Shown here: positions 1 through 64,000 of the stretch, piece by piece
Layout: each line of letters starts with the position of its first letter
How positions within the stretch are numbered: position 1 is the first letter of the stretch
From: an uncultured Alistipes sp.
GTDB taxonomy: Bacteria; Bacteroidota; Bacteroidia; Bacteroidales; Rikenellaceae
DNA: 64,000 nucleotides
Reading direction: 5' to 3'
NCBI GenBank assembly: GCA_944321965.1
Contig: CALUNH010000003.1
Location: 62,001-126,000, forward strand
Position numbers and translations under genes: made by a program
Notes under the pieces: model-generated
Databases searched by the model: none
Told to the model about the DNA's origin: nothing
What the model saw: the letters and a program-made list of their open reading frames with translations, nothing else

Positions 1-1
1 C

Positions 2-655
2 CCCGACCTGCGGCTGCAGTTGGGCGACCGCCTCACGGTCGTGGGCGAAGCCCAGGCGATCCGCAACGTGGAGAAGATCCTCGGCAACGCCGTGAAGAGC
101 CTCAACGAACCCAACCTCATCTCGGTCTTCATCGGATTGATCCTCGGACTCACGCTCGGAAGCATCCCGGTTTCGATCCCCGGCATCTCGATACCCGTCA
201 AACTCGGGCTCGCCGGAGGCCCGATCATCGTCGGCATCCTCATCGGCACCTTCGGGCCCCGGCTGCACATGATCACCTACACCACCCAGAGCGCCAACCT
301 CATGCTGCGCGCACTGGGACTCTCGATGTACCTCGCCTGCCTGGGGCTCGATGCCGGGCAGCACTTCTTCGAGACGGTCATGCGCCCCGAAGGGCTCCTC
401 TGGCTCGGGGCCGGATTCATCCTGACCTTCGTTCCGGTAGTGCTGGTCGGGCTCTTCGCACTGCGGGTGCTGAAGGTCGACTTCGGTTCCGTCTCGGGCC
501 TGCTCTGCGGCAGCATGGCCAACCCCATGGCCCTCAACTACGCCAACGACACCATCGAGGGCGACAACCCCTCGGTCTCCTACGCCACGGTCTATCCCGT
601 CTGCATGTTCCTGCGCGTGATCATCATCCAGGTGCTGCTGATGCTTACGCTTTAG
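2..655 (+). CDS. AspT/YidE-type antiporter, C-terminal part (cut by window start)
   Basis: The reading frame is open from the first bases of the window, so the start lies upstream and only about 217 C-terminal residues are visible. The first ~30 residues look like the end of a TrkA_C regulatory domain (GDRLTVVGE). They are followed by about five hydrophobic segments rich in Gly, including GLILGLTLGSIPV and GPIIVGILIGTFGPR. This is the layout of the second half of the duplicated AspT/YidE/YbjL antiporter family, which exchanges small organic anions across the inner membrane. The substrate cannot be told from this fragment. The gene ends inside the 3' end of the convergent mscS-like gene (11 bases overlap). 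Confidence 0.8.
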   Translation, partial: PDLRLQLGDRLTVVGEAQAIRNVEKILGNAVKSLNEPNLISVFIGLILGLTLGSIPVSIPGISIPVKLGLAGGPIIVGILIGTFGPRLHMITYTTQSANLMLRALGLSMYLACLGLDAGQHFFETVMRPEGLLWLGAGFILTFVPVVLVGLFALRVLKVDFGSVSGLLCGSMANPMALNYANDTIEGDNPSVSYATVYPVCMFLRVIIIQVLLMLTL

Positions 656-2123
656 GCGTCCCGGCCACACCGGCCCCACCGGTTCCGTCAGTCCCGTCAG
701 CCCTGCCCGTTCCGTCAGTTCCGTCGGTCCCGCCCGTTCCGCCCGTTCCATCCGTTCCATCCGTTCCATCCGTTCCGCCCGTCCCGTCAGCCTTGTCAGC
801 CCCGCCCGAGCCGCCCGAGCCATTGGGGCCTCCGGAAGCATCCGGAACATCGTCGCCCTGCAGGAAATCCCCGAGGGCCGCCACATCCGATCCGGCGGGA
901 TTCTGAAAGACCCGCAGCCCGAATTCGGGGATCGCCGCCAGCACATGATCGAAAACATCCGACTGGATTCCTTCATACTCCTCCCACACCACCGTATCGG
1001 TAAAGAAATAGAGCTGGAGCGGAATCCCCGTCTCCGTGGGCTGCAGCTGACGGACCATCAGCGTCATCGTCTTGTTCACCGGGACTTCGTTCTCCAGATA
1101 GCGCACCAGATAGGCGCGGAATACCCCCAGATTGGTCTGATGCAGGCCGTTGATCTTCCGCTCGCCGGGGGCGATGCCGTGGGCGGAATTATAAGCCTCG
1201 ATCCGCTCTTCGGTCCGGTCGATGTAGTCGCGCAGCAGGTCAATCTTGCGGAAGTGTTTCAGCATCTCGGGCGTGCAGAAGCGCACGCTGGTCATGTCGA
1301 TCGACACCGAGCGCATCACGCGCCGCCCGCCCGAGAGCTGCATGGCGTGCCAGTTCGTAAAGGAGTCGGTCGTCAGCAGGTAGGGCGGCAGCATGACCAG
1401 CGTATTGTCCCAGTTGCGGATCTTCACGGTCGTGAGCGACACCTCCTCGACCGTGCCGTCCGCGCCGTACTTCGGGACCGAGATCCAGTCGCCGACCTGC
1501 AGCATGTTGTTGGCCGAGAGCTGGATCCCCGAAACGAAGCCCATGATGCTGTCGCGGAAAACCAGCATCAGCACCGCGGCCGAAGCCCCGAGTCCGGTCA
1601 GCAGTTTGACGGGCGACTTGTCGATCAGGATGGCGACGATCAGGATTACGGCGACGATCGAGAAGAATCCCTGAGCGGTCTGCCGCAGTCCCTTGATGGG
1701 TTTGTTCTGCCACGAGGGGCGCAGCGAGACGATATGGAAAGCCGCGCACAGCAGGGCGTTGATCAGCCGCATGAAGGTCACGACGATGCCGATCTGGGTC
1801 AGCCGCAAGGCGACGGTCTGCGCCGCGGAGCCCTCGTCGAAGATCATCGGGAGGACGATCGTCAGCAGGATGGCGATCAGGACGTGGCAGCTGCGGTTGA
1901 GCACCTGCACGCTGAAGAGTTTGTCGTCCCACTTCACGCGGGTGTGCTCGACCAGGCGGCGGATCGCGCGCACGACGACCAGCTGCAGGAAAAGATCGAG
2001 CAGGGCGGCAGCCAGCAGAACCAGCAGGAGTGCCACCCAGCGATCCAGCGTATCGCTGGAGGAGGCCGTGACGCCCAGCCATTCCAACAGGGCGTGCGTC
2101 CAACGTTTCAGGAGTGCTTGCAT
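645..2123 (-). CDS. MscS-family mechanosensitive channel (YbdG-like)
   Basis: The 492-residue protein has several N-terminal membrane helices, then the MscS core at roughly residues 150-330. There a Gly/Ala-rich pore helix (LLTGLGASAAVLMLVF) precedes the beta domain with GDWISVPKYGADGTVEEVSL. Extra membrane helices and a long cytoplasmic part match the YbdG/MscM subgroup rather than minimal MscS. The expected role is a tension-gated inner-membrane pore protecting against osmotic downshock. The last ~60 residues are a Gly-Thr-Asp repeat tail not typical of the family (see 648-833). The gene is convergent with, and overlaps, the antiporter gene. Confidence 0.9.
   Translation of the reverse strand: MQALLKRWTHALLEWLGVTASSSDTLDRWVALLLVLLAAALLDLFLQLVVVRAIRRLVEHTRVKWDDKLFSVQVLNRSCHVLIAILLTIVLPMIFDEGSAAQTVALRLTQIGIVVTFMRLINALLCAAFHIVSLRPSWQNKPIKGLRQTAQGFFSIVAVILIVAILIDKSPVKLLTGLGASAAVLMLVFRDSIMGFVSGIQLSANNMLQVGDWISVPKYGADGTVEEVSLTTVKIRNWDNTLVMLPPYLLTTDSFTNWHAMQLSGGRRVMRSVSIDMTSVRFCTPEMLKHFRKIDLLRDYIDRTEERIEAYNSAHGIAPGERKINGLHQTNLGVFRAYLVRYLENEVPVNKTMTLMVRQLQPTETGIPLQLYFFTDTVVWEEYEGIQSDVFDHVLAAIPEFGLRVFQNPAGSDVAALGDFLQGDDVPDASGGPNGSGGSGGADKADGTGGTDGTDGTDGTGGTGGTDGTDGTGRADGTDGTGGAGVAGTPKA
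648..833 (-). repeat. Gly-Thr-Asp coding tandem repeats at the 3' end of the MscS-like gene
   Basis: Tandem short units, mostly 9 bases long on the plus strand (variants of TTCCGTCAG, TTCCATCCG and TTCCGCCCG), encode a C-terminal tail of roughly 60 residues. The tail is made of GTD, GTG and GAD triplets in the channel protein. The repeats keep the frame, so unit gain or loss would change only tail length. They run up to the stop codon, which overlaps the end of the convergent antiporter gene. Confidence 0.85.
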
Positions 2124-2160
2124 ACGCCCGGTCCATGCAATTTCCGGGCCGGAAGCGTAC

Positions 2161-2661
2161 TTATTTCAGGACCAGCCCCACTTCGCCTTCGAAATTGGGG
2201 GTGAAAACGCCTTTCCCGAGATTTTCCCGGATTTCGCGCGGCGTCCAGAAACGCCCGCCGTCGAGTTCGTCGCTCGGGCGCACCTCCCCGTCGTAGACCG
2301 TGCGGTAGACATGGACGAGCTCGCGTTCGCGGTCCGAGCGGAATTCGTAGACCGCCACGGCTTCGGGCCGGAAATCGACAATGCCCAGCTCCTCGCGCAC
2401 CTCGCGCCGCAGGGCCTCCCCGACCGACTCGCCGTAATCGACATGCCCGCCGACGGCCGTATCCCAGCGCCCGGGCTGAATATCCTTCCACAAAGGGCGG
2501 CGCTGCAGGTAGAGCTCCCCGCGCGAATTGAAGACATGGAGGTGCACCACCGGATGCAGGAGCATCGAACCGTTATGGCACTCGCCGCGCGTGGCGCTCC
2601 CGACGACCCGGCCCGAAAGGTCGACTACCGGGAAGAGTTCCGATCGATTGTCTGCAGGCAT
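2161..2661 (-). CDS. NUDIX hydrolase
   Basis: The 166-residue protein carries a complete Nudix box around residues 70-92 (GGHVDYGESVGEALRREV continuing into REELGI), matching GX5EX7REUXEEXGU. Such enzymes hydrolyse nucleoside diphosphates linked to another group, using Mg2+ held by the box glutamates. The N-terminus (PADNRSELFPVVD, then GECHNGSMLLHP) resembles the IPP isomerase-like/YfcD subgroup. The ATG at 2661 is chosen because the longer frame would need a TTG start. The gene lies alone between two minus-strand genes, 77 bases below the OstA-like gene. Confidence 0.9.
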   Translation of the reverse strand: MPADNRSELFPVVDLSGRVVGSATRGECHNGSMLLHPVVHLHVFNSRGELYLQRRPLWKDIQPGRWDTAVGGHVDYGESVGEALRREVREELGIVDFRPEAVAVYEFRSDRERELVHVYRTVYDGEVRPSDELDGGRFWTPREIRENLGKGVFTPNFEGEVGLVLK

Positions 2662-2738
2662 GGTCCGGTTCAAGAAAGGTAGAAAAGTAGAAAAGTAAAA
2701 AAGTTAACAGGATCGTATTTGACGGAATCGTTCCGGCC

Positions 2739-5195
2739 TCACAGTTCCGGGCCCGACTCGCGGGGCTGCCCCACCTCGAAGCCCAGTGCGTGCATCCACT
2801 CCACCGTAGCCGGATCGACCAGATCGTTGCGGTCCGTCCAGCGGCGCTCCTCGATGTAGCGTTTCTTGCGCTCCTCCAGCGTCTGCTGCAACGGGAATCT
2901 CGGGTGGGCGAGTTCCGATTTCTCACGCCGCTGCGAGGGCCGGATCGTCCGGTCGAAAACATCCTCCTGGAGCGGCCGCCGGGCCTCCTCCCACTTGAAA
3001 CCCTTCAGGAACAGTTCCAGATCGGCCGGAATCTTCTCCATCGGGTAGATGTTCCAGACCGGATCCTTGCGGTAGGTGATCGTCACGATCTGCTTCTGTT
3101 CGATATAGAACGACGCATCGCCGCTCTCGATCACCCCCACGCCCGTAATCTGCGGCGGTTCGCCATCCTGCATGTAGTAGATCGTCTGGGCATTGCCGTT
3201 CACGTCGTCGCGGTAGATCTCATTGTCGCGGAACCACGCCGTCATCTGCTTGCCCGCCACCTGGTTGTAGTGGGCCGTGTCGATCTGCGCGACCATCATC
3301 GGGCTCCCCACGAACTCCGCATGGGTAATCTGCTGGTTTGACGTGTAGATGTCCATCACATCCGAAGTGATCTGGTTCGCCTGGTTCCACAGCACAGGGT
3401 TGATATAGAGGTGAATCGTCGAATCGGTGCTGATCGAGGTCATCGAATCACATACAGCCTGGAAATCAGAGCGATAAATACGCACATCACGAAAACCCTT
3501 CATCAGCCGGTAGATCGAGTCGGCCGGTACGGCCAGCGAATCGACCGTGTCGGGCGGGATCACCCGCGCCGCGGAATCCACGGCCGACAGCGAATCGGCC
3601 ATCAGCATCATCAGCGAATCCTGCTCCCGGGCACTGCGGTCGATCAACGAATCGAGCTCGCGCAGCGCCGCCAGTTCGGCCGGATCGATCGGGCGCTTTT
3701 TGCCCTTGCGGGCGGCCCGGAGCTGCCGTGCCCGGAGTTTCGATTCGAGTTTCACGCGACGGGCCGCCAGGCGTTTCTCCTCGCGTTCCTTCTGGGCCAG
3801 GAGTTTGGCCGTCGCCTTCTCCTGACGTTTGGCCGCAATCTCGGCCAGCAGTTTCTTCTTGGCTTCGGCCTTGGCGGCCTTTTCGGCAGCCTTGGCCTTG
3901 CGCGCCTGCTCCTTGAGGTAGGCTTTCCGGGCATCCCCGACCAGCGTATCGAGCGGATTGACGGGCATGGCCAGCGAATCGGCCGCCAGCGAATCCTGCA
4001 AGCCCCGCAGCGAATCGGGGAGCTCACGCCCGCCCAATGAATCGCGCAGACCGGGATCCGACAGGCCCTCCCGGCCCGGAACGGGCGAACGGGACCCCCG
4101 GAGCGGATTCTCACCCGAGTGACGCCCCGGCATCGGAGACTCCGCCGCCGGAGTCTCGCCCGACCGGGCTTCATTGCTCTCCACCGCCAGCGAATCGGCA
4201 TGCGCCGCCTCGGCGGCCCGCCGCTCCGCCTCGGAGTTGATCGTAAAGAGGTACATCGAGTCGGCCCGCATGAAGAGCGAGTCACCCTGCGAGAGATCGT
4301 AGCTGATGACCGCCGGGCGGCGTGTCAGAAAGGCATTCCCCGGTTCCTTCCAATACTCGCCGTAATCCCCGAAACCGATCGCCTTGTGTTCCGTATCGTC
4401 GAGCTGCAGGTCGCGGCGCATGATCACATGATCCTTCGCGCGGTAATAGTCGAGGCTGTCGCTCCAGATCTCCTGTTTCTCGGTCAGGATATAGCCGTTG
4501 CGCGTGATGATGTAGAGCGTATCGGCCTTGTCGTAGAAGCCCCGGTCGGCATAGAGGTAGTCGCCGTCGCGGTTCCAGATGTTCGTATGTTCGAAGAAAT
4601 AGGCGTTGTCCGTGGCCATGTTGTAGACCACCGAATCGCCCTTGAGTTCGTACTCGTCGTTGCGCATCTCCACCCGCTCGACGGCCACCAGCTCCTTCGT
4701 GTCGGCGTAGTAGTAGCCCCGCACCGCTTCGAGCAGGTTCTCGCGGTTGGTCAGCACCCCGCCGTCCGCGAATTCGCCCACGTTGCTCTTCGTGTTGAAG
4801 AGGAACTTATAGGTATAGAGCGTGGCATCGCCGTCGACGACCTTCACGATATCCGAATAGACCCGCGCCTCGTTCACATTTCCGTCGTATTCGGCCCGGT
4901 CGCCGTAGATGTAGGTCGTATTCTTGTTGATAAGCACGTTGCCGAAGAACTCGATGCGCATGTCCGAGTAGCGCACCGCCGAGTCGCACGTGATGACCGC
5001 ACCGTTGTGCTGCGCGGCGAAGTTCCCCACCAGAAAGACCACCGAATCCCCCGGAGCCACCGGCCCCATCAGGTCCGATTTCAGGTCGATGAGCTTCTTC
5101 TCGCCTTCGGGCTCCCCGGGAGCCTGCATCGAACTGCGGGCCACCACTCCGGCGACGGCCAGCACCACGGCAACTATGGACAGGAGCCTGCGCAC
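2739..5195 (-). CDS. OstA-like envelope protein
   Basis: An 818-residue exported protein. A short hydrophobic signal is followed by repeated beta-rich segments of the OstA/LptA type (GDSVVFLVGN, ITCDSAVRY, FGNVLINKNT, YIYGDRAEYDG). Proteins of this kind in Bacteroidota are thought to take part in LPS transport to the outer membrane. Residues ~330-520 are a low-complexity region rich in Ser/Asp/Leu and then Lys/Ala/Arg, probably an extended or coiled-coil spacer. The C-terminal third returns to the OstA-like pattern. It lies 3 bases from the SurA-like gene, so the two are surely co-transcribed. The LPS role is family knowledge, not visible here. Confidence 0.75.
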   Translation of the reverse strand: MRRLLSIVAVVLAVAGVVARSSMQAPGEPEGEKKLIDLKSDLMGPVAPGDSVVFLVGNFAAQHNGAVITCDSAVRYSDMRIEFFGNVLINKNTTYIYGDRAEYDGNVNEARVYSDIVKVVDGDATLYTYKFLFNTKSNVGEFADGGVLTNRENLLEAVRGYYYADTKELVAVERVEMRNDEYELKGDSVVYNMATDNAYFFEHTNIWNRDGDYLYADRGFYDKADTLYIITRNGYILTEKQEIWSDSLDYYRAKDHVIMRRDLQLDDTEHKAIGFGDYGEYWKEPGNAFLTRRPAVISYDLSQGDSLFMRADSMYLFTINSEAERRAAEAAHADSLAVESNEARSGETPAAESPMPGRHSGENPLRGSRSPVPGREGLSDPGLRDSLGGRELPDSLRGLQDSLAADSLAMPVNPLDTLVGDARKAYLKEQARKAKAAEKAAKAEAKKKLLAEIAAKRQEKATAKLLAQKEREEKRLAARRVKLESKLRARQLRAARKGKKRPIDPAELAALRELDSLIDRSAREQDSLMMLMADSLSAVDSAARVIPPDTVDSLAVPADSIYRLMKGFRDVRIYRSDFQAVCDSMTSISTDSTIHLYINPVLWNQANQITSDVMDIYTSNQQITHAEFVGSPMMVAQIDTAHYNQVAGKQMTAWFRDNEIYRDDVNGNAQTIYYMQDGEPPQITGVGVIESGDASFYIEQKQIVTITYRKDPVWNIYPMEKIPADLELFLKGFKWEEARRPLQEDVFDRTIRPSQRREKSELAHPRFPLQQTLEERKKRYIEERRWTDRNDLVDPATVEWMHALGFEVGQPRESGPEL

Positions 5196-5198
5196 GGA

Positions 5199-6602
5199 CT
5201 ACTTCACCCAGTGTTTGTTCTCGAACTCCCCGTCCCGGAATTCGGGAATGATATAGACGTACATGGCGTCGATCTTCTTCGTCAGCCACTCCTTGAAGAC
5301 CCGTTCCTGCTTGTCCTGCAGGGCCATCTCCTCAAGCCGCAGGTAATCTTCGTTGAGCGACGCCGTATGCGTGGGGATCACCTCCACGAGTTTGACGATC
5401 TTGCCCATCTGGTTGCCGAGCATGTCCTCCGTGAGGTAGGCGTCCGACACCTCCCCGGGCTTCAGGCGCCGCAGGGCGTTGTAGTCGTCGAGGCTCTTGA
5501 AGCGTCCGAAATCCTCCTTGAGGAACTTCGTCACGGTGAGTTTCGCATCGAAGGCGTTGAAACGCTCCAGGATGTCGTGGTTCGAGACAATACCGCCGTT
5601 CATCTTCGAGGAGGCGTCGTCCGAATATTTCAGGGCCGCTTTTTCAAACGTAATCGAGTCCTTGTGGATCAGGTCGGCGATGCTGTCCAGCAGGTTGAGC
5701 GACTCGCCCAGCTCCTCCGACGTGTAGACCGGACGCAGCAGGATGTGGCGGAAGTGGTAGAGCTGCCCGCGCTTGTCCAGCATCTGAATGATGTGGAACC
5801 CGAACTGCGACTCCACAACCTCGGAGATCTGCCCGGGCTTGAGGTTTTCGAGGGCCGCGGCGAACGACGGGTCGAGACTCGCCAGCGGCGAAGGATCCAT
5901 CTCGCCGCCCCGCATGGCCGTACCGTCCTGCGAATACATCCGGGCCAGGTTCTCGAACTTCGCAGCCCCGGTGATGACGCGCTCGCGCATGTCCAGCAGC
6001 CGTTCGCGGGTGCGCTGCTTGGCGGCCGTCATCGACTTGGGGAACTTCGTGATCTGCGCATAGACGTACTGGTCGGCGATCGTCGGCAGGCTGTCCTTCG
6101 AGATCGACTTGTAGAAGCGCTCCACCTCGCCCGGGATCACCGAGACCTTGTTCACCACCTCGCTCTGCATCGACTGTGCGTAGGCCTGCTCCTCGTAGCG
6201 CTGGCGCATAATCTCGCGGATGTTGAAGATCGGCATGTGGTGCTTGGCCTCCAGGGCCGGGATCGAACCCTCCATGTCGACCATCTGCTGCACCTGCTCC
6301 TCGACGCGCGACATGATGTCCCCGTCGTTGATCGCCACGGAGTCGATCTGCGCCTGATTGTAGAGCAGTTTCTGGGTCATGAGCGCTTCGAGCGCCTCGT
6401 TCATCGGGTCGCGGTCCGAGGTGTAACCCTCCTGCCGGCGCTGTTCAACCAGCTGACGGGCGTATTCGTCCACCTCGGAATAGAGGATCGACGACCCGCC
6501 CACCACGGCAACCACCTTGTCGAGCATCACCTCGCGTCTCTGTGCCACGACGCCCGCGAACAACAGGACGAGGGCGGCAGCCAATATACCTTTTTTCAAC
6601 AT
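5199..6602 (-). CDS. SurA-like periplasmic peptidyl-prolyl isomerase/chaperone
   Basis: The 467-residue protein has an N-terminal signal (MLKKGILAAALVLLFAGVVA) and then a SurA N-domain beginning LDKVVAVVGGSSILYSEVD. At least one parvulin (PpiC) domain follows around residues 170-290, with GGEMDPSPLASL and QFGFHIIQMLDKRG as recognisable parvulin elements. It is expected to help fold outer-membrane proteins in the periplasm. The neighbouring OstA-like gene (3 bases away) and the PpiC-like lipoprotein gene (16 bases away) make an envelope-biogenesis operon. Confidence 0.9.
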   Translation of the reverse strand: MLKKGILAAALVLLFAGVVAQRREVMLDKVVAVVGGSSILYSEVDEYARQLVEQRRQEGYTSDRDPMNEALEALMTQKLLYNQAQIDSVAINDGDIMSRVEEQVQQMVDMEGSIPALEAKHHMPIFNIREIMRQRYEEQAYAQSMQSEVVNKVSVIPGEVERFYKSISKDSLPTIADQYVYAQITKFPKSMTAAKQRTRERLLDMRERVITGAAKFENLARMYSQDGTAMRGGEMDPSPLASLDPSFAAALENLKPGQISEVVESQFGFHIIQMLDKRGQLYHFRHILLRPVYTSEELGESLNLLDSIADLIHKDSITFEKAALKYSDDASSKMNGGIVSNHDILERFNAFDAKLTVTKFLKEDFGRFKSLDDYNALRRLKPGEVSDAYLTEDMLGNQMGKIVKLVEVIPTHTASLNEDYLRLEEMALQDKQERVFKEWLTKKIDAMYVYIIPEFRDGEFENKHWVK

Positions 6603-6618
6603 CTTGTATCTGTTTCGT

Positions 6619-7548
6619 TTATCGTTTAGCTTCGTTTTCCCGGTTCTCCATCGTCTCCGGTGCGGGGTCCTGCGGATCGCGCTTCCCGCCGAAGACCTTC
6701 ACCTCGCCGTTCTCCTCCGCGCGCATCCGGAGCTCCTCCTCGTGCTGGCGGATGATCTCCCCCTTGCGGCGGTTGAAGAGGATGCGGCGGATGTTCCCCC
6801 GCAGGCGTTCGAGCGGGATCGGCTCGCCCTCGCGCAGCACGGCGTCGATCTGGAAATAGTAGCGCGAATAGCTGTCGCGCATCTCCTGCACGGCCGTCGA
6901 GGCCAGCACCGAATCGTAATTCTGCGACCGCAGGGTCGGAAGGTAGCTCAGGAATTCGGGAAAGTCGACCCACTGTTCGCGGAAATCGCTCACCGAGAAG
7001 TCGTTTTTCTCGCAGATGTCCCGAAAATCCTGCTGCTGGGTCTCCGATTTCGAGGCCATCAGCGTCTTGAGCTTCGCAGCCTGACGGTACCCGGCCCCGA
7101 AGCGGACGATCCGACCCTTGACGATCGTGCGGTCGAGTTTGAAATCGGCCTTGTGGGCGTTGTAATAGGCGGCGATCTCGTCGTCGGTGAAGAGCGTGTC
7201 GATCGAACGGTCGACGTAATGCTGGTCCAGCTGGCGGATCAGCAGCGCCTGGCGGTACTCCTCGACCATCTTGTCGATATCGCCCGCCGACGAGGAGAAG
7301 AGCGTCTCGGCCTCCTCCAGTTTGAGCTGCTTGACGATCCACCGGTCGACGTAGACCTGCATGAAGGCCGCGCTGTCCTCCCCCGAAAGCCCCTTCGGGA
7401 CGACCGAACGCACGTCCCCCAGGCGCAGCTCCTTGCCGCCGGCCCGGGCGATGGTCGTATCGCTGGCGAAATAACGAGGCAACTCCCGGCATCCCGCCAG
7501 GAGCAACACACCCGCTGCGACCGCTATTTTCGCTCGCCAATTCATCAT
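6619..7548 (-). CDS. PpiC-related periplasmic lipoprotein
   Basis: The protein of about 309 residues starts with a lipoprotein signal ending in LLLAGC, so it is likely anchored to a membrane by its Cys. The body is mostly helical and resembles the SurA/PpiC chaperone N-domain (VDRWIVKQLKLEEAE, FTDDEIAAYYNAHKADF). I see no clear parvulin active site, so it may be a chaperone without isomerase activity. Two ATG codons in tandem (7548 and 7545) are possible starts. It is the first gene of the leftward operon with the SurA-like and OstA-like genes. Confidence 0.8.
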   Translation of the reverse strand: MMNWRAKIAVAAGVLLLAGCRELPRYFASDTTIARAGGKELRLGDVRSVVPKGLSGEDSAAFMQVYVDRWIVKQLKLEEAETLFSSSAGDIDKMVEEYRQALLIRQLDQHYVDRSIDTLFTDDEIAAYYNAHKADFKLDRTIVKGRIVRFGAGYRQAAKLKTLMASKSETQQQDFRDICEKNDFSVSDFREQWVDFPEFLSYLPTLRSQNYDSVLASTAVQEMRDSYSRYYFQIDAVLREGEPIPLERLRGNIRRILFNRRKGEIIRQHEEELRMRAEENGEVKVFGGKRDPQDPAPETMENRENEAKR

Positions 7549-7556
7549 CCAAAGGG

Positions 7557-7564
7557 CAAAGATA
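7557..7564 (-). promoter_or_regulatory. Candidate -7 promoter box for the PpiC/SurA/OstA operon
   Basis: On the minus strand the sequence reads TATCTTTG, a perfect TAnnTTTG -7 element of the Bacteroidota sigma factor. It ends only 9 bases before the ATG at 7548. I see no convincing -33 TTTG at the usual spacing. The transcript would have a very short leader. Confidence 0.5.
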
Positions 7565-7604
7565 GGGTTTTTACTCGTAAGTAACGCACTTTGCGGCCGG
7601 AATA

Positions 7605-8630
7605 TTACGCCCCGGCAGGATTTTTCTCCGCCTTTTGCTCCGGGTTTTTCTCCGTCTTCTTCATGCGGCGCAGCGCCCGGAGCATCATCCACCCCGACAC
7701 GACGCAGAGGACGACCGCCACGCCATAGATGCACCAATAGAGGGCCGGGCTTCCGATGAGGTTGATCAGCAGGGCGCTCCGGTGTCCGGTTTCGGGCGTA
7801 ACGAGCAGGATCATGAGCAGATAGGCCGCGGCGTTGTTCAGGGCGTGGAGGATCATGACCGACCACATCGACTCGGTAGCCAGATAGACGTAGCCGAGGA
7901 TCAGCCCCACGGCCGTGGCATTGACGACCTGCACGGGCTGGACGTGGAGCAGGCCGAAGAAGAGCGACGAAACGAGCCAGGCAACCGTGACACCGTAACG
8001 GGCGCGCAGGCTTCCGAGGACCACGCCCCGGCAGAGCAGCTCCTCGAAGATCGGCGCGAAGAGCATCAGCGAGAGCATGGTCCAGACTCCGCGGCCCACT
8101 TCGAGCTGGAGTTCGGGCAGCACCCGCAGCAGGGGTTCGAGGGCGATGCCGACGGCGAAGATCAGCACGAAGGCCCACAGCAGCAGCGTCGGGTTGAGGC
8201 CCCGGATCGAGAAGCGGGCCCAGCGTCCGCGTCCTCCGCGCGCGTGGCGGTAGCAGAGGACGCCGCCCAGCGCCGCCGACATCGAAACAAGATAAAGAAC
8301 GGCCATCATCCGCCCCTGCAGATCCGGAGCGGCGGTCCGGTAGTCGATTCCGAATCCGGCCGCCAGGAGTTGTCCGACAACGCCGACAAGGATCTGGGCC
8401 ACCAGTGCGATGCCCAGCATGGCCAGCACGTCCCCGGCCGTCGGGAAGCGGCTGGCGGTCGGTGCCGACTCCGGTTTCGATTTCGGGTCCTGTTCCGGTT
8501 TCGGGTCCGGCTTCGATTTCGGGCCCGGTTTCGATTTCGGGCCCGGTTTCGGGTCCGATTCGGGGAGGGGCTCCGCAACGCGCTTCTGCGGCACGGGCTC
8601 CTCCTGCTTATATGCTGTCCTTTCCGTCAT
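7605..8630 (-). CDS. CPBP-family intramembrane metalloprotease
   Basis: The 341-residue membrane protein carries the CPBP/Abi protease motifs in order: EELLCRG (EExxxR) near residue 195, FFGLLH (FxxxH) near 227, and HALNN. These form the intramembrane metal site of the Rce1-like family. Before the first membrane helix lies a Pro/Lys/Asp-rich repetitive linker (KPGPKSKPGPKSKP type) of about 35 residues. The ATG at 8630 is preferred because the upstream extension lacks family-like sequence. The substrate is unknown. It is divergent from parA. Confidence 0.85.
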   Translation of the reverse strand: MTERTAYKQEEPVPQKRVAEPLPESDPKPGPKSKPGPKSKPDPKPEQDPKSKPESAPTASRFPTAGDVLAMLGIALVAQILVGVVGQLLAAGFGIDYRTAAPDLQGRMMAVLYLVSMSAALGGVLCYRHARGGRGRWARFSIRGLNPTLLLWAFVLIFAVGIALEPLLRVLPELQLEVGRGVWTMLSLMLFAPIFEELLCRGVVLGSLRARYGVTVAWLVSSLFFGLLHVQPVQVVNATAVGLILGYVYLATESMWSVMILHALNNAAAYLLMILLVTPETGHRSALLINLIGSPALYWCIYGVAVVLCVVSGWMMLRALRRMKKTEKNPEQKAEKNPAGA

Positions 8631-8753
8631 AACGTACCTTGCAAGCCGGGCCTTTCGGCCGCCGAGACACCCCGCACCCCCGGGTTCGGCACCCGTCCCG
8701 GGGCGTTTCCGGATGCAGGATGCGGGGCTACCGCTTCCCGGCCTTGCAGCCTC

Positions 8754-8761
8754 CAAAGATA
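8754..8761 (-). promoter_or_regulatory. Candidate -7 promoter box for the CPBP gene
   Basis: TATCTTTG on the minus strand fits TAnnTTTG. It would give a leader of roughly 115 bases to the CPBP start at 8630. No clear -33 element is seen, so support is partial. This box and the parA promoter share the 298-base divergent spacer, where I see no gene. Confidence 0.4.
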
Positions 8762-8870
8762 CGAAAAATTCGGTTATGCGCCCCCCGAAATCCGAAATTC
8801 TTGCCCCGCATACCGCCATCCGCGCCACACCCGTCTGCAGGGGTCATTTTGCGAAAAGCTCCCCTGCGGA

Positions 8871-8902
8871 TTTGCACGGGCGATATTATTTGCGTAAATT
8901 TG
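8871..8902 (+). promoter_or_regulatory. Promoter for parA
   Basis: TTTG at 8871-8874 and TAAATTTG at 8895-8902 are separated by 20 bases, a full match to the Bacteroidota -33/-7 promoter. The parA start codon follows 26 bases after the -7 box, in good position to drive the parA-parB operon. Confidence 0.75.
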
Positions 8903-8928
8903 CCTGCTTATAAACCGAATCTGAAAAA

Positions 8929-9699
8929 ATGGGAAAGGTAATCGCTTTAGCCAACCAGAAGGGCGGCGTGGGAAAGACCACCACGGCCATCAATCTGGCG
9001 GCTTCGCTGGCCCTGCTGGGCAAGAAGGTGCTGCTGCTGGACGCCGATCCGCAGGCCAACGCCACCTCGGGGCTGGGATTCGACATCAATCTCGAAGGCA
9101 TATACGAATGCCTCGCCGGAGAGAAACAGCCCGACGAGGTCATTCTCCGCAGTCCCGATGTGAAGAACCTCTGGCTCCTGCCCTCGTCGATCGACCTGGT
9201 GGCCGCAGACACCGAACTGCCGAAAATGGAGAACGCACACTTCGTCATGAAGCGCGTCGTCGACGCCGTGCGTGAACGCTTCGACTACATCTTCATCGAC
9301 TGCTCCCCCTCGCTGGGATACACCACGGTGAACATCCTCACGGCCGCCGATACGGTGCTGATCCCCGTGCAGTGCGAATACCTCGCCCTCGAAGGTCTCT
9401 CCAAACTCCTCAACACGATCCGCAAGGTCAAGTCGAGCCTCAACCCGTCGCTCGACATCGAAGGCTTCCTGCTGACGATGTACATGCGCAACCGCCTGAA
9501 CAACCAGGTCGTCACCGAAGTCCGCGAACACTTCGGGGAACTGGCCTACGACACAATAATCCAGCGCAATATCCGTTTGGGAGAGGCCCCCTCGCACGGA
9601 AAACCCGTCATGCTCTACGATGCCGGGGCCACGGGGTCGGAGAACTACCTGAATCTGGCGCGCGAATTTTTGAAACGCAACCGCAGAAAACAGCATTGA
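8929..9699 (+). CDS. parA: Chromosome partitioning ATPase ParA/Soj
   Basis: The 256-residue protein is a standard chromosomal ParA: deviant Walker [10 protein letters not shown] at residues 11-19, [13 protein letters not shown] near residues 40-52, and Walker B-like FIDCSPSLG near 122-130. It binds ATP and DNA and moves ParB-parS complexes during origin segregation. The length and the immediate parB neighbour support the chromosomal rather than plasmid type. Confidence 0.97.
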
Positions 9700-9755
9700 G
9701 ACGCTTCCGGACCGGGTTCGGGCCCGCTCCGGCACCATAAATAAAAAGGCAAGTT

Positions 9756-10628
9756 ATGAAACCACAGAAGGGATTAGGCCGGGGACTCGACGCCATTTTC
9801 GGCAGCGAGGCCGTCGACGTGAAACTCAAGCCGATGAGTCAGATGTCCGAGATCGAGATCGCCGACATCATTCCCAACCCCACGCAGCCGCGGACGCAGT
9901 TCGACGAGGAGTCGCTCGACGAACTGGCCGATTCGATCCGCCAGCTGGGGGTCATCCAGCCCGTCACGGTGAAGAAGACCGACGGCGGGAAATACATCCT
10001 CATCAGCGGTGAACGGCGCTGGCGGGCGGCGCAGCGTGCCGACCTGAAGACCCTCCCGGCCTACATCCGCGAGGTCGATGACGAGAACCTCCACGCCATG
10101 GCCCTCGTGGAGAACATCCAGCGCCAGGACCTCAACGCCATCGAAATCGCCCTGGGGATGCAGCGCCTGATCGACGAGTGCCACCTCACGCAGGACGCCC
10201 TCTCGGAGAAGGTCGGCAAGAAACGTTCGTCGGTCTCGAACTACCTGCGCCTGCTCAAACTCCCCGACGAGGTGCAGCTCGCACTGAAGGAGGGGCTGAT
10301 CTCGATGGGCCACGCCAAGGCCATCGCCGGAGCCCCCGCCGAGCAGCAGCTGCGCGTGCTGAAACGCTGTATCAAGAAGGGACTCTCGGTGCGCCAGGTC
10401 GAGGAGCTGGCCCGCACGCTCTGTGAAGCTCCGGCCCGGGCGGCCCGGAACGCCGAGGACGAAGAGTATCCCGAAAGCTACTCGCGGCTGGTCGAACAGC
10501 TCGAAACCTTCTTCTCGGAGGATATCTCGATCAAACGCTCGAAGAACGGCGGCGGCAAGATCGTCATCGGCTTCGGCGACGACAGCGATATCGAACGCTT
10601 CCTCGAACGATTTGCCAACCGCTCCTGA
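9756..10628 (+). CDS. parB: Chromosome partitioning protein ParB/Spo0J
   Basis: The 290-residue protein has the ParB/Spo0J layout. There is an N-terminal CTPase/sulfiredoxin-like domain with GERRWRAA at about residues 85-92. A central helix-turn-helix follows (TQDALSEKVGKKRSSVSNYLRLLKLP is the recognition area), then a C-terminal dimerisation region. It binds parS sites and clamps onto DNA using CTP. It begins 56 bases after parA. I did not find a parS palindrome in this window. Confidence 0.97.
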   Translation: MKPQKGLGRGLDAIFGSEAVDVKLKPMSQMSEIEIADIIPNPTQPRTQFDEESLDELADSIRQLGVIQPVTVKKTDGGKYILISGERRWRAAQRADLKTLPAYIREVDDENLHAMALVENIQRQDLNAIEIALGMQRLIDECHLTQDALSEKVGKKRSSVSNYLRLLKLPDEVQLALKEGLISMGHAKAIAGAPAEQQLRVLKRCIKKGLSVRQVEELARTLCEAPARAARNAEDEEYPESYSRLVEQLETFFSEDISIKRSKNGGGKIVIGFGDDSDIERFLERFANRS

Positions 10629-10654
10629 ACGCATTCAAACACCCTCGGAACCCC

Positions 10655-11824
10655 ATGGCGAAGATCCGGTTTCTCCTGTTGCTCGTTGCGGCCGTCGTGC
10701 CGGGAATGCACGCCGCCCAGGCCCAACTCCCCCGCGGTGCCCGCAGCATCGTGCGGGGCGGCATGTTCCAGAAACCCGACTCGCTGCGCGCCAAACGCGA
10801 CTCGATCCGCTTCGCAGAACTCGCCCTGCGGATCGATTCGGCCCAGACGCTCGACTACGCGGCCGACTCGGCCGCCGTTGCCGCCCTGCGCACCGACGAC
10901 CTGCGCCTGCTCGACTCGATCGCCCTGTCCCGCTACAACGCCGCACTCCAGGGCATCGACACCACCACGAAACGCAAAATCCGGAAGAAAGGATGGCTCA
11001 TGAGCGACTCGATGGCGCTTTCGAAGGTGTGCTGGGCCTCGACCGTCCTGCCCGGATACGGACAGATCTACAACAAGCAATACTGGAAACTCCCGATCCT
11101 CTACGGGCTGGTCGGAACCGGCCTGGGACTCTACATCCACGAAAACAAGATCTACAAGCCCCTGCGCCGCCAGTACAACTCCTATACGGACGTGAGCCTC
11201 TCGCGCACGCCCGAACTCGACGCCCTGCAGACGAAGATGATCCGCAGCAACACCCGGCGGCAGGTCTATCTCGGGGTTACGATCGCCTCGTACATCTACT
11301 TCATCGGCGACGCCGCCGTGAACTACAAGACCAACGACGTCTCGTCGGTCAAGAAGGCCACCACCCTGGCCTGCATCTTCCCGGGTGCGGGACAGATCTA
11401 CAACCGCAGTTACTGGAAGGTGCCGTTCGTGGTCGGAGGCTTCGCCTCGATGATCTACTGCATCGACTGGAACAACCGCGGATTCCAACGTTTCAAAAAG
11501 GCCTACAACCTGCTGTCCGACTACGAACAGCACCCCGAAAACTACCCCAACGGCCCGACGGACGAATTCCGCGGACGTTATTCGGCCGACTTTATCAAAA
11601 ACCTCAGGGACAACTACCGGCGCAACCGCGACCTGTGTATCATCCTCTCGGGGGCCTTATACGTGCTGCAGATCATCGACGCCCATGTCGACGCCCACCT
11701 GAAGGACTACGACATCTCGGACGACCTGTCGATGAACCTCGAACCGCTGGTCAACTACACCTATGTCCCGACGCTGCAGGGGAACCGCCCGGTCTTCGGG
11801 TTCAACCTCAGCCTCAACTTTTAG
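10655..11824 (+). CDS. DUF5683 domain protein, exported or membrane associated
   Basis: The 389-residue protein has a signal peptide ending near AAQAQ, a Ser/Asp/Ala-rich segment, then two copies of a short hydrophobic motif: STVLPGYGQIYNKQYWKLPILYG near residue 128 and CIFPGAGQIYNRSYWKVPFVVGG near residue 240. The repeated PGxGQIYN(K/R)xYWK(L/V)P motif is the mark of DUF5683, common in Bacteroidota directly behind parB. Its function is unknown. It lies 26 bases after parB and 3 bases before the transglycosylase gene, so all four genes likely form one operon. Confidence 0.85.
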   Translation: MAKIRFLLLLVAAVVPGMHAAQAQLPRGARSIVRGGMFQKPDSLRAKRDSIRFAELALRIDSAQTLDYAADSAAVAALRTDDLRLLDSIALSRYNAALQGIDTTTKRKIRKKGWLMSDSMALSKVCWASTVLPGYGQIYNKQYWKLPILYGLVGTGLGLYIHENKIYKPLRRQYNSYTDVSLSRTPELDALQTKMIRSNTRRQVYLGVTIASYIYFIGDAAVNYKTNDVSSVKKATTLACIFPGAGQIYNRSYWKVPFVVGGFASMIYCIDWNNRGFQRFKKAYNLLSDYEQHPENYPNGPTDEFRGRYSADFIKNLRDNYRRNRDLCIILSGALYVLQIIDAHVDAHLKDYDISDDLSMNLEPLVNYTYVPTLQGNRPVFGFNLSLNF

Positions 11825-11827
11825 ACG

Positions 11828-13201
11828 ATGAGAAAACTCCTGATATTCACCCTGCTGCTCACCATGGCCGGAACGGCCTCGGCCCTGGACCGCAGCCCCC
11901 GCAAGAAGAGACGCGACAAAAAGGCCCGGACCGAACAGACGGATGCGGCAATCGCCCGCGATACGGTGCGCACGGCCCGCCCCGAACCGCTGGCGGAAAC
12001 CGGCCCCGCACCCGTCGAGACACCCCCGGTCAACGATATCACGCTGGGGCTGACGGCCGAACAGGCCGATTCGCTGCTGGCCGAATGGCGGGAGCGCCAG
12101 CGGCAGGACGCCTACGGCGAATTCTTCAAACGCTACGTCCTGGAGGACACCACGGCCGTTGCCGACCAGACGCCCGATTCGGTCTATGCCCGAAGGCTGC
12201 TGGACCTCGCCTCGCCGATCCAGCTCCCCTTCAATGCGATTGTCAGGAACTACATCAACCGCTATATCGACCCGCGTTCGGGGACGATCAGCCGCATCCT
12301 CGGGATGTCGCAATACTACTTCCCGATCATCGAGGAGCAGCTGCTCCGCGAAGGCCTGCCGGTGGAGTTGCGGGCGCTGCCGATCATCGAATCGGCACTC
12401 TCGCCCACGGCCGTTTCGCCGATGGGCGCCGTAGGGCTGTGGCAGTTCATGCCCACGACGGGAAAGAGCTACGGACTGGAGATCAACTCGCTGGTCGACG
12501 AACGCCGCGACCCGCACCGCTCCACGGAGGCTGCCTGCCGTTTCCTGAAGGACCTCTATGCGATCTACAACGACTGGACGCTGGCCATTGCGGCCTACAA
12601 CTGCGGCCCGGGGAACGTCAACAAGGCCATTGCACGTTCGGGCGGCAAGACCTTCTGGGAGATCTACGACTACCTGCCGCGCGAGACCCGGGGCTACGTC
12701 CCGGCCTTCATCGGGGCGACCTACGCCTATGCCTACCACCAGCTCCACGGCATCGAGCCCACCGAAGCCCCGATTCCGCTGTCGGTCGACACGCTGCGCA
12801 TCAACAAACTGATGCACCTGAACCAGATCGCCTCGACGATCGACCTGCCGCTGGAGACGCTGCGCCAGCTCAACCCGCAATACAAACTCGACATCATTCC
12901 GGCGACCACGAAAACCTATACGCTGGTGGTTCCGCAGCGCACCGTCACGCAATACATCGCCCACGAGCCTGAGATTCAGTCCAAGGATTCGATGTACCTC
13001 AAGGAGTACATCAACCCGGCAAACATCGACAAGAAGCGTCAGGAGCGCAGCGGCACGATCTACGTGGTCAAGAAGGGCGACACGCTGGGGGCCATTGCGC
13101 GGCGTTACCGCGTGACGACCTCGCAGCTGATGCGCTGGAACAAGATCAAGAACGCCCACAAACTCCGGATCGGCCAGCGCCTCCGGATCGAAGGCCGATG
13201 A
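11828..13201 (+). CDS. Lytic transglycosylase, MltD-like, with LysM domain
   Basis: The 457-residue exported enzyme begins with a signal peptide. The transglycosylase (SLT) domain carries the catalytic Glu188 in LPIIESALSPTAVSPMGAVG, then the AVGLWQFMPTTGKSYGL and AIAAYNCGPGNV motifs. A LysM peptidoglycan-binding domain sits at residues ~405-455 (YVVKKGDTLGAIARRY). It cleaves glycan strands of peptidoglycan with formation of anhydro-muramic ends. Its stop overlaps the mnmE start. Confidence 0.92.
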   Translation: MRKLLIFTLLLTMAGTASALDRSPRKKRRDKKARTEQTDAAIARDTVRTARPEPLAETGPAPVETPPVNDITLGLTAEQADSLLAEWRERQRQDAYGEFFKRYVLEDTTAVADQTPDSVYARRLLDLASPIQLPFNAIVRNYINRYIDPRSGTISRILGMSQYYFPIIEEQLLREGLPVELRALPIIESALSPTAVSPMGAVGLWQFMPTTGKSYGLEINSLVDERRDPHRSTEAACRFLKDLYAIYNDWTLAIAAYNCGPGNVNKAIARSGGKTFWEIYDYLPRETRGYVPAFIGATYAYAYHQLHGIEPTEAPIPLSVDTLRINKLMHLNQIASTIDLPLETLRQLNPQYKLDIIPATTKTYTLVVPQRTVTQYIAHEPEIQSKDSMYLKEYINPANIDKKRQERSGTIYVVKKGDTLGAIARRYRVTTSQLMRWNKIKNAHKLRIGQRLRIEGR

Positions 13202-14559
13202 TGGTATCCGAACACGATACGATTGTTGCCCCGGCGACGGCGCCGGGCGGTGCCATTGCCGTGGTCCGCGTGAGCGGAACGGAGGCTCTGGCGCTCTGCG
13301 ACCGGATTTTCCGTGGACGGGCTCCGCTGGCGGCCGCGGCCGGAAATACGGTCCATTACGGGCGGATTCTGGACGGCGGGCGCGTGGTGGACGATGTGCT
13401 GGCAACCGTTTTCCGGGCCCCGCACTCCTACACGGGTGAGGACTCGGTCGAGATTTCGTGCCACGGCTCCTCCTACATCGTTTCGGAAATACTCCGGCTG
13501 CTGATTACCGCGGGCGGGCGCATGGCCAGGCCCGGGGAGTTCACGATCCGCGCCTACCTGGCCGGGAAGATGGACCTTTCGCAGGCCGAAGCCGTCGCGG
13601 ACCTGATCGCATCGTCGACCCGCGCGGCGCACGCACTGGCCGCGAATCAAATGCGCGGCGGCTATTCCGAGGAACTGGAGGGACTTCGGGACAAGTTGCT
13701 GAACCTCACCGCGCTGCTGGAACTGGAGCTGGACTTCTCGGAGGAGGATGTGGAGTTTGCGGACCGGGGGGCGCTGCGAGAGACGATGGAGCGGATCGGA
13801 CGGGAGATCGACCGGCTGCGGAACTCCTTTGCATTGGGCAATGCGATCAAGGAGGGGGTTGCGGTGGCGATTGTCGGGGCTCCGAACGTCGGGAAATCGA
13901 CGCTGCTGAACCGGTTGCTGAACGAGGAGCGCGCGATGGTCTCGGAGATTGCCGGCACGACGCGCGATGTGATCGAGGAGCGGGCCAACATCGGCGGCGT
14001 GCTGTTCCGGTTCCTCGACACGGCGGGGATCCGCACGACGGGCGACCGGCTGGAACGGATGGGCATCGAACGCACGATGGAGAGCATCCGCCGGGCGCAG
14101 GTGGTGATCCATCTGATTGATACGCAGACGATGGCAGGATCGGGGCCTTCGGAGCGGGAATTCACGTTGCGCCCGGACCAGCGGCTGCTAACGGTCTGCA
14201 ACAAACTCGACGCGGCTCCGGAAGGGTTTCGGCTGCCGGAGGGTGCGATCGGGATTTCGGCCAAACGGGGAGACGGAATCGAGGCGTTGTGCGAAGCGCT
14301 GCGCGGGGCGGTAGATACGGAAGGGTTGTATCACGGTGACGCGGTGGTTTCGAACAGCCGCCACTACGAGGCGCTGACAGCAGCCCGGGAGTCCCTGAAT
14401 CGGGCCCTGGCGGGCTTGGATGAAGGGCTTCCGGCGGACCTTTTGAGTGAAGAGATCCGGCCGGTGATCCGGCATTTGGGAGAGATCACGGGGCGCGGCG
14501 CCATTGCCCCGGACGAGGTTTTACAACATATCTTTTCGAAATTCTGCATCGGCAAATAG
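13198..14559 (+). CDS. mnmE: tRNA uridine-5-carboxymethylaminomethyl GTPase MnmE
   Basis: The 453-residue protein shows the MnmE layout: an N-terminal folate-binding domain starting DTIVAPATAPGGAIAVVRVSG, a helical domain split by a GTPase domain with P-loop GAPNVGKST near residue 227, AGTTRD and DTAGIR switch motifs, NKLD, and the C-terminal FCIGK catalytic Cys motif. With MnmG it modifies the wobble uridine of several tRNAs. The start overlaps the upstream gene by 4 bases. It is the last chromosomal gene before the prophage and appears intact. Confidence 0.97.
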   Translation: MMVSEHDTIVAPATAPGGAIAVVRVSGTEALALCDRIFRGRAPLAAAAGNTVHYGRILDGGRVVDDVLATVFRAPHSYTGEDSVEISCHGSSYIVSEILRLLITAGGRMARPGEFTIRAYLAGKMDLSQAEAVADLIASSTRAAHALAANQMRGGYSEELEGLRDKLLNLTALLELELDFSEEDVEFADRGALRETMERIGREIDRLRNSFALGNAIKEGVAVAIVGAPNVGKSTLLNRLLNEERAMVSEIAGTTRDVIEERANIGGVLFRFLDTAGIRTTGDRLERMGIERTMESIRRAQVVIHLIDTQTMAGSGPSEREFTLRPDQRLLTVCNKLDAAPEGFRLPEGAIGISAKRGDGIEALCEALRGAVDTEGLYHGDAVVSNSRHYEALTAARESLNRALAGLDEGLPADLLSEEIRPVIRHLGEITGRGAIAPDEVLQHIFSKFCIGK

Positions 14560-14666
14560 GAGCTAAAATCGGAAAAGGAACTCAAAGTAAATACGGAGTA
14601 AAAACAAACAAATAACTCCAACAAAAACAACCCTTTAACGCTCACGAAAAAAATTCCGTTATTTGT

Positions 14667-14697
14667 TTTGAATTACTCCCTATTTCCTCTATATTTG
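14667..14697 (+). promoter_or_regulatory. Promoter for the integrase
   Basis: TTTG at 14667-14670 and TATATTTG at 14690-14697 with a 19-base spacer fit the -33/-7 promoter. The integrase ATG is 58 bases downstream. The last bases of the -7 box overlap the first TGTTGC repeat, so a protein bound there could block transcription. Confidence 0.65.
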
Positions 14698-14743
14698 TTG
14701 CAGGTTTGTTGCTCGCCATAGATTGAACAACAAAAGCAACAAA
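14696..14743 (+). repeat. TTGTTGC-type repeats, possible integrase arm sites
   Basis: TGTTGC (14696-14701), four bases, then TTGTTGCT (14706-14713) form a direct repeat. About 15 bases on, AACAAAAGCAACAAAA gives the same motif inverted. The same TGTTGC-N4-TTGTTGCT arrangement occurs at 63959-63976. Short repeats beside an integrase gene at one end and near the other end of the element may be integrase arm-type sites. This is inference. Confidence 0.4.
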
Positions 14744-14754
14744 ATAGAAGCAAT

Positions 14755-15909
14755 ATGGGAGATTCAAAAGAACCGATACGGCTACGGAAGCGAACGATGA
14801 GTACAGGGCGCACCTCCCTATACCTCGACATCTACCTGAACGGGGAACGGTCATACGAGTACCTGAAACTCTACCTCGTTCCCGAGGTGACACGGGCAGA
14901 CAAAGAGAAGAACCGGGAGACAATGAAGCTCGCCGAGGCGATCAAGGCAAAACGGGTTGTGGAGCTGCGGAACGGAGAGTTCGGCTTCAAGAACGACTAC
15001 GCTTCCGAGACGCTGTTCTTCGACTATTACAGGGCGATGTGCGAAAAGCGGCTCGGGGAGGAAAGCCGAGGAAACTGGGGCAACTGGTACTCATGCCTTC
15101 ACCATCTGCGCATCTATGAGAAACGAGAGAAGATAACATTCGCGGACATCACGCCAGAGTGGGTGCAGGGATTTCGGGACTATCTCGACAAACGGGCAGT
15201 AGCTTGGGCGCACGACAACAGGCACAGGGAAAAGGAATACCCGCTGTCTCGTAACACCAAGCTGTCGTATTTCAACAAGCTGCGGGCGTGTCTGAATCAG
15301 GCTTTCGACGAAAGGATTATCGCCCGCAATCCCATGCGTGGCATTGAGGGATTTCAGGCAGAGGAAGGGACGCGGATGTACCTCACACTCGAAGAACTGC
15401 AACGGCTTGTCAATACCCCGTGCGAGTACGACGGTGTGCGGAGAGCCTTCCTGTTCTCATGCCTCACTGGCCTGCGCCGCAGCGACATTCTGAAACTCAC
15501 ATGGGGCGATGTGCATCAGCAGGGCGAATTTACGCGCATCATCTTCCGACAGAAGAAGACCAAAGGGCAGGAATACCTCGACATCACACAGCAGGCGGCA
15601 GACCTCATGGGAGATCGTAGAAAGGCCGATGACCCGGTGTTTACTGACGTGTTCACGCCCGACTGCACGAACAAAACCATACAGAACTGGGTACTGCGTG
15701 CGGGCATCGACAAGAAAATATCATTCCATTGTGGGCGGCACACTTTCGCCGTGATGATGCTCGACCTCGGAACGGACATCTACACCGTGAGCAAGTTGCT
15801 TGGCCACCGGGAACTCTCAACCACACAGATATACGCCAAAGTGCTCGACAAGAACAAACAGGCAGCGGTGCAGCGCATTCCGAACATCCTCCCCAGCCAC
15901 AAGAATTAG
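14755..15909 (+). CDS. Tyrosine recombinase (phage integrase)
   Basis: The 384-residue protein has an N-terminal arm-binding-like domain, a SAM-like core-binding domain (residues ~95-190) and a C-terminal catalytic domain. The catalytic set is visible: Arg241 (TGLRRSD), His325 and Arg328 (HCGRHTFA), His351 (LGHRELSTTQIY) and nucleophile Tyr360. It would catalyse site-specific integration and excision of this prophage. It starts 195 bases after mnmE, and its 3' end meets the minus-strand repressor genes. Confidence 0.95.
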   Translation: MGDSKEPIRLRKRTMSTGRTSLYLDIYLNGERSYEYLKLYLVPEVTRADKEKNRETMKLAEAIKAKRVVELRNGEFGFKNDYASETLFFDYYRAMCEKRLGEESRGNWGNWYSCLHHLRIYEKREKITFADITPEWVQGFRDYLDKRAVAWAHDNRHREKEYPLSRNTKLSYFNKLRACLNQAFDERIIARNPMRGIEGFQAEEGTRMYLTLEELQRLVNTPCEYDGVRRAFLFSCLTGLRRSDILKLTWGDVHQQGEFTRIIFRQKKTKGQEYLDITQQAADLMGDRRKADDPVFTDVFTPDCTNKTIQNWVLRAGIDKKISFHCGRHTFAVMMLDLGTDIYTVSKLLGHRELSTTQIYAKVLDKNKQAAVQRIPNILPSHKN

Positions 15910-16166
15910 GGCTTCACGGAAATCGGATTTGTGCGGGCGAACATATCTCCGTCGCCCGTCAGTAGCCAACGGGCGGATATGCCGTAGTCACGGACAAGGA
16001 ATACCAGCCAGTCGAGCTGGACGCTGATCTGTGACGACTTGCCAGTTTCGAGGGCGTTCAGATTCCAACGGTTTATCCCGTATCGGGTAGTAAATGTCTG
16101 CTTGCCCCGTATTATGCGGCGATGCTTCAACTCGTACAGAGCCTCGAAGAACCGCTTCGTTATCAT
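15906..16166 (-). CDS. Small HTH-type repressor-like protein (third of cluster)
   Basis: The 86-residue protein resembles the short Bacteroidota phage regulators with a helix-turn-helix (FTTRYGINRWNLNALETGK) followed by the conserved tail ISARWLLTGDGDMF. The ATG at 16166 overlaps the stop of the upstream gene as ATGA and has a purine-rich site ahead (AGAAGAAAG), so it is preferred over an ATG 21 bases upstream. It is likely translationally coupled to the gene before it. Confidence 0.7.
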   Translation of the reverse strand: MITKRFFEALYELKHRRIIRGKQTFTTRYGINRWNLNALETGKSSQISVQLDWLVFLVRDYGISARWLLTGDGDMFARTNPISVKP

Positions 16167-16642
16167 TTTGCTTTCTTCTGTCTGCATAAATCGTCAGATT
16201 TCCCGCTTGCGGTGGCGAATTTCACGTTCATTTCCTTTTCGTGTTCGTCTGCTCGTCCCTGCCATCCGGCGACCGTATCGGGGCTGAAAACAGGAACTTT
16301 GCCCATGACAACGGACTGTTCGAACTCGTGCAGCTCGTTCGGATTCATGTAAGGTAGGAATCTTTCCAATTCGAGCACTCCCTGTATGTGGGCGTACATC
16401 TCTTGCCGTATGCCCGTGTACGCTCCTGGAGAAAGCATCCGTCCTTCACCGAGTAGCAGCCAACGGGCATCTATCTCAGGGAAGGCGGCAAGCAGCGTGA
16501 TGACAGGTTGCAGACCGAAATTACCGCCGCTCAACAGCTTTTTCAGATACTGCGGTGTCCAACCCAGCATCTTTGCAAACGGGGTCTGTTTGCCGCCCGT
16601 CTTGTATTCCATTATCTCCTGTAACCGGTCTTTCATTTCCAT
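16163..16642 (-). CDS. XRE-like repressor protein (second of cluster)
   Basis: The 159-residue protein begins with a helix-turn-helix domain (TPFAKMLGWTPQYLKKLLSG) and has the same mid-protein signature as its neighbours, IDARWLLLGEGRML. The C-terminal half is predicted helical with no known catalytic motif. It is probably a phage regulator or co-repressor. It follows the CI-like gene by 30 bases and overlaps the next gene by 4 bases. Confidence 0.75.
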   Translation of the reverse strand: MEMKDRLQEIMEYKTGGKQTPFAKMLGWTPQYLKKLLSGGNFGLQPVITLLAAFPEIDARWLLLGEGRMLSPGAYTGIRQEMYAHIQGVLELERFLPYMNPNELHEFEQSVVMGKVPVFSPDTVAGWQGRADEHEKEMNVKFATASGKSDDLCRQKKAK

Positions 16643-16672
16643 ATCAGTATAGGGGGATTTTGCCTATGAAGG

Positions 16673-17095
16673 TCATCCTGCAACGGCAGAGGTTACACTG
16701 CCGCCCTGCCGGACATCCGTTTTTTTGCTTTCTCGGAGCTGATCTTTCAGCAGTCCGATAAGTTCGTCTATCTGTCTGTCCCGGGCGGATAAGCTCTCGG
16801 CCTGCGTCTGTATTACGCTCCATGCTTCGCGGGGTATTTCGACCATCTGTAAACCGTTCGGATTATTCTTAAACATCGAACCCTCACCTTTCAATACCCA
16901 AACTTCGTTTATATTTTCATCCAACCCGCAAAGCTTCTTGACAAACTTCTCGGATAGCGGCACTTTTCCGTTCACAATCTGCGAAAACGAGGATTTGGTA
17001 TACCCCAACAGGTCTGCGAGCTGCTTTTCGCTCTCTGCCACCTCCTGAAATATCAGCCAGTTAATTACTTTTTTAATTCTTTGAATATCAGACAT
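16673..17095 (-). CDS. CI-like phage repressor (first of cluster)
   Basis: The 140-residue protein has a helix-turn-helix (EKQLADLLGYTKSSFSQIVNGK) typical of XRE repressors, the shared signature EVWVLKGEGSMF, and a C-terminal coiled coil (residues ~100-130) suited to oligomerisation. The ATG at 17095 is chosen because AAGAGG lies about 10 bases upstream. It is the first gene leftward from the divergent control region and so the best candidate for the immunity repressor. No LexA-type peptidase domain is present. Confidence 0.8.
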   Translation of the reverse strand: MSDIQRIKKVINWLIFQEVAESEKQLADLLGYTKSSFSQIVNGKVPLSEKFVKKLCGLDENINEVWVLKGEGSMFKNNPNGLQMVEIPREAWSVIQTQAESLSARDRQIDELIGLLKDQLRESKKTDVRQGGSVTSAVAG

Positions 17096-17164
17096 ATAAC
17101 GTAACCTCTTAAAATTTTTCCGAAATTTTGTGTCGATAAAAGTCCGCAATATCGAAACTTTGTT

Positions 17165-17194
17165 TATATTTGCATCGTGTTACGGTTGAGTAAC
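17165..17194 (+). promoter_or_regulatory. Early rightward promoter and candidate repressor operator
   Basis: A -7 box TATATTTG lies at 17165-17172. Immediately downstream is a perfect inverted repeat GTTAC-N6-GTAAC (17179-17194), placed where a bound repressor would block start of transcription. A further GTAAC half site lies at 17101-17105 beside the repressor start. I see no TTTG at the usual -33 spacing. The first early gene starts 74 bases further on. Confidence 0.55.
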
Positions 17195-17267
17195 CGCACA
17201 AAGATATGAAATAATAAATAAAATCGGAAATAAACCAATAAGTAAAACCGGAATAAATTTCAAGAGT

Positions 17268-17489
17268 ATGGCTGAAATCAGAAAACAGACAATGGGGCAG
17301 GAGCGGCGGGAGAAGCGGGACATCGCCATCTACACCGAGTACAACAGCCTCGTCGCCGTCAAGGGCCAGAGCAAGACGGAGGTGAACAAGTACCTGATGA
17401 AGAAGTACGGCATTGAATCCGAAGGGACAATATACGTCATCCGGAAGCGTGTCGAGAAACGTCTGAAAGCGGAGGAAAAACGGATATGA
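17268..17489 (+). CDS. Small early phage protein, function unknown
   Basis: The 73-residue, strongly basic protein (many Lys and Arg at both ends) has a central segment KTEVNKYLMKKYGIESEGTIYVIRKRV that could form a small helix-turn-helix. It is the first gene of the rightward early operon, in the position where phages often place Cro-like or control proteins. Its stop overlaps the next start. Confidence 0.65.
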   Translation: MAEIRKQTMGQERREKRDIAIYTEYNSLVAVKGQSKTEVNKYLMKKYGIESEGTIYVIRKRVEKRLKAEEKRI

Positions 17490-17875
17490 GTACGATGAAT
17501 TTGAGCGCAGCCGCCCGCCATGAGAAGTACCTGTACGACAAAAAGTACCAGGAAAGATATTGGGAGCGAAGGGCTGCGAAACGACAGAAGACCTCGAAAT
17601 TGACGGTACGGGAGAAGTCGACTGACACTCTGACGCATCAGAAGAAAATATCGGTCGAGATAAACATCGACGACGAGCTCAAGCCTGAAATTGGAGAAGT
17701 GGAAGTCTCTGTAAGACGGACGGGGCAGACACCTGAACGCTATACGCAGGAACTTGAAAGAGCAAACAGAACGCTCGCATCGGAAAACAGGCGGCTGATA
17801 AAACTGCTGACGCAGTATCAGGAAATCATACGAATTGGGACAAACAACTGGAAAGGCGATGAAAACAACAAATAA
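17486..17875 (+). CDS. Early phage protein with coiled coil, function unknown
   Basis: The 129-residue protein has a basic N-terminal third (KYLYDKKYQERYWERRAAKRQ), a short beta-like middle (KKISVEINIDDELKP) and a C-terminal helix with heptad pattern (YTQELERANRTLASENRRLIK). I do not recognise the family. It overlaps its neighbours on both sides, which supports real translation within one operon. Confidence 0.65.
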   Translation: MSTMNLSAAARHEKYLYDKKYQERYWERRAAKRQKTSKLTVREKSTDTLTHQKKISVEINIDDELKPEIGEVEVSVRRTGQTPERYTQELERANRTLASENRRLIKLLTQYQEIIRIGTNNWKGDENNK

Positions 17876-18110
17876 CAGGCTATCGGAACTGGGCAAATGG
17901 GTGTTGTTCTACACGTTGTTCGGCATCGGATTCTTTGCCTTTATGGTTCTGGCAGGAGAGAGTGACGATATGCCGTTCGGAACATTCTGCCTCTACAAGC
18001 TGGGCGCGATGGTAGTTATCGGGCTTTGCGTTCTCACCGGGAAACGCCTTGATAAGCGGGGAATGCTTCCGAAGAAACTTTACGAAGAAATGAAGGACGA
18101 AGAGATATGA
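17859..18110 (+). CDS. Small membrane protein, early region
   Basis: The 83-residue protein has two hydrophobic segments (VLFYTLFGIGFFAFMVLA and FCLYKLGAMVVIGLCVLTG) and a charged C-terminus. The ATG at 17859 has GGAAAGG five bases upstream, so it is preferred to an earlier in-frame ATG. The function is unknown. A small inner-membrane protein in the early operon might act in exclusion of other phages, but nothing in the sequence proves that. Confidence 0.65.
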   Translation: MKTTNNRLSELGKWVLFYTLFGIGFFAFMVLAGESDDMPFGTFCLYKLGAMVVIGLCVLTGKRLDKRGMLPKKLYEEMKDEEI

Positions 18111-18397
18111 GCAACATGGAAGACATCAACAACAGGCTCGACCGCATCGAGCGGCTGACACTCATCAGTTCGAAGACGGTACTCGACATCACGGAGGCAG
18201 CGGCGTTCACTGGATACAGTGAGAGCCACATCTACAATCTAACGAGCCGGAGAGCCATCCCCCACTACAAAAAGAATCGTAAGCTCTACTTCCGAAAAAC
18301 CGAACTCGAAGAGTGGCTCCTCGAACGGCAGGTGAAGACCAACCGGGAAATCAGGAGCGAGGCGGCAACCTATGTATCAACCTACAAGAAACAATAA
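18107..18397 (+). CDS. Excisionase-like HTH protein
   Basis: The 96-residue protein carries a MerR/excisionase-type helix-turn-helix (HTH_17): LDITEAAAFTGYSESHIYNLTSRRAIPHYKK, followed by LYFRKTELEEWL. This is the usual fold of Bacteroidota Xis proteins that bend DNA at att sites. It could act with the integrase in excision or be a transcription regulator. ATGA overlap upstream and TAATG overlap downstream show operon packing. Confidence 0.8.
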   Translation: MSNMEDINNRLDRIERLTLISSKTVLDITEAAAFTGYSESHIYNLTSRRAIPHYKKNRKLYFRKTELEEWLLERQVKTNREIRSEAATYVSTYKKQ

Positions 18398-18678
18398 TGA
18401 CCATGGCCGACACAAACTCAAACACTCACAAGAACCTCATCCGCAGACGGCTTACTGAAGGCGGCTCGATAACGCCGCTTGAAGCCCTGCGGGACTTCGG
18501 ATGCTACCGGCTGGCATCTCGCATCCGCGACCTTCGACGCGAAGGGATGCACATAGCCAAGCGCATCGAGGAGAGCGAGAGCCGGATAACCGGCAAGACC
18601 GTCCGGTACTCGCGCTACTTCCTAACGGACGACAAAAGCAATGGGGAAAGCTGTCAGACCCCGCATAATCAACAATAA
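18397..18678 (+). CDS. Winged-helix (HTH_39-like) phage protein
   Basis: The 93-residue protein contains a compact winged-helix motif: GGSITPLEALRDFGCYRLAS then RIRDLRREGMHIAKRI, matching the HTH_39 pattern common in phage early regions. It probably binds DNA as a regulator. The ATG at 18397 overlaps the previous stop (TAATG). A second ATG two codons later is also possible. Confidence 0.75.
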   Translation: MTMADTNSNTHKNLIRRRLTEGGSITPLEALRDFGCYRLASRIRDLRREGMHIAKRIEESESRITGKTVRYSRYFLTDDKSNGESCQTPHNQQ

Positions 18679-18683
18679 CAGAC

Positions 18684-19580
18684 ATGAACGAGATTATCGA
18701 AGTGAAGCAAGCCGACATGCTTCAGGCAATCAACCGAGCGGAGGTGGACATACAGGTAGCCACCGCCAAGCAGTACCCGCGTGACCTGAACACTACCCTG
18801 AACAAGATTGCGACCTACGCCACGATGGACCGCGAGACGGCGGAGGACTGCTTCTACGTCCTGAGGCGCAAAGGCGCAGACGGCAAGACAAGCGTCATCG
18901 AGGGACTATCGGTGCGCATGGCGGAAATCATCGCCGGGGCGTGGGGGAATCTCCGCGTGCAGACGCGCATCATCGGCAACGACGGGCGCATGATAACGGC
19001 ACAAGCCGTATGCCATGACCTCGAAACGAACTTTGCCGTGAGCAAGGAGGTCAAGCGCCGCATCACAGACAAGTACGGGAAACCCTACTCGGAGGACATG
19101 CAGGTCGTGACAGGAAATGCCGCCGCATCCATCGCCTTCCGCAACGCCGTGCTGGCCGTCATTCCGAAGGCCGTGACGAAGAAGGTCATCAACGAGGTGA
19201 AGCTGGTGGCCCTCGGGCAGTCTATCGACGTGGAGACGGCACGACAGAACTGCATCGCCAACTACGCCAAGCGCGGCGTGACGGAGAAGATGCTCTGCGA
19301 TTACCTCGGCATCCGCAGCGTGGCAGAAATCGACAAGGAGCGGCTTTTCGAGCTGAAGGCAACACTCACAGCAATCAACGAGGGCACGACGACAGTGCAG
19401 GAGACATTCATCAACCCTGCTGCCGAAGCCCGGCAGGAAGCCGCAGCCAAGAAGAAGGCCGAGACGGCGCAGGACAGGGCCGCAGCAGCCATGGCACAGG
19501 CGACAGGAGCAGCGCCAACGACCGCATCAGTTCCCGCCGGAATGGACGCCGAAACAGGCGAAATCAAGGATAACAAGTAA
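18684..19580 (+). CDS. Phage recombination-associated protein (putative)
   Basis: The 298-residue protein contains segments typical of a phage family found beside exonucleases: VDIQVATAKQYPRDLN, EDCFYVLRRKG, EGLSVRMAEI, AWGNLRVQTRII and NAAASIAFRNAVLAVIPKAV. The C-terminus is an Ala-rich, flexible tail ending in acidic residues. Position next to a YqaJ exonuclease suggests a single-strand annealing or recombination-mediator role analogous to RecT/Erf. I infer this from context and cannot show it from motifs. The VR2-bearing gene lies between it and the exonuclease gene. Confidence 0.65.
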   Translation: MNEIIEVKQADMLQAINRAEVDIQVATAKQYPRDLNTTLNKIATYATMDRETAEDCFYVLRRKGADGKTSVIEGLSVRMAEIIAGAWGNLRVQTRIIGNDGRMITAQAVCHDLETNFAVSKEVKRRITDKYGKPYSEDMQVVTGNAAASIAFRNAVLAVIPKAVTKKVINEVKLVALGQSIDVETARQNCIANYAKRGVTEKMLCDYLGIRSVAEIDKERLFELKATLTAINEGTTTVQETFINPAAEARQEAAAKKKAETAQDRAAAAMAQATGAAPTTASVPAGMDAETGEIKDNK

Positions 19581-19603
19581 CAACCCATTAAAATCACAAC
19601 AGA

Positions 19604-20236
19604 ATGGAAAAGATTGAGATCAAAAAAGAGAACATCCTCGCAGCATACGCCACGGCACGCGAGGCTGGAGCAGACAGCACGATGAAGGTGCTGGAGCAGC
19701 TATTTGGGGCGGAGACTTTCAAGCCCAGGGACATCACGGAGCGCATCAAAACCTTTGATGACGCATTAGATGAACTCGGAGAATGTCACCCGATGGTCGT
19801 ACAGTACAACGAGATTTTCAACAGTTTCCTTGAGGGCGCTGCAGCTTACAACAGCTGCGATATAGTAGCATATCTGAAACTCCGCATCATCTGCGCCGCC
19901 CTGAATGAGGGCTGGGAGCCTCAATTTACGAAGGACGAGTGGCGTTATTACCCATATCTGTGGCTCTACACCAAAGATGAGATCGACCGTATGAGCGAGG
20001 ATGAGCGAAAGGACATTGTCCTGTTCGGCGGTCACGCGAGGCACGGTGCGCTTGCGGGCTTCGCCTTTGCGAACTCGTATATCGCCCCCTCGTATACGAC
20101 TGCGTACTTCGGCTCTCGCCTTTGCTTGAAAAGCGACACGCTGGCCGCCTACTGCGGCAGACAATTCGCCGACCTATGGGCCGACTTCTATCTCATTCGC
20201 AAGAAGGTTGGGACGACAGACCAAAACGACAGATAA
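19604..20236 (+). CDS. Early-region DGR target protein with variable repeat VR2
   Basis: The 210-residue protein has an N-terminal helical domain (MEKIEIKKENILAAYATARE; DALDELGECHPMVVQYNEIF) and a middle part (WEPQFTKDEWRYYPYLWLYT). Residues ~139-175 match the template repeat: the frame after IVLFGG and up to YFGSRLC. About 36 residues follow the repeat (AAYCGRQFADLWADFYLIRK), so the repeat is internal rather than terminal. There is no signal peptide or structural-gene context. The fold around the repeat (GSRLC end) resembles the lectin-like scaffold of known DGR targets. The ligand is unknown. It sits 24 bases after the recombination gene and 20 bases before the exonuclease. Confidence 0.85.
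   Translation: MEKIEIKKENILAAYATAREAGADSTMKVLEQLFGAETFKPRDITERIKTFDDALDELGECHPMVVQYNEIFNSFLEGAAAYNSCDIVAYLKLRIICAALNEGWEPQFTKDEWRYYPYLWLYTKDEIDRMSEDERKDIVLFGGHARHGALAGFAFANSYIAPSYTTAYFGSRLCLKSDTLAAYCGRQFADLWADFYLIRKKVGTTDQNDR
20018..20127 (+). repeat. DGR variable repeat VR2 (remote copy)
   Basis: Aligned without gaps to the template at 54424-54533, this 110-base stretch differs at 18 of 29 template adenines and at only one other base (a T to G). Unchanged blocks include GTCCTGTTC, GGCTTCGCCT, TGCGAACTCG and TCGGCTCTC. It lies inside the coding frame of the early protein. The last three adenine changes are the same as in VR1, as expected of an initiation region that differs in a fixed way from the template. 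Confidence 0.93.
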
Positions 20237-20255
20237 CCGTAAAAACAGCAAGACC

Positions 20256-21197
20256 ATGAGTACAACAGTAATCAGACCGAAAAACCGGGCCGAATGGCTC
20301 GAATATCGCAAGTCGGGAATAGGCAGCAGCGAGGTGGCCACCATCGTGGGGCTGAACCCTTGGGAAACCCCCTACCAATTATGGAGACGCAAGATGGGGC
20401 TCGACGCCCCCAAGGAGGAGACCTTCGCCATGAAGGCCGGGCACTACCTCGAAGATGCCGTGTCGCAGTTCTGGAAGGACGCGACGGGACGCGAGGTCAT
20501 CAAGCGTTCGACGGGTGACTGGATCATCCGCAATAACGAACGCCCCTACATTCAGGTATCGCCCGACCGTACATACTGGCTGGAGGGCATGAAGCATAAC
20601 AGCGACAACAAGGGCATCCTCGAATGCAAGACCACACAGATGGCTATCGACGGGGACGACCTCCCTAAGCACTGGTTCTGTCAGGTTCAATATCAGCTCG
20701 GGGGTGCAGAGCTGACAACGGGGAGCATCGCTTGGCTTACACAGGGCCGGGAGTTCGGCTACCGCGACCTCGCCCTCGTACCCGACTTCTACGGATGGCT
20801 CGTCGAGGAGGTGGAAAGGTTCTGGACGGACAACATCCTCGGGAAAAAGGAGCCCGCCGCCGTATCGGTACAGGACGTGCTGCTGAAATACAACCGCCAC
20901 ACGGACGGCAAGATCGCCGAGGTGAGCGAGGAGGTGTTCGAGGCATACACCCGGCTGAAGGAAATCCGAAGGGACATGGCCGCTCTCGACAAGGAGAAGG
21001 AGGCGTTGGAGGAACGCCTGAAGCTCGGCTTCGGAGACGCCGAGGCCATAAGCTACGAGGGGCAGACCCTCGCCACATGGAAGGCCGCCAAGGACAGTGA
21101 GAAGTTCGACGCCAAGGCGTTCACGGCGGACCATCCCGACCTCGCGCGGGAGTATACCAAGACTGTAGCAGGAACACGGCGTTTCCTGCTCAAATGA
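20256..21197 (+). CDS. YqaJ-type phage exonuclease
   Basis: The 313-residue protein belongs to the YqaJ/lambda-exonuclease group of PD-(D/E)XK nucleases. The N-terminal motif RKSGIGSSEVATIVGLNPW is diagnostic, followed by GHYLEDAV, the catalytic SPDRT and LECKTT (D...ExK), and HWFCQVQYQL. It degrades one strand of double-stranded ends to feed strand annealing. A coiled coil follows at residues ~225-260. The ATG at 20256 is used because the upstream in-frame start lies inside the previous gene. Confidence 0.92.
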   Translation: MSTTVIRPKNRAEWLEYRKSGIGSSEVATIVGLNPWETPYQLWRRKMGLDAPKEETFAMKAGHYLEDAVSQFWKDATGREVIKRSTGDWIIRNNERPYIQVSPDRTYWLEGMKHNSDNKGILECKTTQMAIDGDDLPKHWFCQVQYQLGGAELTTGSIAWLTQGREFGYRDLALVPDFYGWLVEEVERFWTDNILGKKEPAAVSVQDVLLKYNRHTDGKIAEVSEEVFEAYTRLKEIRRDMAALDKEKEALEERLKLGFGDAEAISYEGQTLATWKAAKDSEKFDAKAFTADHPDLAREYTKTVAGTRRFLLK

Positions 21198-21237
21198 CAA
21201 CAAACAGACATCAACCACACAATCGGAGGAACGGAAC

Positions 21238-21447
21238 ATGATAGCCATATCCAACAGCCAGCGGGACGACATCTTGCGCTACATAGATCTGCTTTGCGAG
21301 GCTTACGCCGACCGCAAGGACAAAGGCACACGGGCAAACAACGTCGTGCGACGGGCGAAGATTCTGCGCCGCCAACTGATCGCAAAGGCCGAATTTCCAG
21401 CTTCCGAATTGCGCGAGAAATGTAAAAATTCCCACGAATTAAGGTGA
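21238..21447 (+). CDS. Small conserved phage protein, function unknown
   Basis: The 69-residue helical, basic protein (RDDILRYIDLLCEAYADR; NNVVRRAKILRRQLIAK) has a strong GGAGG ahead of its ATG. I recognise no domain. It closes the recombination block before a promoter and structured RNA candidate. Confidence 0.6.
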   Translation: MIAISNSQRDDILRYIDLLCEAYADRKDKGTRANNVVRRAKILRRQLIAKAEFPASELREKCKNSHELR

Positions 21448-21478
21448 TTATTAAATAATCGGCTTAATTTTGCGATAA

Positions 21479-21606
21479 CCGAAACAAAACAGAGATGGGA
21501 TTCATCATTGGATATCATACGGAAGCCGTAAACGGGTGGGCAGACCGAAAGGAAGCCCGACGCTGCTGTTATGCGTGGTTAGCCCTGCCTACGGCTTCCT
21601 TTTTTA
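21479..21606 (+). ncRNA. Candidate structured RNA with terminator-like 3' end
   Basis: A TAATTTTG box at 21465-21472 could start transcription near 21479. The region 21521-21599 is closed by a perfect 10-bp helix (GGAAGCCGTA with TACGGCTTCC) followed by seven T. Inside are two smaller hairpins, GGGC...GCCC and ACGC...GCGT, giving a three-way junction. A 57-codon frame from ATG 21495 runs through the structure into the helicase gene, so a small protein is the alternative. Confidence 0.4.
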
Positions 21607-21615
21607 CACACGGCA

Positions 21616-22998
21616 ATGATACAGTTACGGTCAAACCAAACCGTCCCCATACAGAAGGCCATCGGATTCTTTAACGAGGCGAAGCCTAAGCCGAGCCTCA
21701 TAGTTCTGCCTACGGCATGGGGAAAATCAATACTGACAGCCTATGTCGCGCGGAACTGCAAGGACAAGCTGCTGGTGCTCCAGCCGTCGAAGGAATTGCT
21801 GGAACAGAACATCAGGAAATACTACGCCCTATGTGACGGCATGGCGGTAAATGCGGGGATATATTCGGCATCGTTCCGCCGCAAGGAAATAGCACAGGTG
21901 ACATACGCCACGATCGGATCGATAAAGAATCTCGGGGAGAAGTTCCGGGAGATGGGCTTTACGAAGATGCTTATCGACGAGGCACACCTCTACCCCAGGG
22001 AGGCTGACAGCATGTTGGGGAAGTTCCTGCGGGATTCGGGCATAACACACGTCCTCGGTATAACGGCCACGCCCGTGAAGCTCCAGCAGAACTACGATCA
22101 GAGCGGCAGCACCTATTCGAAGCTCGTGATGCTGACCTCTCGGAGCAAGAAAGGAAATTTCTTCAAGGAGATAATCCATGTAGGACAAGTGCAGGAGATG
22201 GTCGAACTCGGCTACTGGAGCAGGCTCCGCTACGAGGCGGCGGACTTCGACGGAAGCCTGTTGGTCTACAACACTTCCAAGTCGGAGTTCACAGAGGAGA
22301 GCGTCTTGCGGGCGTACAACGCCAACGGCGGAGCACAGGGCATCGTCGAAGCCCTCGACAACAACACGGACAGGCAGCACATCCTCGTCTTTTGCCCGTC
22401 AGTACAGGACGCCATAAACCTATCCGCCCGGTACAGCGGTTCTGCCGTGATTTACGGCGACATGAACGCAGCGGAAAGGACAAGCATAATCGAGGGATTC
22501 AAGGCGGGCAGAATACGGGTTATTTTCAACGTGCGGGTGCTCTCGACCGGCTTCGACTATACGGGCATCGACTGCATCATCCTCGGCATATCTACTGCCT
22601 CGATAGCTCTTTACTATCAGATCATCGGACGCGCCACCCGTATCGACAGGGACAAGGAGGACGCTCTGATAATCGACCTTGGAGGCAACGTCAGCCGCTT
22701 CGGACGTGTCGAAGACATCACGTTCGAAAAGGGCCGAATATGGCGTATGTTCGGATCTGGCGGCCGCTTATTGAGCGGCATACCGATAACGGATATCGGG
22801 AAGATAACCCGGGAAGACACGGCGCACATCGACGCAAAGGCGGAGCAGCCCATCGCAACAATGCCTTTCGGCAAGTACAAGGGCGAGCGACTGGCGGACA
22901 TTCCGTTGAACTACCGCCAGTGGATGCTACGGACATTCGAGTGGAACGCCCGCAACGAGAAGCTCCGACAATCACTCATAGCGACACTTAACAATTAG
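21616..22998 (+). CDS. SF2 DEAD/DEAH helicase with C-terminal DUF3820-like domain
   Basis: The 460-residue protein has SF2 helicase motifs: Walker A LPTAWGKSILTA, DEAH in LIDEAHLYP, TAT in LGITATPVKL, and motif VI QIIGRATRID. The C-terminus (MPFGKYKGERLADIPLNYRQW) matches the DUF3820 module often attached to phage helicases and exonucleases. It likely unwinds DNA in phage replication or recombination. Its ATG lies 10 bases after the T-run of the candidate structured RNA. Confidence 0.9.
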   Translation: MIQLRSNQTVPIQKAIGFFNEAKPKPSLIVLPTAWGKSILTAYVARNCKDKLLVLQPSKELLEQNIRKYYALCDGMAVNAGIYSASFRRKEIAQVTYATIGSIKNLGEKFREMGFTKMLIDEAHLYPREADSMLGKFLRDSGITHVLGITATPVKLQQNYDQSGSTYSKLVMLTSRSKKGNFFKEIIHVGQVQEMVELGYWSRLRYEAADFDGSLLVYNTSKSEFTEESVLRAYNANGGAQGIVEALDNNTDRQHILVFCPSVQDAINLSARYSGSAVIYGDMNAAERTSIIEGFKAGRIRVIFNVRVLSTGFDYTGIDCIILGISTASIALYYQIIGRATRIDRDKEDALIIDLGGNVSRFGRVEDITFEKGRIWRMFGSGGRLLSGIPITDIGKITREDTAHIDAKAEQPIATMPFGKYKGERLADIPLNYRQWMLRTFEWNARNEKLRQSLIATLNN

Positions 22999-23002
22999 CG
23001 AT

Positions 23003-23968
23003 ATGGCAAGACCCAAGAAAAATAATGCGGATTATTTCACTCACGACGCCGATATGCGTAATGACGTGAAAATAAAGGCACTACGCCGTAAATTTTCCCA
23101 CACAGGGTATGCCGTATGGAATTACCTGTTAGAAACACTCACCGACAGCGATTTTTTCGAGATTGAGTGGGAGGAAATAAACATCGAACTCCTTGCGGCG
23201 GATTATGACGTATCGGTTAGCGAGCTGACCGAGATTGTTGAATACTGCGTAAAAATCGGACTGTTGCAGCGGGTTGGGAATAAACTCATTTCCCAGGCCC
23301 ACCAGCAACGGCTATCCTCTTTAATCGCAAACCGTGAACGGAAGCGCATTTCGGAGGAGCAAAACAAAAATATTACGAGTAATGGCAGAGTTATGGCGAG
23401 CCAAAACCCTGTAAAAACCGATGAATCTAACACAAGCGGCAACACAAAACAACATAGTAAAGGAGAGGAGAGTAAAGGAGAGGAAAAGAGAGAAGAAATA
23501 AGATATCCTTATCAGGATATTGCCGATAAGTGGAACTCGATCTGTGGGGCGTATTTGCCGAAGGTACTCAAACTTTCGGAGGCGAGAAAGCAGAAAATCA
23601 AGGCACGCCTCAAGGAGATAGGAAATCGTGAGGCATGGATGCCGACCATTGAGGCGATATTTGAGGAAGTGGCGGCATCGGACTTCCTCAAAGGCAGGAA
23701 TGACAAGGGCTGGACGGCGACATTCGATTGGCTGTTCGACAGCCCGAAAAATTGGGTCAAAGTCTTAGAGGGCAACTACAGCAACCACAGAGGGAGCAGA
23801 AAGGGCGCACAACAGCCCGAAGTTACACTCGGGATAGGTGAATACATCGATAACACAGGACGGCGCACATACGGCACAGGAAAGGCCACAATCCCCAATG
23901 ATGCGCCTCCCCGCCCGAGCGAACGTCACTGCTGGAACAGTTCAACGAATCAATGGATACTGCTATGA
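23003..23968 (+). CDS. DUF4373 (Lin1244/Lin1753-like) replication protein
   Basis: The 321-residue protein starts with a DUF4373 domain (YFTHDADMRNDVKIKALRRK; GYAVWNYLLETLTD), a winged-helix region akin to DnaD-type replication initiators. A charged linker (residues ~150-170) contains the repeated SKGEE element encoded by 15-base direct repeats. The C-terminal domain (YQDIADKWNSICGAYLPKV; WTATFDWLFDSPKNWVKVLEG) resembles DnaD/primosome C-domains. It probably recruits the primase-helicase to the phage origin. It overlaps the next gene by 4 bases. Confidence 0.8.
   Translation: MARPKKNNADYFTHDADMRNDVKIKALRRKFSHTGYAVWNYLLETLTDSDFFEIEWEEINIELLAADYDVSVSELTEIVEYCVKIGLLQRVGNKLISQAHQQRLSSLIANRERKRISEEQNKNITSNGRVMASQNPVKTDESNTSGNTKQHSKGEESKGEEKREEIRYPYQDIADKWNSICGAYLPKVLKLSEARKQKIKARLKEIGNREAWMPTIEAIFEEVAASDFLKGRNDKGWTATFDWLFDSPKNWVKVLEGNYSNHRGSRKGAQQPEVTLGIGEYIDNTGRRTYGTGKATIPNDAPPRPSERHCWNSSTNQWILL
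23456..23520 (+). repeat. Direct repeats and palindrome inside the DUF4373 gene, candidate origin
   Basis: Two adjacent 15-base units, AGTAAAGGAGAGGAG (23456-23470) and AGTAAAGGAGAGGAA (23471-23485), are followed by an AT-rich purine run and an interrupted palindrome ATATCC-N6-GGATAT (23503-23520). The layout of iterons plus AT-rich DNA inside a replication gene recalls lambdoid origins. The repeats also encode a simple charged linker, so they may have no function as DNA. Confidence 0.35.
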
Positions 23969-25782
23969 CACGGATGGACTGGAACAAGTACGGCATAGAA
24001 ATACCCTACGGGCGCACATCGGGTAACATCAAGGTACATTGCCCGCAGTGCCGCGACCAGCGGCATGACAAGCGCGACAAGAGCCTATCGTGCGACCTCT
24101 CGACGGGAATGTTCCTATGCCACTACTGCGGGTACAGCGGCTGCGCAGCGGAACGGGATCAAGAGGAGTGGAGGAAGCCGTTCTATAACCCCGCACCGCT
24201 CCGGAGGTCGAAGCCCGCATACAAGAAGCCAGCGAAGACCGGCAACACGGCGTTGAGCGAAAAGGCTCTCGCATGGTTTGCCGGGCGAGGCATCAGCGAG
24301 CGGACGCTGGCGGAGATGAAGGTAACGGAAGGTATGGAGTGGATGCCGCAGAAGAACGGGCAAGCGAACACTGTGCAGTTCAACTACTACCACAACGGGC
24401 AGCTCGTGAACACGAAGTTCCGCACGGGCGACAAGTGCTTCAAGCTCGTGTCCGGAGCGGAGCTCCTCCCGTACAACATCGACGCTATAAAGGGTTGCAA
24501 AGAATGTATCATCACGGAGGGCGAGATGGATGCCCTATCGTTCATCGAGTGCGGGCGCAAGGACGTTATCAGCGTGCCGAACGGGGCGAACGCCAACCTT
24601 TCCTACCTCGATGACTACATTGAGGAGTATTTCGATGACAAGGAGACAATATACATCGCCTCGGACACCGACACCAAGGGCGTGGCCTTGCGGGACGAAC
24701 TGTTGCGCCGCTTCGGGCCGGAACGCTGCCGGGTACTGGAGTACGGCGATGGGTGCAAGGACGCCAACGAACACCTGATGAAGTATGGAAGGGAGAGCCT
24801 GTTGAAATGCCTCGCTGATGCTCCCGAAATGAAAATTGAAGGAGTGTTCACCGTCTCGGACTTCGAGGATTCCCTCGACGCGCTATTTGAGCACGGGATG
24901 CAGAAGGGAGTCACCATCGGCCACGAGAATTTCGACCGTCTGTGTAGTTTCGAGACCAAACGTCTTTGCGTGGTGACGGGCATACCAGGAAGCGGCAAAT
25001 CGGAGTTCATCGACGAGATTGCCGAGCGGTTGAACATGCGCTACGGCTGGCGCTTCGCCTACTTCAGTCCGGAGAACGCCCCGCTCGCATACCATGCCTC
25101 GAAGCTCATCGAGAAGTTCACGGGCAAGCACTTCGACAAACAGCACCTCTCCTACGGGGAATACCGTCAGGTCAAGGAACACCTCGAAACGAATTTCTAC
25201 TTCATCAGCCCACACAACGACTTCCGACTGGAGACCATACTCGACAAGGCGAAGTCCCTCGTGCGCCGCAAAGGTATCAAGGCTCTGGTCATCGACCCGT
25301 ACAACCGGCTGGAGAACGAACAGGGACGGCAAAACGAGACGCAGTATATCAGCGAGACCCTCGACCGTCTTACCAACTTCGCGCAGCAGAATGACCTGCT
25401 GGTTATCCTCATGGCGCACCCAACAAAGCTCCCGAAAAACAAGGACGGGGTCATCGAGGCCCCTACCCTATACGACATCAGCGGCTCGGCGAACTTCTAC
25501 AACAAGGCGGATTTCGGTATCGTGATACACCGCAACCGCATTGAGAACACAACGGAGGTGCACATTCAGAAGGTAAAATTCCGGCATCTCGGAGAGTGCG
25601 GCATGGCGCAGTTCAAGTACAACATCAACAACGGGCGGTATTCGCCCTATATGGGCGGCATAGACCCCGTGTGGGACAATAGCAATCATCTCATGGAGGA
25701 AATGAAGCGGAGGCAGGAGGAAGCAGAAGCAGCGGCGGTATTTGACTTCAACGACCTCCCGGATGACGACTGCCCGTTCTGA
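23965..25782 (+). CDS. Primase-helicase (zinc finger, Toprim, DnaB-type helicase)
   Basis: The 605-residue protein combines three modules. The first is an N-terminal zinc finger (HCPQC ... CHYCG, residues ~28-55). The second is a Toprim domain with ITEGEMDALSFIECG and IASDTDTKG. The third is a RecA-fold helicase with Walker A TGIPGSGKSEF and VIDPYNRLE. This is the T7 gp4-like layout: priming and unwinding at the phage fork. The C-terminus ends NDLPDDDCPF, resembling the acidic SSB tip. The start at 23965 uses an ATGA overlap with the replication protein stop. Confidence 0.92.
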   Translation: MTRMDWNKYGIEIPYGRTSGNIKVHCPQCRDQRHDKRDKSLSCDLSTGMFLCHYCGYSGCAAERDQEEWRKPFYNPAPLRRSKPAYKKPAKTGNTALSEKALAWFAGRGISERTLAEMKVTEGMEWMPQKNGQANTVQFNYYHNGQLVNTKFRTGDKCFKLVSGAELLPYNIDAIKGCKECIITEGEMDALSFIECGRKDVISVPNGANANLSYLDDYIEEYFDDKETIYIASDTDTKGVALRDELLRRFGPERCRVLEYGDGCKDANEHLMKYGRESLLKCLADAPEMKIEGVFTVSDFEDSLDALFEHGMQKGVTIGHENFDRLCSFETKRLCVVTGIPGSGKSEFIDEIAERLNMRYGWRFAYFSPENAPLAYHASKLIEKFTGKHFDKQHLSYGEYRQVKEHLETNFYFISPHNDFRLETILDKAKSLVRRKGIKALVIDPYNRLENEQGRQNETQYISETLDRLTNFAQQNDLLVILMAHPTKLPKNKDGVIEAPTLYDISGSANFYNKADFGIVIHRNRIENTTEVHIQKVKFRHLGECGMAQFKYNINNGRYSPYMGGIDPVWDNSNHLMEEMKRRQEEAEAAAVFDFNDLPDDDCPF

Positions 25783-25810
25783 TAACCTAACCACAAAAAA
25801 CAGTTGAAAA

Positions 25811-26179
25811 ATGAAACGAGAAATCAAATTCAGAGGAAAACGCATTGATAATGAAACCTGGGAATACGGTTCATTGGTCATTCTTAACGGGCGTTATTTC
25901 ATCTTCAATGATGAATGCAGGGTAGAAGTAGTACCATCTACCGTTGGTCAGTACACGGGACTGAAGGACAAGAACGGCAGGGAGATTTACGAAGGGGACA
26001 TCTTCCAAGCGGGATATTTTGGAGGAACCGATGTTGTAATATGGGATAACAAGAATGCCCGGTATATCGGGAGATCACCTCAAGGCTGTATATCCTACGT
26101 TGGACGAGAACCGGCCGTCGAAGTTCTCGGCAATACCCACGACACCCCGGAATTACTAAAAACCGTAAGACATGAATGA
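25811..26179 (+). CDS. YopX family protein
   Basis: The 122-residue protein matches the YopX family: MKREIKFRGKR at the start, STVGQYTGLKDKNGREIYEGDIF in the middle, and EVLGNTHDTPELL near the end. YopX proteins are frequent in phages of Firmicutes and Bacteroidota. Their biochemical role is unknown. It overlaps the MazG-like gene by 8 bases. Confidence 0.9.
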   Translation: MKREIKFRGKRIDNETWEYGSLVILNGRYFIFNDECRVEVVPSTVGQYTGLKDKNGREIYEGDIFQAGYFGGTDVVIWDNKNARYIGRSPQGCISYVGREPAVEVLGNTHDTPELLKTVRHE

Positions 26180-26480
26180 TTTAGTAGAAAAAATCAATCA
26201 ATGGGTCATTGACAGGAACTTGCATACCCAAGACCCGCGCATTCAGTTGTGCAAAACAATGGAAGAACTGGGCGAATTGGTTCAGGCGATTCTGAAAAGC
26301 AAAGATGCTGAAGCCAAGGACGGAGTAGGTGACATCGTGGTTACACTTATCTGTCTGTGCGCCCAGAAAGGATGGGACTTTGAAGAATGCGTGGCGTTGG
26401 CATACGATGAAATCAAAGACCGCAAAGGAAGATTGGTAGATGGCGTATTCGTCAAAGAGAAAGACCTACGAATAGAATAG
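26172..26480 (+). CDS. MazG-like nucleotide pyrophosphohydrolase
   Basis: The 102-residue protein has the all-alpha NTP pyrophosphatase pattern: KTMEELGELVQAI (ExxE) and DGVGDIVVTLICLC (D...D) supply four acidic metal ligands. Such enzymes hydrolyse non-standard or alarm nucleotides. In a phage this may protect DNA synthesis or blunt (p)ppGpp signalling. The substrate is not visible. Confidence 0.85.
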   Translation: MNDLVEKINQWVIDRNLHTQDPRIQLCKTMEELGELVQAILKSKDAEAKDGVGDIVVTLICLCAQKGWDFEECVALAYDEIKDRKGRLVDGVFVKEKDLRIE

Positions 26481-26568
26481 ATTAAATGCTTAAAAATCAC
26501 GATAATACGACATAGAAAGACCCCGAAAAGCGGTGAACGCAAATAAAGAAAACGCACACCTTAAAATC

Positions 26569-26679
26569 ATGATTGAACTAGAATATGTCGACGGATTTTG
26601 GGCCGGATGGGTGGACGGCCAGTTCGTGACCATCCACAAAGACATCGAAATACTGATGAGCATCTTGCAGAATTATTGA
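26569..26679 (+). CDS. Very small phage protein (36 residues)
   Basis: The frame starting ATG ATT GAA encodes an acidic peptide with several aromatic residues (LEYVDGFWAGWVDGQFVTIH). It lies alone in the 207-base gap between the MazG-like gene and the next gene. I see only a weak ribosome site. The pattern of a tight beta hairpin with Trp suggests a real protein, but support is modest. Confidence 0.4.
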   Translation: MIELEYVDGFWAGWVDGQFVTIHKDIEILMSILQNY

Positions 26680-26687
26680 TTATTACA

Positions 26688-26978
26688 ATGAAATGCCACT
26701 ACATCTATACCAAAGATGGCGAAAAGGTGCTTATCCCGTACTGTTGGCCGGTAGTTCTTACGGGGGATATGTCGCAATGCACCTGCCGCCCTGAAAAGAC
26801 CTTTGCGGCTTTCGAACGGGAACGGTACAATGAAACCGTCAAGGCACTGCGGGCAGAAATAAAGGATTTGGAACACGAAAATGCCTACCTCAATAGGATA
26901 ATTAAAAAACTTACAAACCAAAAACGTAAAAATGAAAACTATGACGAAAGAGCAGCTTGCGGAGCTGCTGAACGGTAA
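26688..26978 (+). CDS. Cys-containing phage protein, function unknown
   Basis: The 96-residue protein has an N-terminal part with spaced Cys (MKCHYIYTKDGEKVLIPYCW; QCTCRP) that could bind zinc, and a C-terminal helix with heptads (AEIKDLEHENAYLNRIIKKL). I do not recognise a family. Its last 47 bases overlap the start of the next gene in another frame. Confidence 0.6.
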   Translation: MKCHYIYTKDGEKVLIPYCWPVVLTGDMSQCTCRPEKTFAAFERERYNETVKALRAEIKDLEHENAYLNRIIKKLTNQKRKNENYDERAACGAAER

Positions 26979-27402
26979 CGAATACCGTGATGAAATGACA
27001 AAGGAACAGGAACAGGTTGCCAAGCAAAACAATCTGTTGGTGCTGTTCGGATCATCGGATGACCTGCTTGAAATGCGAGGGGCTATCAACGATGAAATCG
27101 GATCGTATGACGGTGGAGAGTATGCGCTGGCATTGGACGGCGAACTGTATGCTGACGATGAGGAAGAAAACACCTATCACAAGGCCATAGGCAACGAGGT
27201 TCTACCCATTTCGGACGAATACGATAATGACGACAATCCCCGCCTCATTCGAGCCGAGTGGTGCCCCGACGACCAACCGGCTTTGAGTTGGCGCATTTCC
27301 TCCAATATGCCTTATACGACGTTCACGATCAAGGAGAACGGAGAACCTTACTGCGAGGGTATAATTATCGACATCGACGACATAATCTCCAACAACAAAT
27401 AA
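26932..27402 (+). CDS. Acidic phage protein, function unknown
   Basis: The 156-residue, strongly acidic protein has recognisable segments NLLVLFGSSDDLLEMRGAI, EYALALDGELY and PALSWRISSNMPYTTFTI. The overall pattern is a compact alpha/beta fold with an acidic surface, as in several DNA-mimic or host-takeover proteins, though no such role can be shown. It lies 10 bases before the next gene. Confidence 0.65.
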   Translation: MKTMTKEQLAELLNGNEYRDEMTKEQEQVAKQNNLLVLFGSSDDLLEMRGAINDEIGSYDGGEYALALDGELYADDEEENTYHKAIGNEVLPISDEYDNDDNPRLIRAEWCPDDQPALSWRISSNMPYTTFTIKENGEPYCEGIIIDIDDIISNNK

Positions 27403-27412
27403 CACAGAAGTT

Positions 27413-27784
27413 ATGAGCAATTTTGGAATGAAAATCGACCTCCTGAAGCTCAAGGGAGCGTTCCTGCGGAACTTGCAGGGCAAGACGAGCACGAAACGTT
27501 GCATCATCATCCCTGTTGATGACTGCGACGGCATGTACCTCGGGGAAAAAGGCTGCTATCTGAACATGACGGCCATCGAAATGCAGGAACCCAAGTACAG
27601 CGACACCCACTGCATCAAGCCGGACATCCCCAAGGAACGGCGAGAGGCGATGAACGAAGAGGAGATACGCAACATCCCCATCCTCGGGGGCATGAGGGCC
27701 ATCGAGCGTAAACCGCAGACAATGGCCGTGACGGGTACGTTCACAGGCGACAATTTCGCCGATGACGACGACCTGCCGTTCTAA
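27413..27784 (+). CDS. Conserved phage protein with SSB-like acidic tip
   Basis: The 123-residue protein contains KTSTKRCIIIPVDDCDGMYL and AIEMQEPKYSDTHCIK, conserved in Bacteroidota phage and mobile-element proteins of unknown role. It ends in DDDDLPF, nearly identical to the C-terminal peptide with which bacterial SSB binds its partners. Location in the replication region supports a single-strand DNA or SSB-partner-related role. This is inference from the tail. Confidence 0.7.
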   Translation: MSNFGMKIDLLKLKGAFLRNLQGKTSTKRCIIIPVDDCDGMYLGEKGCYLNMTAIEMQEPKYSDTHCIKPDIPKERREAMNEEEIRNIPILGGMRAIERKPQTMAVTGTFTGDNFADDDDLPF

Positions 27785-27812
27785 CAATCGGTGCGGACAG
27801 GCGCGAGGCAGG

Positions 27813-27833
27813 ACAGGGAGCAATCCCTGTTTT
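27813..27833 (+). terminator. Candidate intrinsic terminator
   Basis: A perfect 7-bp hairpin, ACAGGGA-GCAA-TCCCTGT, is followed by a short T run (TTTT). It lies 29 bases after the acidic-tip gene and before the nuclease gene, so it could end or attenuate the early transcript. The T tract is short. Confidence 0.5.
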
Positions 27834-27876
27834 GCCGTCCAAGCCCGAATCGGCCCGTACAAAAGACTTTCATCCC

Positions 27877-28272
27877 ATGGATAAGCAAACATACCAATCG
27901 AAGAAGAAAAGCCGACAGACGGCGAATCTGACGAAAATAAGGGACATATTCACAACCATCTGCAAGACCGACCTACATGTGGAATGTGTCAAGGAGCACC
28001 GCTTCCACCCGAAGCGCATGTGGCGATTTGACTACGCCATCCCCGAACACAAGATAGCCATCGAAGTGGAGGGCGGCGTATGGACGGGCGGTCGCCACAC
28101 ACGCCCGCAGGGCTTCCTCGGAGACATTGAGAAATACAACACCGCCACTCTCATGGGCTGGCGCGTATTCCGTGTCACGCCTGAAGACTTGTACCGGACT
28201 GCGACCATCAATCTCATTAAACAGGCCATTCAGGGGGATTATGAGCCTAAAAATCCCGATTTTTGCCCTTGA
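27877..28272 (+). CDS. Small PD-(D/E)XK-type endonuclease (DUF559/Vsr-like)
   Basis: The 131-residue protein has an endonuclease-like core. FHPKRMWRFDYAIPEHKIAIEVEGGVW supplies the D and ExE metal ligands, and YNTATLMGWRVFRVTPEDL follows as in DUF559/Vsr-fold nucleases. It may resolve branched DNA or nick at mismatches during replication and packaging. The ATG at 27877 is used because the longer frame has only a TTG start. Confidence 0.75.
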   Translation: MDKQTYQSKKKSRQTANLTKIRDIFTTICKTDLHVECVKEHRFHPKRMWRFDYAIPEHKIAIEVEGGVWTGGRHTRPQGFLGDIEKYNTATLMGWRVFRVTPEDLYRTATINLIKQAIQGDYEPKNPDFCP

Positions 28273-28299
28273 TATGGTTATTTTATAATCGTTTTTACC

Positions 28300-28307
28300 T
28301 AATTTTG
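28300..28307 (+). promoter_or_regulatory. Candidate -7 box ahead of the AdoMet synthetase gene
   Basis: TAATTTTG fits TAnnTTTG and lies 24 bases before the ATG at 28332 in an AT-rich gap. No TTTG is seen at -33. It would start the AdoMet synthetase, methyltransferase, decarboxylase and terminase transcript. Confidence 0.45.
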
Positions 28308-28331
28308 TACCAAAATCAATCCTTTAACAGT

Positions 28332-29366
28332 ATGATACGATTTTCAGAATATGTATCGCTCGGACACCCGGACAAGGTCGCAGACTACATCAGCCAGTAC
28401 CTGCTTGACCGCTACATCGAGCGAGACCCCGACTCCCGATACGCTGTCGAGGTTCAAATCAAGGGGTGGCACGTGTCGCTCGGCGGCGAGGTGACGTCCC
28501 GACATAAGATGACGGTGGATGAAATCCGCTCCCATGTTCGCGCAGCGGTAAACAACATCGGCTACACCCGAGCGTACATGGACAAGTGGGGCACGGACAA
28601 CACCATCTGCGGCGACCTGCTCGACATCGACCTGTACATCGGCCAGCAGTCCCCGGACATCGCGCAGGGCCTTTCGTCTGGATGGGGCGACCAGGGCATC
28701 TTCTTCGGTTACTATGCCTACGGCAGCGACACCTGCGGCCTCTCCCCGGAGCACGCGCTCGCCAAGGAACTGTGCCATGACCTTTTCCACAGCGGCATCG
28801 GAGGGTTGGACATCAAGACGCAGGTCGTCATGGACGACAACCGGGTCGTCAAGATCATCGTGGCCATTCCTCTGCTGGACGAGGCGGACACGGCGAAGGT
28901 CGAAAGCCTCGTCCGGAGGCACAAGGGCTGTGGGAAATGCGAGGTCATCGTGAACGGCACAGGACGCTACGTGCAGCACAGCAGCATAGCCGACTGCGGA
29001 ACGACGGGCCGAAAGCTGGCGGTGGACTTCTACGGCGGTGCGTGCCGCATCGGCGGGGGCTCTCCGTGGACGAAGGACGGCAGTAAGGCCGACCTGACGT
29101 TGAACCTGTACGCCCGTGAGCTAGCCAAGGAGGCGGCAAGGAACTGCCAATGCGACGTGTTCGTGTCACTGGCCTGCTGCATAGGAAAGAAGCAGATCGA
29201 GTTCTCCATCTGCGACGCGGCAGACAACATCATCGCGGATGGCATCGAGGAGACAGACCCGGCAGAACTCCGCAGGCACTACAAACTCGACACGCCGATA
29301 TACGCCTCCATGTGTCGCTGGGGTCTGTTCGGCCGACATCAACTCGATAAGGTATGGGAGCGATGA
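28332..29366 (+). CDS. Phage S-adenosylmethionine synthetase
   Basis: The 344-residue protein is a divergent methionine adenosyltransferase. It has GHPDKVADYISQYLLD at the N-terminus, GDQGIFFGYYAYGSDTCGLSPE in the middle, and GGGSPWTKDGSKADLT where cellular enzymes have the GGGAFSGKDP ATP loop. It should make AdoMet from methionine and ATP. It is about 40 residues shorter than host MetK. It overlaps the following methyltransferase by 4 bases (ATGA), so enzyme and consumer are translated together. Confidence 0.9.
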   Translation: MIRFSEYVSLGHPDKVADYISQYLLDRYIERDPDSRYAVEVQIKGWHVSLGGEVTSRHKMTVDEIRSHVRAAVNNIGYTRAYMDKWGTDNTICGDLLDIDLYIGQQSPDIAQGLSSGWGDQGIFFGYYAYGSDTCGLSPEHALAKELCHDLFHSGIGGLDIKTQVVMDDNRVVKIIVAIPLLDEADTAKVESLVRRHKGCGKCEVIVNGTGRYVQHSSIADCGTTGRKLAVDFYGGACRIGGGSPWTKDGSKADLTLNLYARELAKEAARNCQCDVFVSLACCIGKKQIEFSICDAADNIIADGIEETDPAELRRHYKLDTPIYASMCRWGLFGRHQLDKVWER

Positions 29367-30916
29367 AGACGGAAATCGTGAACCTGTCGCAGATACAGGT
29401 CAACTCGGCGAACCCGAGAACAATCACAGACACGAAGTTCGACAAACTCATCAAGTCGATACTCGTGCTCCCGAAGATGTTGGAACTGCGCCCCATTGTG
29501 GTGGACAGCACCTTCACGGCTCTCGGCGGCAACATGCGCTTCCGGGCGTTGTCGGCCATCGCGGACATGGACACGGCGGAGGTGCTGGCCCGGCTGTCGG
29601 ATGTGCGGGACTTTCAGAAGAAGACACAGGCGGAGCAGGGCAACCTCGTGGCGTACTGGGAGCGGTGGAAGGACAAGCCGACGGCGCACATCATCCGGGC
29701 GACCGAGCTGTCGGAAGCCGAGCAGCGGGAGTTCATCATCAAGGATAACGTCGGATTCGGAGACTGGGACATGGATGCCCTCGCCAACGAATGGGACGCG
29801 GAGGAGCTGGACGACTGGGGTCTGGACGTATGGCAAAACAAGGAGTGGGAGAACGGAAACGAGAGCGGAGGAACGAACAGCCAGCCCGCCAACGCCTCGC
29901 TGAACGACCGTTTCGTCGTGCCTCCATTCTCCATACTCGATACCCGCAAGGGATATTGGCAGGATCGTAAGAAGAAATGGCGTGATCTCATCGGCGACTT
30001 CGGCGAGAGCCGCAACGACACACTGATAACCTCTCCCGAAATCAAGTACAAGGATTTGTACCAGCGAACAAGGCAGCACCGCGAGGAGCTGGGCGTATCG
30101 TTCAAGGAGTACCTCGACAAGTACGTCCCCGATGAGGTCAAGGAGCATAAGGCGAACAAGGTCCTGTCTGCCGGGGTATCGCTGCTCGACCCCGTCATGG
30201 CGGAAATCGTCTGCCGATGGTTCGGGCTGGAAAACTGCAAGACTTTCGATTGCTTCGCTGGGGACAGCGTCTTCGGCTATGTCTCCGCTTACCTCGGCAA
30301 CGAGTTCACAGGCATTGAACTGCGCCCCGATCAGGCACAGCTCAACAGCGAGCGTGTGGATGGCATGTCCGCACGGTACATCTGCGATGACGGGCAGAAC
30401 GTTGCACAGCACATCGCCCCCCAAAGCCAAGACCTGCTATTCAGTTGTCCTCCGTACTTCGATCTCGAAAAGTACAGCGACCTCGAAAACGACGCTAGCA
30501 ATCAGGGAAGCTACGGGGATTTCATCAAGATACTTGAAAACGCCTTCAAGGCAGCGGTTGGTTGCCTGAAGGACAACCGCTTTGCCGTCATCGTTGTGGG
30601 CGACGTGAGGGACAAGTCTACGGGCTTCTATTACGACTTCTGCGGCGACATAAAGCGCATATTCCGCGAGGCGGGGATGCCTCTCTACAACGAGATTATC
30701 CTCATCGAGACGGGCGCAAGCACGGCCTTGCGTGCGAGCCGCTACATGGAAAGCCGAAAGGTGGCCAAGATGCACCAGAACATCCTCGTGTTCTACAAGG
30801 GCAACGCGAAGGAAATCAAGAAACAATTCAAAAAGATAGAGTATGCAAGCGAAGATTTGGAACTATTCAGAATGGATAGCGGAAACGAACCCGGAGGAAC
30901 TGAGGAGGAAGTTTGA
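29363..30916 (+). CDS. ParB-like domain fused to a DNA methyltransferase
   Basis: The 517-residue protein starts with a ParB/Srx-type domain (IQVNSANPRTI; ALGGNMRFRALSAI; FIIKDNVGFGDWD). It continues with an AdoMet-dependent methyltransferase: FDCFAGDSVFGYVSA as motif I (near residue 295) and SCPPYFDL (S361-CPPY) as the amino-methyltransferase catalytic motif. It is expected to modify adenine-N6 or cytosine-N4 in phage DNA. Pairing with an AdoMet synthetase and an AdoMet decarboxylase-like protein is unusual. Confidence 0.88.
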   Translation: MKTEIVNLSQIQVNSANPRTITDTKFDKLIKSILVLPKMLELRPIVVDSTFTALGGNMRFRALSAIADMDTAEVLARLSDVRDFQKKTQAEQGNLVAYWERWKDKPTAHIIRATELSEAEQREFIIKDNVGFGDWDMDALANEWDAEELDDWGLDVWQNKEWENGNESGGTNSQPANASLNDRFVVPPFSILDTRKGYWQDRKKKWRDLIGDFGESRNDTLITSPEIKYKDLYQRTRQHREELGVSFKEYLDKYVPDEVKEHKANKVLSAGVSLLDPVMAEIVCRWFGLENCKTFDCFAGDSVFGYVSAYLGNEFTGIELRPDQAQLNSERVDGMSARYICDDGQNVAQHIAPQSQDLLFSCPPYFDLEKYSDLENDASNQGSYGDFIKILENAFKAAVGCLKDNRFAVIVVGDVRDKSTGFYYDFCGDIKRIFREAGMPLYNEIILIETGASTALRASRYMESRKVAKMHQNILVFYKGNAKEIKKQFKKIEYASEDLELFRMDSGNEPGGTEEEV

Positions 30917-31121
30917 CAAGACTCTGAAAGCGTCGGGATTCAATATCCTGTGCTTCACCGACCACCACTTCGATCCGCAGGGATACACAGCACTATGGCT
31001 GCTCACGGAAAGCCATTTCGCCGTACACACCTTCCCCGAGTTCGGGAAGACCTACATCGAGCTGTCGAGCTGTAACCCCGACATGTACATGGCGTTTATC
31101 GCACTGACCAAAAATATGTAA
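30843..31121 (+). CDS. AdoMet decarboxylase (SpeD)-like protein
   Basis: The 92-residue protein aligns with the core of class 1b prokaryotic AdoMet decarboxylase. It has the self-cleavage site TESH (Glu56-Ser57-His58), then His62 in VHTFPE and Cys77 in LSSCNP. The spacing Ser to His of 5 and Ser to Cys of 20 equals that of Thermotoga SpeD (Ser63, His68, Cys83). Cleavage would create a pyruvoyl group at Ser57. It is shorter than the usual ~125 residues at the C-terminus. Phage SpeD homologues may decarboxylate other amino acids, so the substrate is open. It overlaps the methyltransferase by 74 bases. Confidence 0.8.
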   Translation: MQAKIWNYSEWIAETNPEELRRKFDKTLKASGFNILCFTDHHFDPQGYTALWLLTESHFAVHTFPEFGKTYIELSSCNPDMYMAFIALTKNM

Positions 31122-31125
31122 CGAT

Positions 31126-31722
31126 ATGAGCGCAGCACAAAGGAAGAGACAGAATCAAGTGAAGACCGCACGCCTGGAAATCGTGGCGAGGCTCTACAAG
31201 AGAGGCTACTCCGTAAGGCAGATTCGACAGGAGGTAATGACACGGCTCACGCTCCCCTCCTACAGCCTCGGGACAGTGCACAAGGATATTTCGACACTGC
31301 TGGAGGAGTGGCGAGACAACCGCCTCGGGGACATGAACGACGCCCTGCAACTGGAACTGGAGCGCATCGACGAGACCTGTCGTGAGCTGTGGGCGCAGTG
31401 GGAAAAGTCCAAGGAGGACTACAACAGGACAACGAACACCCGAAAAGGTGCTCCATCACGCAACAAGGAAACGGGTGAGAATACCGTCAAGACATACAGC
31501 ATCGAGGAACGCACGTCGAATATCATCGGATTGGGAAACCCGCAGTATATCGCCGAGATCCGCCAGCAACTTGCAGAACGGCGCAAATTACTCGGCCTGT
31601 ACGCCGCCACAAAGACCGAGGTTACGGGCAAGAACGGCTCACCGCTGATACCTGTCGAAAAGATGACAGAGGAACAGATACGGGCAGAGATTAACAGAAT
31701 ACAGGCGAGCATGAACAGTTAA
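31126..31722 (+). CDS. Terminase small subunit-like protein
   Basis: The 198-residue protein has an N-terminal helix-turn-helix (EIVARLYKRGYSVRQIRQEV) and a coiled-coil middle (QLELERIDETCRELWAQWEKSKED). The C-terminal segment (AERRKLLGLYAATKTEVTG) is often seen in small terminase subunits and related packaging proteins. Its place directly before the large terminase supports a role in recognising the packaging site. Confidence 0.75.
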   Translation: MSAAQRKRQNQVKTARLEIVARLYKRGYSVRQIRQEVMTRLTLPSYSLGTVHKDISTLLEEWRDNRLGDMNDALQLELERIDETCRELWAQWEKSKEDYNRTTNTRKGAPSRNKETGENTVKTYSIEERTSNIIGLGNPQYIAEIRQQLAERRKLLGLYAATKTEVTGKNGSPLIPVEKMTEEQIRAEINRIQASMNS

Positions 31723-31731
31723 TGAACGGCT

Positions 31732-33198
31732 ATGGGCTACGATACGGCTATGAGGTTGTTGGAACTGGAAAAGGAGTTGCACAGGAGAAGCGCGGCAGAG
31801 CGATTCCCCGTGTTTCTCGACTATGTCACGCCATCATACAGCCGACAGTGGTTCCACACGCTTATCGCCGAGAAATGCCAGCAACTTATCGACGGCACGC
31901 TGGGCACTGACCGCCTAATGCTGTTCGTGCCACCGCAGCACGGCAAGAGCGAGATAGTCAGTCGCAAGTTTCCGGCGTGGGTACTCGGACGAAACCCGCT
32001 GATGAAGATCGTCGGCAGCTCCTACTCTGCCGACCTCGCGCAGCAGTTCTCGCGCTCTATCCAGCGCACCATCGACAGCCCGGAGTATGCCGCTGTGTTC
32101 CCGAACACCTACCTGAACAACTCCAATGTACACAGCAACGCCAAAGGCGGATGGCTGCGCAACATCGACCTATTCGAGACCGTGGGTTACGGAGGCTTCT
32201 ATAAGGCTGTGGGCGTGGGCGGATCGCTTACAGGTACGCCCGTAGACCTGGGCATCATCGACGACCCCGTGAAGGACGCCATCGAGGCGGGTTCGCAGAC
32301 CTACCGCGATCGCAACTGGGAGTGGTACACGGACGTGTTCCTGACCCGTCTGCACAACCGCAGCAAGCAGATACTCATTATGACGCGCTGGCACGAGGAC
32401 GACCTCGCTGGGCGGCTCCTCGACCGCGAGGCGGACAAGTGGACGGTGGTGAGTATCCCGGCCATCCGCGAGGACATGGCCCTGTCCGAAGACCCCCGGA
32501 AGATCGGCGAGGCGCTGTGGGAGGATCGGCACTCGCTCGCACGGCTCACGGACACCGAGCGGCGCAGCCCCCGGACGTTTGCGGCCCTCTACCAGCAGCG
32601 GCCGACCATCGCCGGAGGCAACATCGTCAAGCGCGAGTGGTTCAGAAACATCTCGACACACGAGTTCAAGCGCCTGCACAACGGCGAGCCGGTGGTCTTC
32701 TTCCTCGACACCGCCTACACGGACAAGACGAGCAACGACCCGACGGGCATCATCGCCACATGCAAGATCGGCGGCGACCTGTACATCACGCACGCCCAGA
32801 AGGTGAACATGAAGTTCCCCGACCTGCTGCGCTTCATTCCGAAGTACGTCACGGAAAACGGCTACACATCCGCCAGTTCGATACGCATCGAGCCCAAGGC
32901 GAACGGCCTCTCCGTTATAGACCAACTCAAGGAGAGTACGCCGTACAACGTCGTGTGCACAAAGACCCCAAAAGACAGCAAAGAAACGCGCCTGTTCGCC
33001 GCCTCCCCGACGGTCGAGGGCGGGCGTGTGGTGCTCGTGGACGGGGCATGGAACGAGGCGTTCGTGGATGAGGTCTGCGGCTTCCCGACAAAGCCGCACG
33101 ACGAGTACGTCGACGTGCTGTGCTACGCCATAGACTACCACATCAGCAACCCGTACAAGCCGATAGACCGCAGGCGGCTGTCACGGCAGGTATACTGA
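31732..33198 (+). CDS. Terminase large subunit
   Basis: The 488-residue protein has the packaging ATPase motifs FVPPQHGKSE (Walker A, residues ~64-73), GSSYSADLAQQFSR, and LGIIDDPVKDAIEA (Walker B). Then come ILIMTRWHEDDLAGRLL and the RNaseH-fold nuclease domain with VVFFLDTAYTDKTSNDPTG and IRIEPKANGLSVID. It cuts concatemeric DNA and drives it into the prohead. Confidence 0.95.
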   Translation: MGYDTAMRLLELEKELHRRSAAERFPVFLDYVTPSYSRQWFHTLIAEKCQQLIDGTLGTDRLMLFVPPQHGKSEIVSRKFPAWVLGRNPLMKIVGSSYSADLAQQFSRSIQRTIDSPEYAAVFPNTYLNNSNVHSNAKGGWLRNIDLFETVGYGGFYKAVGVGGSLTGTPVDLGIIDDPVKDAIEAGSQTYRDRNWEWYTDVFLTRLHNRSKQILIMTRWHEDDLAGRLLDREADKWTVVSIPAIREDMALSEDPRKIGEALWEDRHSLARLTDTERRSPRTFAALYQQRPTIAGGNIVKREWFRNISTHEFKRLHNGEPVVFFLDTAYTDKTSNDPTGIIATCKIGGDLYITHAQKVNMKFPDLLRFIPKYVTENGYTSASSIRIEPKANGLSVIDQLKESTPYNVVCTKTPKDSKETRLFAASPTVEGGRVVLVDGAWNEAFVDEVCGFPTKPHDEYVDVLCYAIDYHISNPYKPIDRRRLSRQVY

Positions 33199-33226
33199 TT
33201 CGCAAAACCAACAAACACCAACGGAT

Positions 33227-34615
33227 ATGACAATCGAAGAAATCCTGAATTCAGGCGGGACAGCGGCGCAGATCATCGCCGCCCTGAAGGAAAAGGCCAT
33301 CTCCGTCCCCGTGTGGGGCGGCAGGCGCGGGCTGGTGATGGAGTTCGACCCCACCAAACACCCGGTGATGAACAAGGCCAAATACCCCGACATCGTGAAC
33401 GACGACGGCGTGGAGTATGTCACGCGCATCACCTGCGACATGCAGCGACTGGCCACCAAACGCATGACGGAGCTGGTGTGCGGCATTCCCGTGCGGCGCG
33501 TCTACAAGCCCGAGAACGACCGGCAAAAGGAGATAGCCGGGTACATGGAGAAAATCTATGAGCGTAACCGTATCGACAGCGTAAACATCGAGCGATGCAA
33601 CATGCTTTTCGCCGGGTGCGAGGTGATGACCTTATGGTACGCCGTCGAGCAGAGCAACAGCCTCTACGGGTTTCAAAGCAAGTTAAAGTTCCGCTGCCGC
33701 AACTTTTCCCCGATGCTCGGCGACGACCTCTACCCCCTATTCGACGAGTACGGCGACCTCATAGCCCTATCGGTGGGCTACACGCGCAAGAGCGGCCGCA
33801 AGATGGTACAGTACTTCGACACCTACACGGCGGCGAAACATATCAAGTGGAGCACCGCCAACGGCGACTGGGAGGAGGTTGAGAACGAGGACATCACCCT
33901 CGGCAAGATACCCGCCGTCTATGCGTTCCGCCCCACCCCCATCTGGGAGGACACCAGCCGCATCGTGTTCGAGATCGAGTGGGCGTTGAGCCGCAACGGC
34001 AACTACCTGCGCAAGAACTCAAAGCCCGTGTTCGTCGTGTTCGCCGACGAGCAGATAAACTACGGGGACGAGCAGGACGAGAACCGGGAATTCCGATCAA
34101 TCATGCAGTACCCCAAGGGCAGCACGGCGCAGTACATCACCTGGGCGCAGGCCGTGGAGAACCTGAAGTTCTACGTGACGGAGCTCCGGCAGTCGTTCTT
34201 CACGCAACTCCAGCTCCCGGACTGGTCGTACGAGAGCATGAAGGCGAGCCCGATGAGCGGCGAGAGCCGCAAGCAGCTCTTCATCGACGCGCAGCTCAAG
34301 GTTAGGGACGAGAGCGGGCGGCTGCTGGAAATGTTCGACCGTGAGGCCAACGTGGTCAAGGCGTTCCTCAAGGTCGCCCTCGGCAGTGGTTATGAGGCGG
34401 ACATCGACGCCCTGCCCGTCGAGAACGAGATCACGGCCTACACCATCACCGACGAGAAGGACACCATCACGAACCTCACGACGGCCAACGGCGGCAAGCC
34501 CCTCATCAGCCACCGCGAGAGCATCGAGATGTACGGCCACTCCACCGACGTGGACAAGACCATGCAAGAGATCGCCGAGGAGGAGGCCGCAAGCGCATTC
34601 GGACCAACCCTATAA
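33227..34615 (+). CDS. Portal protein (SPP1 gp6-like)
   Basis: The 462-residue protein has the SPP1-type portal pattern: TCDMQRLATKRMTELVCGIP near the N-terminus, NRIDSVNIERCNMLFAGCEV, the long middle domain, and an acidic C-terminus (QEIAEEEAASAF). It forms the dodecameric DNA channel at the capsid vertex. Order terminase-portal-MuF matches SPP1-like phages. Confidence 0.9.
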   Translation: MTIEEILNSGGTAAQIIAALKEKAISVPVWGGRRGLVMEFDPTKHPVMNKAKYPDIVNDDGVEYVTRITCDMQRLATKRMTELVCGIPVRRVYKPENDRQKEIAGYMEKIYERNRIDSVNIERCNMLFAGCEVMTLWYAVEQSNSLYGFQSKLKFRCRNFSPMLGDDLYPLFDEYGDLIALSVGYTRKSGRKMVQYFDTYTAAKHIKWSTANGDWEEVENEDITLGKIPAVYAFRPTPIWEDTSRIVFEIEWALSRNGNYLRKNSKPVFVVFADEQINYGDEQDENREFRSIMQYPKGSTAQYITWAQAVENLKFYVTELRQSFFTQLQLPDWSYESMKASPMSGESRKQLFIDAQLKVRDESGRLLEMFDREANVVKAFLKVALGSGYEADIDALPVENEITAYTITDEKDTITNLTTANGGKPLISHRESIEMYGHSTDVDKTMQEIAEEEAASAFGPTL

Positions 34616-34629
34616 ACCCCGATTAACCT

Positions 34630-34863
34630 ATGGCAACGAAGAGAATGACACGGAAACAGCAGCAGGAGGCAGCGAAGGCCCTGCACACCTGCCGGGAATG
34701 CACGTCCAGCTACGACTGGCACGAGAAAGGCGCGGACGGCAGGCCGTTCATGTGCCGCTGCGCATACCACAAGGAAGGCAAGTTCAGCAAGTTCCTCTCC
34801 GACCCGCAGTGCGAACACTTCAACAGGCGCATGAAGAATGGCAAAGCAACGGAAGCTGAATAA
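34630..34863 (+). CDS. Small Cys-rich phage protein
   Basis: The 77-residue basic protein has Cys pairs arranged as a zinc-binding site (CREC ... CRCAYH ... CEHF). The family is unknown, but it is a common small gene between portal and MuF genes in Bacteroidota phages. Its end overlaps the MuF gene by 26 bases. Confidence 0.7.
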   Translation: MATKRMTRKQQQEAAKALHTCRECTSSYDWHEKGADGRPFMCRCAYHKEGKFSKFLSDPQCEHFNRRMKNGKATEAE

Positions 34864-36673
34864 GTGGGAGGAGGCGCACCGCCGCAACATGGAGGCCTAC
34901 GGACGGCAGATCGACGAAGTGTTCAGGTCTGCCGCCCGCGAGGCTGCCATGCTCGCATCCGCCGCGGGCGATTTCAGGCCAGACAGGCCCTTTTCGTTCG
35001 AGGACTATCCTGCAACACGGCGGAGGGTCGAAAAGCTGTTGTCGGGGCTGGAAAACAGCCTTACGGCGGTCATCGTGAACGGAGTGGAGGCGGAGTGGAC
35101 GCTCGCCAACAACAAGAACAGCGAACTGGCCAACCAAGTGTTCGGGGACAACGCCTCGCAACTTACCGAGGAACAGAGCCGGAGGTACTACACCAACAAC
35201 GATAGTGCAAGGGAGGCATTCATCGCCCGCAAGACCGATGGATTGAAACTCTCGGACAGGGTGTGGCGCTATACACAGCAATTCAAGACGGAGATAGAGC
35301 TGGGCATCGACATCGGGCTACGTGAGGGCAGATCGGCGGACGAGCTGAGCCGGGACCTGCGGCAGTACCTGAAATACCCCGACAAGTTGTTCCGGAGGGT
35401 CAGAGACGAGCACGGCAACCTCGTGCTGTCACAGGCGGCCAAGGCCTTCCACCCCGGACAGGGCGTGTACAGGAGCTCATACAAAAACGCCTGGCGGCTG
35501 GCGGTAACGGAGACGAACATCGCATACCGAACAGCGGACTTCCTACGCTGGCAGCAAATGGACTTTGTTGTCGGCATAAGGGTGGTTCTGTCCAACAATC
35601 ACACACTAAACGGTCAGCCATTCGAAGACATCTGTGATCAGTTGAGCGCACCGCTTGGCAGCAAGGCAACGAACGGCCGTGGCTGTTATCCGAAGGACTT
35701 CAAGTTCACCGGTTGGCACCCGCTGTGCCGTTGTCACGTCGAGACAATTCTGAAAACAGAGGAGGAGATGGCGGAAGACAACAGGCGGATAATGGCCGGA
35801 GAGGATGTCAGCGGCGAGAGCGCGAACACGGTCAATGACGTGCCGAGGCAGTTCAAGAAATGGATCGAGGAGAACAGGGAGCGGGCGCAGAGAAGCTATT
35901 CCGTCCCGTACTTTCTGTCGGACAACAAGAAGTACCTCCCGGAAAATTACTTGAAGCTCTGGGGGATGAAAACCCCTTATGCGACATACGCAGAGTATGC
36001 TCAAGCGATGAAGTACAACAAGGCTCATGCAGTTTTCACTGATGCACAACAACGAAACAACAGGGAACTATCAGATGCGCTTCCTGTCATACAGGGCAAG
36101 ATAATGAACTTCACAGAAGCGGACGGGAGCAGATGCAATCCAAAGTTTACGATTGAAAATGCGGAGATATTGGGATACCGTCATAACTGCCAGACATGTA
36201 CTGTTGCATACGAGTTACGTCGCCGGGGATTCAACATCGAAGCCGCCCCAAATCCCGTGCTGAAGGGGTATAAGAAATACAGAGATTTCGATAGATTTTG
36301 CAATGGGGAAGATATACAATGGACAGACCGTTTCTTGACGGAAGACGGGAAACGGGCGACCTACAAATGGTCTACAGGCATAAATGATACCGGGTTGTCC
36401 AAACTGAAATTCATTGAGGACAAGACAGCCGCTCAGGGGCGTTATGAGATTTATTGTGCATGGAAAAAAGGCGACGCACATGTCTTTATCGTTGAGCGAC
36501 AAAAAGACGGCAACCTGTTATGGTTTGACCCTCAATCAGGCCGCCGTGGAAGTGCGATAGATTTTAACGATGACATCAACGCAATGAGACACAACATAAT
36601 AGGAATTTTACGCATTGACGACAAGATGATAAACCCTGTATTTTCAAGTCGTTTCAAGAAGTCCGTAGATTGA
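34838..36673 (+). CDS. MuF/SPP1 gp7-like head protein with C-terminal papain-fold toxin domain
   Basis: The 611-residue protein has two parts. Residues ~1-320 are a minor head protein: LAVTETNIAYRTADFLRWQQ, then the MuF signature GWHPLCRCHVETIL near 290-300. Residues ~400-600 look like a Tox-PL (papain fold toxin 1) domain. Candidate catalytic Cys451 or Cys454 lies in HNCQTCTVAYELRRRGFNIEA, His548 in DAHVFIVE and Asp564 in WFDPQSG. Tox-PL enzymes are peptidase- or deamidase-like. A head protein with a toxin tail could be injected with DNA or act between bacteria. The toxin half is visibly more AT-rich than the head half, as if acquired separately. Confidence 0.8.
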   Translation: MAKQRKLNKWEEAHRRNMEAYGRQIDEVFRSAAREAAMLASAAGDFRPDRPFSFEDYPATRRRVEKLLSGLENSLTAVIVNGVEAEWTLANNKNSELANQVFGDNASQLTEEQSRRYYTNNDSAREAFIARKTDGLKLSDRVWRYTQQFKTEIELGIDIGLREGRSADELSRDLRQYLKYPDKLFRRVRDEHGNLVLSQAAKAFHPGQGVYRSSYKNAWRLAVTETNIAYRTADFLRWQQMDFVVGIRVVLSNNHTLNGQPFEDICDQLSAPLGSKATNGRGCYPKDFKFTGWHPLCRCHVETILKTEEEMAEDNRRIMAGEDVSGESANTVNDVPRQFKKWIEENRERAQRSYSVPYFLSDNKKYLPENYLKLWGMKTPYATYAEYAQAMKYNKAHAVFTDAQQRNNRELSDALPVIQGKIMNFTEADGSRCNPKFTIENAEILGYRHNCQTCTVAYELRRRGFNIEAAPNPVLKGYKKYRDFDRFCNGEDIQWTDRFLTEDGKRATYKWSTGINDTGLSKLKFIEDKTAAQGRYEIYCAWKKGDAHVFIVERQKDGNLLWFDPQSGRRGSAIDFNDDINAMRHNIIGILRIDDKMINPVFSSRFKKSVD

Positions 36674-36877
36674 AGCGAAGTCGTCGAAAGGCTTCACTAC
36701 GCCGTCTTTCAGCGAAACCAACACAGGAGCGTCTGGTGGGCAAGGAAACCAATTTTCCCTGCTCTCCACGCCCAAACTGTATATCTCGCTGCCGTCAATG
36801 TCACACAAATATGCGGCCATCCTATCCAGTCCGCATTTTTCGGCTTCATCCAATATCGCTTTCGGTATCTTCTTCAT
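36644..36877 (-). CDS. Candidate immunity protein for the MuF toxin
   Basis: The 77-residue acidic protein (AILDEAEKCGLDRMAAYLC; APVLVSLKDGVVKPFDDFAS) lies convergent to the toxin gene and overlaps its last 30 bases. It is small, has no export signal, and has its own promoter-like box very close to the start, all suited to a constantly expressed antitoxin. I do not recognise a family. The immunity role is inferred from position and size. Confidence 0.6.
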   Translation of the reverse strand: MKKIPKAILDEAEKCGLDRMAAYLCDIDGSEIYSLGVESRENWFPCPPDAPVLVSLKDGVVKPFDDFASIYGLLETT

Positions 36878-36884
36878 GATATTG

Positions 36885-36892
36885 CAAAGTTA
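36885..36892 (-). promoter_or_regulatory. Candidate promoter of the putative immunity gene
   Basis: On the minus strand TAACTTTG fits TAnnTTTG, ending 7 bases before the ATG at 36877. TTTG at 36915-36918 lies 22 bases upstream as a possible -33. Transcription would start at or next to the start codon, giving a nearly leaderless message expressed independently of the phage late genes. Confidence 0.5.
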
Positions 36893-37038
36893 TTATTTTT
36901 CGTCATAAACAAGGCAAAACCGGGGATATTACCGTCATCGTGACAACCATAAAACACCCCGGATTTACCCGCTCATTCGCCCGCTGTTGCACTTATTCTG
37001 TCAGGACGTAAATTTATCGTCCCGGTAATTATATGGCC

Positions 37039-37281
37039 TTATACGGGCTTATTTTGGCTTTTACTCGTCAGGTCCTCGCGCGTTATCCTGCAGCGGCACC
37101 CTTCGTAGGGAACGCCCCGGGAAACCCCGATGTTCCACAATCGGGAGACACGCACCCCGATCTGTTCGGGGGTGAACTCCTCGTAGATTGCCGACAGCGA
37201 GGTGTAGAAAAAGTCCGTGCGGTCATTCCCTTCAATGGGCGGCTCTTTGAAAGCCACCCGATAGATGTGATCTTTCCTCAT
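37039..37281 (-). CDS. Small phage island protein, function unknown
   Basis: The 80-residue protein (IYRVAFKEPPIEGNDRTDFFYTSLSAIYEEFT; QIGVRVSRLWNIGVS) looks like a small alpha/beta fold. I do not recognise the family. It is the last of three genes joined by ATGA overlaps. Below it, 36878-37038 carries only the immunity-gene promoter and a short GGACG/CGTCC hairpin. Confidence 0.6.
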   Translation of the reverse strand: MRKDHIYRVAFKEPPIEGNDRTDFFYTSLSAIYEEFTPEQIGVRVSRLWNIGVSRGVPYEGCRCRITREDLTSKSQNKPV

Positions 37282-37502
37282 CGCCCGTCCGCCTCCTTTC
37301 TGACGATTACCAGATCCCCGCCGATGGCAAACCCTTTGGCGAATATCTCCCTACACCGCTGCGGAACACTATCCCAACGGTTCTTCCGCCTGTCGAACAG
37401 CGAGCAGAATCCTTTGGCATCCTCTCGTCCAATGATTATTGCAGGGCAAGAACCGCAAAACGGCGGTAACTCAAAGAACTTAATGCCGTTGATAGTTATC
37501 AT
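37278..37502 (-). CDS. Small Cys-containing phage island protein
   Basis: The 74-residue protein has three or four Cys (FCGSCPAIIIG; GFCSLFDRRKNRWDSVPQRC) arranged like a zinc ribbon. The function is unknown. It overlaps both neighbours by 4 bases, so the three genes are translated as one coupled unit. Confidence 0.6.
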   Translation of the reverse strand: MITINGIKFFELPPFCGSCPAIIIGREDAKGFCSLFDRRKNRWDSVPQRCREIFAKGFAIGGDLVIVRKEADGR

Positions 37503-37726
37503 GCCTGCGCCTCCTCTCCGCTACGTTTGACAATGACTTCCCCGTGCGTCGAGAAGTCCCAATCTGTGATAAAATCCTCGGCTTCGGGCTGTACTTCGAC
37601 CCGGCCAAGCAGGGCAGCGATGCCCTTTCCAACCGCCGCCTCAGCTTCCTGACGGCTGTGAGCCCGTACCGTTACCTCGCCTGTAAACACAATACGCGCC
37701 CTGATTTTGTAGTTTTTCTTTGCCAT
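37499..37726 (-). CDS. Small phage island protein, function unknown
   Basis: The 75-residue protein (NYKIRARIVFTGEVTVRAHS; RQEAEAAVGKGIAALLG) has the beta-alpha pattern of a small strand-helix fold with basic N-terminus. I do not recognise the family. It is the first gene of the three-gene overlapping set. Confidence 0.6.
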   Translation of the reverse strand: MAKKNYKIRARIVFTGEVTVRAHSRQEAEAAVGKGIAALLGRVEVQPEAEDFITDWDFSTHGEVIVKRSGEEAQA

Positions 37727-37810
37727 GTTCGCTGATTTTTTATGATTCCGCCCTCAAAATATTGGGGCGTTCCAACGAGATTGTGATAACAATCTATCTA
37801 TATTTCTCCT

Positions 37811-37913
37811 TTTCTTTACTCTCCTTTACTCTCCTTTACTTTACTATGGGGTATTGAAACGCCGAAACTGCGCCATAATTCATTGTTTTGTGTGTTATGG
37901 CGTGATTTCGGCG
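37811..37913 (-). repeat. Tandem AGTAAAGGAG repeats and long hairpin in the island gap
   Basis: Read on the minus strand, a long interrupted hairpin (37860-37913; arms CGCCGAAA/TTTCGGCG and GCCATAA/TTATGGC with a 15-16 base loop) is followed by AGTAAAGGAG twice in tandem plus partial copies (37811-37850). The 201-base gap 37727-37927 holds no convincing gene. The repeat unit is the same as in the DUF4373 gene at 23456. It may be a regulatory hairpin, a decayed gene piece, or a second binding site for a replication protein. Confidence 0.4.
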
Positions 37914-37927
37914 CTCCGTAACAATAA

Positions 37928-38413
37928 TCATCCAGCCTGACCGAACAACGATTCTGTGCTGTAAAGAACTGATTTACGCTGTATTGTCCGCGCCGTGTCC
38001 GCGCCCCATACCGTTTCAATATGCCGTATAGCATTAAGGTCGCCATCGAGGTCAATGCAACACTCGCAGTTGTTGAACTCATAGCAATAGACTTCCTGCG
38101 GGTCACACTCGACGGCTATCCGTTTCCTCCGTTCCCGGTAGAAGTCCATGAAACGCTCCAGTTCGGAGGGTATCCCATACAGGCCGCTTCCATAACTGAC
38201 AATCTTCCCATCCTCGCCATCTCGGATGTATCCTCGCGCTATGAGTTTCTGCACACCATCGGCAAACTGCCTATTGCCAAAAGCAAAGAACACGCCGTAC
38301 TTATTGTCGTCTGGGTGCTGGTTACACAACTCACGGTAACGCTCCAATGTACGGGCATTGCGCCATCGCATCATACCGTAGCTGTCCTGTTCAAATTCAA
38401 ACGTCTGTTCCAT
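37928..38413 (-). CDS. Conserved mobile-element protein (DUF7659-like)
   Basis: The 161-residue protein (FEFEQDSYGMMRWRNARTLERY; NKYGVFFAFGNRQFADGVQKLI; CDPQEVYCYEFNNCECCIDLDGD) belongs to a group common on Bacteroidota conjugative elements and phages. It has no known function. The ATG at 38413 is chosen as the family-like start. It is transcribed leftward within the island. Confidence 0.7.
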   Translation of the reverse strand: MEQTFEFEQDSYGMMRWRNARTLERYRELCNQHPDDNKYGVFFAFGNRQFADGVQKLIARGYIRDGEDGKIVSYGSGLYGIPSELERFMDFYRERRKRIAVECDPQEVYCYEFNNCECCIDLDGDLNAIRHIETVWGADTARTIQRKSVLYSTESLFGQAG

Positions 38414-38476
38414 AACACTGAATGTTATGCCCGCCATCCGATACGTTTTTAGACCGAATGGCGGGCGGTTGTTGGT

Positions 38477-39622
38477 TTATGCGAATCTTACGCGGTTCAT
38501 AAGATGGCCCGAAATCTCGTGTAATTCGCGGCTTCTCTCAGGCGTAAGCTCCCGGGCGTGTGCCGTGATGGCCTGCGTCAGCTTCCAAAGCGTTGCTGCG
38601 CCCTGTACTCCATCCTCGGGGTCATTTCGCATGAGGATTTTCTGCACTTCACTACCCTCTGATTTCAACAGGCTGCCGTTGCTCGTCAGGTGGCGCAACT
38701 CACGGTCAAGGTCAACCTCCATTTCGCTCGCGCCCTGTATCTCGCAGGCCTTTTGCATGAGCGTGTCACGGCTGAACAAGCCCGAAGTAAGGTCTCTCAC
38801 CGCCGATACGGTGGTCTTGGTGTCCAGCTCATAGGTCTCGTTCGAGAGGCGCAGGTTGTCCGGTAGCTTCGAGCCGAGGTGAACCTGCTTCATCACGCTC
38901 TCCCGCACCATGCCGTTCAGGCAGGCTCCGTTCAACAGAAACGAGCGCATGTCAACAGCCCCGTCCCCGTAGTCCGAGGTGCTGAACCGCGCCCCGGCAA
39001 AAATCACCACCTCCCCGTTCTTGGCCGTCGGAATGACCAGCGGCTGCGGCAGTATCGTCTCCGCCCATACCTTCGTGTCGTTCATGTAGGCGTCCGAGAT
39101 TACCGCTCCTTGCTGGGCCGCCTCCTGTACGAAAGCCGTCAGTATCTCGACGCTGTTCAGGCGGCGGTAGCTGTCTGAAAGGACACCCCGAACCTGCGTG
39201 CCGACCGTTCTCACGAGCACCCGGCTGCGCTGTGTCCAGTCACTATGCTGGTTGAGTATCTCGGCGGCGAGGAGTACCTGCCAGCCCTGTCCTCCGGCCA
39301 ACGTGCGGAGGTATCGCTGCGGGATGCCCATGCGGTCAGCGAGCTGCCCGATGGCGTTCTGATGTAAAGAGAACGTGCCGTCCGGCATGTGCATCGTAAG
39401 CCCGTTCTCTCCGTTGAACGTTATAACGGGGCTGTGGTCGTTGCGCTTCAGCTCTACGCCCAGCGGGGCAATGTAGTCTTGTGCGATTTTACCCTCGTTA
39501 ATCAGGCGCTCCATGGTCGCCTGAACCCCAACGGCCTTGCCGTCAATCATTCGCTGTACTTTGTTCATCACTACCTCGTTCAAGCCTTGCTGGAGCGTAG
39601 GTTCCGTTGTCATTGTTGCCAT
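38477..39622 (-). CDS. DUF932-like phage/mobile-element protein
   Basis: The 381-residue protein shows the DUF932-type pattern: IGQLADRMGIPQRYLRTL, VLVRTVGTQVRGVLSDSYRRLN and YMNDTKVWAETILPQP, then FAGARFSTSDYGDGAVDMRSFLLNG. The family occurs on plasmids, ICEs and phages beside anti-restriction and replication genes, but its action is not known. It is the largest gene of the leftward island. Confidence 0.75.
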   Translation of the reverse strand: MATMTTEPTLQQGLNEVVMNKVQRMIDGKAVGVQATMERLINEGKIAQDYIAPLGVELKRNDHSPVITFNGENGLTMHMPDGTFSLHQNAIGQLADRMGIPQRYLRTLAGGQGWQVLLAAEILNQHSDWTQRSRVLVRTVGTQVRGVLSDSYRRLNSVEILTAFVQEAAQQGAVISDAYMNDTKVWAETILPQPLVIPTAKNGEVVIFAGARFSTSDYGDGAVDMRSFLLNGACLNGMVRESVMKQVHLGSKLPDNLRLSNETYELDTKTTVSAVRDLTSGLFSRDTLMQKACEIQGASEMEVDLDRELRHLTSNGSLLKSEGSEVQKILMRNDPEDGVQGAATLWKLTQAITAHARELTPERSRELHEISGHLMNRVRFA

Positions 39623-39642
39623 AATCTTTAGCTGTTATTGGG

Positions 39643-39762
39643 TTAATACTGAATTGATTTCATCAAGTAAGATTCAGCTTCTCGAAAGAGTGCTTCGACT
39701 GTCAGGTCATCCGAGCTCGGCTCAAACCCTGCGAGATACGCCGCTTCGATAATTGTTGCCAT
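39643..39762 (-). CDS. Very small acidic protein (39 residues)
   Basis: An ATG frame on the minus strand (MATIIEAAYLAGFEPSSDDL; FREAESYLMKSIQY) fits the leftward operon with 7 and 20 base gaps to its neighbours. The sequence looks protein-like, with an amphipathic helix. No family is recognised. Confidence 0.45.
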   Translation of the reverse strand: MATIIEAAYLAGFEPSSDDLTVEALFREAESYLMKSIQY

Positions 39763-39769
39763 GATGCTG

Positions 39770-39994
39770 TTATTTGATTGATATTTCGGAAATCCATGCT
39801 ATGTCGTCGCCATCCTCTGTTACGACGTTCTGCACGAGGAGGGCGAACCTCACCCCGTTTCCCCTCATCCATTCCCGAGCAAGGCGGCGGGCCGTTCTCC
39901 CGTCTTCACCGTCGTTGATATTGGCCGGGTTGTCGTTGCCTGGGATTAAGTTGTTGTAATCCACGTCGAGCAGTTGATAGTACTTGTAGCCCAT
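39770..39994 (-). CDS. Small island protein, function unknown
   Basis: The 74-residue protein (YKYYQLLDVDYNNLIPGNDN; RRLAREWMRGNGVRFALLV) has a strong GGGAGG site ahead of the ATG at 39994, which decides the start over a longer frame. The function is unknown. It is part of the leftward island. Confidence 0.6.
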   Translation of the reverse strand: MGYKYYQLLDVDYNNLIPGNDNPANINDGEDGRTARRLAREWMRGNGVRFALLVQNVVTEDGDDIAWISEISIK

Positions 39995-40007
39995 TGTCCT
40001 GTCCTCC

Positions 40008-40247
40008 CTATTTTGCGTAGAAACTGAACTTGATACCCCGGCGGAGCTTGCATACGCAGCAGTCTCCCATACAGTCAAAAGCCCGGTTCAGAAACTTGTT
40101 CAACAACTCAACGCCGATGAGCGCGATTGCCCCAGATACACCAACGAGCTTGTTTATCTTACGACCCTCACCGTCGATACCGCTCACCTTGATGCGGAAG
40201 TTGCGGTTAATCTGTTTCGTCGTGTAGTTCAATGCTGCCGTGTTCAT
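40008..40247 (-). CDS. Conserved small island protein, first of leftward operon
   Basis: The 79-residue basic protein (LNYTTKQINRNFRIKVSGID; NKLVGVSGAIALIGVELLNKF; DCCVCKLRRGIKFSFY) resembles short conserved proteins of Bacteroidota mobile elements. The function is unknown. It stands first behind the leftward promoter. Confidence 0.65.
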   Translation of the reverse strand: MNTAALNYTTKQINRNFRIKVSGIDGEGRKINKLVGVSGAIALIGVELLNKFLNRAFDCMGDCCVCKLRRGIKFSFYAK

Positions 40248-40296
40248 ACTTATGCTGTTTTTGAGGTTATCAAGTGTTTGTTTTATAATCACACTG

Positions 40297-40329
40297 CAAA
40301 TATAAGTGAAGTATTTTGCTAATAACAAA
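40297..40329 (-). promoter_or_regulatory. Promoter for the leftward island
   Basis: On the minus strand TTTG (40326-40329) and TATATTTG (40297-40304) are separated by 21 bases, a full -33/-7 promoter. The first island gene starts 50 bases downstream. The AT-rich spacer 40248-40499 holds no gene but carries divergent promoters for the island and for the capsid genes. Confidence 0.7.
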
Positions 40330-40458
40330 TTTTTCGCCGAATATTTTTAACCATTCGGATAAAATATTTTCATCACAAAACTACTCACACAACTGCGTTT
40401 AACGATTCTGTATGAAATATTTTCGATTATTTTATAATCATATTCAAAATAATTCTAC

Positions 40459-40466
40459 TACATTTG
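40459..40466 (+). promoter_or_regulatory. Candidate -7 box ahead of the scaffold-capsid genes
   Basis: TACATTTG fits TAnnTTTG and lies 33 bases before the ATG at 40500. No TTTG at -33 is seen, so the promoter may need an activator or a phage factor. It would restart rightward late transcription after the leftward island. Confidence 0.45.
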
Positions 40467-40499
40467 TCGTATAAACCAAATAGTTTACACTTACAAGCT

Positions 40500-41204
40500 A
40501 TGCGAAAAGAGATTTTAGAGGCGCTGAAAGCCAAATTTACGGGGGTCAGCGAAACTATCCTTGGCAGGATTGCCGACAAGCTCGCCAAGACTGTCACAAC
40601 CGCTGAACAAGTAAAGGCTGCTGTCGAAGCCTATACTTGGCAGCAAGTTATCGAAGGCTACGGTGACAGCCGAGCCACAGAAGCCCAACAGACGGCCGTA
40701 CACAACTACGAACAGAAGTACGGTCTGAAAGACGGGCAAAAAATTGACGAGGGAGGAGCGGCCAGCGGACAAACTGGCAGTGGAAAACCCGTCGTAACGA
40801 CACCTCCAGCAGGGGGCGCAGAGCAAGTTCCGGCTTGGGCGCAGGCTCTCATTGACAGCAATAAGTCACTGACGGAGCGACTGAACAAAATGGATGGCGA
40901 GCGCCAGACTGCAACCCGCAAACAGCAACTATCGGCTGTAATCGGCAAACTCCCCGAAAACCTTCGCAAAGGTTACGAGCGCACCTCCGTCGACAACCTC
41001 ACGGACGAGGCGTTTGCGACCCTGCTCGGCGAAATCACCGCCGAGGTAGACGGGATTGTCAAGGACAGTCAGCAGCGAGGGGCTGTCTTCGGTCGTCCGT
41101 CCGTACAAGGCGGCACAGGTAACCAGGGCGGAGAACTGTCCAAGGAGCAGCAGGAAGCTATCGCGCACCGCGATACGAAAGCAGCGGACGGGCAGCCGTT
41201 CTAA
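40500..41204 (+). CDS. Scaffold-like phage head protein
   Basis: The 234-residue protein has a helical N-terminus (EILEALKAKFTGVSETILGRIADKL), a low-complexity Gly/Pro linker (residues ~95-130) and a C-terminal helix-rich part (MDGERQTATRKQQLSAVIGKL; FATLLGEITAEVDGIVK). Position directly before the decoration and capsid genes fits a scaffolding protein that guides prohead assembly. There is no clear sequence motif, so the call rests on place and composition. Confidence 0.65.
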   Translation: MRKEILEALKAKFTGVSETILGRIADKLAKTVTTAEQVKAAVEAYTWQQVIEGYGDSRATEAQQTAVHNYEQKYGLKDGQKIDEGGAASGQTGSGKPVVTTPPAGGAEQVPAWAQALIDSNKSLTERLNKMDGERQTATRKQQLSAVIGKLPENLRKGYERTSVDNLTDEAFATLLGEITAEVDGIVKDSQQRGAVFGRPSVQGGTGNQGGELSKEQQEAIAHRDTKAADGQPF

Positions 41205-41231
41205 TTGTTTAACAGTTAAAACCATACCACT

Positions 41232-41798
41232 ATGGCAATGACAGTACAGCGCAGGAAAGACAGCAGACTTCCCCATGTCTTCATGCACAAGGTGGCCGAC
41301 ATCCGTGGCGGCATCTCCGTCAAGTCATCAGAACTGGGCGGGGACTTTCTCCATGAAGGCGCAGTAGTCAGCGTACCCGACAACGGCATCTGCCACGTCG
41401 TTAAAATCGCCCGTGTTGTTGCAGAGTCATCTGACACGAGCATTAAGGTTAAGAAGGGCCACAATTTCGTCAAAGGGGACTATGTTATGGCGGACGAGGG
41501 CGGCAAGGCATACGCAATTACCGCTATCGACACAACAGGGAACAAGGACTATGATACCATCACGGTAGGAACAGCCCTTGGCACTGTTCCCAAAGACGGT
41601 TTTCTCATTGAAGCAAAAGCCGAATCGGCGGCCTCTGATTCGGCCTTGAAGTACACCCCGCTGGCGGTGGTCGGCACAGGCAAGCCCGTACAGCCGAACT
41701 CCAACATCGACACCGACGCATGGCTCATCGGCGTGACGAAGAACAACCCGCTCCCGGCCTGTGTGTCGAAGTACCTCTCGGGCATCATCAACTACTAA
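41232..41798 (+). CDS. Head fiber/capsid decoration-like protein
   Basis: The 188-residue protein has a beta-rich pattern (GDFLHEGAVVSVPDNGICHVV; SIKVKKGHNFVKGDYVMAD; AYAITAIDTT) and the segment TDAWLIGVTKNNPLPA. This resembles head fiber or decoration proteins encoded just before major capsid genes. It probably coats the outside of the mature capsid. Confidence 0.7.
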   Translation: MAMTVQRRKDSRLPHVFMHKVADIRGGISVKSSELGGDFLHEGAVVSVPDNGICHVVKIARVVAESSDTSIKVKKGHNFVKGDYVMADEGGKAYAITAIDTTGNKDYDTITVGTALGTVPKDGFLIEAKAESAASDSALKYTPLAVVGTGKPVQPNSNIDTDAWLIGVTKNNPLPACVSKYLSGIINY

Positions 41799-41813
41799 AA
41801 AATCAGACAAGTT

Positions 41814-42905
41814 ATGGCAACTATTGTAAACACCCTTATCCAAGGACTTACGCAGCAGATGGTACAGGCTCGTCTGAACACCGCAGACGCCAAGCCGTTC
41901 CTCTTCGGCACACACTTCCCCGTGCGCAAGGTCAACGGCTTCAACTGGAAGACGCTTCAAAACCAGCTCGAAAAGAAGAACGTGGCGGCAGACCTGCACA
42001 CCGACAACGGCACGATCGTCCGTAAGCGCCGTCCCGTGTTCGAAAGCGCACGGGGTGACATCCCGTTCATATCCATCAGCCGCGAGCTCTCCAGATCGGA
42101 AATCAAGGAGTACCAGACGGCCCTCGCATTCGCGCAGGACGCCGACGCAACCCAGCTCGTCCAGTATTGGGGCGACGACGTCGATTTCTGTTTCAACGGC
42201 GTGCAGTCCGAGCTGGAATACATCGCATGGAAGCTCGTATCGGGCGCAGGCAAGCTGTCGTTCACCACGACCAACAACGCCACCTACGCCAACGAGTTCG
42301 ACCTCGACTACGACGTAGACGACGAACGCAAGGTGAAGACATCCTCCGACTGGGGCAACAAGTCAAGCGCAGACATCATCGGCGACCTCGTGAAAATCAT
42401 CAAGGCTGCCAAGGATCAGAGCCTGAACCCGAAGTTTGCATTCGTGAACCTCGACGAGTTCTACAAGATCGCTTCCGCTGACCAGATTATCAAAGCGTGC
42501 GCCTCGTTCGCGGCCAATGCCCTCGGTATCTCACAGACCCCGGACCTTGCAACGGTCAATGCAATGCTCGCGCGTCAGGCATGGCTCAACGGCATCCAGC
42601 TCCGCATCATCGACCAGACCGTGACTCGTGAGTTCACGGACGGATCGTCCAGCTCGGGCAACCCGTTCGAGAACAGCCGTCTGGTGCTCTCCGAGAACGA
42701 GCGTCTCGGCTCGACACAGTACGACATCCTGCAGGAGGACGAGCAGCTCATCCTCCGTGCCGAGCGTGCACACACGGTCATCAAGAAGTACGGAACGATT
42801 GAGCCGAAGAGCGAGGTGACCATCGGACAGGCGGACGCAATTCCTGTGTTCGACACTGCGTACCGCAACGTGTACGTCCGCACCGACGCAAAGAACTGGG
42901 AATAA
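41814..42905 (+). CDS. Major capsid protein
   Basis: The 363-residue protein has the size and place of a major capsid protein. Segments RPVFESARGDIPFISISRELSRSEIKEYQTALAF (described in pieces), FAFVNLDEFYKIASADQI and YGTIEPKSEVTIGQADAIPVFDTAYRNVYV fit the HK97-like E-loop, P and A domain order of Bacteroidota siphovirus capsids. The gene has the strong codon bias expected of an abundant protein. I infer the fold from position and pattern. Confidence 0.85.
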   Translation: MATIVNTLIQGLTQQMVQARLNTADAKPFLFGTHFPVRKVNGFNWKTLQNQLEKKNVAADLHTDNGTIVRKRRPVFESARGDIPFISISRELSRSEIKEYQTALAFAQDADATQLVQYWGDDVDFCFNGVQSELEYIAWKLVSGAGKLSFTTTNNATYANEFDLDYDVDDERKVKTSSDWGNKSSADIIGDLVKIIKAAKDQSLNPKFAFVNLDEFYKIASADQIIKACASFAANALGISQTPDLATVNAMLARQAWLNGIQLRIIDQTVTREFTDGSSSSGNPFENSRLVLSENERLGSTQYDILQEDEQLILRAERAHTVIKKYGTIEPKSEVTIGQADAIPVFDTAYRNVYVRTDAKNWE

Positions 42906-42919
42906 ACACCTGACGGGCC

Positions 42920-43258
42920 ATGGCAGCGACGGTTCTTGAAAGTCTGAAAGGCGTGAACGCCTACCCGATACCGCTCCGAACCCTCACGGAGGTTATGGAA
43001 CGGCGCGGGCTGTCGGCGGAGGACACGGCAACGCAGGAGGTGCTGCGGGGTGCGGGTTACAACCTCGCCCTCGCAGATCTTCTCCTGTGGCTGTCACTCG
43101 CCCCTAACATCACACAGGGCGGACAGTCATTCAGTTTCACGGACGAACAGCGTCTCCAGTTTCGCAATCGCGCCAACCGGCTGTACGCGCAGTATGGAGA
43201 CGCGCAGGATGCGGAACAACATAAGCCCGTGTACGGCTATAAAGGGAGCAGGCTATGA
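42920..43258 (+). CDS. Head-tail connector-like protein (gp6 type)
   Basis: The 112-residue helical protein (RTLTEVMERRGLSAEDTATQ; NLALADLLLWLSLAPNITQG) lies right after the capsid gene, the usual place of the adaptor ring under the portal. It overlaps the next gene by 4 bases. Function is assigned by position. Confidence 0.65.
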   Translation: MAATVLESLKGVNAYPIPLRTLTEVMERRGLSAEDTATQEVLRGAGYNLALADLLLWLSLAPNITQGGQSFSFTDEQRLQFRNRANRLYAQYGDAQDAEQHKPVYGYKGSRL

Positions 43259-43575
43259 TTATTCAGAACGGGACAATCGAAGTCAAAACCAAAACAGGTG
43301 GAGGCATCAACCCTGAGACCGGCTACCCTGTAAAGGGCGAGGCGGCTTGGGGCGAGCCGATACCTTGCCAATGGATTCCAAATCGCAACGACATGCTCGG
43401 GCGGATCAACGGCGAACACTTCATCATCGCGCACTATGTGGTGCTGATTGAGGCACAGCCGTTCAACGCCGAACAGGTGCGGCTACGAACCCTTGACGGG
43501 CGCGACCTCGGGGAGTTCTCGCTCATGTACGCCGAGCCGCTGGATGCCGTATGCCAAATCAGGCTGACCATATAA
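43255..43575 (+). CDS. Head closure-like protein
   Basis: The 106-residue beta-rich protein (PIPCQWIPNRNDMLGRINGE; FIIAHYVVLIEAQPF; LRTLDGRDLGEFSLM) lies between the connector and the tail completion genes, where head-closure (stopper) proteins are found. Motif support is weak. After it, 43576-43687 contains only a TTTCTTTC/GAAAGAAA inverted repeat around 43610-43645. Confidence 0.6.
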   Translation: MIIQNGTIEVKTKTGGGINPETGYPVKGEAAWGEPIPCQWIPNRNDMLGRINGEHFIIAHYVVLIEAQPFNAEQVRLRTLDGRDLGEFSLMYAEPLDAVCQIRLTI

Positions 43576-43687
43576 AGCCGATTTCAGCCCGAATGGCGGC
43601 CTTTCTTTCGCGGCTCATAAAAACATACGCGAGCGGAAAGAAAACGCCGTACAGGGCGAATCAGTGACAAATAACATAGCAGAAACC

Positions 43688-44128
43688 ATGCCGATAAGAA
43701 TGACGACAACGGAAGCCGATATTGTTGGTTGCATCGAAAGACAGATTGAAAGGCAGCTCGCGGTCATCGAGCGAACCCTGAACTACATCGGTGAGCAGTG
43801 CGTGAATGCGGCGCGGGCCAGTGACGGCTACAAAGACCGGACTGGCAACCTGCGCAGCTCTACGGGCTACATTCTCGTATGTGACGGAAGGGTTGTACAG
43901 CAGTCGAAATTCGACCCCGTTTCGGGCGGCACGGAGGGCGGCAAGAGCGGTGCGGAATACGCCCAGAAGCTGGCCAAGAACTACCCAAACGGCTACGCCC
44001 TGATAGTTGTCGCTGGAATGAACTACGCGGCCTATGTGTCAGCCAAAGGACGAGACGTGTTGGACAGCGCGGAGCTGCTTGCGGAACGACTGGTACCTCA
44101 GATGCTGAAACAGCTCGGATTGAAATAG
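43688..44128 (+). CDS. HK97 gp10-like tail completion protein
   Basis: The 146-residue protein shows the gp10 pattern. A helical N-terminus (AVIERTLNYIGEQCVNAARA) is followed by KDRTGNLRSSTGYILVCDG and YALIVVAGMNYAAYVSAKGRDVLDSAE, typical of phage proteins that complete the tail-head junction. The ATG at 43688 is chosen; a GTG 24 bases upstream is possible. Confidence 0.8.
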   Translation: MPIRMTTTEADIVGCIERQIERQLAVIERTLNYIGEQCVNAARASDGYKDRTGNLRSSTGYILVCDGRVVQQSKFDPVSGGTEGGKSGAEYAQKLAKNYPNGYALIVVAGMNYAAYVSAKGRDVLDSAELLAERLVPQMLKQLGLK

Positions 44129-44135
44129 CAAGACT

Positions 44136-44591
44136 ATGGCAAAGACCTCAAGACAAGTGCAGGGCGACATCTACCGCCTGCTGCGGAGCAGCGACATGTT
44201 CCCGCAGCTATCGGGTGAAGTCTACCGGCAGGGAATGCGCCCCCGAGACAGCCGCTTGGAAGACGCTGTGGTGATTTTCACCACCGGGCTGGCCGACGGC
44301 GACATCGAGACGGGCGTGGTTACGGTAAACATATTCGTCCCCGACATCGACCCGTACCGCAACGGGGTGTTCGTGGAGGACGGTGTGCGTACCGAACAGG
44401 TCGAGCGCATGGCGCAGGACTGGGCCGACAGCCTGACCTGCGACAAGTCCTGCTACAAGTTCCGGCTGCAACAGACGATCTATACGGAGGAGGAAGCCGA
44501 CATCCGGCAGCATTTTGTGGTCGTGAAACTCGCATACGAATACTACGCTGACGGTGACGACGACGCTCCTTTGAGCACAAATGATTTATAA
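44136..44591 (+). CDS. Tail terminator-like protein
   Basis: The 151-residue protein (GDIYRLLRSSDMFPQLSGEVYRQG; GVVTVNIFVPDIDPYRNG; IRQHFVVVKLAYEYYA) has the size, beta-rich pattern and position, just before the tail tube gene, of a tail terminator or minor tail protein. The assignment rests on context. Confidence 0.65.
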   Translation: MAKTSRQVQGDIYRLLRSSDMFPQLSGEVYRQGMRPRDSRLEDAVVIFTTGLADGDIETGVVTVNIFVPDIDPYRNGVFVEDGVRTEQVERMAQDWADSLTCDKSCYKFRLQQTIYTEEEADIRQHFVVVKLAYEYYADGDDDAPLSTNDL

Positions 44592-44612
44592 CAATTTAAC
44601 ACATCACAAGTT

Positions 44613-45065
44613 ATGGCAATTTTATCATGGGGCAAGTGCAAAATTGAGACTACGCCGTCCACGGACGGTGCTCCCGGAGCCGAGGCCGTTTGGACGGCTC
44701 TGGACACGCCCAAGAAGGACACCACGAAGCTAACCCCGACCACCGGGGAAGAAGTACTCGCACAGGAGGAGGGAGGAGAGGTTGTCGATGCCCGATACGG
44801 GAAAACAACCTACCAGTTGGAGTTCGACCTCTTCGTAAAGAAGGGCAAGGAACGTCCTTTCGAGGACATCGACGGCCTCATCACGGGCGAGCACGCATTT
44901 CGCATCACTCCGGAGGATGACACCTGCGAGGGTATTCAGATCGACCGCAGCGTTGTACGCTGTGAGGAGAACTACACAACGGCTGACGGCAAGATGCTGC
45001 ACTATGTGGCGAAGTGTCTGAAGCCGAAGACCGGCAACACCGTGAAGCCCTACACGAAAGAGTAG
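44613..45065 (+). CDS. Major tail tube protein (putative)
   Basis: The 150-residue beta-rich protein (MAILSWGKCKIETTPSTDGAPG; TTKLTPTTGEEVLAQEEGGEVV; TTYQLEFDLFVKKGK) fits tail tube subunits, with an acidic loop and a C-terminal strand pair. It precedes the tail chaperone and tape measure genes in the standard siphovirus order. A tRNA gene separates it from the chaperone. Confidence 0.7.
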   Translation: MAILSWGKCKIETTPSTDGAPGAEAVWTALDTPKKDTTKLTPTTGEEVLAQEEGGEVVDARYGKTTYQLEFDLFVKKGKERPFEDIDGLITGEHAFRITPEDDTCEGIQIDRSVVRCEENYTTADGKMLHYVAKCLKPKTGNTVKPYTKE

Positions 45066-45170
45066 GAAAACATCTATCCCCATTTTGTTGTGCGCCCGCT
45101 GACGGTCGGGCGTTACCGTCTGACGTGTGGAATGAGACACCCTTTTCAGTTGGCAGGTAAAACTGACACA

Positions 45171-45245
45171 TGCGAGGTAGAGCAGCGGAAGCTCGTCAGG
45201 CTCATATCCTGAAGGTCGGGGGTTCGAATCCCTCCCTCGCATCCA
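45171..45245 (+). tRNA. tRNA with CAT anticodon (Met, or Ile2 if modified)
   Basis: The 75-base sequence folds perfectly: 7-bp acceptor stem TGCGAGG/CCTCGCA, D stem GAGC/GCTC, anticodon stem TCAGG/CCTGA with loop CTCATAT, 5-base variable loop, T stem with TTCGAAT loop, discriminator T and encoded CCA. The anticodon stem lacks the three G-C pairs of initiators, so it is an elongator tRNA-Met or a lysidine-modified tRNA-Ile. It sits alone between two tail genes of the prophage. Confidence 0.93.
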
Positions 45246-45267
45246 GTTTTTACAAACGCATACAATT

Positions 45268-45813
45268 ATGGCAACAGTGGAACAGAAAGTCGCCAAGGAA
45301 GTGCTTCAGCAGCCCGAGGACATCCGGATCGGCAACAAGACATACAAGTTTTACCCTCCGAGCACGGCGACGCTCATCCTCGCATCGGAAGCCATCTCGG
45401 AGCTTCCGCATGTGAAGCTCGACGATGGAAGACTGGCGGAGGAGAGCCTACATGTGGCGAAGGACTGCCGCAAGATAGGCGAAATCATTGCCATAATGCT
45501 CCTTGGCGCACGACACCTCACAGAGAAGATCAAAGCCCCACAAACGCAGGAAAAACGCCTGTTTGGGGGACTTCTACGCTTCAGACGGACAACCATCAGA
45601 GAACAGATCATCGACCGCAAGGCGGAACTCGCCCGACAGCTCCTCGAAGATCTCACTCCCCATGAGTTAAACACGCTGGCGAGCAGCCTGCTGATGAGGA
45701 TGCAACTGGCGGATTTTTTCGGGCTTACCACTTTCCTAACAGAGATAAACCTGCTGCGGACGACGAGGGAGGTGGTAACGACAGTATCTGGGCAGTCGTC
45801 GCAGGAACAGTGA
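45268..45813 (+). CDS. Tail assembly chaperone, short form
   Basis: The 181-residue protein (IRIGNKTYKFYPPSTATLIL; DCRKIGEIIAIMLLGARHL; LLEDLTPHELNTLASSLLMRM) fits the lambda gpG-like tail chaperone that lies between tail tube and tape measure genes. A T_TTT_TTC heptamer in frame at codons 149-151 allows part of the ribosomes to switch to the -1 frame and make a longer form. The chaperone coats the tape measure before tube assembly. Confidence 0.8.
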   Translation: MATVEQKVAKEVLQQPEDIRIGNKTYKFYPPSTATLILASEAISELPHVKLDDGRLAEESLHVAKDCRKIGEIIAIMLLGARHLTEKIKAPQTQEKRLFGGLLRFRRTTIREQIIDRKAELARQLLEDLTPHELNTLASSLLMRMQLADFFGLTTFLTEINLLRTTREVVTTVSGQSSQEQ

Positions 45814-46010
45814 AGGCATACAACCTGCCCATAGACTATGTCCTGTACGACATGAGCTATGTGAACATGATAATGTACGGGGCAGTGCTCCCGAGTTACC
45901 GAAGCCGCAAGGACGGCGACAAGGTAAGCAACACAGGGCAAGACATCATCCGGGCGGACGACCCGGCAAACCGCGACAGGGTACGCAGATTTTTGGATAG
46001 CATAGATTAG
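45666..46010 (+). CDS. Tail chaperone extension in the -1 frame (gpGT-like)
   Basis: The -1 frame is open from 45666 to the stop at 46008-46010. After a slip at 45720 it adds about 96 residues. Protein-like sequence begins upstream of the only start candidate (GTG at 45810): SIWAVVAGTVKAYNLPIDYVL reads across it. The end (YGAVLPSYRSRKDGDKV) is like the T half of frameshifted chaperones in related phages. A separate 66-residue protein from GTG 45810 is the alternative. Confidence 0.75.
   Translation, partial: VKHAGEQPADEDATGGFFRAYHFPNRDKPAADDEGGGNDSIWAVVAGTVKAYNLPIDYVLYDMSYVNMIMYGAVLPSYRSRKDGDKVSNTGQDIIRADDPANRDRVRRFLDSID
45714..45720 (+). promoter_or_regulatory. -1 ribosomal frameshift site T_TTT_TTC
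   Basis: In the chaperone frame the codons read GAT TTT TTC, so T TTT TTC has the exact X_XXY_YYZ phasing of a slippery heptamer. Both tRNAs can re-pair after a one-base backward slip. GGGCTTACC follows. I did not identify a clear stimulatory hairpin. Confidence 0.75.
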
Positions 46011-46024
46011 ACATTTCGGCAACT

Positions 46025-49000
46025 ATGAACACGGACAACGGGAAACTCAATTTCGCCACAGGGATAGACAACTCGTCCCTGCAGAGCGACGCAGCGCAAG
46101 CCCGACGCATCCTGCGCGACATCGGCAAGGAGGCCGAGCAGGAAGGCAACAGGATGGACGCCGCGTTCCGCCGTGTCGGCAAGACCATAGTAGGCGTATT
46201 CACAGTGCAGCAGGCCGCGCAGTTCGCCCGGCAGATAGTCAACGTCCGGGGCGAGATAGAGAGCCTTGAAAAGTCGTTCGAAATCCTTGCTGGCAAGGAG
46301 TATGGTCGCAGACTATTCAACGACATCAAGGATTTCGCCGTGAAGACCCCGATGCAGATGAACGACCTCGCCAAAGGCGCACAAATGCTGCTGTCATTCA
46401 ACATCGCAGCCGAGGAGGTAATGCCCACGCTTCGAGCGCTGGGCGATATTTCTATGGGCGATGCACAGCGGTTCAACTCTCTCACACTTGCCTTCGCCCA
46501 GATGTCTTCGACGGGTAAGCTCATGGGGCAAGACCTGTTACAGATGATTAACGCCGGGTTCAACCCCCTGTCAGTCATCAGCGAGCAGACAGGCAAGTCC
46601 ATTGGTACACTCAAGGAGGAAATGGCCGCAGGAGCTATTTCCGCCGATATGATAAAGAAGGCGTTCATGGACGCTACGGCCGAGGGAGGCAAGTTCCACG
46701 GGATGCTTGAAACTCAGAGCAAAGGCATACAGGGCTCTATATCTAACCTCGAAGGTGCCGTACAGGACATGTTCAACAAAATCGGCGAGCAGTCGCAGGG
46801 GGTCATCACCGGGTCGATACAGGCCGCGACGGAACTCGTGCAGAACTACGAAGAGGTCGGCAGGGTCATCGTCGAGCTCATAGCCACGGTCGGGGTGTAC
46901 AAGGCGGCACTTATCGCACTGAACGCCATAAAGAGCGTGTCGGCTTCGCTGACAGCAGGCTGGACGGCGGCGGAACTTGTCCATTACAACGCCCTTGTGC
47001 TGGTCGAGAAGGCGCAGAAGATACTCAACGCCACGATACTGAAAAATCCCTACGTTCTCGCAGCGGCAGCCGTGGCGGGGCTCGCATACGGGCTATACAA
47101 ACTCATTACCTATCAGACGGACGCAGAGAAGGCACAGGCGAAGCTCAACGAGACCACCAACCAGTTCAACAAAGACGTGGCCTCGGAACAGGTGCAGATT
47201 GACAGTCTGTTCGCCAAATTGAAAGCCGCAAAGGAGGGTTCAGACGCATATCAGACCGCGAAGCAGGCTATCATCAATCAGTACGGTAAATACCTCGACG
47301 GCCTTAGTGCTGAGATACGGTCGCTGAAGGATGTCGAGGGCGCGTACAAGGCGGTTAAGACGGCCGCAGTTGACGCGGCCAAAGCTCGTGCCATGGAGGC
47401 GGCGACAAGGGATGCTGCGGACACTTATGCAACCAAGGAGGCGGAAGCTCGAGACGATATCTACAAGGCATTACAGAAGAAGTATGGCGACCGTAAGGAT
47501 GATAGCGGTATGCTCCTCACGGAGAAGTACTACGCGCAACTCATGGGCGCATTGGACGGGCAAACGCAGATAAATCCCGAATTCCTCAAGCAGTTCGACA
47601 AGACGCACTACTACTCCTATGGGGGCGTGTACGGCACGGCCATGTCAGGATCGTACACCACCAATCCCATCGCCGAGGCTTTCGAGCGGATACGGCGGGC
47701 ACGCAGCATCTACGACACCACTATGCAGGAGGCGGAGCGACGCTTCGGTACAACCCCTAAGACTACCACGGAAGGCGGCGAGGATGCCGGAGGCAAGGCG
47801 GAAGTCGTCAAGAACAAGAAGTATTGGGAGGATTATAAGAAGGAACAGCAGGGGCTGCTGGATGCCATGACGGCGGCGGAGCTTCAGACCGAGGAGGCGG
47901 CCAAGATACGCCGGAACATCGCCGACGCGCAGGCGCAGATCGACGCATACAGTGTGTCCAAGACCTCGAAGTCTGCCGAACAGGAGCAGAAACAAGAGAA
48001 CCAGCTCGCCGTACAAACCGCCGCGCGGTCGCAGAAGATACAGGAGTATGCCGACACCGTAGCCCGGGAGGCAAGGCAGGCAGAACTCGACATACGCCAG
48101 GCCCATATCGACGGCATGGCGGAGGGCGTAGACAAGGAACTCGCCCAGAACAACCTGAACTACGACCGTCTTATAGAGGCCAACAGACGGCGACAGGAAG
48201 AAATGGTAGAAAAACTGCGTGACATGAAGGAACTGGAATGGCAGAACGCCAATCCAAACTTCAAAGAGACGGGGCAGACATTCGACCGATCGACAGTCAC
48301 GGCGGCAGACCTCTCGCAGCAGCAGAAGGACATCATCGCCGAGTATGCCCGCATCGCCGAGGAGATACGTCAAAAGGCGAACAAGGAGAGTCTCGACACC
48401 ATGTTGGGGGACGTGTTGACCTATGAACAAGCCCGCCTCCGGATAACGGAGGAGTACGATCGCAAACGAAACGGCCTCTATGAAAAGGACACCGACGGCA
48501 ACATCGTCACCGACAGCAACGGCAACAAGGTGCTTCGCAAAGGTGTCACACAGGGCAATCTCGATGAGCTGGAGCGGCAGGAGGAGCAGGCCCTTAACGC
48601 CGTGGACGAGCAGTTCGCACAGCGAGAGGCGACCTATCAGGCGTGGTGCGAGGAGGTGGCCAACCTTACGCTCGAACAGTTGCGGAAGGTGCTGGCACAG
48701 GCAGAGGGAGAACTTGAACAACTCGAAAAGTCGGGGACGGGAGACAGTCAACAAATAGCTGTTGCCCGTGCCAAAGTATCTTCTATGCGGCAAAAAGTAG
48801 AAAAAGAAGCCGCCAAGGATGCAACATCCCCGGGCAAACGGGCCATCAAGGAGTGGGAAGACCTATACAAAGTGCTCAACGAATGCAATAAGTCGTTCGA
48901 GGAAATAGGCGACACGGTAGGCGGCGTAGCCGGGGAAATAATATCAGCAGCAGGAGGCATAATGACCTCCACACTGTCTATGATAAACGGCATCGTGCAA

Positions 49001-50269
49001 CTCGTGAACATGTCCGCAACGGGGATGCAGGTGACATCCACAGCCGCCGCAAAGGCTATATCCACCGTTGAAAAGGCATCTGTCATATTAACGGTCATAT
49101 CGGCGGCCTTACAAGTTGCTACGGCTATCGCCAACCTATTCAACAATGATGACGACAAGCAGAAGGAAATCGAGCACCTTCAGGAACGCATCGACCAATT
49201 ACAATGGGAACTGAACAATCAGGATATCGTGCGACTTCAGGAAAACGAAGTCAAAGCTATGGACTTGTTGCACAATACCGTTAGGGAGACCCGCAATGAG
49301 ATGCTCCGGCTGAAGCTCGCCGCAAACGACGTACAGGGCGCATTCCGCACGATGTTCTCATCCGTAGGCGGTAACAGCGAATTACTGGCAAAGTCGGCTG
49401 ACAAGATAGCCAAGGCATACGCCAACATGGGATACACAGCGGACAAAGCTCTCGGTGGGGCGAAGTACGAGGAGGCCAACAATCAGTTGAAGAACATTGC
49501 CCAGCAGCAACTGCTTATACAGGACCAGATAAACGCCGAGGATAGCAAGAAGAAGACCGACCACGGTAAGATTGCCGATTGGGAGCGACAGATCGAGGAA
49601 CTCGGACAGCAGGCGCTGGCTATCATCAACGAGATGGTGGAGGACATCATCGGCGGCACAAGCACGGATATCGCCAACGACCTTGCGGAAGCGTTCTTCG
49701 ACGCTTTCGAAGCCGGAGAGGATGCCGCCGAGGCGTGGGGTGACAAGGTGAACGACATCGTCGCCGACGTTATCAAGCGGATGCTCATACAGAAAGCCCT
49801 CGAAGAGCCGCTCGGGAAAGTGTTCGACAAGTACAAAGACAAGTGGTTCAAGGACGGACAGTTCGTGGGACTGGATGCCGTTATCGACTCCATGGATGAC
49901 TTCGCCGCTGACCTAAACGCTACGAGGGACAACTTCGAGGCCGTGTTTAACCAACTTCCGGATAGCCTCAAAGAGCTGTTCCGGTCTGAGGCGGAGCGTG
50001 AAGCATCCCAGGAAGGCATCGCCACAGCCTCGCAGGAGAGCGTGGACGAACTGAACGGTCGCATGACAGCCGTGCAGGGACACACCTACTCCATCAACGA
50101 GAATACAAAGATGATCGTTGCGCACTCGGCGGCTATATTGGAGAGCGTGCTGAACATCGAGACACACACGGAATCCATCTCGCGGCGCATGGAGCGAGTG
50201 GAGAACAGTCTCTCGGACGTGCGGAGCACCGTGAATGACATGGCGATAAAGGGCATCAAGGTGAAATGA
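46025..50269 (+). CDS. Tape measure protein
   Basis: At 1414 residues it is the longest gene. The N-terminal ~250 residues match the tape measure domain (FEILAGKEYGRRLFNDIKDF; TLRALGDISMGDAQRFNSLTLA; KLMGQDLLQMINAGFNPLSVI; GAVQDMFNKIGEQ). Hydrophobic segments follow at ~275-350 and ~960-1040, with long Ala/Glu/Gln coiled coils between. Its length sets tail length, and at 1.5 angstrom per residue the tail would be near 210 nm. The C-terminus overlaps the next gene by 4 bases. Confidence 0.95.
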   Translation: MNTDNGKLNFATGIDNSSLQSDAAQARRILRDIGKEAEQEGNRMDAAFRRVGKTIVGVFTVQQAAQFARQIVNVRGEIESLEKSFEILAGKEYGRRLFNDIKDFAVKTPMQMNDLAKGAQMLLSFNIAAEEVMPTLRALGDISMGDAQRFNSLTLAFAQMSSTGKLMGQDLLQMINAGFNPLSVISEQTGKSIGTLKEEMAAGAISADMIKKAFMDATAEGGKFHGMLETQSKGIQGSISNLEGAVQDMFNKIGEQSQGVITGSIQAATELVQNYEEVGRVIVELIATVGVYKAALIALNAIKSVSASLTAGWTAAELVHYNALVLVEKAQKILNATILKNPYVLAAAAVAGLAYGLYKLITYQTDAEKAQAKLNETTNQFNKDVASEQVQIDSLFAKLKAAKEGSDAYQTAKQAIINQYGKYLDGLSAEIRSLKDVEGAYKAVKTAAVDAAKARAMEAATRDAADTYATKEAEARDDIYKALQKKYGDRKDDSGMLLTEKYYAQLMGALDGQTQINPEFLKQFDKTHYYSYGGVYGTAMSGSYTTNPIAEAFERIRRARSIYDTTMQEAERRFGTTPKTTTEGGEDAGGKAEVVKNKKYWEDYKKEQQGLLDAMTAAELQTEEAAKIRRNIADAQAQIDAYSVSKTSKSAEQEQKQENQLAVQTAARSQKIQEYADTVAREARQAELDIRQAHIDGMAEGVDKELAQNNLNYDRLIEANRRRQEEMVEKLRDMKELEWQNANPNFKETGQTFDRSTVTAADLSQQQKDIIAEYARIAEEIRQKANKESLDTMLGDVLTYEQARLRITEEYDRKRNGLYEKDTDGNIVTDSNGNKVLRKGVTQGNLDELERQEEQALNAVDEQFAQREATYQAWCEEVANLTLEQLRKVLAQAEGELEQLEKSGTGDSQQIAVARAKVSSMRQKVEKEAAKDATSPGKRAIKEWEDLYKVLNECNKSFEEIGDTVGGVAGEIISAAGGIMTSTLSMINGIVQLVNMSATGMQVTSTAAAKAISTVEKASVILTVISAALQVATAIANLFNNDDDKQKEIEHLQERIDQLQWELNNQDIVRLQENEVKAMDLLHNTVRETRNEMLRLKLAANDVQGAFRTMFSSVGGNSELLAKSADKIAKAYANMGYTADKALGGAKYEEANNQLKNIAQQQLLIQDQINAEDSKKKTDHGKIADWERQIEELGQQALAIINEMVEDIIGGTSTDIANDLAEAFFDAFEAGEDAAEAWGDKVNDIVADVIKRMLIQKALEEPLGKVFDKYKDKWFKDGQFVGLDAVIDSMDDFAADLNATRDNFEAVFNQLPDSLKELFRSEAEREASQEGIATASQESVDELNGRMTAVQGHTYSINENTKMIVAHSAAILESVLNIETHTESISRRMERVENSLSDVRSTVNDMAIKGIKVK

Positions 50270-50718
50270 AAATGACGACGGCAATGAATACAATTGATAC
50301 GGTCATACGACAGATATACGCGCAGGCGCGGCTGCTGGGCTGCTGCGACCTGTTCCGGGGCACGGAAGACCTTCAGGGCATCATCCGGCTCTTCACGAGC
50401 CCGCAGGGTGTGGAGTTCTGCATCAAGCACCACTTCCCGAACCTCGCCACGCTCCGCCTGTTCAAGACGCAGGGCGTGGAGCAGTACGGGATATACATCG
50501 ACGCGGGGACTGTTACCATCACGAACCCCGGGCGCGTGATACTCATCGGCCGCACGACGGCAACGGTAAACTGCTCGACGATGGAGCGGCACGAGGTCAT
50601 CCTCCTGCACGGGGCGAAGGCCGCCATCAACGCCTCGAAATGGGCCGTGGTGTTCGTCACGGCAGAACAGGGGTGCAGCGTCATCCGGAGCACGAGTGAA
50701 AATGCACTGATACTATGA
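50266..50718 (+). CDS. Tail-associated protein, function unknown
   Basis: The 150-residue protein (QIYAQARLLGCCDLFRGTEDL; FTSPQGVEFCIKHHFPNLATL; GVEQYGIYIDAGTVTITNPGRVILIG) ends in a beta-rich part. It lies between tape measure and distal tail genes in a coupled set (overlaps of 4 bases on both sides). I do not recognise a named family. A tail tip role is inferred from position. Confidence 0.65.
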   Translation: MKMTTAMNTIDTVIRQIYAQARLLGCCDLFRGTEDLQGIIRLFTSPQGVEFCIKHHFPNLATLRLFKTQGVEQYGIYIDAGTVTITNPGRVILIGRTTATVNCSTMERHEVILLHGAKAAINASKWAVVFVTAEQGCSVIRSTSENALIL

Positions 50719-51710
50719 AGACGGGAAGCCTATATGTGGACGGATTCGACGTGTACGGGCAGTTCGGCCTGTACGTTGTGGCGGGCGGCTGGAACGAACT
50801 GGTCGCCATGCCACCGTTGAAGACCGTCAAGGCAAACGACTGGCAGGAGGAGGACGGCATCGAGGCCGACCTGTCAGCCCCCGTGCTCAACACCCGGGAG
50901 GTGTCCGTGAAGTTCGCCGTAGCGGACGAATTCGCGGGTCTGCCGGACTTCCTCGACTACCTCTCCGACGGAGCGTACCACACATTCTCCTGCGATGAGA
51001 TAGGCCGATCGTACCGGTTGCGCCTCACCCAGCAACCAAATATGAAGGCGGCGCGAATTCTCGGGCAAGCGACGCTAAAGTTCGCCGACGATTTCCCGCT
51101 CGACGGCTACACATACCTAGCCCCCGAGAGTGACATGGCCTACGACGACGGCTACACTCTCGACGGGATTCCACTTACGAGTTACGGAGGACGTGTGCTC
51201 AAAGGGACATTCGACGAAGTTGTCAAGTCAGCCGCCGTAAAGCTCAACCTCTTGCGCAATATTAGCATACTGCCGGGGGCGAACTATGACGGAGATGGGA
51301 GCGTGACCTACAAGAGCAAAGACGTCAAGCTGCAATGTCTCATGCGAGCGGAGAGCCTCGACGGCCTATGGCGCAACTACGACGCGCTGCTCTACGACCT
51401 CATACGCCCGGGCGAGCGGTTGTTGGGCGTAGAAGATCTCAAGCAGGAGTTTCCGTTCTACTACAAAAGCTGTCAAGTAACAAAGTTCGAGCCAACGGGA
51501 AGGATATGGCTGCAATTCTCGCTGACTGTGACCTTTACGCACGACTTGCGAATCGGCGAGGAGAATATCCTGCTTGCCTCGGAAGATGGCCTATTGATTT
51601 TCACACAGGACAACACCAATGCTGTAGATATGCGTGAAGACATAGCACAGTTACAGTCCGATTCATGTGTCACTTCACAGCCGTCAGAATCTGGGTATTA
51701 CGCAGAATGA
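50715..51710 (+). CDS. Distal tail protein-like
   Basis: The 331-residue protein (LYVDGFDVYGQFGLYVVAGG; DLSAPVLNTREVSVKFAVAD; FLDYLSDGAYHTFSCDEIG) is beta-rich and follows the tape measure region, the place of the distal tail (Dit) hub that joins the tube to the tip. The later part (YYKSCQVTKFEPTGRIWLQFSLTVTFTH in pieces) repeats a similar strand pattern, as in two-domain Dit proteins. Confidence 0.7.
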   Translation: MKTGSLYVDGFDVYGQFGLYVVAGGWNELVAMPPLKTVKANDWQEEDGIEADLSAPVLNTREVSVKFAVADEFAGLPDFLDYLSDGAYHTFSCDEIGRSYRLRLTQQPNMKAARILGQATLKFADDFPLDGYTYLAPESDMAYDDGYTLDGIPLTSYGGRVLKGTFDEVVKSAAVKLNLLRNISILPGANYDGDGSVTYKSKDVKLQCLMRAESLDGLWRNYDALLYDLIRPGERLLGVEDLKQEFPFYYKSCQVTKFEPTGRIWLQFSLTVTFTHDLRIGEENILLASEDGLLIFTQDNTNAVDMREDIAQLQSDSCVTSQPSESGYYAE

Positions 51711-51745
51711 AGGCTTTGGAATTGACAAATATATGACGAAAGGAT

Positions 51746-52408
51746 ATGAAAAGAATCAGAATTTCAGAACTTCCCGAATGTACATCATTCAAAGGATTAT
51801 GGACGATCGGTGTCGATATATTCAATAAGAGTGTAAAGGTATCTCTCGAATATATCCAGTCGGTTGTAGATGGCATGAAATCAGCGACGAAAGATGCAAC
51901 CGACGCAGCCAATTCGGCCAACTCCGCATCGCAGACAGCGAATAATGCCGCGCAAATGGCGCAAAATGCAACATCTGCCGCCAATACAGCGACCAAGGAT
52001 GCAGAGAATGCCGCTGCGGCCGCGATTGACGCGAAAGAGAATTGTGAGGAGGTAATCGCCGCAGCCGGAGAACTGGAGCCGCTAAATCTCGTACCTACGG
52101 CTATGACGGTGGAATACCCGTCCAATCTATTGGTCGGTAATATGGCAGAGAATTTCATACGCGCTACGCTCTCTCCGGCCAGCATCAAGCCGAATGTGCT
52201 ATTCCTCGGCGATAATAAAGCTGTATCGGTAACTCCCGACGGACGCATCACGATCCTCGCCTCCGGGGTAAGCATAATTCATGTCATACCGACTTGCAAC
52301 GTGGCACTCTACAAAACGATTCAGATCAAAGTATCGAAGCCCACGATCAGATTGGTAACGCTTTCGTCGATCCGCCTAACGGCAAACGGCAATTTCAGGT
52401 TCAACTAA
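51746..52408 (+). CDS. Tail fibre-like protein with Ala-rich coiled coil
   Basis: The 220-residue protein has a short N-terminal part (ISELPECTSFKGLWTIGVD). A coiled coil of Ala/Asn/Thr-rich repeats (residues ~45-110) is typical of trimeric fibre shafts. A C-terminal beta domain resembles bacterial Ig-like repeats (VNLxxxG type: AVSVTPDGRITILASGVSIIHV). It probably forms part of the tail tip or a short fibre. Confidence 0.7.
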   Translation: MKRIRISELPECTSFKGLWTIGVDIFNKSVKVSLEYIQSVVDGMKSATKDATDAANSANSASQTANNAAQMAQNATSAANTATKDAENAAAAAIDAKENCEEVIAAAGELEPLNLVPTAMTVEYPSNLLVGNMAENFIRATLSPASIKPNVLFLGDNKAVSVTPDGRITILASGVSIIHVIPTCNVALYKTIQIKVSKPTIRLVTLSSIRLTANGNFRFN

Positions 52409-52423
52409 AAACTATATCAAGCT

Positions 52424-52741
52424 ATGGCAAGACAAGGCTACATCAGCGAATTTATGAACGGAGGGCGCATCCTCGCGCACGGCAAGATCGAGAATCTCGA
52501 TGAGGGATTCAGTCTGCCGAATAACGCGCTGTTCTCGATCTACATCAGGCCCAAATACGGCAGCTCCACCGTGGACACCGTATTGAGCGTGAAATGCTAT
52601 CAGGATGACGAATTTTCTGACGCTCCGGTAGTGCTCAACGATTGGTCGCCGATGGCGATCAAGGCCATCGCGCCGAATGCGGATTTTCTCAACACTCACG
52701 ACCTCTATTGGGGCGCAGGAACTTACGTCGAGAAGGTATGA
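52424..52741 (+). CDS. Small tail-region protein, function unknown
   Basis: The 105-residue beta-rich protein (GYISEFMNGGRILAHGKIENL; TVLSVKCYQDDEFSDAPVVLNDW) lies between the fibre gene and the DGR target gene. It may be a tip or connector protein. I do not recognise the family. It ends with an ATGA overlap. Confidence 0.6.
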   Translation: MARQGYISEFMNGGRILAHGKIENLDEGFSLPNNALFSIYIRPKYGSSTVDTVLSVKCYQDDEFSDAPVVLNDWSPMAIKAIAPNADFLNTHDLYWGAGTYVEKV

Positions 52742-52890
52742 TTGTCTCGGTTTTCATCTCCCTATCGCGGCGGCTGCGCCAATGGGCGACATCCCGTAGG
52801 CAAAAGAAAATGCGGCTGAATACTGCATCGTCAGTGATGTTCATCGCATCGAAAGGAAAAACGATTTTCAAATTCTTAAACGACAAATAG
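52738..52890 (+). CDS. Short basic protein, doubtful
   Basis: A 50-residue frame (MIVSVFISLSRRLRQWATSR; MFIASKGKTIFKFLNDK) starts at an ATGA overlap and fills the gap before the DGR target gene. It is basic with a hydrophobic N-terminus. The overlap is the main support for translation. Confidence 0.4.
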   Translation: MIVSVFISLSRRLRQWATSRRQKKMRLNTASSVMFIASKGKTIFKFLNDK

Positions 52891-52892
52891 CT

Positions 52893-54329
52893 ATGACAGC
52901 AGAACAAGAAGCAATCCTCGAACAGATTATCGAGGCTTTTCAGAATGGCAAGCGATTGAGCGACTTGCCTGATGTGTCGGAAACCAACCCGTTCAACCTC
53001 ATTTGCGAGGTACTTGAAAATGGCGAGAGTAAAAAGGCCGCGCTCGCAACGCTTCTGCCTTACATGGAGGAGGAATGCAGTTACGGAATCGAGTTCGATA
53101 CCTCCGTATCATCGCCTGCCTGCACCCGTATTGGCAACCTCTCCCTGCACAAGAGCCTGCCGATCCACAATCGCATGAAAGGTTGCCTGCTCAACGACGA
53201 CGGCGAGGTAGTGGAATATCTCAATCCGGCAAATTGGACGGGACAGACGCGCGACGGATCGCGGGGTCAGGTCATGGTAGAACTTCCCATGCACTACCGC
53301 AAATTCGAGACGGACGGGACGAAACGTCGGGTGCGTATCAGCGAGTACCCTCTTCCCGGCTATCACGTTGTCGGGAAAAGATATGTTTCGGCGTATGAAG
53401 CTACCGTAAAGCGTAGTACAACGACCCTTTGCTCGGTAGTAAATATGGATGCAGACTATCGAGGTGGGAATAATCAAGCCGACTGGGACGGTAGCTATCG
53501 TTCGGTATTGGGGAGGCCGGCGACACAGATTTCCCGTATCAACTTCCGTAACTATGCCCGTAAACGCAAGAGCGGTTCTACGGAATGGAACTGTATGACC
53601 TACGATATTCACAAGGAGTTGTATTGGCTTTTCGTTATCGAATATGCGACTCTCAACTCACAGGCCGCATTCAATGCCCAAAAGGATAGCAACGGATATG
53701 CACAGGGAGGTCTCGGAGATGGAGTAACCACTCTTGAAAGTGGCAAATGGAATACGTTTAACAGCTATTATCCGTTCATTCCTTGCGGTTATACCGACGA
53801 ATTGGGTAATGGCACGGGCGAAGTAGAATATTCCATGCCAGCCGAATATGATTCCTCTATCAAAAAAGTAAAAGTGCCCCGTTATCGTGGCATTGAAAAT
53901 CCGTTCGGGCATATTTGGCAATGGACAGATGGAATCAATGTACGCATCAGCCCTACCGAGGAGAATAGCGGAGACGGGTTGAGTAAAGTATTCGTCTGCA
54001 CCGATCCGGCCAAATTCTCGGATAGCGGATATGATGGATATACCCATGTAGGCAACGAGGCCCGTGCAGAAGGATATGTCAAGGAGGTGATTTTCGGCGA
54101 GGGCGGCGAGATCATGCCATCCGTAGTAGGTGGCGGATCTACAACCTATTTCTGCGACTATCATTATACCAACATTCCTACGACCGAGGCTTTGCGCGGT
54201 GTCCTGTTCGGCGGTAGCGCGTATTACGGTGCGCATGCGGGCTTCGCCTCTGCGCACTCGGGTCGCGCCCCCTCGAATGCGAATACGCACTTCGGCTCTC
54301 GCCTTTGCTTTTTACCGCAAAGCGCATAG
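52893..54329 (+). CDS. DGR target: lectin/FGE-fold tail tip protein with VR1
   Basis: The 478-residue protein has an N-terminal helical part (residues 1-55), a middle domain, and a C-terminal C-type lectin/formylglycine-enzyme-like domain: GIENPFGHIWQWTDGINVRI and VGGGSTTYFCDYHYTN lead into the variable region (ALRGVLFGGSAYYGAHAGFA to FGSRLCF). This is the fold of Mtd-like receptor-binding proteins, in which surface residues vary while the scaffold stays fixed. Position among tail fibre genes supports binding to host surface receptors. Confidence 0.9.
   Translation: MTAEQEAILEQIIEAFQNGKRLSDLPDVSETNPFNLICEVLENGESKKAALATLLPYMEEECSYGIEFDTSVSSPACTRIGNLSLHKSLPIHNRMKGCLLNDDGEVVEYLNPANWTGQTRDGSRGQVMVELPMHYRKFETDGTKRRVRISEYPLPGYHVVGKRYVSAYEATVKRSTTTLCSVVNMDADYRGGNNQADWDGSYRSVLGRPATQISRINFRNYARKRKSGSTEWNCMTYDIHKELYWLFVIEYATLNSQAAFNAQKDSNGYAQGGLGDGVTTLESGKWNTFNSYYPFIPCGYTDELGNGTGEVEYSMPAEYDSSIKKVKVPRYRGIENPFGHIWQWTDGINVRISPTEENSGDGLSKVFVCTDPAKFSDSGYDGYTHVGNEARAEGYVKEVIFGEGGEIMPSVVGGGSTTYFCDYHYTNIPTTEALRGVLFGGSAYYGAHAGFASAHSGRAPSNANTHFGSRLCFLPQSA
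54201..54311 (+). repeat. DGR variable repeat VR1
   Basis: This 111-base stretch at the 3' end of the tail protein gene aligns without gaps to the template at 54424-54534. All 18 differences are at template adenines (18 of 29) and none at the 82 other bases. Changes go to G, C and T. The homology extends a few bases upstream (CGCGGT against CGTGGT), where the one T/C difference lies outside the core. Confidence 0.96.
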
Positions 54330-54423
54330 CCCGGTAAGCGTCCGTGTCTGATACGTGTCGGATAATGAAGTTGGATTATAAACAGAGATAGTTATGACGA
54401 TAAAGGTTGGTCGCTCCCGTGGT

Positions 54424-54534
54424 GTCCTGTTCAGCGGTAACGCGAATAACGGTGCGAATGCAGGCTTCGCCTATGCGAACTCGAATAACACCCCCTCGAA
54501 TACGAATACGAACATCGGCTCTCACCTATGCTTT
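54424..54534 (+). repeat. DGR template repeat TR
   Basis: The template contains 29 adenines, ten of them pairs in AAC or AAT codons of the target frame. That is the classic layout that lets adenine mutagenesis reach many residues without creating stop codons. It lies 94 bases after the tail protein gene and 136 bases before the RT start. An ATG frame at 54394-54657 passes through it, but this may just be the template transcript. Confidence 0.95.
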
Positions 54535-54670
54535 AGAATGTCAGAAAGACAAAGATATAAGGGAGCGACGACCTTGCCTCTTGGCAGAAGATTTCAAGTA
54601 ACCCGAAAGGTGCTGGTAGGAATGCCTGTTGTATGGGCTACCGAACGCTCCGAATAAGAAAAGCAAAGCG

Positions 54671-55699
54671 ATGAAACGTATAGGGAATTTATACGAACAG
54701 ATAATATCAGTCGAGAACCTGCGGCTTGCTGATGAAAAGGCTCGCCGTGGGAAAACTCGCTCATACGGTGTCAGGGTTCACGACCGTAACAGGGAAGCCA
54801 ACATACAGGCTCTCCACGAGGCTTTGCTGACAAAGACATTCAGGACATCGCCTTACGAAGTATTTACCATATACGAACCGAAAGAGCGTGTCATTTATCG
54901 TCTTCCGTACTATCCCGACCGCATAGTCCACCACGCCATTATGAACGTATTGGAGCCGATATGGGTAAAGACATTCACGTATAACACCTACTCCTGCGTC
55001 AAGGGACGGGGTATAGAGGGCTGTGCCCGGCACGTCGATAAGATGATACGCAAATACAGGGGAAAGCCCATGTACTGCCTTAAAATAGACATAAAGAAAT
55101 ACTATCCGTCCATAAAGCACCACGTGCTGAAACGCATCGTCAGACGCAAGATAAAGGACAAAGACCTGCTGTGGCTGCTTGATGAAATCATCGACAGCGC
55201 AGACGGTGTGCCTATCGGAAACTACCTGTCGCAGTACCTCGCCAACCTGTTCCTTGCCTATTTCATGCACAAAGTGAATGAGGTTTGGAAGATAGACTGC
55301 GAGGAATACGCCGACGACTTCTCGTTTTACAGCGAGAGCAAGGAGGAGCTGCGCAGGTTCTTTCACGAGTTCGTCAAGCCCTATATCGAACAGGAACTTG
55401 AATTGAAAGTCAAGGACAACTGGCAAATCTTTCCTATCGCCGTGAACCGCTATGACAGGCACGGTCGTGGGCTTGATTATGTCGGTTATAAGTTTTACAG
55501 GAAACAAAAGCTCATAAGGAAGAGCATAAAACAGAATTTCTGCCGTGCCGCCGCCAAGCTCAACAAACGGCAACCGCCGCTTGACACGAAAGCCTACAAA
55601 CAGGCTGTCGCCCCTTGGTTGGGTTGGGCGAAGCACAGCAACAGCAAACATCTTTTACGAACCATAATTAAACAAGAGCATCATGCAAGCATTTTATGA
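54671..55699 (+). CDS. DGR reverse transcriptase
   Basis: The 342-residue protein has all core RT motifs. KPMYCLKIDIKKYYPSIKH is motif A. PIGNYLSQYLANLF (Ser187-Gln188) has the SQ in place of SP, the mark of DGR-type enzymes. YADDF (Tyr213-Ala-Asp-Asp) is the catalytic centre, and GLDYVGYKFYRKQKL lies in the thumb region. It copies the template RNA with errors at adenines and makes the cDNA that replaces variable repeats. The start MKRIGNLYEQI at 54671 is the family start; the longer frame overlaps the template ORF. Confidence 0.95.
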   Translation: MKRIGNLYEQIISVENLRLADEKARRGKTRSYGVRVHDRNREANIQALHEALLTKTFRTSPYEVFTIYEPKERVIYRLPYYPDRIVHHAIMNVLEPIWVKTFTYNTYSCVKGRGIEGCARHVDKMIRKYRGKPMYCLKIDIKKYYPSIKHHVLKRIVRRKIKDKDLLWLLDEIIDSADGVPIGNYLSQYLANLFLAYFMHKVNEVWKIDCEEYADDFSFYSESKEELRRFFHEFVKPYIEQELELKVKDNWQIFPIAVNRYDRHGRGLDYVGYKFYRKQKLIRKSIKQNFCRAAAKLNKRQPPLDTKAYKQAVAPWLGWAKHSNSKHLLRTIIKQEHHASIL

Positions 55700-56498
55700 C
55701 AGCAAGCCTCCCTACTTGGAGGCAGTGGGAAACGGAAGCTATGTCTATCGTTTCAACATCGAGGAAGTAGTGCCGGAACTGACAGACGAAAACGCCGGAG
55801 AAGAAAAGGTGTCGCAGTGGAAATGCGAGGAGGTGACCGTATGGAAGCCCGTGACATCGGATAAGGTCATTGAAGCGGTTATCCGAGCCAAGTACACGGC
55901 GTCCGCCGAGATTGCGCTTGTAAACAAGTTCAATGCTTATCAGCAGGGATTGGATGTGGATGCGAGCGTGGTAAGCGAATACACCGAGTACCTGTCTTTT
56001 GTCGCCGAAGTGAAGCGCACGGTACGTAAGGATTTGGGAGAGGAAAGGTCCGCCCCCGAAACCCCGGCAGCACTTGCGCCCCGGCAGTCCGACATCGTCC
56101 GTCTGTTGGCTTTAACAGTGAACACGATGTCACTGTCGGACGAGGACGCTTTATCCGTAAAGTCGATATACCCGGAGTGGGCATCGCTTGTCGGAAAAAC
56201 AGTGAAGAAAGACGAGAAGATGCAGTGCGACGGCAAGCTGTGGAAAGTCCTGCAAGAACATACCGTACAGGAGCAGTGGAAGCCCGGCACCGGAACGGAG
56301 AGCCTGTACACGGAAATCGTCGAAAGCGCAGCCGGAACAGAGGACGACCCTATCCCCTATGACAACAATATGGAGTTGGAACAGGGCAAGTATTATTCGC
56401 AGGACGGCGAGGTGTATCTGTGTACCCGTGACACGGAGATACCCGTTTACAATCCATTGAAAGACTTGGTCGGCATTTATGTAGAACTCGTACAATAA
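55683..56498 (+). CDS. Tail protein with carbohydrate-binding-like C-terminus
   Basis: The 271-residue protein begins with an unknown N-domain (YLEAVGNGSYVYRFNIEEVVP). A helical part follows (AKYTASAEIALVNKFNAYQQG). It ends with a small domain resembling chitin-binding type 3 modules (MQCDGKLWKVLQEHTVQEQWKPG; GKYYSQDGEVYLCTRD). Such modules on phage tails bind surface glycans. The gene overlaps the RT by 17 bases. Confidence 0.65.
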   Translation: MQAFYDSKPPYLEAVGNGSYVYRFNIEEVVPELTDENAGEEKVSQWKCEEVTVWKPVTSDKVIEAVIRAKYTASAEIALVNKFNAYQQGLDVDASVVSEYTEYLSFVAEVKRTVRKDLGEERSAPETPAALAPRQSDIVRLLALTVNTMSLSDEDALSVKSIYPEWASLVGKTVKKDEKMQCDGKLWKVLQEHTVQEQWKPGTGTESLYTEIVESAAGTEDDPIPYDNNMELEQGKYYSQDGEVYLCTRDTEIPVYNPLKDLVGIYVELVQ

Positions 56499-56512
56499 AA
56501 GATAGAGGAACT

Positions 56513-56833
56513 ATGGCAAAGCGGTTCAGCGAACTCGGTATCAAGCAACAGGACGACCGAAAGATTTTCAACTGTCCGCAGGTGTCGGTTACCGACATCC
56601 TGAACAGCGAAATAGAGGTTATCGACTACCTCCCCGATGTTAAGACAAAACACGGGGAGGGTCGTTACCTCATACACTATCGGACGACCGACGGCAAGGA
56701 GGAAGGCAAATTCTTCACGAACTCCACAGCCTTGAAAAGCGTCCTCGACCAAGTTAAGGAAGAGGATTTTCCGTTTATAACGGTTATCAAAGCCACTAAA
56801 TGCGGCAATGGCAAGATATATCAGTTTACGTAA
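56513..56833 (+). CDS. Small tail-region protein, function unknown
   Basis: The 106-residue alpha/beta protein (IFNCPQVSVTDILNSEIEVIDYL; GRYLIHYRTTDGKEEGKFFTNS) follows the glycan-binding-like gene by 14 bases. No family is recognised. It does not look like the four-helix Avd accessory protein of DGRs. Confidence 0.6.
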   Translation: MAKRFSELGIKQQDDRKIFNCPQVSVTDILNSEIEVIDYLPDVKTKHGEGRYLIHYRTTDGKEEGKFFTNSTALKSVLDQVKEEDFPFITVIKATKCGNGKIYQFT

Positions 56834-56862
56834 ACGGGGAAAGGTGAAATCAGCCCGTTTTA
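56832..56862 (+). terminator. Candidate terminator after the DGR block
   Basis: AAACGGG (56832-56838) and CCCGTTT (56854-56860) form a 7-bp stem followed by a T and then TAGCGG. The stem starts inside the stop codon of the preceding gene. A second inverted repeat (TTTTAAGTG/CACTTAAAA, 56868-56903) follows. Together they may separate the tail tip genes from the next transcript. Confidence 0.5.
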
Positions 56863-56937
56863 GCGGCTTTTAAGTGATTATAATATAAACATACCACTTA
56901 AAAAAGATAACGCGAATACGGCGAAATTCGAGTAAAA

Positions 56938-56945
56938 TAACTTTG
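56938..56945 (+). promoter_or_regulatory. Candidate -7 box for the large tail tip gene
   Basis: TAACTTTG fits TAnnTTTG and ends 12 bases before the ATG at 56958. No TTTG is seen at -33. Following a terminator-like hairpin, it may start a transcript for the tail tip and lysis genes. Confidence 0.45.
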
Positions 56946-56957
56946 AACGTAAAGGGC

Positions 56958-59741
56958 ATGATAATATACAACAACAAGAACATAAAAGTACTTGATGTCA
57001 CGGTTGACGACAACAGCTACCGATACCGGGTAATAAAGGGCGATCACAACCTTACGCTCCATTACTCGCTTGCGGAGCATGTAGAGATACCCGTCGGCTC
57101 GTACTGCATCTATCAGGGCGAAAGGTACACGCTCGAACGCCCGGAGGCTTTCAAGATGAAACACAGCCGGAACTTTGAGTACACCGTCACGCTCGAATCC
57201 AATCAGGCAAAAGCAAAGATATGGAAGTTTCGCAACCCGGTTGACGGACGGCTTAAATTCTCCCTTACGGCGAAGCCGATAGAGCATCTTCAAATGTTCG
57301 TCGACAATATGAACCGCCGGGACACGGGGTGGGAAGTCGGCGAGTGCATCGACGGCACGGAAAAACTGATAAGCTATAACCACGTGTATTGTTGGGACGC
57401 TCTCGGAATGATGGCGACGGAGTTCAACACGGAGTTCGAGTTTGTCGGCAAGACTGTACACCTGCGCAAGGTGGAATACAACAAGAACAATCCCCTGCCG
57501 CTGTCATACGGGCGTGGCAACGGTTTCAAGCCGGGCGTGGGGCGGTCAAACTATGGCGACACGCCACCCATAGAGATACTTTACGTTCAAGGCGGAACAG
57601 ACAATATCGACCCCAGCAAGTACAAGAGCAGCGAGCTACTTCTTCCGGCAGGTCAAAGCATACGGTATGACGGCGTTTATTTCGAGGGCGACCCGAATTT
57701 CAACCCTGCGAACGCTCGTACATACGTCGTTGACGATTTGGGGTACTCAATACGCCGGAGCGACAAAGAACTTTCATCGCTTGCGGAGGATAGTCTGGAC
57801 TGCTCGGACATTTACCCGAAGCGCATAGGAAAGGTTACGAGTGTCGTTGTGGAAGATGCGGACAACAACTTCTATGACATAGTTGACAATACCATACCCA
57901 ATACGCTCAACTACGAGGAATGCCTTATCGAGGGCGAAACAATGACTATCGTCTTTCAGTCGGGTATGCTTGCCGGGCGTGAGTTCGAGGTCAAATACTA
58001 CCACAACGCAGAAAAGGGCAAGGCTGCACGTCGTTTCGAGATAGTCCCGGCTGAAATAGACGGTCAGACAATGCCGAACGCCACGTTTGCGCCGCAGACG
58101 ACGGACACCTATGTCGTGTTCAAATGCCGTATGCCGGATGCCTATGTCCGTGACGACGAGACAAAGACGGGTGCTTCGTGGGATATGTTCCGTACCGCCG
58201 TCCGTTACCTGTTCGACAACGAGGAACAGAAGTTCTCTTTTACGGGGGAGCTTGACGGCATTTGGTCGAAAAAGGATTGGATAAACATCAGCGGAAAGAT
58301 AAGGCTCGGAGGGTATATACAGTTTTCCGATGAACACTTCCAAAAGGACGGGGTGCTTGTCAGGATAACGGGCATTAAGGACTACATCAACAAGCCGCAC
58401 AGCCCGGAGATAGAGTTGTCGAACTCAACCGTGGGAGGCAGTTTCTCTACGACGCTGAAACAGCTTGAAAGCGACGAGGTGCTTGTAGAGGACTACCACA
58501 GGGATGCCATACAGTTTACCAAACGCCGCTTCCGGGACGCAAAGGAAACAATGGAGATGCTGGAAGATGCCCTGCTCGACAATTTCACGAACAGCATCAA
58601 CCCGATAGCCATACAGACGATGCAGATGCTCGTCGGCGACGAGAGCTTGCAGTTCCGTTTCGTGAACAGCAAGACGAACCCCGTCGGCGTGGCACACAGT
58701 ATAACCTTCGAAAACACGACGAAACAGCTTACAGCAGCCGCAGGAATAATCCAGCACCTGACTATCGGCATAAGCTCGTTGAGTTCCTCCCACGCCGCAA
58801 GCGAATACAGGTATTGGGATATGCCGCAGTACACGAGCGGACGGCTTGACAACGGGGAAACGAAATATTACCTGTACGCCAAGGTAAGCAAGACGGCACA
58901 GACAGGCTCGTTCCTGCTGTCCGAAACGGCTATAGGCATGGAGGCAGTCGCGGGGTACTACCACCTCCTTGTCGGCGTGCTGAACAGCGAATACGACGGG
59001 GAGCGGAGCTATGTCTCGCTCTACGGTTTCTCGGAGATTCTGCCCGGCCGAATCACGACAGATCGAATCGTATCGTCAGACGGGAAGACGTATTTTGACC
59101 TTTTACTCGGAGAAATAGGAGGTCGCATCAACTTCATCGACGGTCTGCTTTCCGGCCTTGTAGGTATAGGAAATGATAATGGAGTAAACGCAGGAATGAA
59201 CGGAATCGGAACTTCTGATAGCGATGTTCGGATTTGGGCTGGAGCCCCCGAGTCCAAAAAAGCAACTGCGCCTTATCGGGTTCTTCACGATGGTACCATA
59301 TATGCATCAAAAGGCATATTCTCCGGTTTTTTGCAAATACCATTTACAGACATTGACAAAGCTGCGGAGTTTAACGGATATGATAGCGATTACAGAGCCG
59401 TTTACATCGTAAAAAACGTTTTCAACATACAGACATCATCAAGCGCAGGTTATTCTCTCGTTTTAACTCTTCCGAACGATGAAAAGTTTGATGGAGTTGT
59501 GTTGAATGTCTTTGACAACCCTATCAAAACAAGGTCTTCGCCTTTTTTATGGATTAAAGGAGAAACAGACTTATCCGGTAACGGCAACATATATCACCCG
59601 CTTTCAAAAAGTTCCACATACGGATTAAAGCCAGTTAAAGAGATCTATTGTTCAAGAGGAGGGTTCATTCAATTTATCTGCATAAACGGTAATTGGATGG
59701 TTACGAGCGATATGATGCCAGATTCAGAAATAACATTTTAA
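56958..59741 (+). CDS. Large tail tip protein (Tal-like)
   Basis: The 927-residue protein starts with a beta-rich hub-like part (KNIKVLDVTVDDNSYRYRVI; ALGMMATEFNTEFEFVGKTV) resembling prophage tail endopeptidase/tail-associated lysin N-domains. It has a long middle region and a C-terminal part (DRIVSSDGKTYFDLLLGEIGGRINF; SGLVGIGNDNGVNAGMNGIGTS) like fibre attachment segments. It probably closes the tail tip and contacts the cell wall. No peptidase motif is evident. Confidence 0.75.
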   Translation: MIIYNNKNIKVLDVTVDDNSYRYRVIKGDHNLTLHYSLAEHVEIPVGSYCIYQGERYTLERPEAFKMKHSRNFEYTVTLESNQAKAKIWKFRNPVDGRLKFSLTAKPIEHLQMFVDNMNRRDTGWEVGECIDGTEKLISYNHVYCWDALGMMATEFNTEFEFVGKTVHLRKVEYNKNNPLPLSYGRGNGFKPGVGRSNYGDTPPIEILYVQGGTDNIDPSKYKSSELLLPAGQSIRYDGVYFEGDPNFNPANARTYVVDDLGYSIRRSDKELSSLAEDSLDCSDIYPKRIGKVTSVVVEDADNNFYDIVDNTIPNTLNYEECLIEGETMTIVFQSGMLAGREFEVKYYHNAEKGKAARRFEIVPAEIDGQTMPNATFAPQTTDTYVVFKCRMPDAYVRDDETKTGASWDMFRTAVRYLFDNEEQKFSFTGELDGIWSKKDWINISGKIRLGGYIQFSDEHFQKDGVLVRITGIKDYINKPHSPEIELSNSTVGGSFSTTLKQLESDEVLVEDYHRDAIQFTKRRFRDAKETMEMLEDALLDNFTNSINPIAIQTMQMLVGDESLQFRFVNSKTNPVGVAHSITFENTTKQLTAAAGIIQHLTIGISSLSSSHAASEYRYWDMPQYTSGRLDNGETKYYLYAKVSKTAQTGSFLLSETAIGMEAVAGYYHLLVGVLNSEYDGERSYVSLYGFSEILPGRITTDRIVSSDGKTYFDLLLGEIGGRINFIDGLLSGLVGIGNDNGVNAGMNGIGTSDSDVRIWAGAPESKKATAPYRVLHDGTIYASKGIFSGFLQIPFTDIDKAAEFNGYDSDYRAVYIVKNVFNIQTSSSAGYSLVLTLPNDEKFDGVVLNVFDNPIKTRSSPFLWIKGETDLSGNGNIYHPLSKSSTYGLKPVKEIYCSRGGFIQFICINGNWMVTSDMMPDSEITF

Positions 59742-59756
59742 TATTTGCAAAAAGAT

Positions 59757-60371
59757 ATGGAATATGCAGCAGTAATCATCAGTGCCATAGGCACAATCAT
59801 CACAGGCGTGCTCGGCCTCTGGTTCAAGTACAACCAGCAGACCAAAGACAAACTCACAGACCTGAAAATTGAACAGTTCAAACAAGACCAAGAGATAAAA
59901 AGCAAGCGTCGCAATGACGGATCAGCAGTCGTGTTTGGAGAGCTGTGGAACATCTTATACCAGCTAAAGGCCGATCGCGTGTATATCGTGCAACCGCACC
60001 CGCTCGGCAACGAGTGTATGCTGTCGGTATATTACGAGGTCAAGCGCAAAGGCGTGGAGGGAATGCGAGACAAGATACAGAACCTCAAAATGTCGGAGGT
60101 GGCTAAGTTCAGTTCTGATTTGAACAAGAACCTCTTCATGTTCATAACGGACATCGATGAGCAAGTGGACGATAAGTTCGCCAAGTCTATGCTCTCGTCC
60201 TGCGGCTGTCAGGCAGCAATAATCAAACGTCTGAATGACGGCAAGCACGATTGGGTAGGCAGCGTGTTCTGCGAGTTCACACGTCCAATGCAGGTTAATG
60301 AGGAGGAAGCCCGGGCCATCATGCACGATGCGGCGATGAACATCCAGTACTTGCTCCCCGAGTTCAAATAG
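59757..60371 (+). CDS. Membrane-anchored phage protein, function unknown
   Basis: The 204-residue protein has one N-terminal membrane segment (YAAVIISAIGTIITGVLGLWF) followed by a charged helix and a soluble domain (FGELWNILYQLKADRVYIVQPH; RPMQVNEEEARAIMHDAAMNI). It sits between the tail tip gene and the holin-like gene, so a role in lysis timing is possible. The ATG at 59757 is preferred to one 12 bases upstream. Confidence 0.6.
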   Translation: MEYAAVIISAIGTIITGVLGLWFKYNQQTKDKLTDLKIEQFKQDQEIKSKRRNDGSAVVFGELWNILYQLKADRVYIVQPHPLGNECMLSVYYEVKRKGVEGMRDKIQNLKMSEVAKFSSDLNKNLFMFITDIDEQVDDKFAKSMLSSCGCQAAIIKRLNDGKHDWVGSVFCEFTRPMQVNEEEARAIMHDAAMNIQYLLPEFK

Positions 60372-60408
60372 GAAGATTCATTCATCAACCAATAAAATTT
60401 TTACGGAT

Positions 60409-60654
60409 ATGAAAACAGACAAAATCATCCATTTCGTGTGCTGCCTCGTTGCGGCAATTCTTGTGGCCGTCGTGTTCGGTATCATATCGACCTCCGGCAT
60501 CGCTGTGCTGACTGGATTCACGGCTTCCACGTGCCTCGCCGTCGGTAAGGAGGTCGGGGACTATTTCAATCCCAACAGCCGTTGGGACTGGTACGACCTG
60601 CTGGCTGGGGCGGCCGGGGCGTTGCTTGGTTCTCAAATCGGCTGGTTTTTGTAA
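60409..60654 (+). CDS. Holin-like small membrane protein
   Basis: The 81-residue protein has two to three membrane helices (IIHFVCCLVAAILVAVVFGII; VLTGFTASTCLAVGKEV; LLAGAAGALLGSQIGWF) and a conserved NSRWDWYDLLAG loop. It lies directly before an amidase, fitting a holin that lets the endolysin cross or access the envelope. Confidence 0.75.
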   Translation: MKTDKIIHFVCCLVAAILVAVVFGIISTSGIAVLTGFTASTCLAVGKEVGDYFNPNSRWDWYDLLAGAAGALLGSQIGWFL

Positions 60655-60673
60655 CGGATAGGAGGGATTGACC

Positions 60674-61264
60674 ATGAGAATACTCATTGATAACGGACAC
60701 GGGGCGGAAACCCCGGGGAAACGTTCCCCCGACGGATTGTTCCGTGAATACCGCTGGGCGAGAGACATTGCCGCCCGCATTGTGGAGGAACTGCGCGGCA
60801 GGAGTTATGAGGCGGAACTCCTCGTGCCGGAGGAGCGGGACATTCCCCTGTCGGAACGCTGCCGCCGCGTGAACGCCCTGTGTACGCAGGTGGGCAAGGC
60901 GGATGTCCTGCTGGTCTCCGTGCATGTCAACGCCGCAGGCAACGGAAACGGCTGGATGACGGCACGGGGCTGGTCGGCGCATGTCTCGCTGAACGCCGGA
61001 GCGCAGAGCAAGAAGTTGGCGCGGGCGCTGGTTGCCTCGGCGGAGGAAGAGGGGCTGAAGGTGCGCAGGTACTCCCCGCAGGAGCCGTACTGGGCACAGA
61101 ACCTCGCCATCTGCCGGGACACGGCCTGCGCCGCCGTGCTGACCGAGAACCTATTCATGGACAATCGCGACGACCTCGCCATGCTCAATTCCACAGAGGG
61201 CATGGAGGCTGTCGTGGCGCTCCATGTTCGGGGCATTGTGGACTACATTGAAGGGAAGCGATGA
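60674..61264 (+). CDS. N-acetylmuramoyl-L-alanine amidase endolysin
   Basis: The 196-residue protein is an Amidase_3 enzyme: ILIDNGHGAETPGKRSPDG (metal-binding His in DNGHG), LLVSVHVNAAGNG (second His), and the catalytic Glu in AVLTENLFMDN. It cuts the peptide stems from glycan chains in host peptidoglycan. The ATG at 60674 is used because the longer frame needs TTG. It overlaps the spanin-like gene by 4 bases. Confidence 0.92.
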   Translation: MRILIDNGHGAETPGKRSPDGLFREYRWARDIAARIVEELRGRSYEAELLVPEERDIPLSERCRRVNALCTQVGKADVLLVSVHVNAAGNGNGWMTARGWSAHVSLNAGAQSKKLARALVASAEEEGLKVRRYSPQEPYWAQNLAICRDTACAAVLTENLFMDNRDDLAMLNSTEGMEAVVALHVRGIVDYIEGKR

Positions 61265-61821
61265 AAGAGCTGCGGAAATTCCTTGTTTACGCCCTTGTGG
61301 GAGCTCTCTTGTGCCTGAACGTATATCAGTGCCACAGGGCTCGTGAAAAGCCGGAAATGGGCGGTTGTGGCGTTTTTACGGACACGCTGACCGTCATCGA
61401 CACAATCCCATACTACAAGCCTGTGCCCCGGGACAGCGTGGTCATACGCTACGTCACCGAAAAGCTCCCCGCCATCCCACCACGAGAGGACGGGCCGACG
61501 GGACAGGGACAGGGGAACGAAGCGGAGGCGGAACAGCCTGACAGCATGGAAGTGACAGTGCCTACCGAGCCGGACGACAGCGTGACGGTGCAGATACCCA
61601 TCACGCAGAAGCGGTACGAGACAGATCGGTACAGGGCCTATGTCAGCGGCTACCGGCCATCGCTTGACAGCCTGTTCATCTTCCCCGAGCGGCAGGTCGT
61701 CCGCATACGCGAGAAACAACGCCGATGGCATGTCGGCGTACAGGCAGGGTACGGGGTCACGCCCGCCGGATTCCAGCCTTATCTCGGAGTAGGTGTTTCA
61801 TACGATTTCCTGTCCTTTTAG
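61261..61821 (+). CDS. Spanin-like envelope protein
   Basis: The 186-residue protein has an N-terminal membrane segment (LVYALVGALLCLNVYQC). A Pro/Glu-rich linker (residues ~75-110) follows, then a beta-rich C-terminus with alternating pattern ending in Phe (WHVGVQAGYGVTP ... VGVSYDFLSF), like an outer-membrane anchor. One chain linked to both membranes would suit a unimolecular spanin for the last lysis step. The family is not proven. Confidence 0.65.
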   Translation: MKELRKFLVYALVGALLCLNVYQCHRAREKPEMGGCGVFTDTLTVIDTIPYYKPVPRDSVVIRYVTEKLPAIPPREDGPTGQGQGNEAEAEQPDSMEVTVPTEPDDSVTVQIPITQKRYETDRYRAYVSGYRPSLDSLFIFPERQVVRIREKQRRWHVGVQAGYGVTPAGFQPYLGVGVSYDFLSF

Positions 61822-61847
61822 GCGCAAGTGAATGATTTTTCAGCGAT

Positions 61848-61882
61848 TTTGGCCTCCTTATCACCATATTTTGCTACATTTG
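61848..61882 (+). promoter_or_regulatory. Promoter for the RNA leader and nuclease gene
   Basis: TTTG at 61848-61851 and TACATTTG at 61875-61882 fit the -33/-7 pair with a long 23-base spacer. Transcription would start near 61889, giving a leader of about 240 bases before the nuclease ATG. Its own promoter after the lysis genes suggests expression in the lysogen. Confidence 0.5.
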
Positions 61883-61923
61883 TGGTGACATATTGAAAAT
61901 TATAGCGTTTGCTATTGTTTTGA

Positions 61924-62059
61924 GGTTTAGAAAAATCGCCAATTTCATCGAAGCCCTTAAAAACAATGGTGAATGCCTGCGTATCCGCGTGGGCATTTTC
62001 CTTGTTAGGGCTCCAGGTATTTGGCGATACCTTCTAAACCAATCAGGAATGCCCACGCT
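61924..62059 (+). ncRNA. Structured RNA leader with alternative pairings
   Basis: Long-range helices are visible. GGTTTAGAA plus ATCGCCAA (61924-61942) pairs with TTGGCGAT plus TTCTAAACC (62021-62040). AGCCCT (61952-61957) pairs with AGGGCT (62007-62012). AATGCC (61972-61977) pairs with GGCATT (61992-61997) around a GCG/CGC tip. AATGCCCACGC at 62049-62059 can instead pair over 11 bases with GCGTGGGCATT (61987-61997), giving a pseudoknot or a switch. A small CCACT/AGTGG hairpin lies just before the gene. It could be a riboswitch-like leader or a free RNA. Confidence 0.55.
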
Positions 62060-62129
62060 TCTTTTGCGCCCATATCTGCGAACAACGGCGAACCACTATA
62101 ATTCAAGTGGCATAACCCAAATAACAGAT

Positions 62130-63206
62130 ATGGATTTCAAGGATTCAATCAGGCAGCTTGCCGAGCGCATCGACACGCTAAAGGCAGACCTCCCTACGGA
62201 GGAGGCCACGAAGAACGCCCTCATCATGCCGTTCATCAACGCTCTCGGGTACGACGTGTTCAACCCACGGGAGGTGCTCCCCGAGATGTGCTGCGACATC
62301 GGCACGAAGAAAGGCGAAAAAATAGACTACGCCATACTCAAGGACGGCGAGCCTATTATCCTCATCGAATGCAAGCACTGGCAGCAGGACTTGAACCTGC
62401 ACGATAACCAGCTCCTGCGGTATTTCAACGTATCGAAAGCCAAGTTCGGCGTGCTGACAAACGGCATCATCTACCGCTTTTATACCGACCTCGCCGAACC
62501 CAACAAGATGGACACGAAGCCATTTTTGGAGGTGAATATGCTCGACCTGAAAGACGCGCAGGTGGAGGAACTGAAGAAGTTCCACAAGTCGTATTTCAAC
62601 GTGAGCGACATATTGAGCTCCGCCAGCGAGCTGAAATACATGGGCGAGCTGAAGACGATCATCAGCAGTGAGTTCTCCGCCCCGAGCCCCGATTTCGTCA
62701 AATACTTCGGCAAGCAGGTGTACGACGGCTTCTTCATGCCGAAAGTCGTTGAACAGTTTACGCCGCTCGTAAAGCGGGCAATAGGCTCCTACATCAATGA
62801 CCTCATCTCTGACCGGCTTAAAGCTGCCATAAAGGACGAGGACACGGTACAGACGGAACAGCAACCAGAGACGTCGGCAGATACAACGGGTAAGGCAGCC
62901 GCTCCGACGAGCAAGATAGTGACGACCGAGGAGGAGCTTCAGGCGTACTATATCATCAAGTCTGTGCTGCACGGAGTAGTTCCTCCCGAGCGGGTGACAT
63001 ACAGAGACGCGCAAACATATTTTGCTGTATTCCTCGATGACAACAACCGAAAGACAGTCTGCCGCCTGTATCTCGATTCGCCCACCAACAAACGGCTGAC
63101 ATTTCTTGACGACAGCAAGGCCGAGCATCACAACAAGATTAAATCAATAGACGACATTTATAACTTCGGCGAGGAGCTTATCTCCGCAGCCAAAAAATTC
63201 CTGTAA
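62130..63206 (+). CDS. HsdR_N-type solitary nuclease
   Basis: The 358-residue protein has the N-terminal domain of type I restriction HsdR subunits: ATKNALIMPFINALGYDVFNP, then GEKIDYAILKDGEPIILIECKHW with the D...E-x-K nuclease triad, and LLRYFNVSKAKFGVLTNGIIY. No helicase motifs follow. The C-terminal half (ELQAYYIIKSVLHGVVPPERV) is an unknown domain. Solitary proteins of this kind may defend the lysogen against other phages. One base separates it from the lipoprotein gene. Confidence 0.85.
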   Translation: MDFKDSIRQLAERIDTLKADLPTEEATKNALIMPFINALGYDVFNPREVLPEMCCDIGTKKGEKIDYAILKDGEPIILIECKHWQQDLNLHDNQLLRYFNVSKAKFGVLTNGIIYRFYTDLAEPNKMDTKPFLEVNMLDLKDAQVEELKKFHKSYFNVSDILSSASELKYMGELKTIISSEFSAPSPDFVKYFGKQVYDGFFMPKVVEQFTPLVKRAIGSYINDLISDRLKAAIKDEDTVQTEQQPETSADTTGKAAAPTSKIVTTEEELQAYYIIKSVLHGVVPPERVTYRDAQTYFAVFLDDNNRKTVCRLYLDSPTNKRLTFLDDSKAEHHNKIKSIDDIYNFGEELISAAKKFL

Positions 63207-63207
63207 C

Positions 63208-63681
63208 ATGAAACGATTTGCAATTTTATGCGTTATCGGGCTTACCTTGCTGGCAACCGGTTGCTCGAAAGATGATGACGGACAGTCTTCAGGCTATTCA
63301 AAGGACGAAAGCGAAGCCCTCCAAGTTCTGAACGGCTCTTTCATTTATGACAGCGGACTTAATACGACCAGCATTGTATTCTCTCCGTTCCCCGAGCCTG
63401 TCAAAAAGAAAAGTTCGATGAACGACGTTGAAATGGAATTTCACGGGGGAATGAAATACCGAGACAACTATTATGATAATGACTTCTATTTTTATCTTGA
63501 CACAGGCAAGAAGCGGATTGTAGCATATTCGCAGCATAGCGAGAAATCCGATTATTTCAACGCTCTTGTCGGCAAGATTTGGGAATACACTATTGTAGAT
63601 GAGAATACGATCAAGCTATATGATACGGATTTGAGTAACCCGCTGCTTCACACTAACACATTTCTAAGGGATGACAGATAA
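63208..63681 (+). CDS. Small lipoprotein in the accessory locus
   Basis: The 157-residue protein has a lipoprotein signal ending TLLATGCSKDDDG, so the mature Cys is likely lipidated and the acidic SKDDD stretch may direct surface export in Bacteroidota. The body is beta-rich (FIYDSGLNTTSIVFSPFPEP; YFYLDTGKKRIVAYSQH). Co-transcribed with the nuclease gene, it may alter the cell surface of the lysogen, for example to exclude other phages. Confidence 0.75.
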   Translation: MKRFAILCVIGLTLLATGCSKDDDGQSSGYSKDESEALQVLNGSFIYDSGLNTTSIVFSPFPEPVKKKSSMNDVEMEFHGGMKYRDNYYDNDFYFYLDTGKKRIVAYSQHSEKSDYFNALVGKIWEYTIVDENTIKLYDTDLSNPLLHTNTFLRDDR

Positions 63682-63785
63682 AGCAAATGGCGGCGAATGC
63701 GGGCCGCAATTTCATTAACAATAAATTACACCAGAAAGAAATTTGAACGCATTGTAGGGCAAATTCGACAAAAATAACTTTATTC

Positions 63786-63816
63786 AAAACGGGCCAGGGA
63801 ACTGTCCCGTTTTTCT
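63786..63816 (+). terminator. Intrinsic terminator after the accessory operon
   Basis: AAAACGGG (63786-63793) and CCCGTTTT (63806-63813) form an 8-bp stem with a 12-base loop, followed by TTC. The run of T makes a good rho-independent terminator. It lies 105 bases after the lipoprotein gene. The remaining ~180 bases show no gene. Confidence 0.75.
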
Positions 63817-63841
63817 TTGGCATAGATAGCTGGCGAAATAA

Positions 63842-63976
63842 CAACAGACGTTATTCCGGATGGAAAGTTTCTTACACTTTCCAATGTAGGAAATATCTCA
63901 TCGCTTTGTATATTTGACACCGGATTCAACCATCTAAATAGCAGTAGTTTTGCAAATCTGTTGCTATTTTGTTGCT
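63842..63976 (+). repeat. Right-end repeats, possible attR area
   Basis: An interrupted palindrome TGGAAAG-N9-CTTTCCA lies near 63861-63883. Further on TGTTGC-N4-TTGTTGCT (63959-63976) repeats the arrangement at 14696-14713. A TAGTTTTG -7-like box (63945-63952) precedes it. This may be the right end of the prophage or the control region of another integrase gene beyond the window. The sequence does not decide. Confidence 0.35.
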
Positions 63977-64000
63977 AATGAAATCAGCGATACAACACAA

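Follow-up and report, generated by a model that had tools for sequence, protein, structure and literature searches.

A probable early-region protein family as a second, non-tail target of DGRs in Bacteroidota phages

The DGRs of phages are usually presented as a means of changing the tail. The prophage described here raises the question of why such a retroelement should also have a near copy of its template in a small gene that lies far from the tail, next to an exonuclease gene, and what the product of that gene might bind. The recurrence of this early target suggests that phages apply targeted hypermutation to something inside the cell too. The family is well delimited, its members are small, and both their variable positions and a range of natural alleles are available, so the choice of binding partner can be put to a direct test.

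The window, that is, the whole stretch of 64,000 nucleotides that was analysed, contains a prophage region that includes an integrase gene (14755-15909) as well as genes for a portal and a tape-measure protein; a capsid match there is weak. The RT of the element (54629-55699, + strand) matches phrog_1423 (E 6.5e-113) and PF00078 (E 2.1e-16), and it carries the motifs IGNYLSQ and YADD, which we take to mark it as being of the DGR type. The template repeat (TR; 54424-54533, +) ends about 95 nucleotides 5' of the listed start of the RT, a TTG codon. The tail protein target (52893-54329, +) belongs to the tail family phrog_5302 (E 4.2e-143) and has its variable repeat (VR) at the 3' end of the gene (54201-54310, +). 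A 106-residue ORF situated 3' of the RT (56513-56833, +) belongs to phrog_19665 and may be a DGR accessory gene; relatives occur in 57 of the 101 RT-bearing sequences searched, which form a redundant set, and in many loci they are close to the RT. Two further genes of the window were recorded in passing. The gene that follows the portal gene (34838-36673, +) encodes a C-terminal papain-fold glutamine-deamidase toxin domain (PF15644, E 2.1e-12), and a gene near the right end of the window (61893-63206, +) matches the endonuclease family phrog_4225 and, more weakly, a methyltransferase family.

A repeat search of the window finds a single repeat family with three copies, at 20012-20128, 54195-54311 and 54418-54534. 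Over 110 nucleotides, the tail VR differs from the TR at 18 of the 29 TR adenines and at no other base. The first copy contains the early VR (20018-20127, +), which lies within the gene at 19604-20236 (+). Aligned to the TR over 110 nucleotides without gaps, it too has 18 of the 29 adenines changed, together with one of the 81 other bases (T>G at 20041), an adenine bias with a Fisher p of 2.9e-12. When both strands are scanned with the TR adenines ignored, the scores are 88 of 88 for the TR itself, 87 for the tail copy, 81 for the early copy and 42 for the next best position. This window-wide scan and the register comparison rule out a chance match as the origin of the early copy. The TR adenines fall at codon positions 1, 2 and 3 in the numbers 15, 12 and 2, and ten AAY codons are present in the reading frame, which is identical in the early and tail targets. 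The preliminary description had reported a 110-base template copy with this same tally of changes, 34 kb from the template and internal to its gene, with 36 residues after it. The register comparison agrees with the tally, the distance was measured as 34.4 kb, and about 35 residues, well conserved, were counted between the variable segment and the C-terminus of the intact ORF of 210 amino acids.

The pair of 3' homing signals of the VR and TR is named IMH and IMH*. At the last two TR adenines, both VRs of the window have the same non-adenine bases, as is also the case in the LoVEphage group of related records. Stems of at least 5 follow the VR in 44% of 78 loci, compared with 21% of 1185 control windows, a weak enrichment. 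A matched specificity of the early and tail VRs within each genome found no support: a comparison of five genomes from the LoVEphage group gives 8.2 alike of 23 adenine sites within a genome and 7.15 between genomes.

The next gene 3' of the early target encodes a YqaJ or RecE-like exonuclease (PF09588, E 1.1e-20; phrog_434, E 8.2e-78), the true start of which is probably inside the listed ORF (20208-21197, +). The gene immediately 5' (18684-19580, +) matches phrog_3657, and a homolog of it precedes the target in 21 of 80 loci. A replication initiator gene (23003-23968; phrog_345, E 9.5e-45) is on the + strand, in the same direction as the early target. The placing of the target between a recombination protein and a YqaJ exonuclease was therefore correct for the downstream gene, but the upstream gene matches phrog_3657 alone, with no Pfam family, and the name given to it was not confirmed. 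As judged from family matches, the immediate surroundings of the target consist of the phrog_3657 gene, YqaJ, a helicase and the replication initiator, and not of defence or counter-defence genes. Of the 80 loci, 42 have a replication initiator within 6 kb on the same strand, and by the same measure 23 have YqaJ, 22 have a helicase and 21 have the phrog_3657 gene; the neighbours were called mechanically and many loci are incomplete, so these counts are lower bounds. A helix-turn-helix-like cluster, labelled by eye, is present in 27 loci, and all of its 42 ORFs are on the opposite strand. A Pfam search of one member of the cluster gave no match. The same-strand replication genes and the opposite-strand cluster support the assignment of the target gene to the early region.

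The early protein matches the profile of PHROG 11581 over its full length (residues 1-203, E 9.2e-65). This profile also matches all 73 members of the family alignment at E 0.001, and most members have about 190-210 amino acids. Left out of this alignment, called A3, were the phage records L003, L004, L005 and L065-L068, together with duplicate, near-duplicate, partial, frameshifted, ambiguous and short rows (L011, L020, L021, L023, L028, L030, L031, L033-L036, L092, L116 and L125). A structure model based on the 73 sequences has a mean pLDDT of 80.5, with a confident helical N-terminal part and C-terminal helices. The variable segment, residues 139-165, has a pLDDT below 50 in this model, too low to reveal a C-type lectin fold if the segment sits on one. 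An earlier model from 24 sequences was poor (pLDDT 68.6). No fold in the PDB matches the early-protein model at E 0.001 or better; in BFVD, three uncharacterised phage models match it at E 0.001. Searches of Pfam, NCBIfam, PADLOC and PDB sequences with the 73 members gave no useful named family. Single family matches near E 0.002-0.01, and a sub-threshold Dam1 match of the window's protein (E 0.011), were taken as chance. Because there is no PDB fold match and no notable Pfam, NCBIfam or PADLOC family, the sequence lends no support to a counter-defence role. The protein is likely made inside the cell and cytoplasmic, as judged from the neighbouring genes and because no signal sequence is visible by eye.

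Homologs of the early gene were located in 8 phage records, 31 IMG/VR loci and 52 bacterial-genome loci, which by record title are mainly from Bacteroidales. An RT is present in 11 of the 34 phage and virus records searched, many of which are short. In eight of these 11 a template lies near the RT and differs from the homolog at 13-17 adenines and at 0-4 other bases; the remaining three (G026, G010 and G004) gave no template match. Among the bacterial genomes, 40 of the 48 searched contain an RT. Eight of the 52 genome loci are from genomes with no RT at E 1e-20, L102, L125 and L128 were left out, and 41 were tested for a template. For 32 of the 41, the genome itself contains a template that the homolog matches adenine-specifically, with 0-2 differences at other bases. 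Three loci match poorly (L099, with 10 adenine and 15 other differences; L103, with 11 and 8; L119, with 14 and 8) and six have no template match (L085, L088, L098, L101, L114 and L126). Some of the records and loci lacking a template match still carry an RT on the same contig. The further cases thus number 40 (8 and 32), with 0-2 other differences in 39 of them and four in one.

Pooling of these cases and the window gives a set of 41 in which 646 of 1086 adenine sites are changed, compared with 22 of 3154 other sites; the members of the set are not independent, the LoVEphage group being counted three times and L118 and L124 having one template in common. With the poor rows included the figures are 681 of 1150 and 53 of 3406; the scoring of the template search, which penalises other mismatches more than adenine ones, flatters the bias in both. 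The template finder discards long identical hits as being the same DNA, and the next-ranked template hit was counted for W03, where the top hit was the gene itself, and for G027, where it was the tail copy. As a control, the first 250 nucleotides of the gene were compared with the RT locus, and none of 30 loci matched.

Six records of the LoVEphage group contain five different early-gene alleles. Pairs of these records have 12-20 differences in the VR, all of them at TR adenines, apart from one identical pair with none; OY731433 and MW660583 differ at 20 positions in the VR and at none of the other 473 nucleotides of the gene. The virus contigs L008 and L011 have 14 differences in 582 nucleotides, every one of them at a template adenine of the VR. 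Between L006 and L087 there are 13 differences: 11 at adenines of the scored VR, one just 5' of the VR and one elsewhere. The pair L022 and L023 has no known template, and 14 of its 16 differences are inside the corresponding segment. L013 and L014 are less informative, because 30 differences outside the segment accompany the 12 within it, and L019-L021 are identical. The variation described is that between records, not between reads from one culture. The earlier claim of a non-tail second target in the early region is upheld by the adenine-specific VR, the 40 further cases and the variation among close relatives. On this sequence evidence the early gene is a genuine DGR target in related phages, and the gene at 19604-20236 is almost certainly the second DGR target of the window's prophage.

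In the genus of the window the family occurs in 5 of 180 genomes, and all five hold an RT of the same kind, which 48 of the 180 genomes hold in total (p 0.0012). Leaving out the genome of the window gives 4 of 4 and 47 of 179 (p 0.0043). The five genomes contain six family copies, each with a template match. The adenine and other differences are 18 and 1 in the window, 12 and 1 in G049, 9 and 1 as well as 19 and 1 in G184, 13 and 0 in G085, and 13 and 1 in G060, provided that G060 is the genome of locus L121. The family is thinly spread across the phylum: in an even draw of 296 phylum genomes it was found in the window's own genome only, and an RT was found in 89. This draw is uninformative on the co-occurrence of the family with the RT, because only the window's genome holds the family. 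A plasmid search with the first 414 nucleotides of the gene gave no match.

A distal second target is already known from one phage group and from four prophage species. The text of a 2021 account of Quimbyvirus (Benler 2021, PMC8008677) describes a DGR with a tail target and a distal, non-structural second target in that one phage group, and the window has the same layout, its target depending on the same template as the tail gene, 34.4 kb off and outside the structural module. The arrangement was described correctly at first, but the finding is less surprising than claimed because the Quimbyvirus arrangement was published in 2021. According to the same text, near-identical Quimbyvirus genomes have adenine-specific alleles, to which the LoVEphage-group alleles are similar. 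The records of that group also resemble Quimbyvirus in having methyltransferases and a tRNA ligase nearby and RT pieces in several stretches, and we infer that the two are equivalent. The Quimbyvirus target sits among defence-related genes, whereas that of the window is beside YqaJ and replication genes, and the text leaves the protein family unnamed, which here is PHROG 11581. In the text parts of PMC12629997 (Nature 2025), a second VR distant from the RT cassette, as in the window, is described for four species of inducible prophage; it is placed close to counter-defence genes, a DNA methyltransferase being one example. Unlike the present survey of the family, these parts name no protein family and give neither a structure nor the spread.

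In the Bacuni phages of Bacteroides uniformis, the text of PMC8143477 describes two targets, one of which, ORF 43, is distant from the RT. The differences between these phages are mostly in the VRs, and both products are read as adhesins. Both Bacuni VRs are at the 3' ends of their genes, whereas the early VR of the window is internal. Bordetella phage BPP-1, as presented in the text of PMC6199706, has a template, an RT, adenine mutagenesis and a tail target, all as in the window, but no early-gene target is described there. The tentaclin DGRs in the text of PMC10743442 diversify two unlike proteins from one template, as here; unlike the window, both of their targets are within the cassette, and tentaclin is read as a receptor-binding protein. 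The text parts of PMC12386605, PMC12135933 and PMC10053308 contain nothing on an early target, and a literature search for phrog_11581 gave no paper. No family-wide account was met in the text parts of the literature searched. What is new is that one protein family is targeted in many Bacteroidota elements, often near replication or recombination genes, and that the family sometimes takes the form of compact tandem genes adjoining the template and RT.

The Bordetella phage model of homing provides a likely mechanism for the observed anatomy, the adenine specificity, the recurrence of one family and the allele diversity of related phages, which is confined to template-adenine positions. By analogy with that model, RNA of the TR (54424-54533) would serve the RT for an error-prone synthesis that changes adenines, and the mutated copies would take the place of the corresponding segment of the tail gene and, as a separate event, of the early gene at 19604-20236. 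The variable surface of the early protein would in this way be randomised, and some phage variants could then block a range of host defence proteins, or factors of rival phages, in the course of infection. The preliminary description had also suggested such host or rival-phage factors as what the protein may bind, with small ligands as a further candidate. A two-target DGR whose early product is a small intracellular binder is the explanation preferred here, with a probability of about 0.7 for the whole. The more specific prediction, that the binder is directed during infection against host defence proteins or rival-phage factors, is put at slightly under even odds. It is a little more tentative still that Bacteroidota phages have in common one family of soluble, retroelement-randomised intracellular binders that act on bacterial immune proteins or on rival phages.

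The early protein might instead be a virion or injected protein whose variable surface serves host attachment or entry, as in the tail target. The text of PMC8144416 states that the phage DGR targets described are mostly tail or attachment proteins, and also that its own survey is blind to remote targets; moreover, the annotation of a relative in phage Versailles reads "tail protein". However, the early protein resembles the tail family phrog_5302 over residues 137-178 alone, and an hhalign comparison of the early family with the tail target covers 46 columns, so the label is probably an annotation artefact of the shared variable segment. The same-strand neighbours are often replication and recombination genes, and in BI-TP1 the early-type gene is on the strand opposite the tail gene, which makes a role in the virion or in entry improbable. 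The frequent proximity to YqaJ, helicase and replication initiator genes would also suit a modulator of the phage's own replication or recombination, with a variable face that recognises not immune factors but partners in host replication or repair, which would themselves vary. Nevertheless, the LoVEphage-group neighbours within a few kb include methyltransferases, an ASCH protein and a PAPS reductase, a placement too variable for a fixed partner, and host replication partners should seldom demand such rapid change; modulation of replication is marginally less improbable than a virion role.

Protection of lysogens from superinfecting phages, by binding of incoming phage proteins, is unlikely, though somewhat less so than either of these. 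Variable binders would fit variable rivals, and 52 relatives are from bacterial assemblies, where they may be integrated. The gene is directed as the replication genes are and opposite to the helix-turn-helix-like cluster assigned by eye, an orientation that suggests silence in lysogens. Finally, the early repeat could be a relic of an old domain transfer or of a past homing event, now fixed. Some homologs do have a shortened or altered variable segment (L030/L031 and L017) or no template match, and the variation described is between records of relatives and not within the window's own prophage. Against this, the early VR has a single non-adenine difference from the template in 110 nucleotides, and three separate lineages of relatives have alleles that vary at template adenines, beside a fourth for which no template is known; a relic is thus very improbable indeed.

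In the distant relatives L131, L130 and L134, tandem compact members of PHROG 11581 are situated directly 5' of the template and RT (at 10001-10791, 8094-8929 and 250-1148, respectively). The two copies differ from the template at 16 and 14 adenines and no other base in L131, and at 16 adenines with no other base and 13 adenines with one other base in both L130 and L134. A fourth locus, L129, is arranged in a related way and has further ORFs beside the RT. The tandem genes suggest that diversifying an early-type protein, and not the tail, may be the main task of the retroelement in such elements.

Two other observations were made among the relatives. The records OY731444 (L082) and OY725593 (L081) have an identical early region and different tail VRs, with a length change of 3 nucleotides in one tail gene, and from this comparison the early and tail targets seem to change independently. 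On one contig, two early-type targets (L118, 10031-10618, and L124, 9893-10462) are about 61 kb apart and correspond to one template (L167), with 15 adenine and no other differences in the former and 17 adenine and one other difference in the latter.
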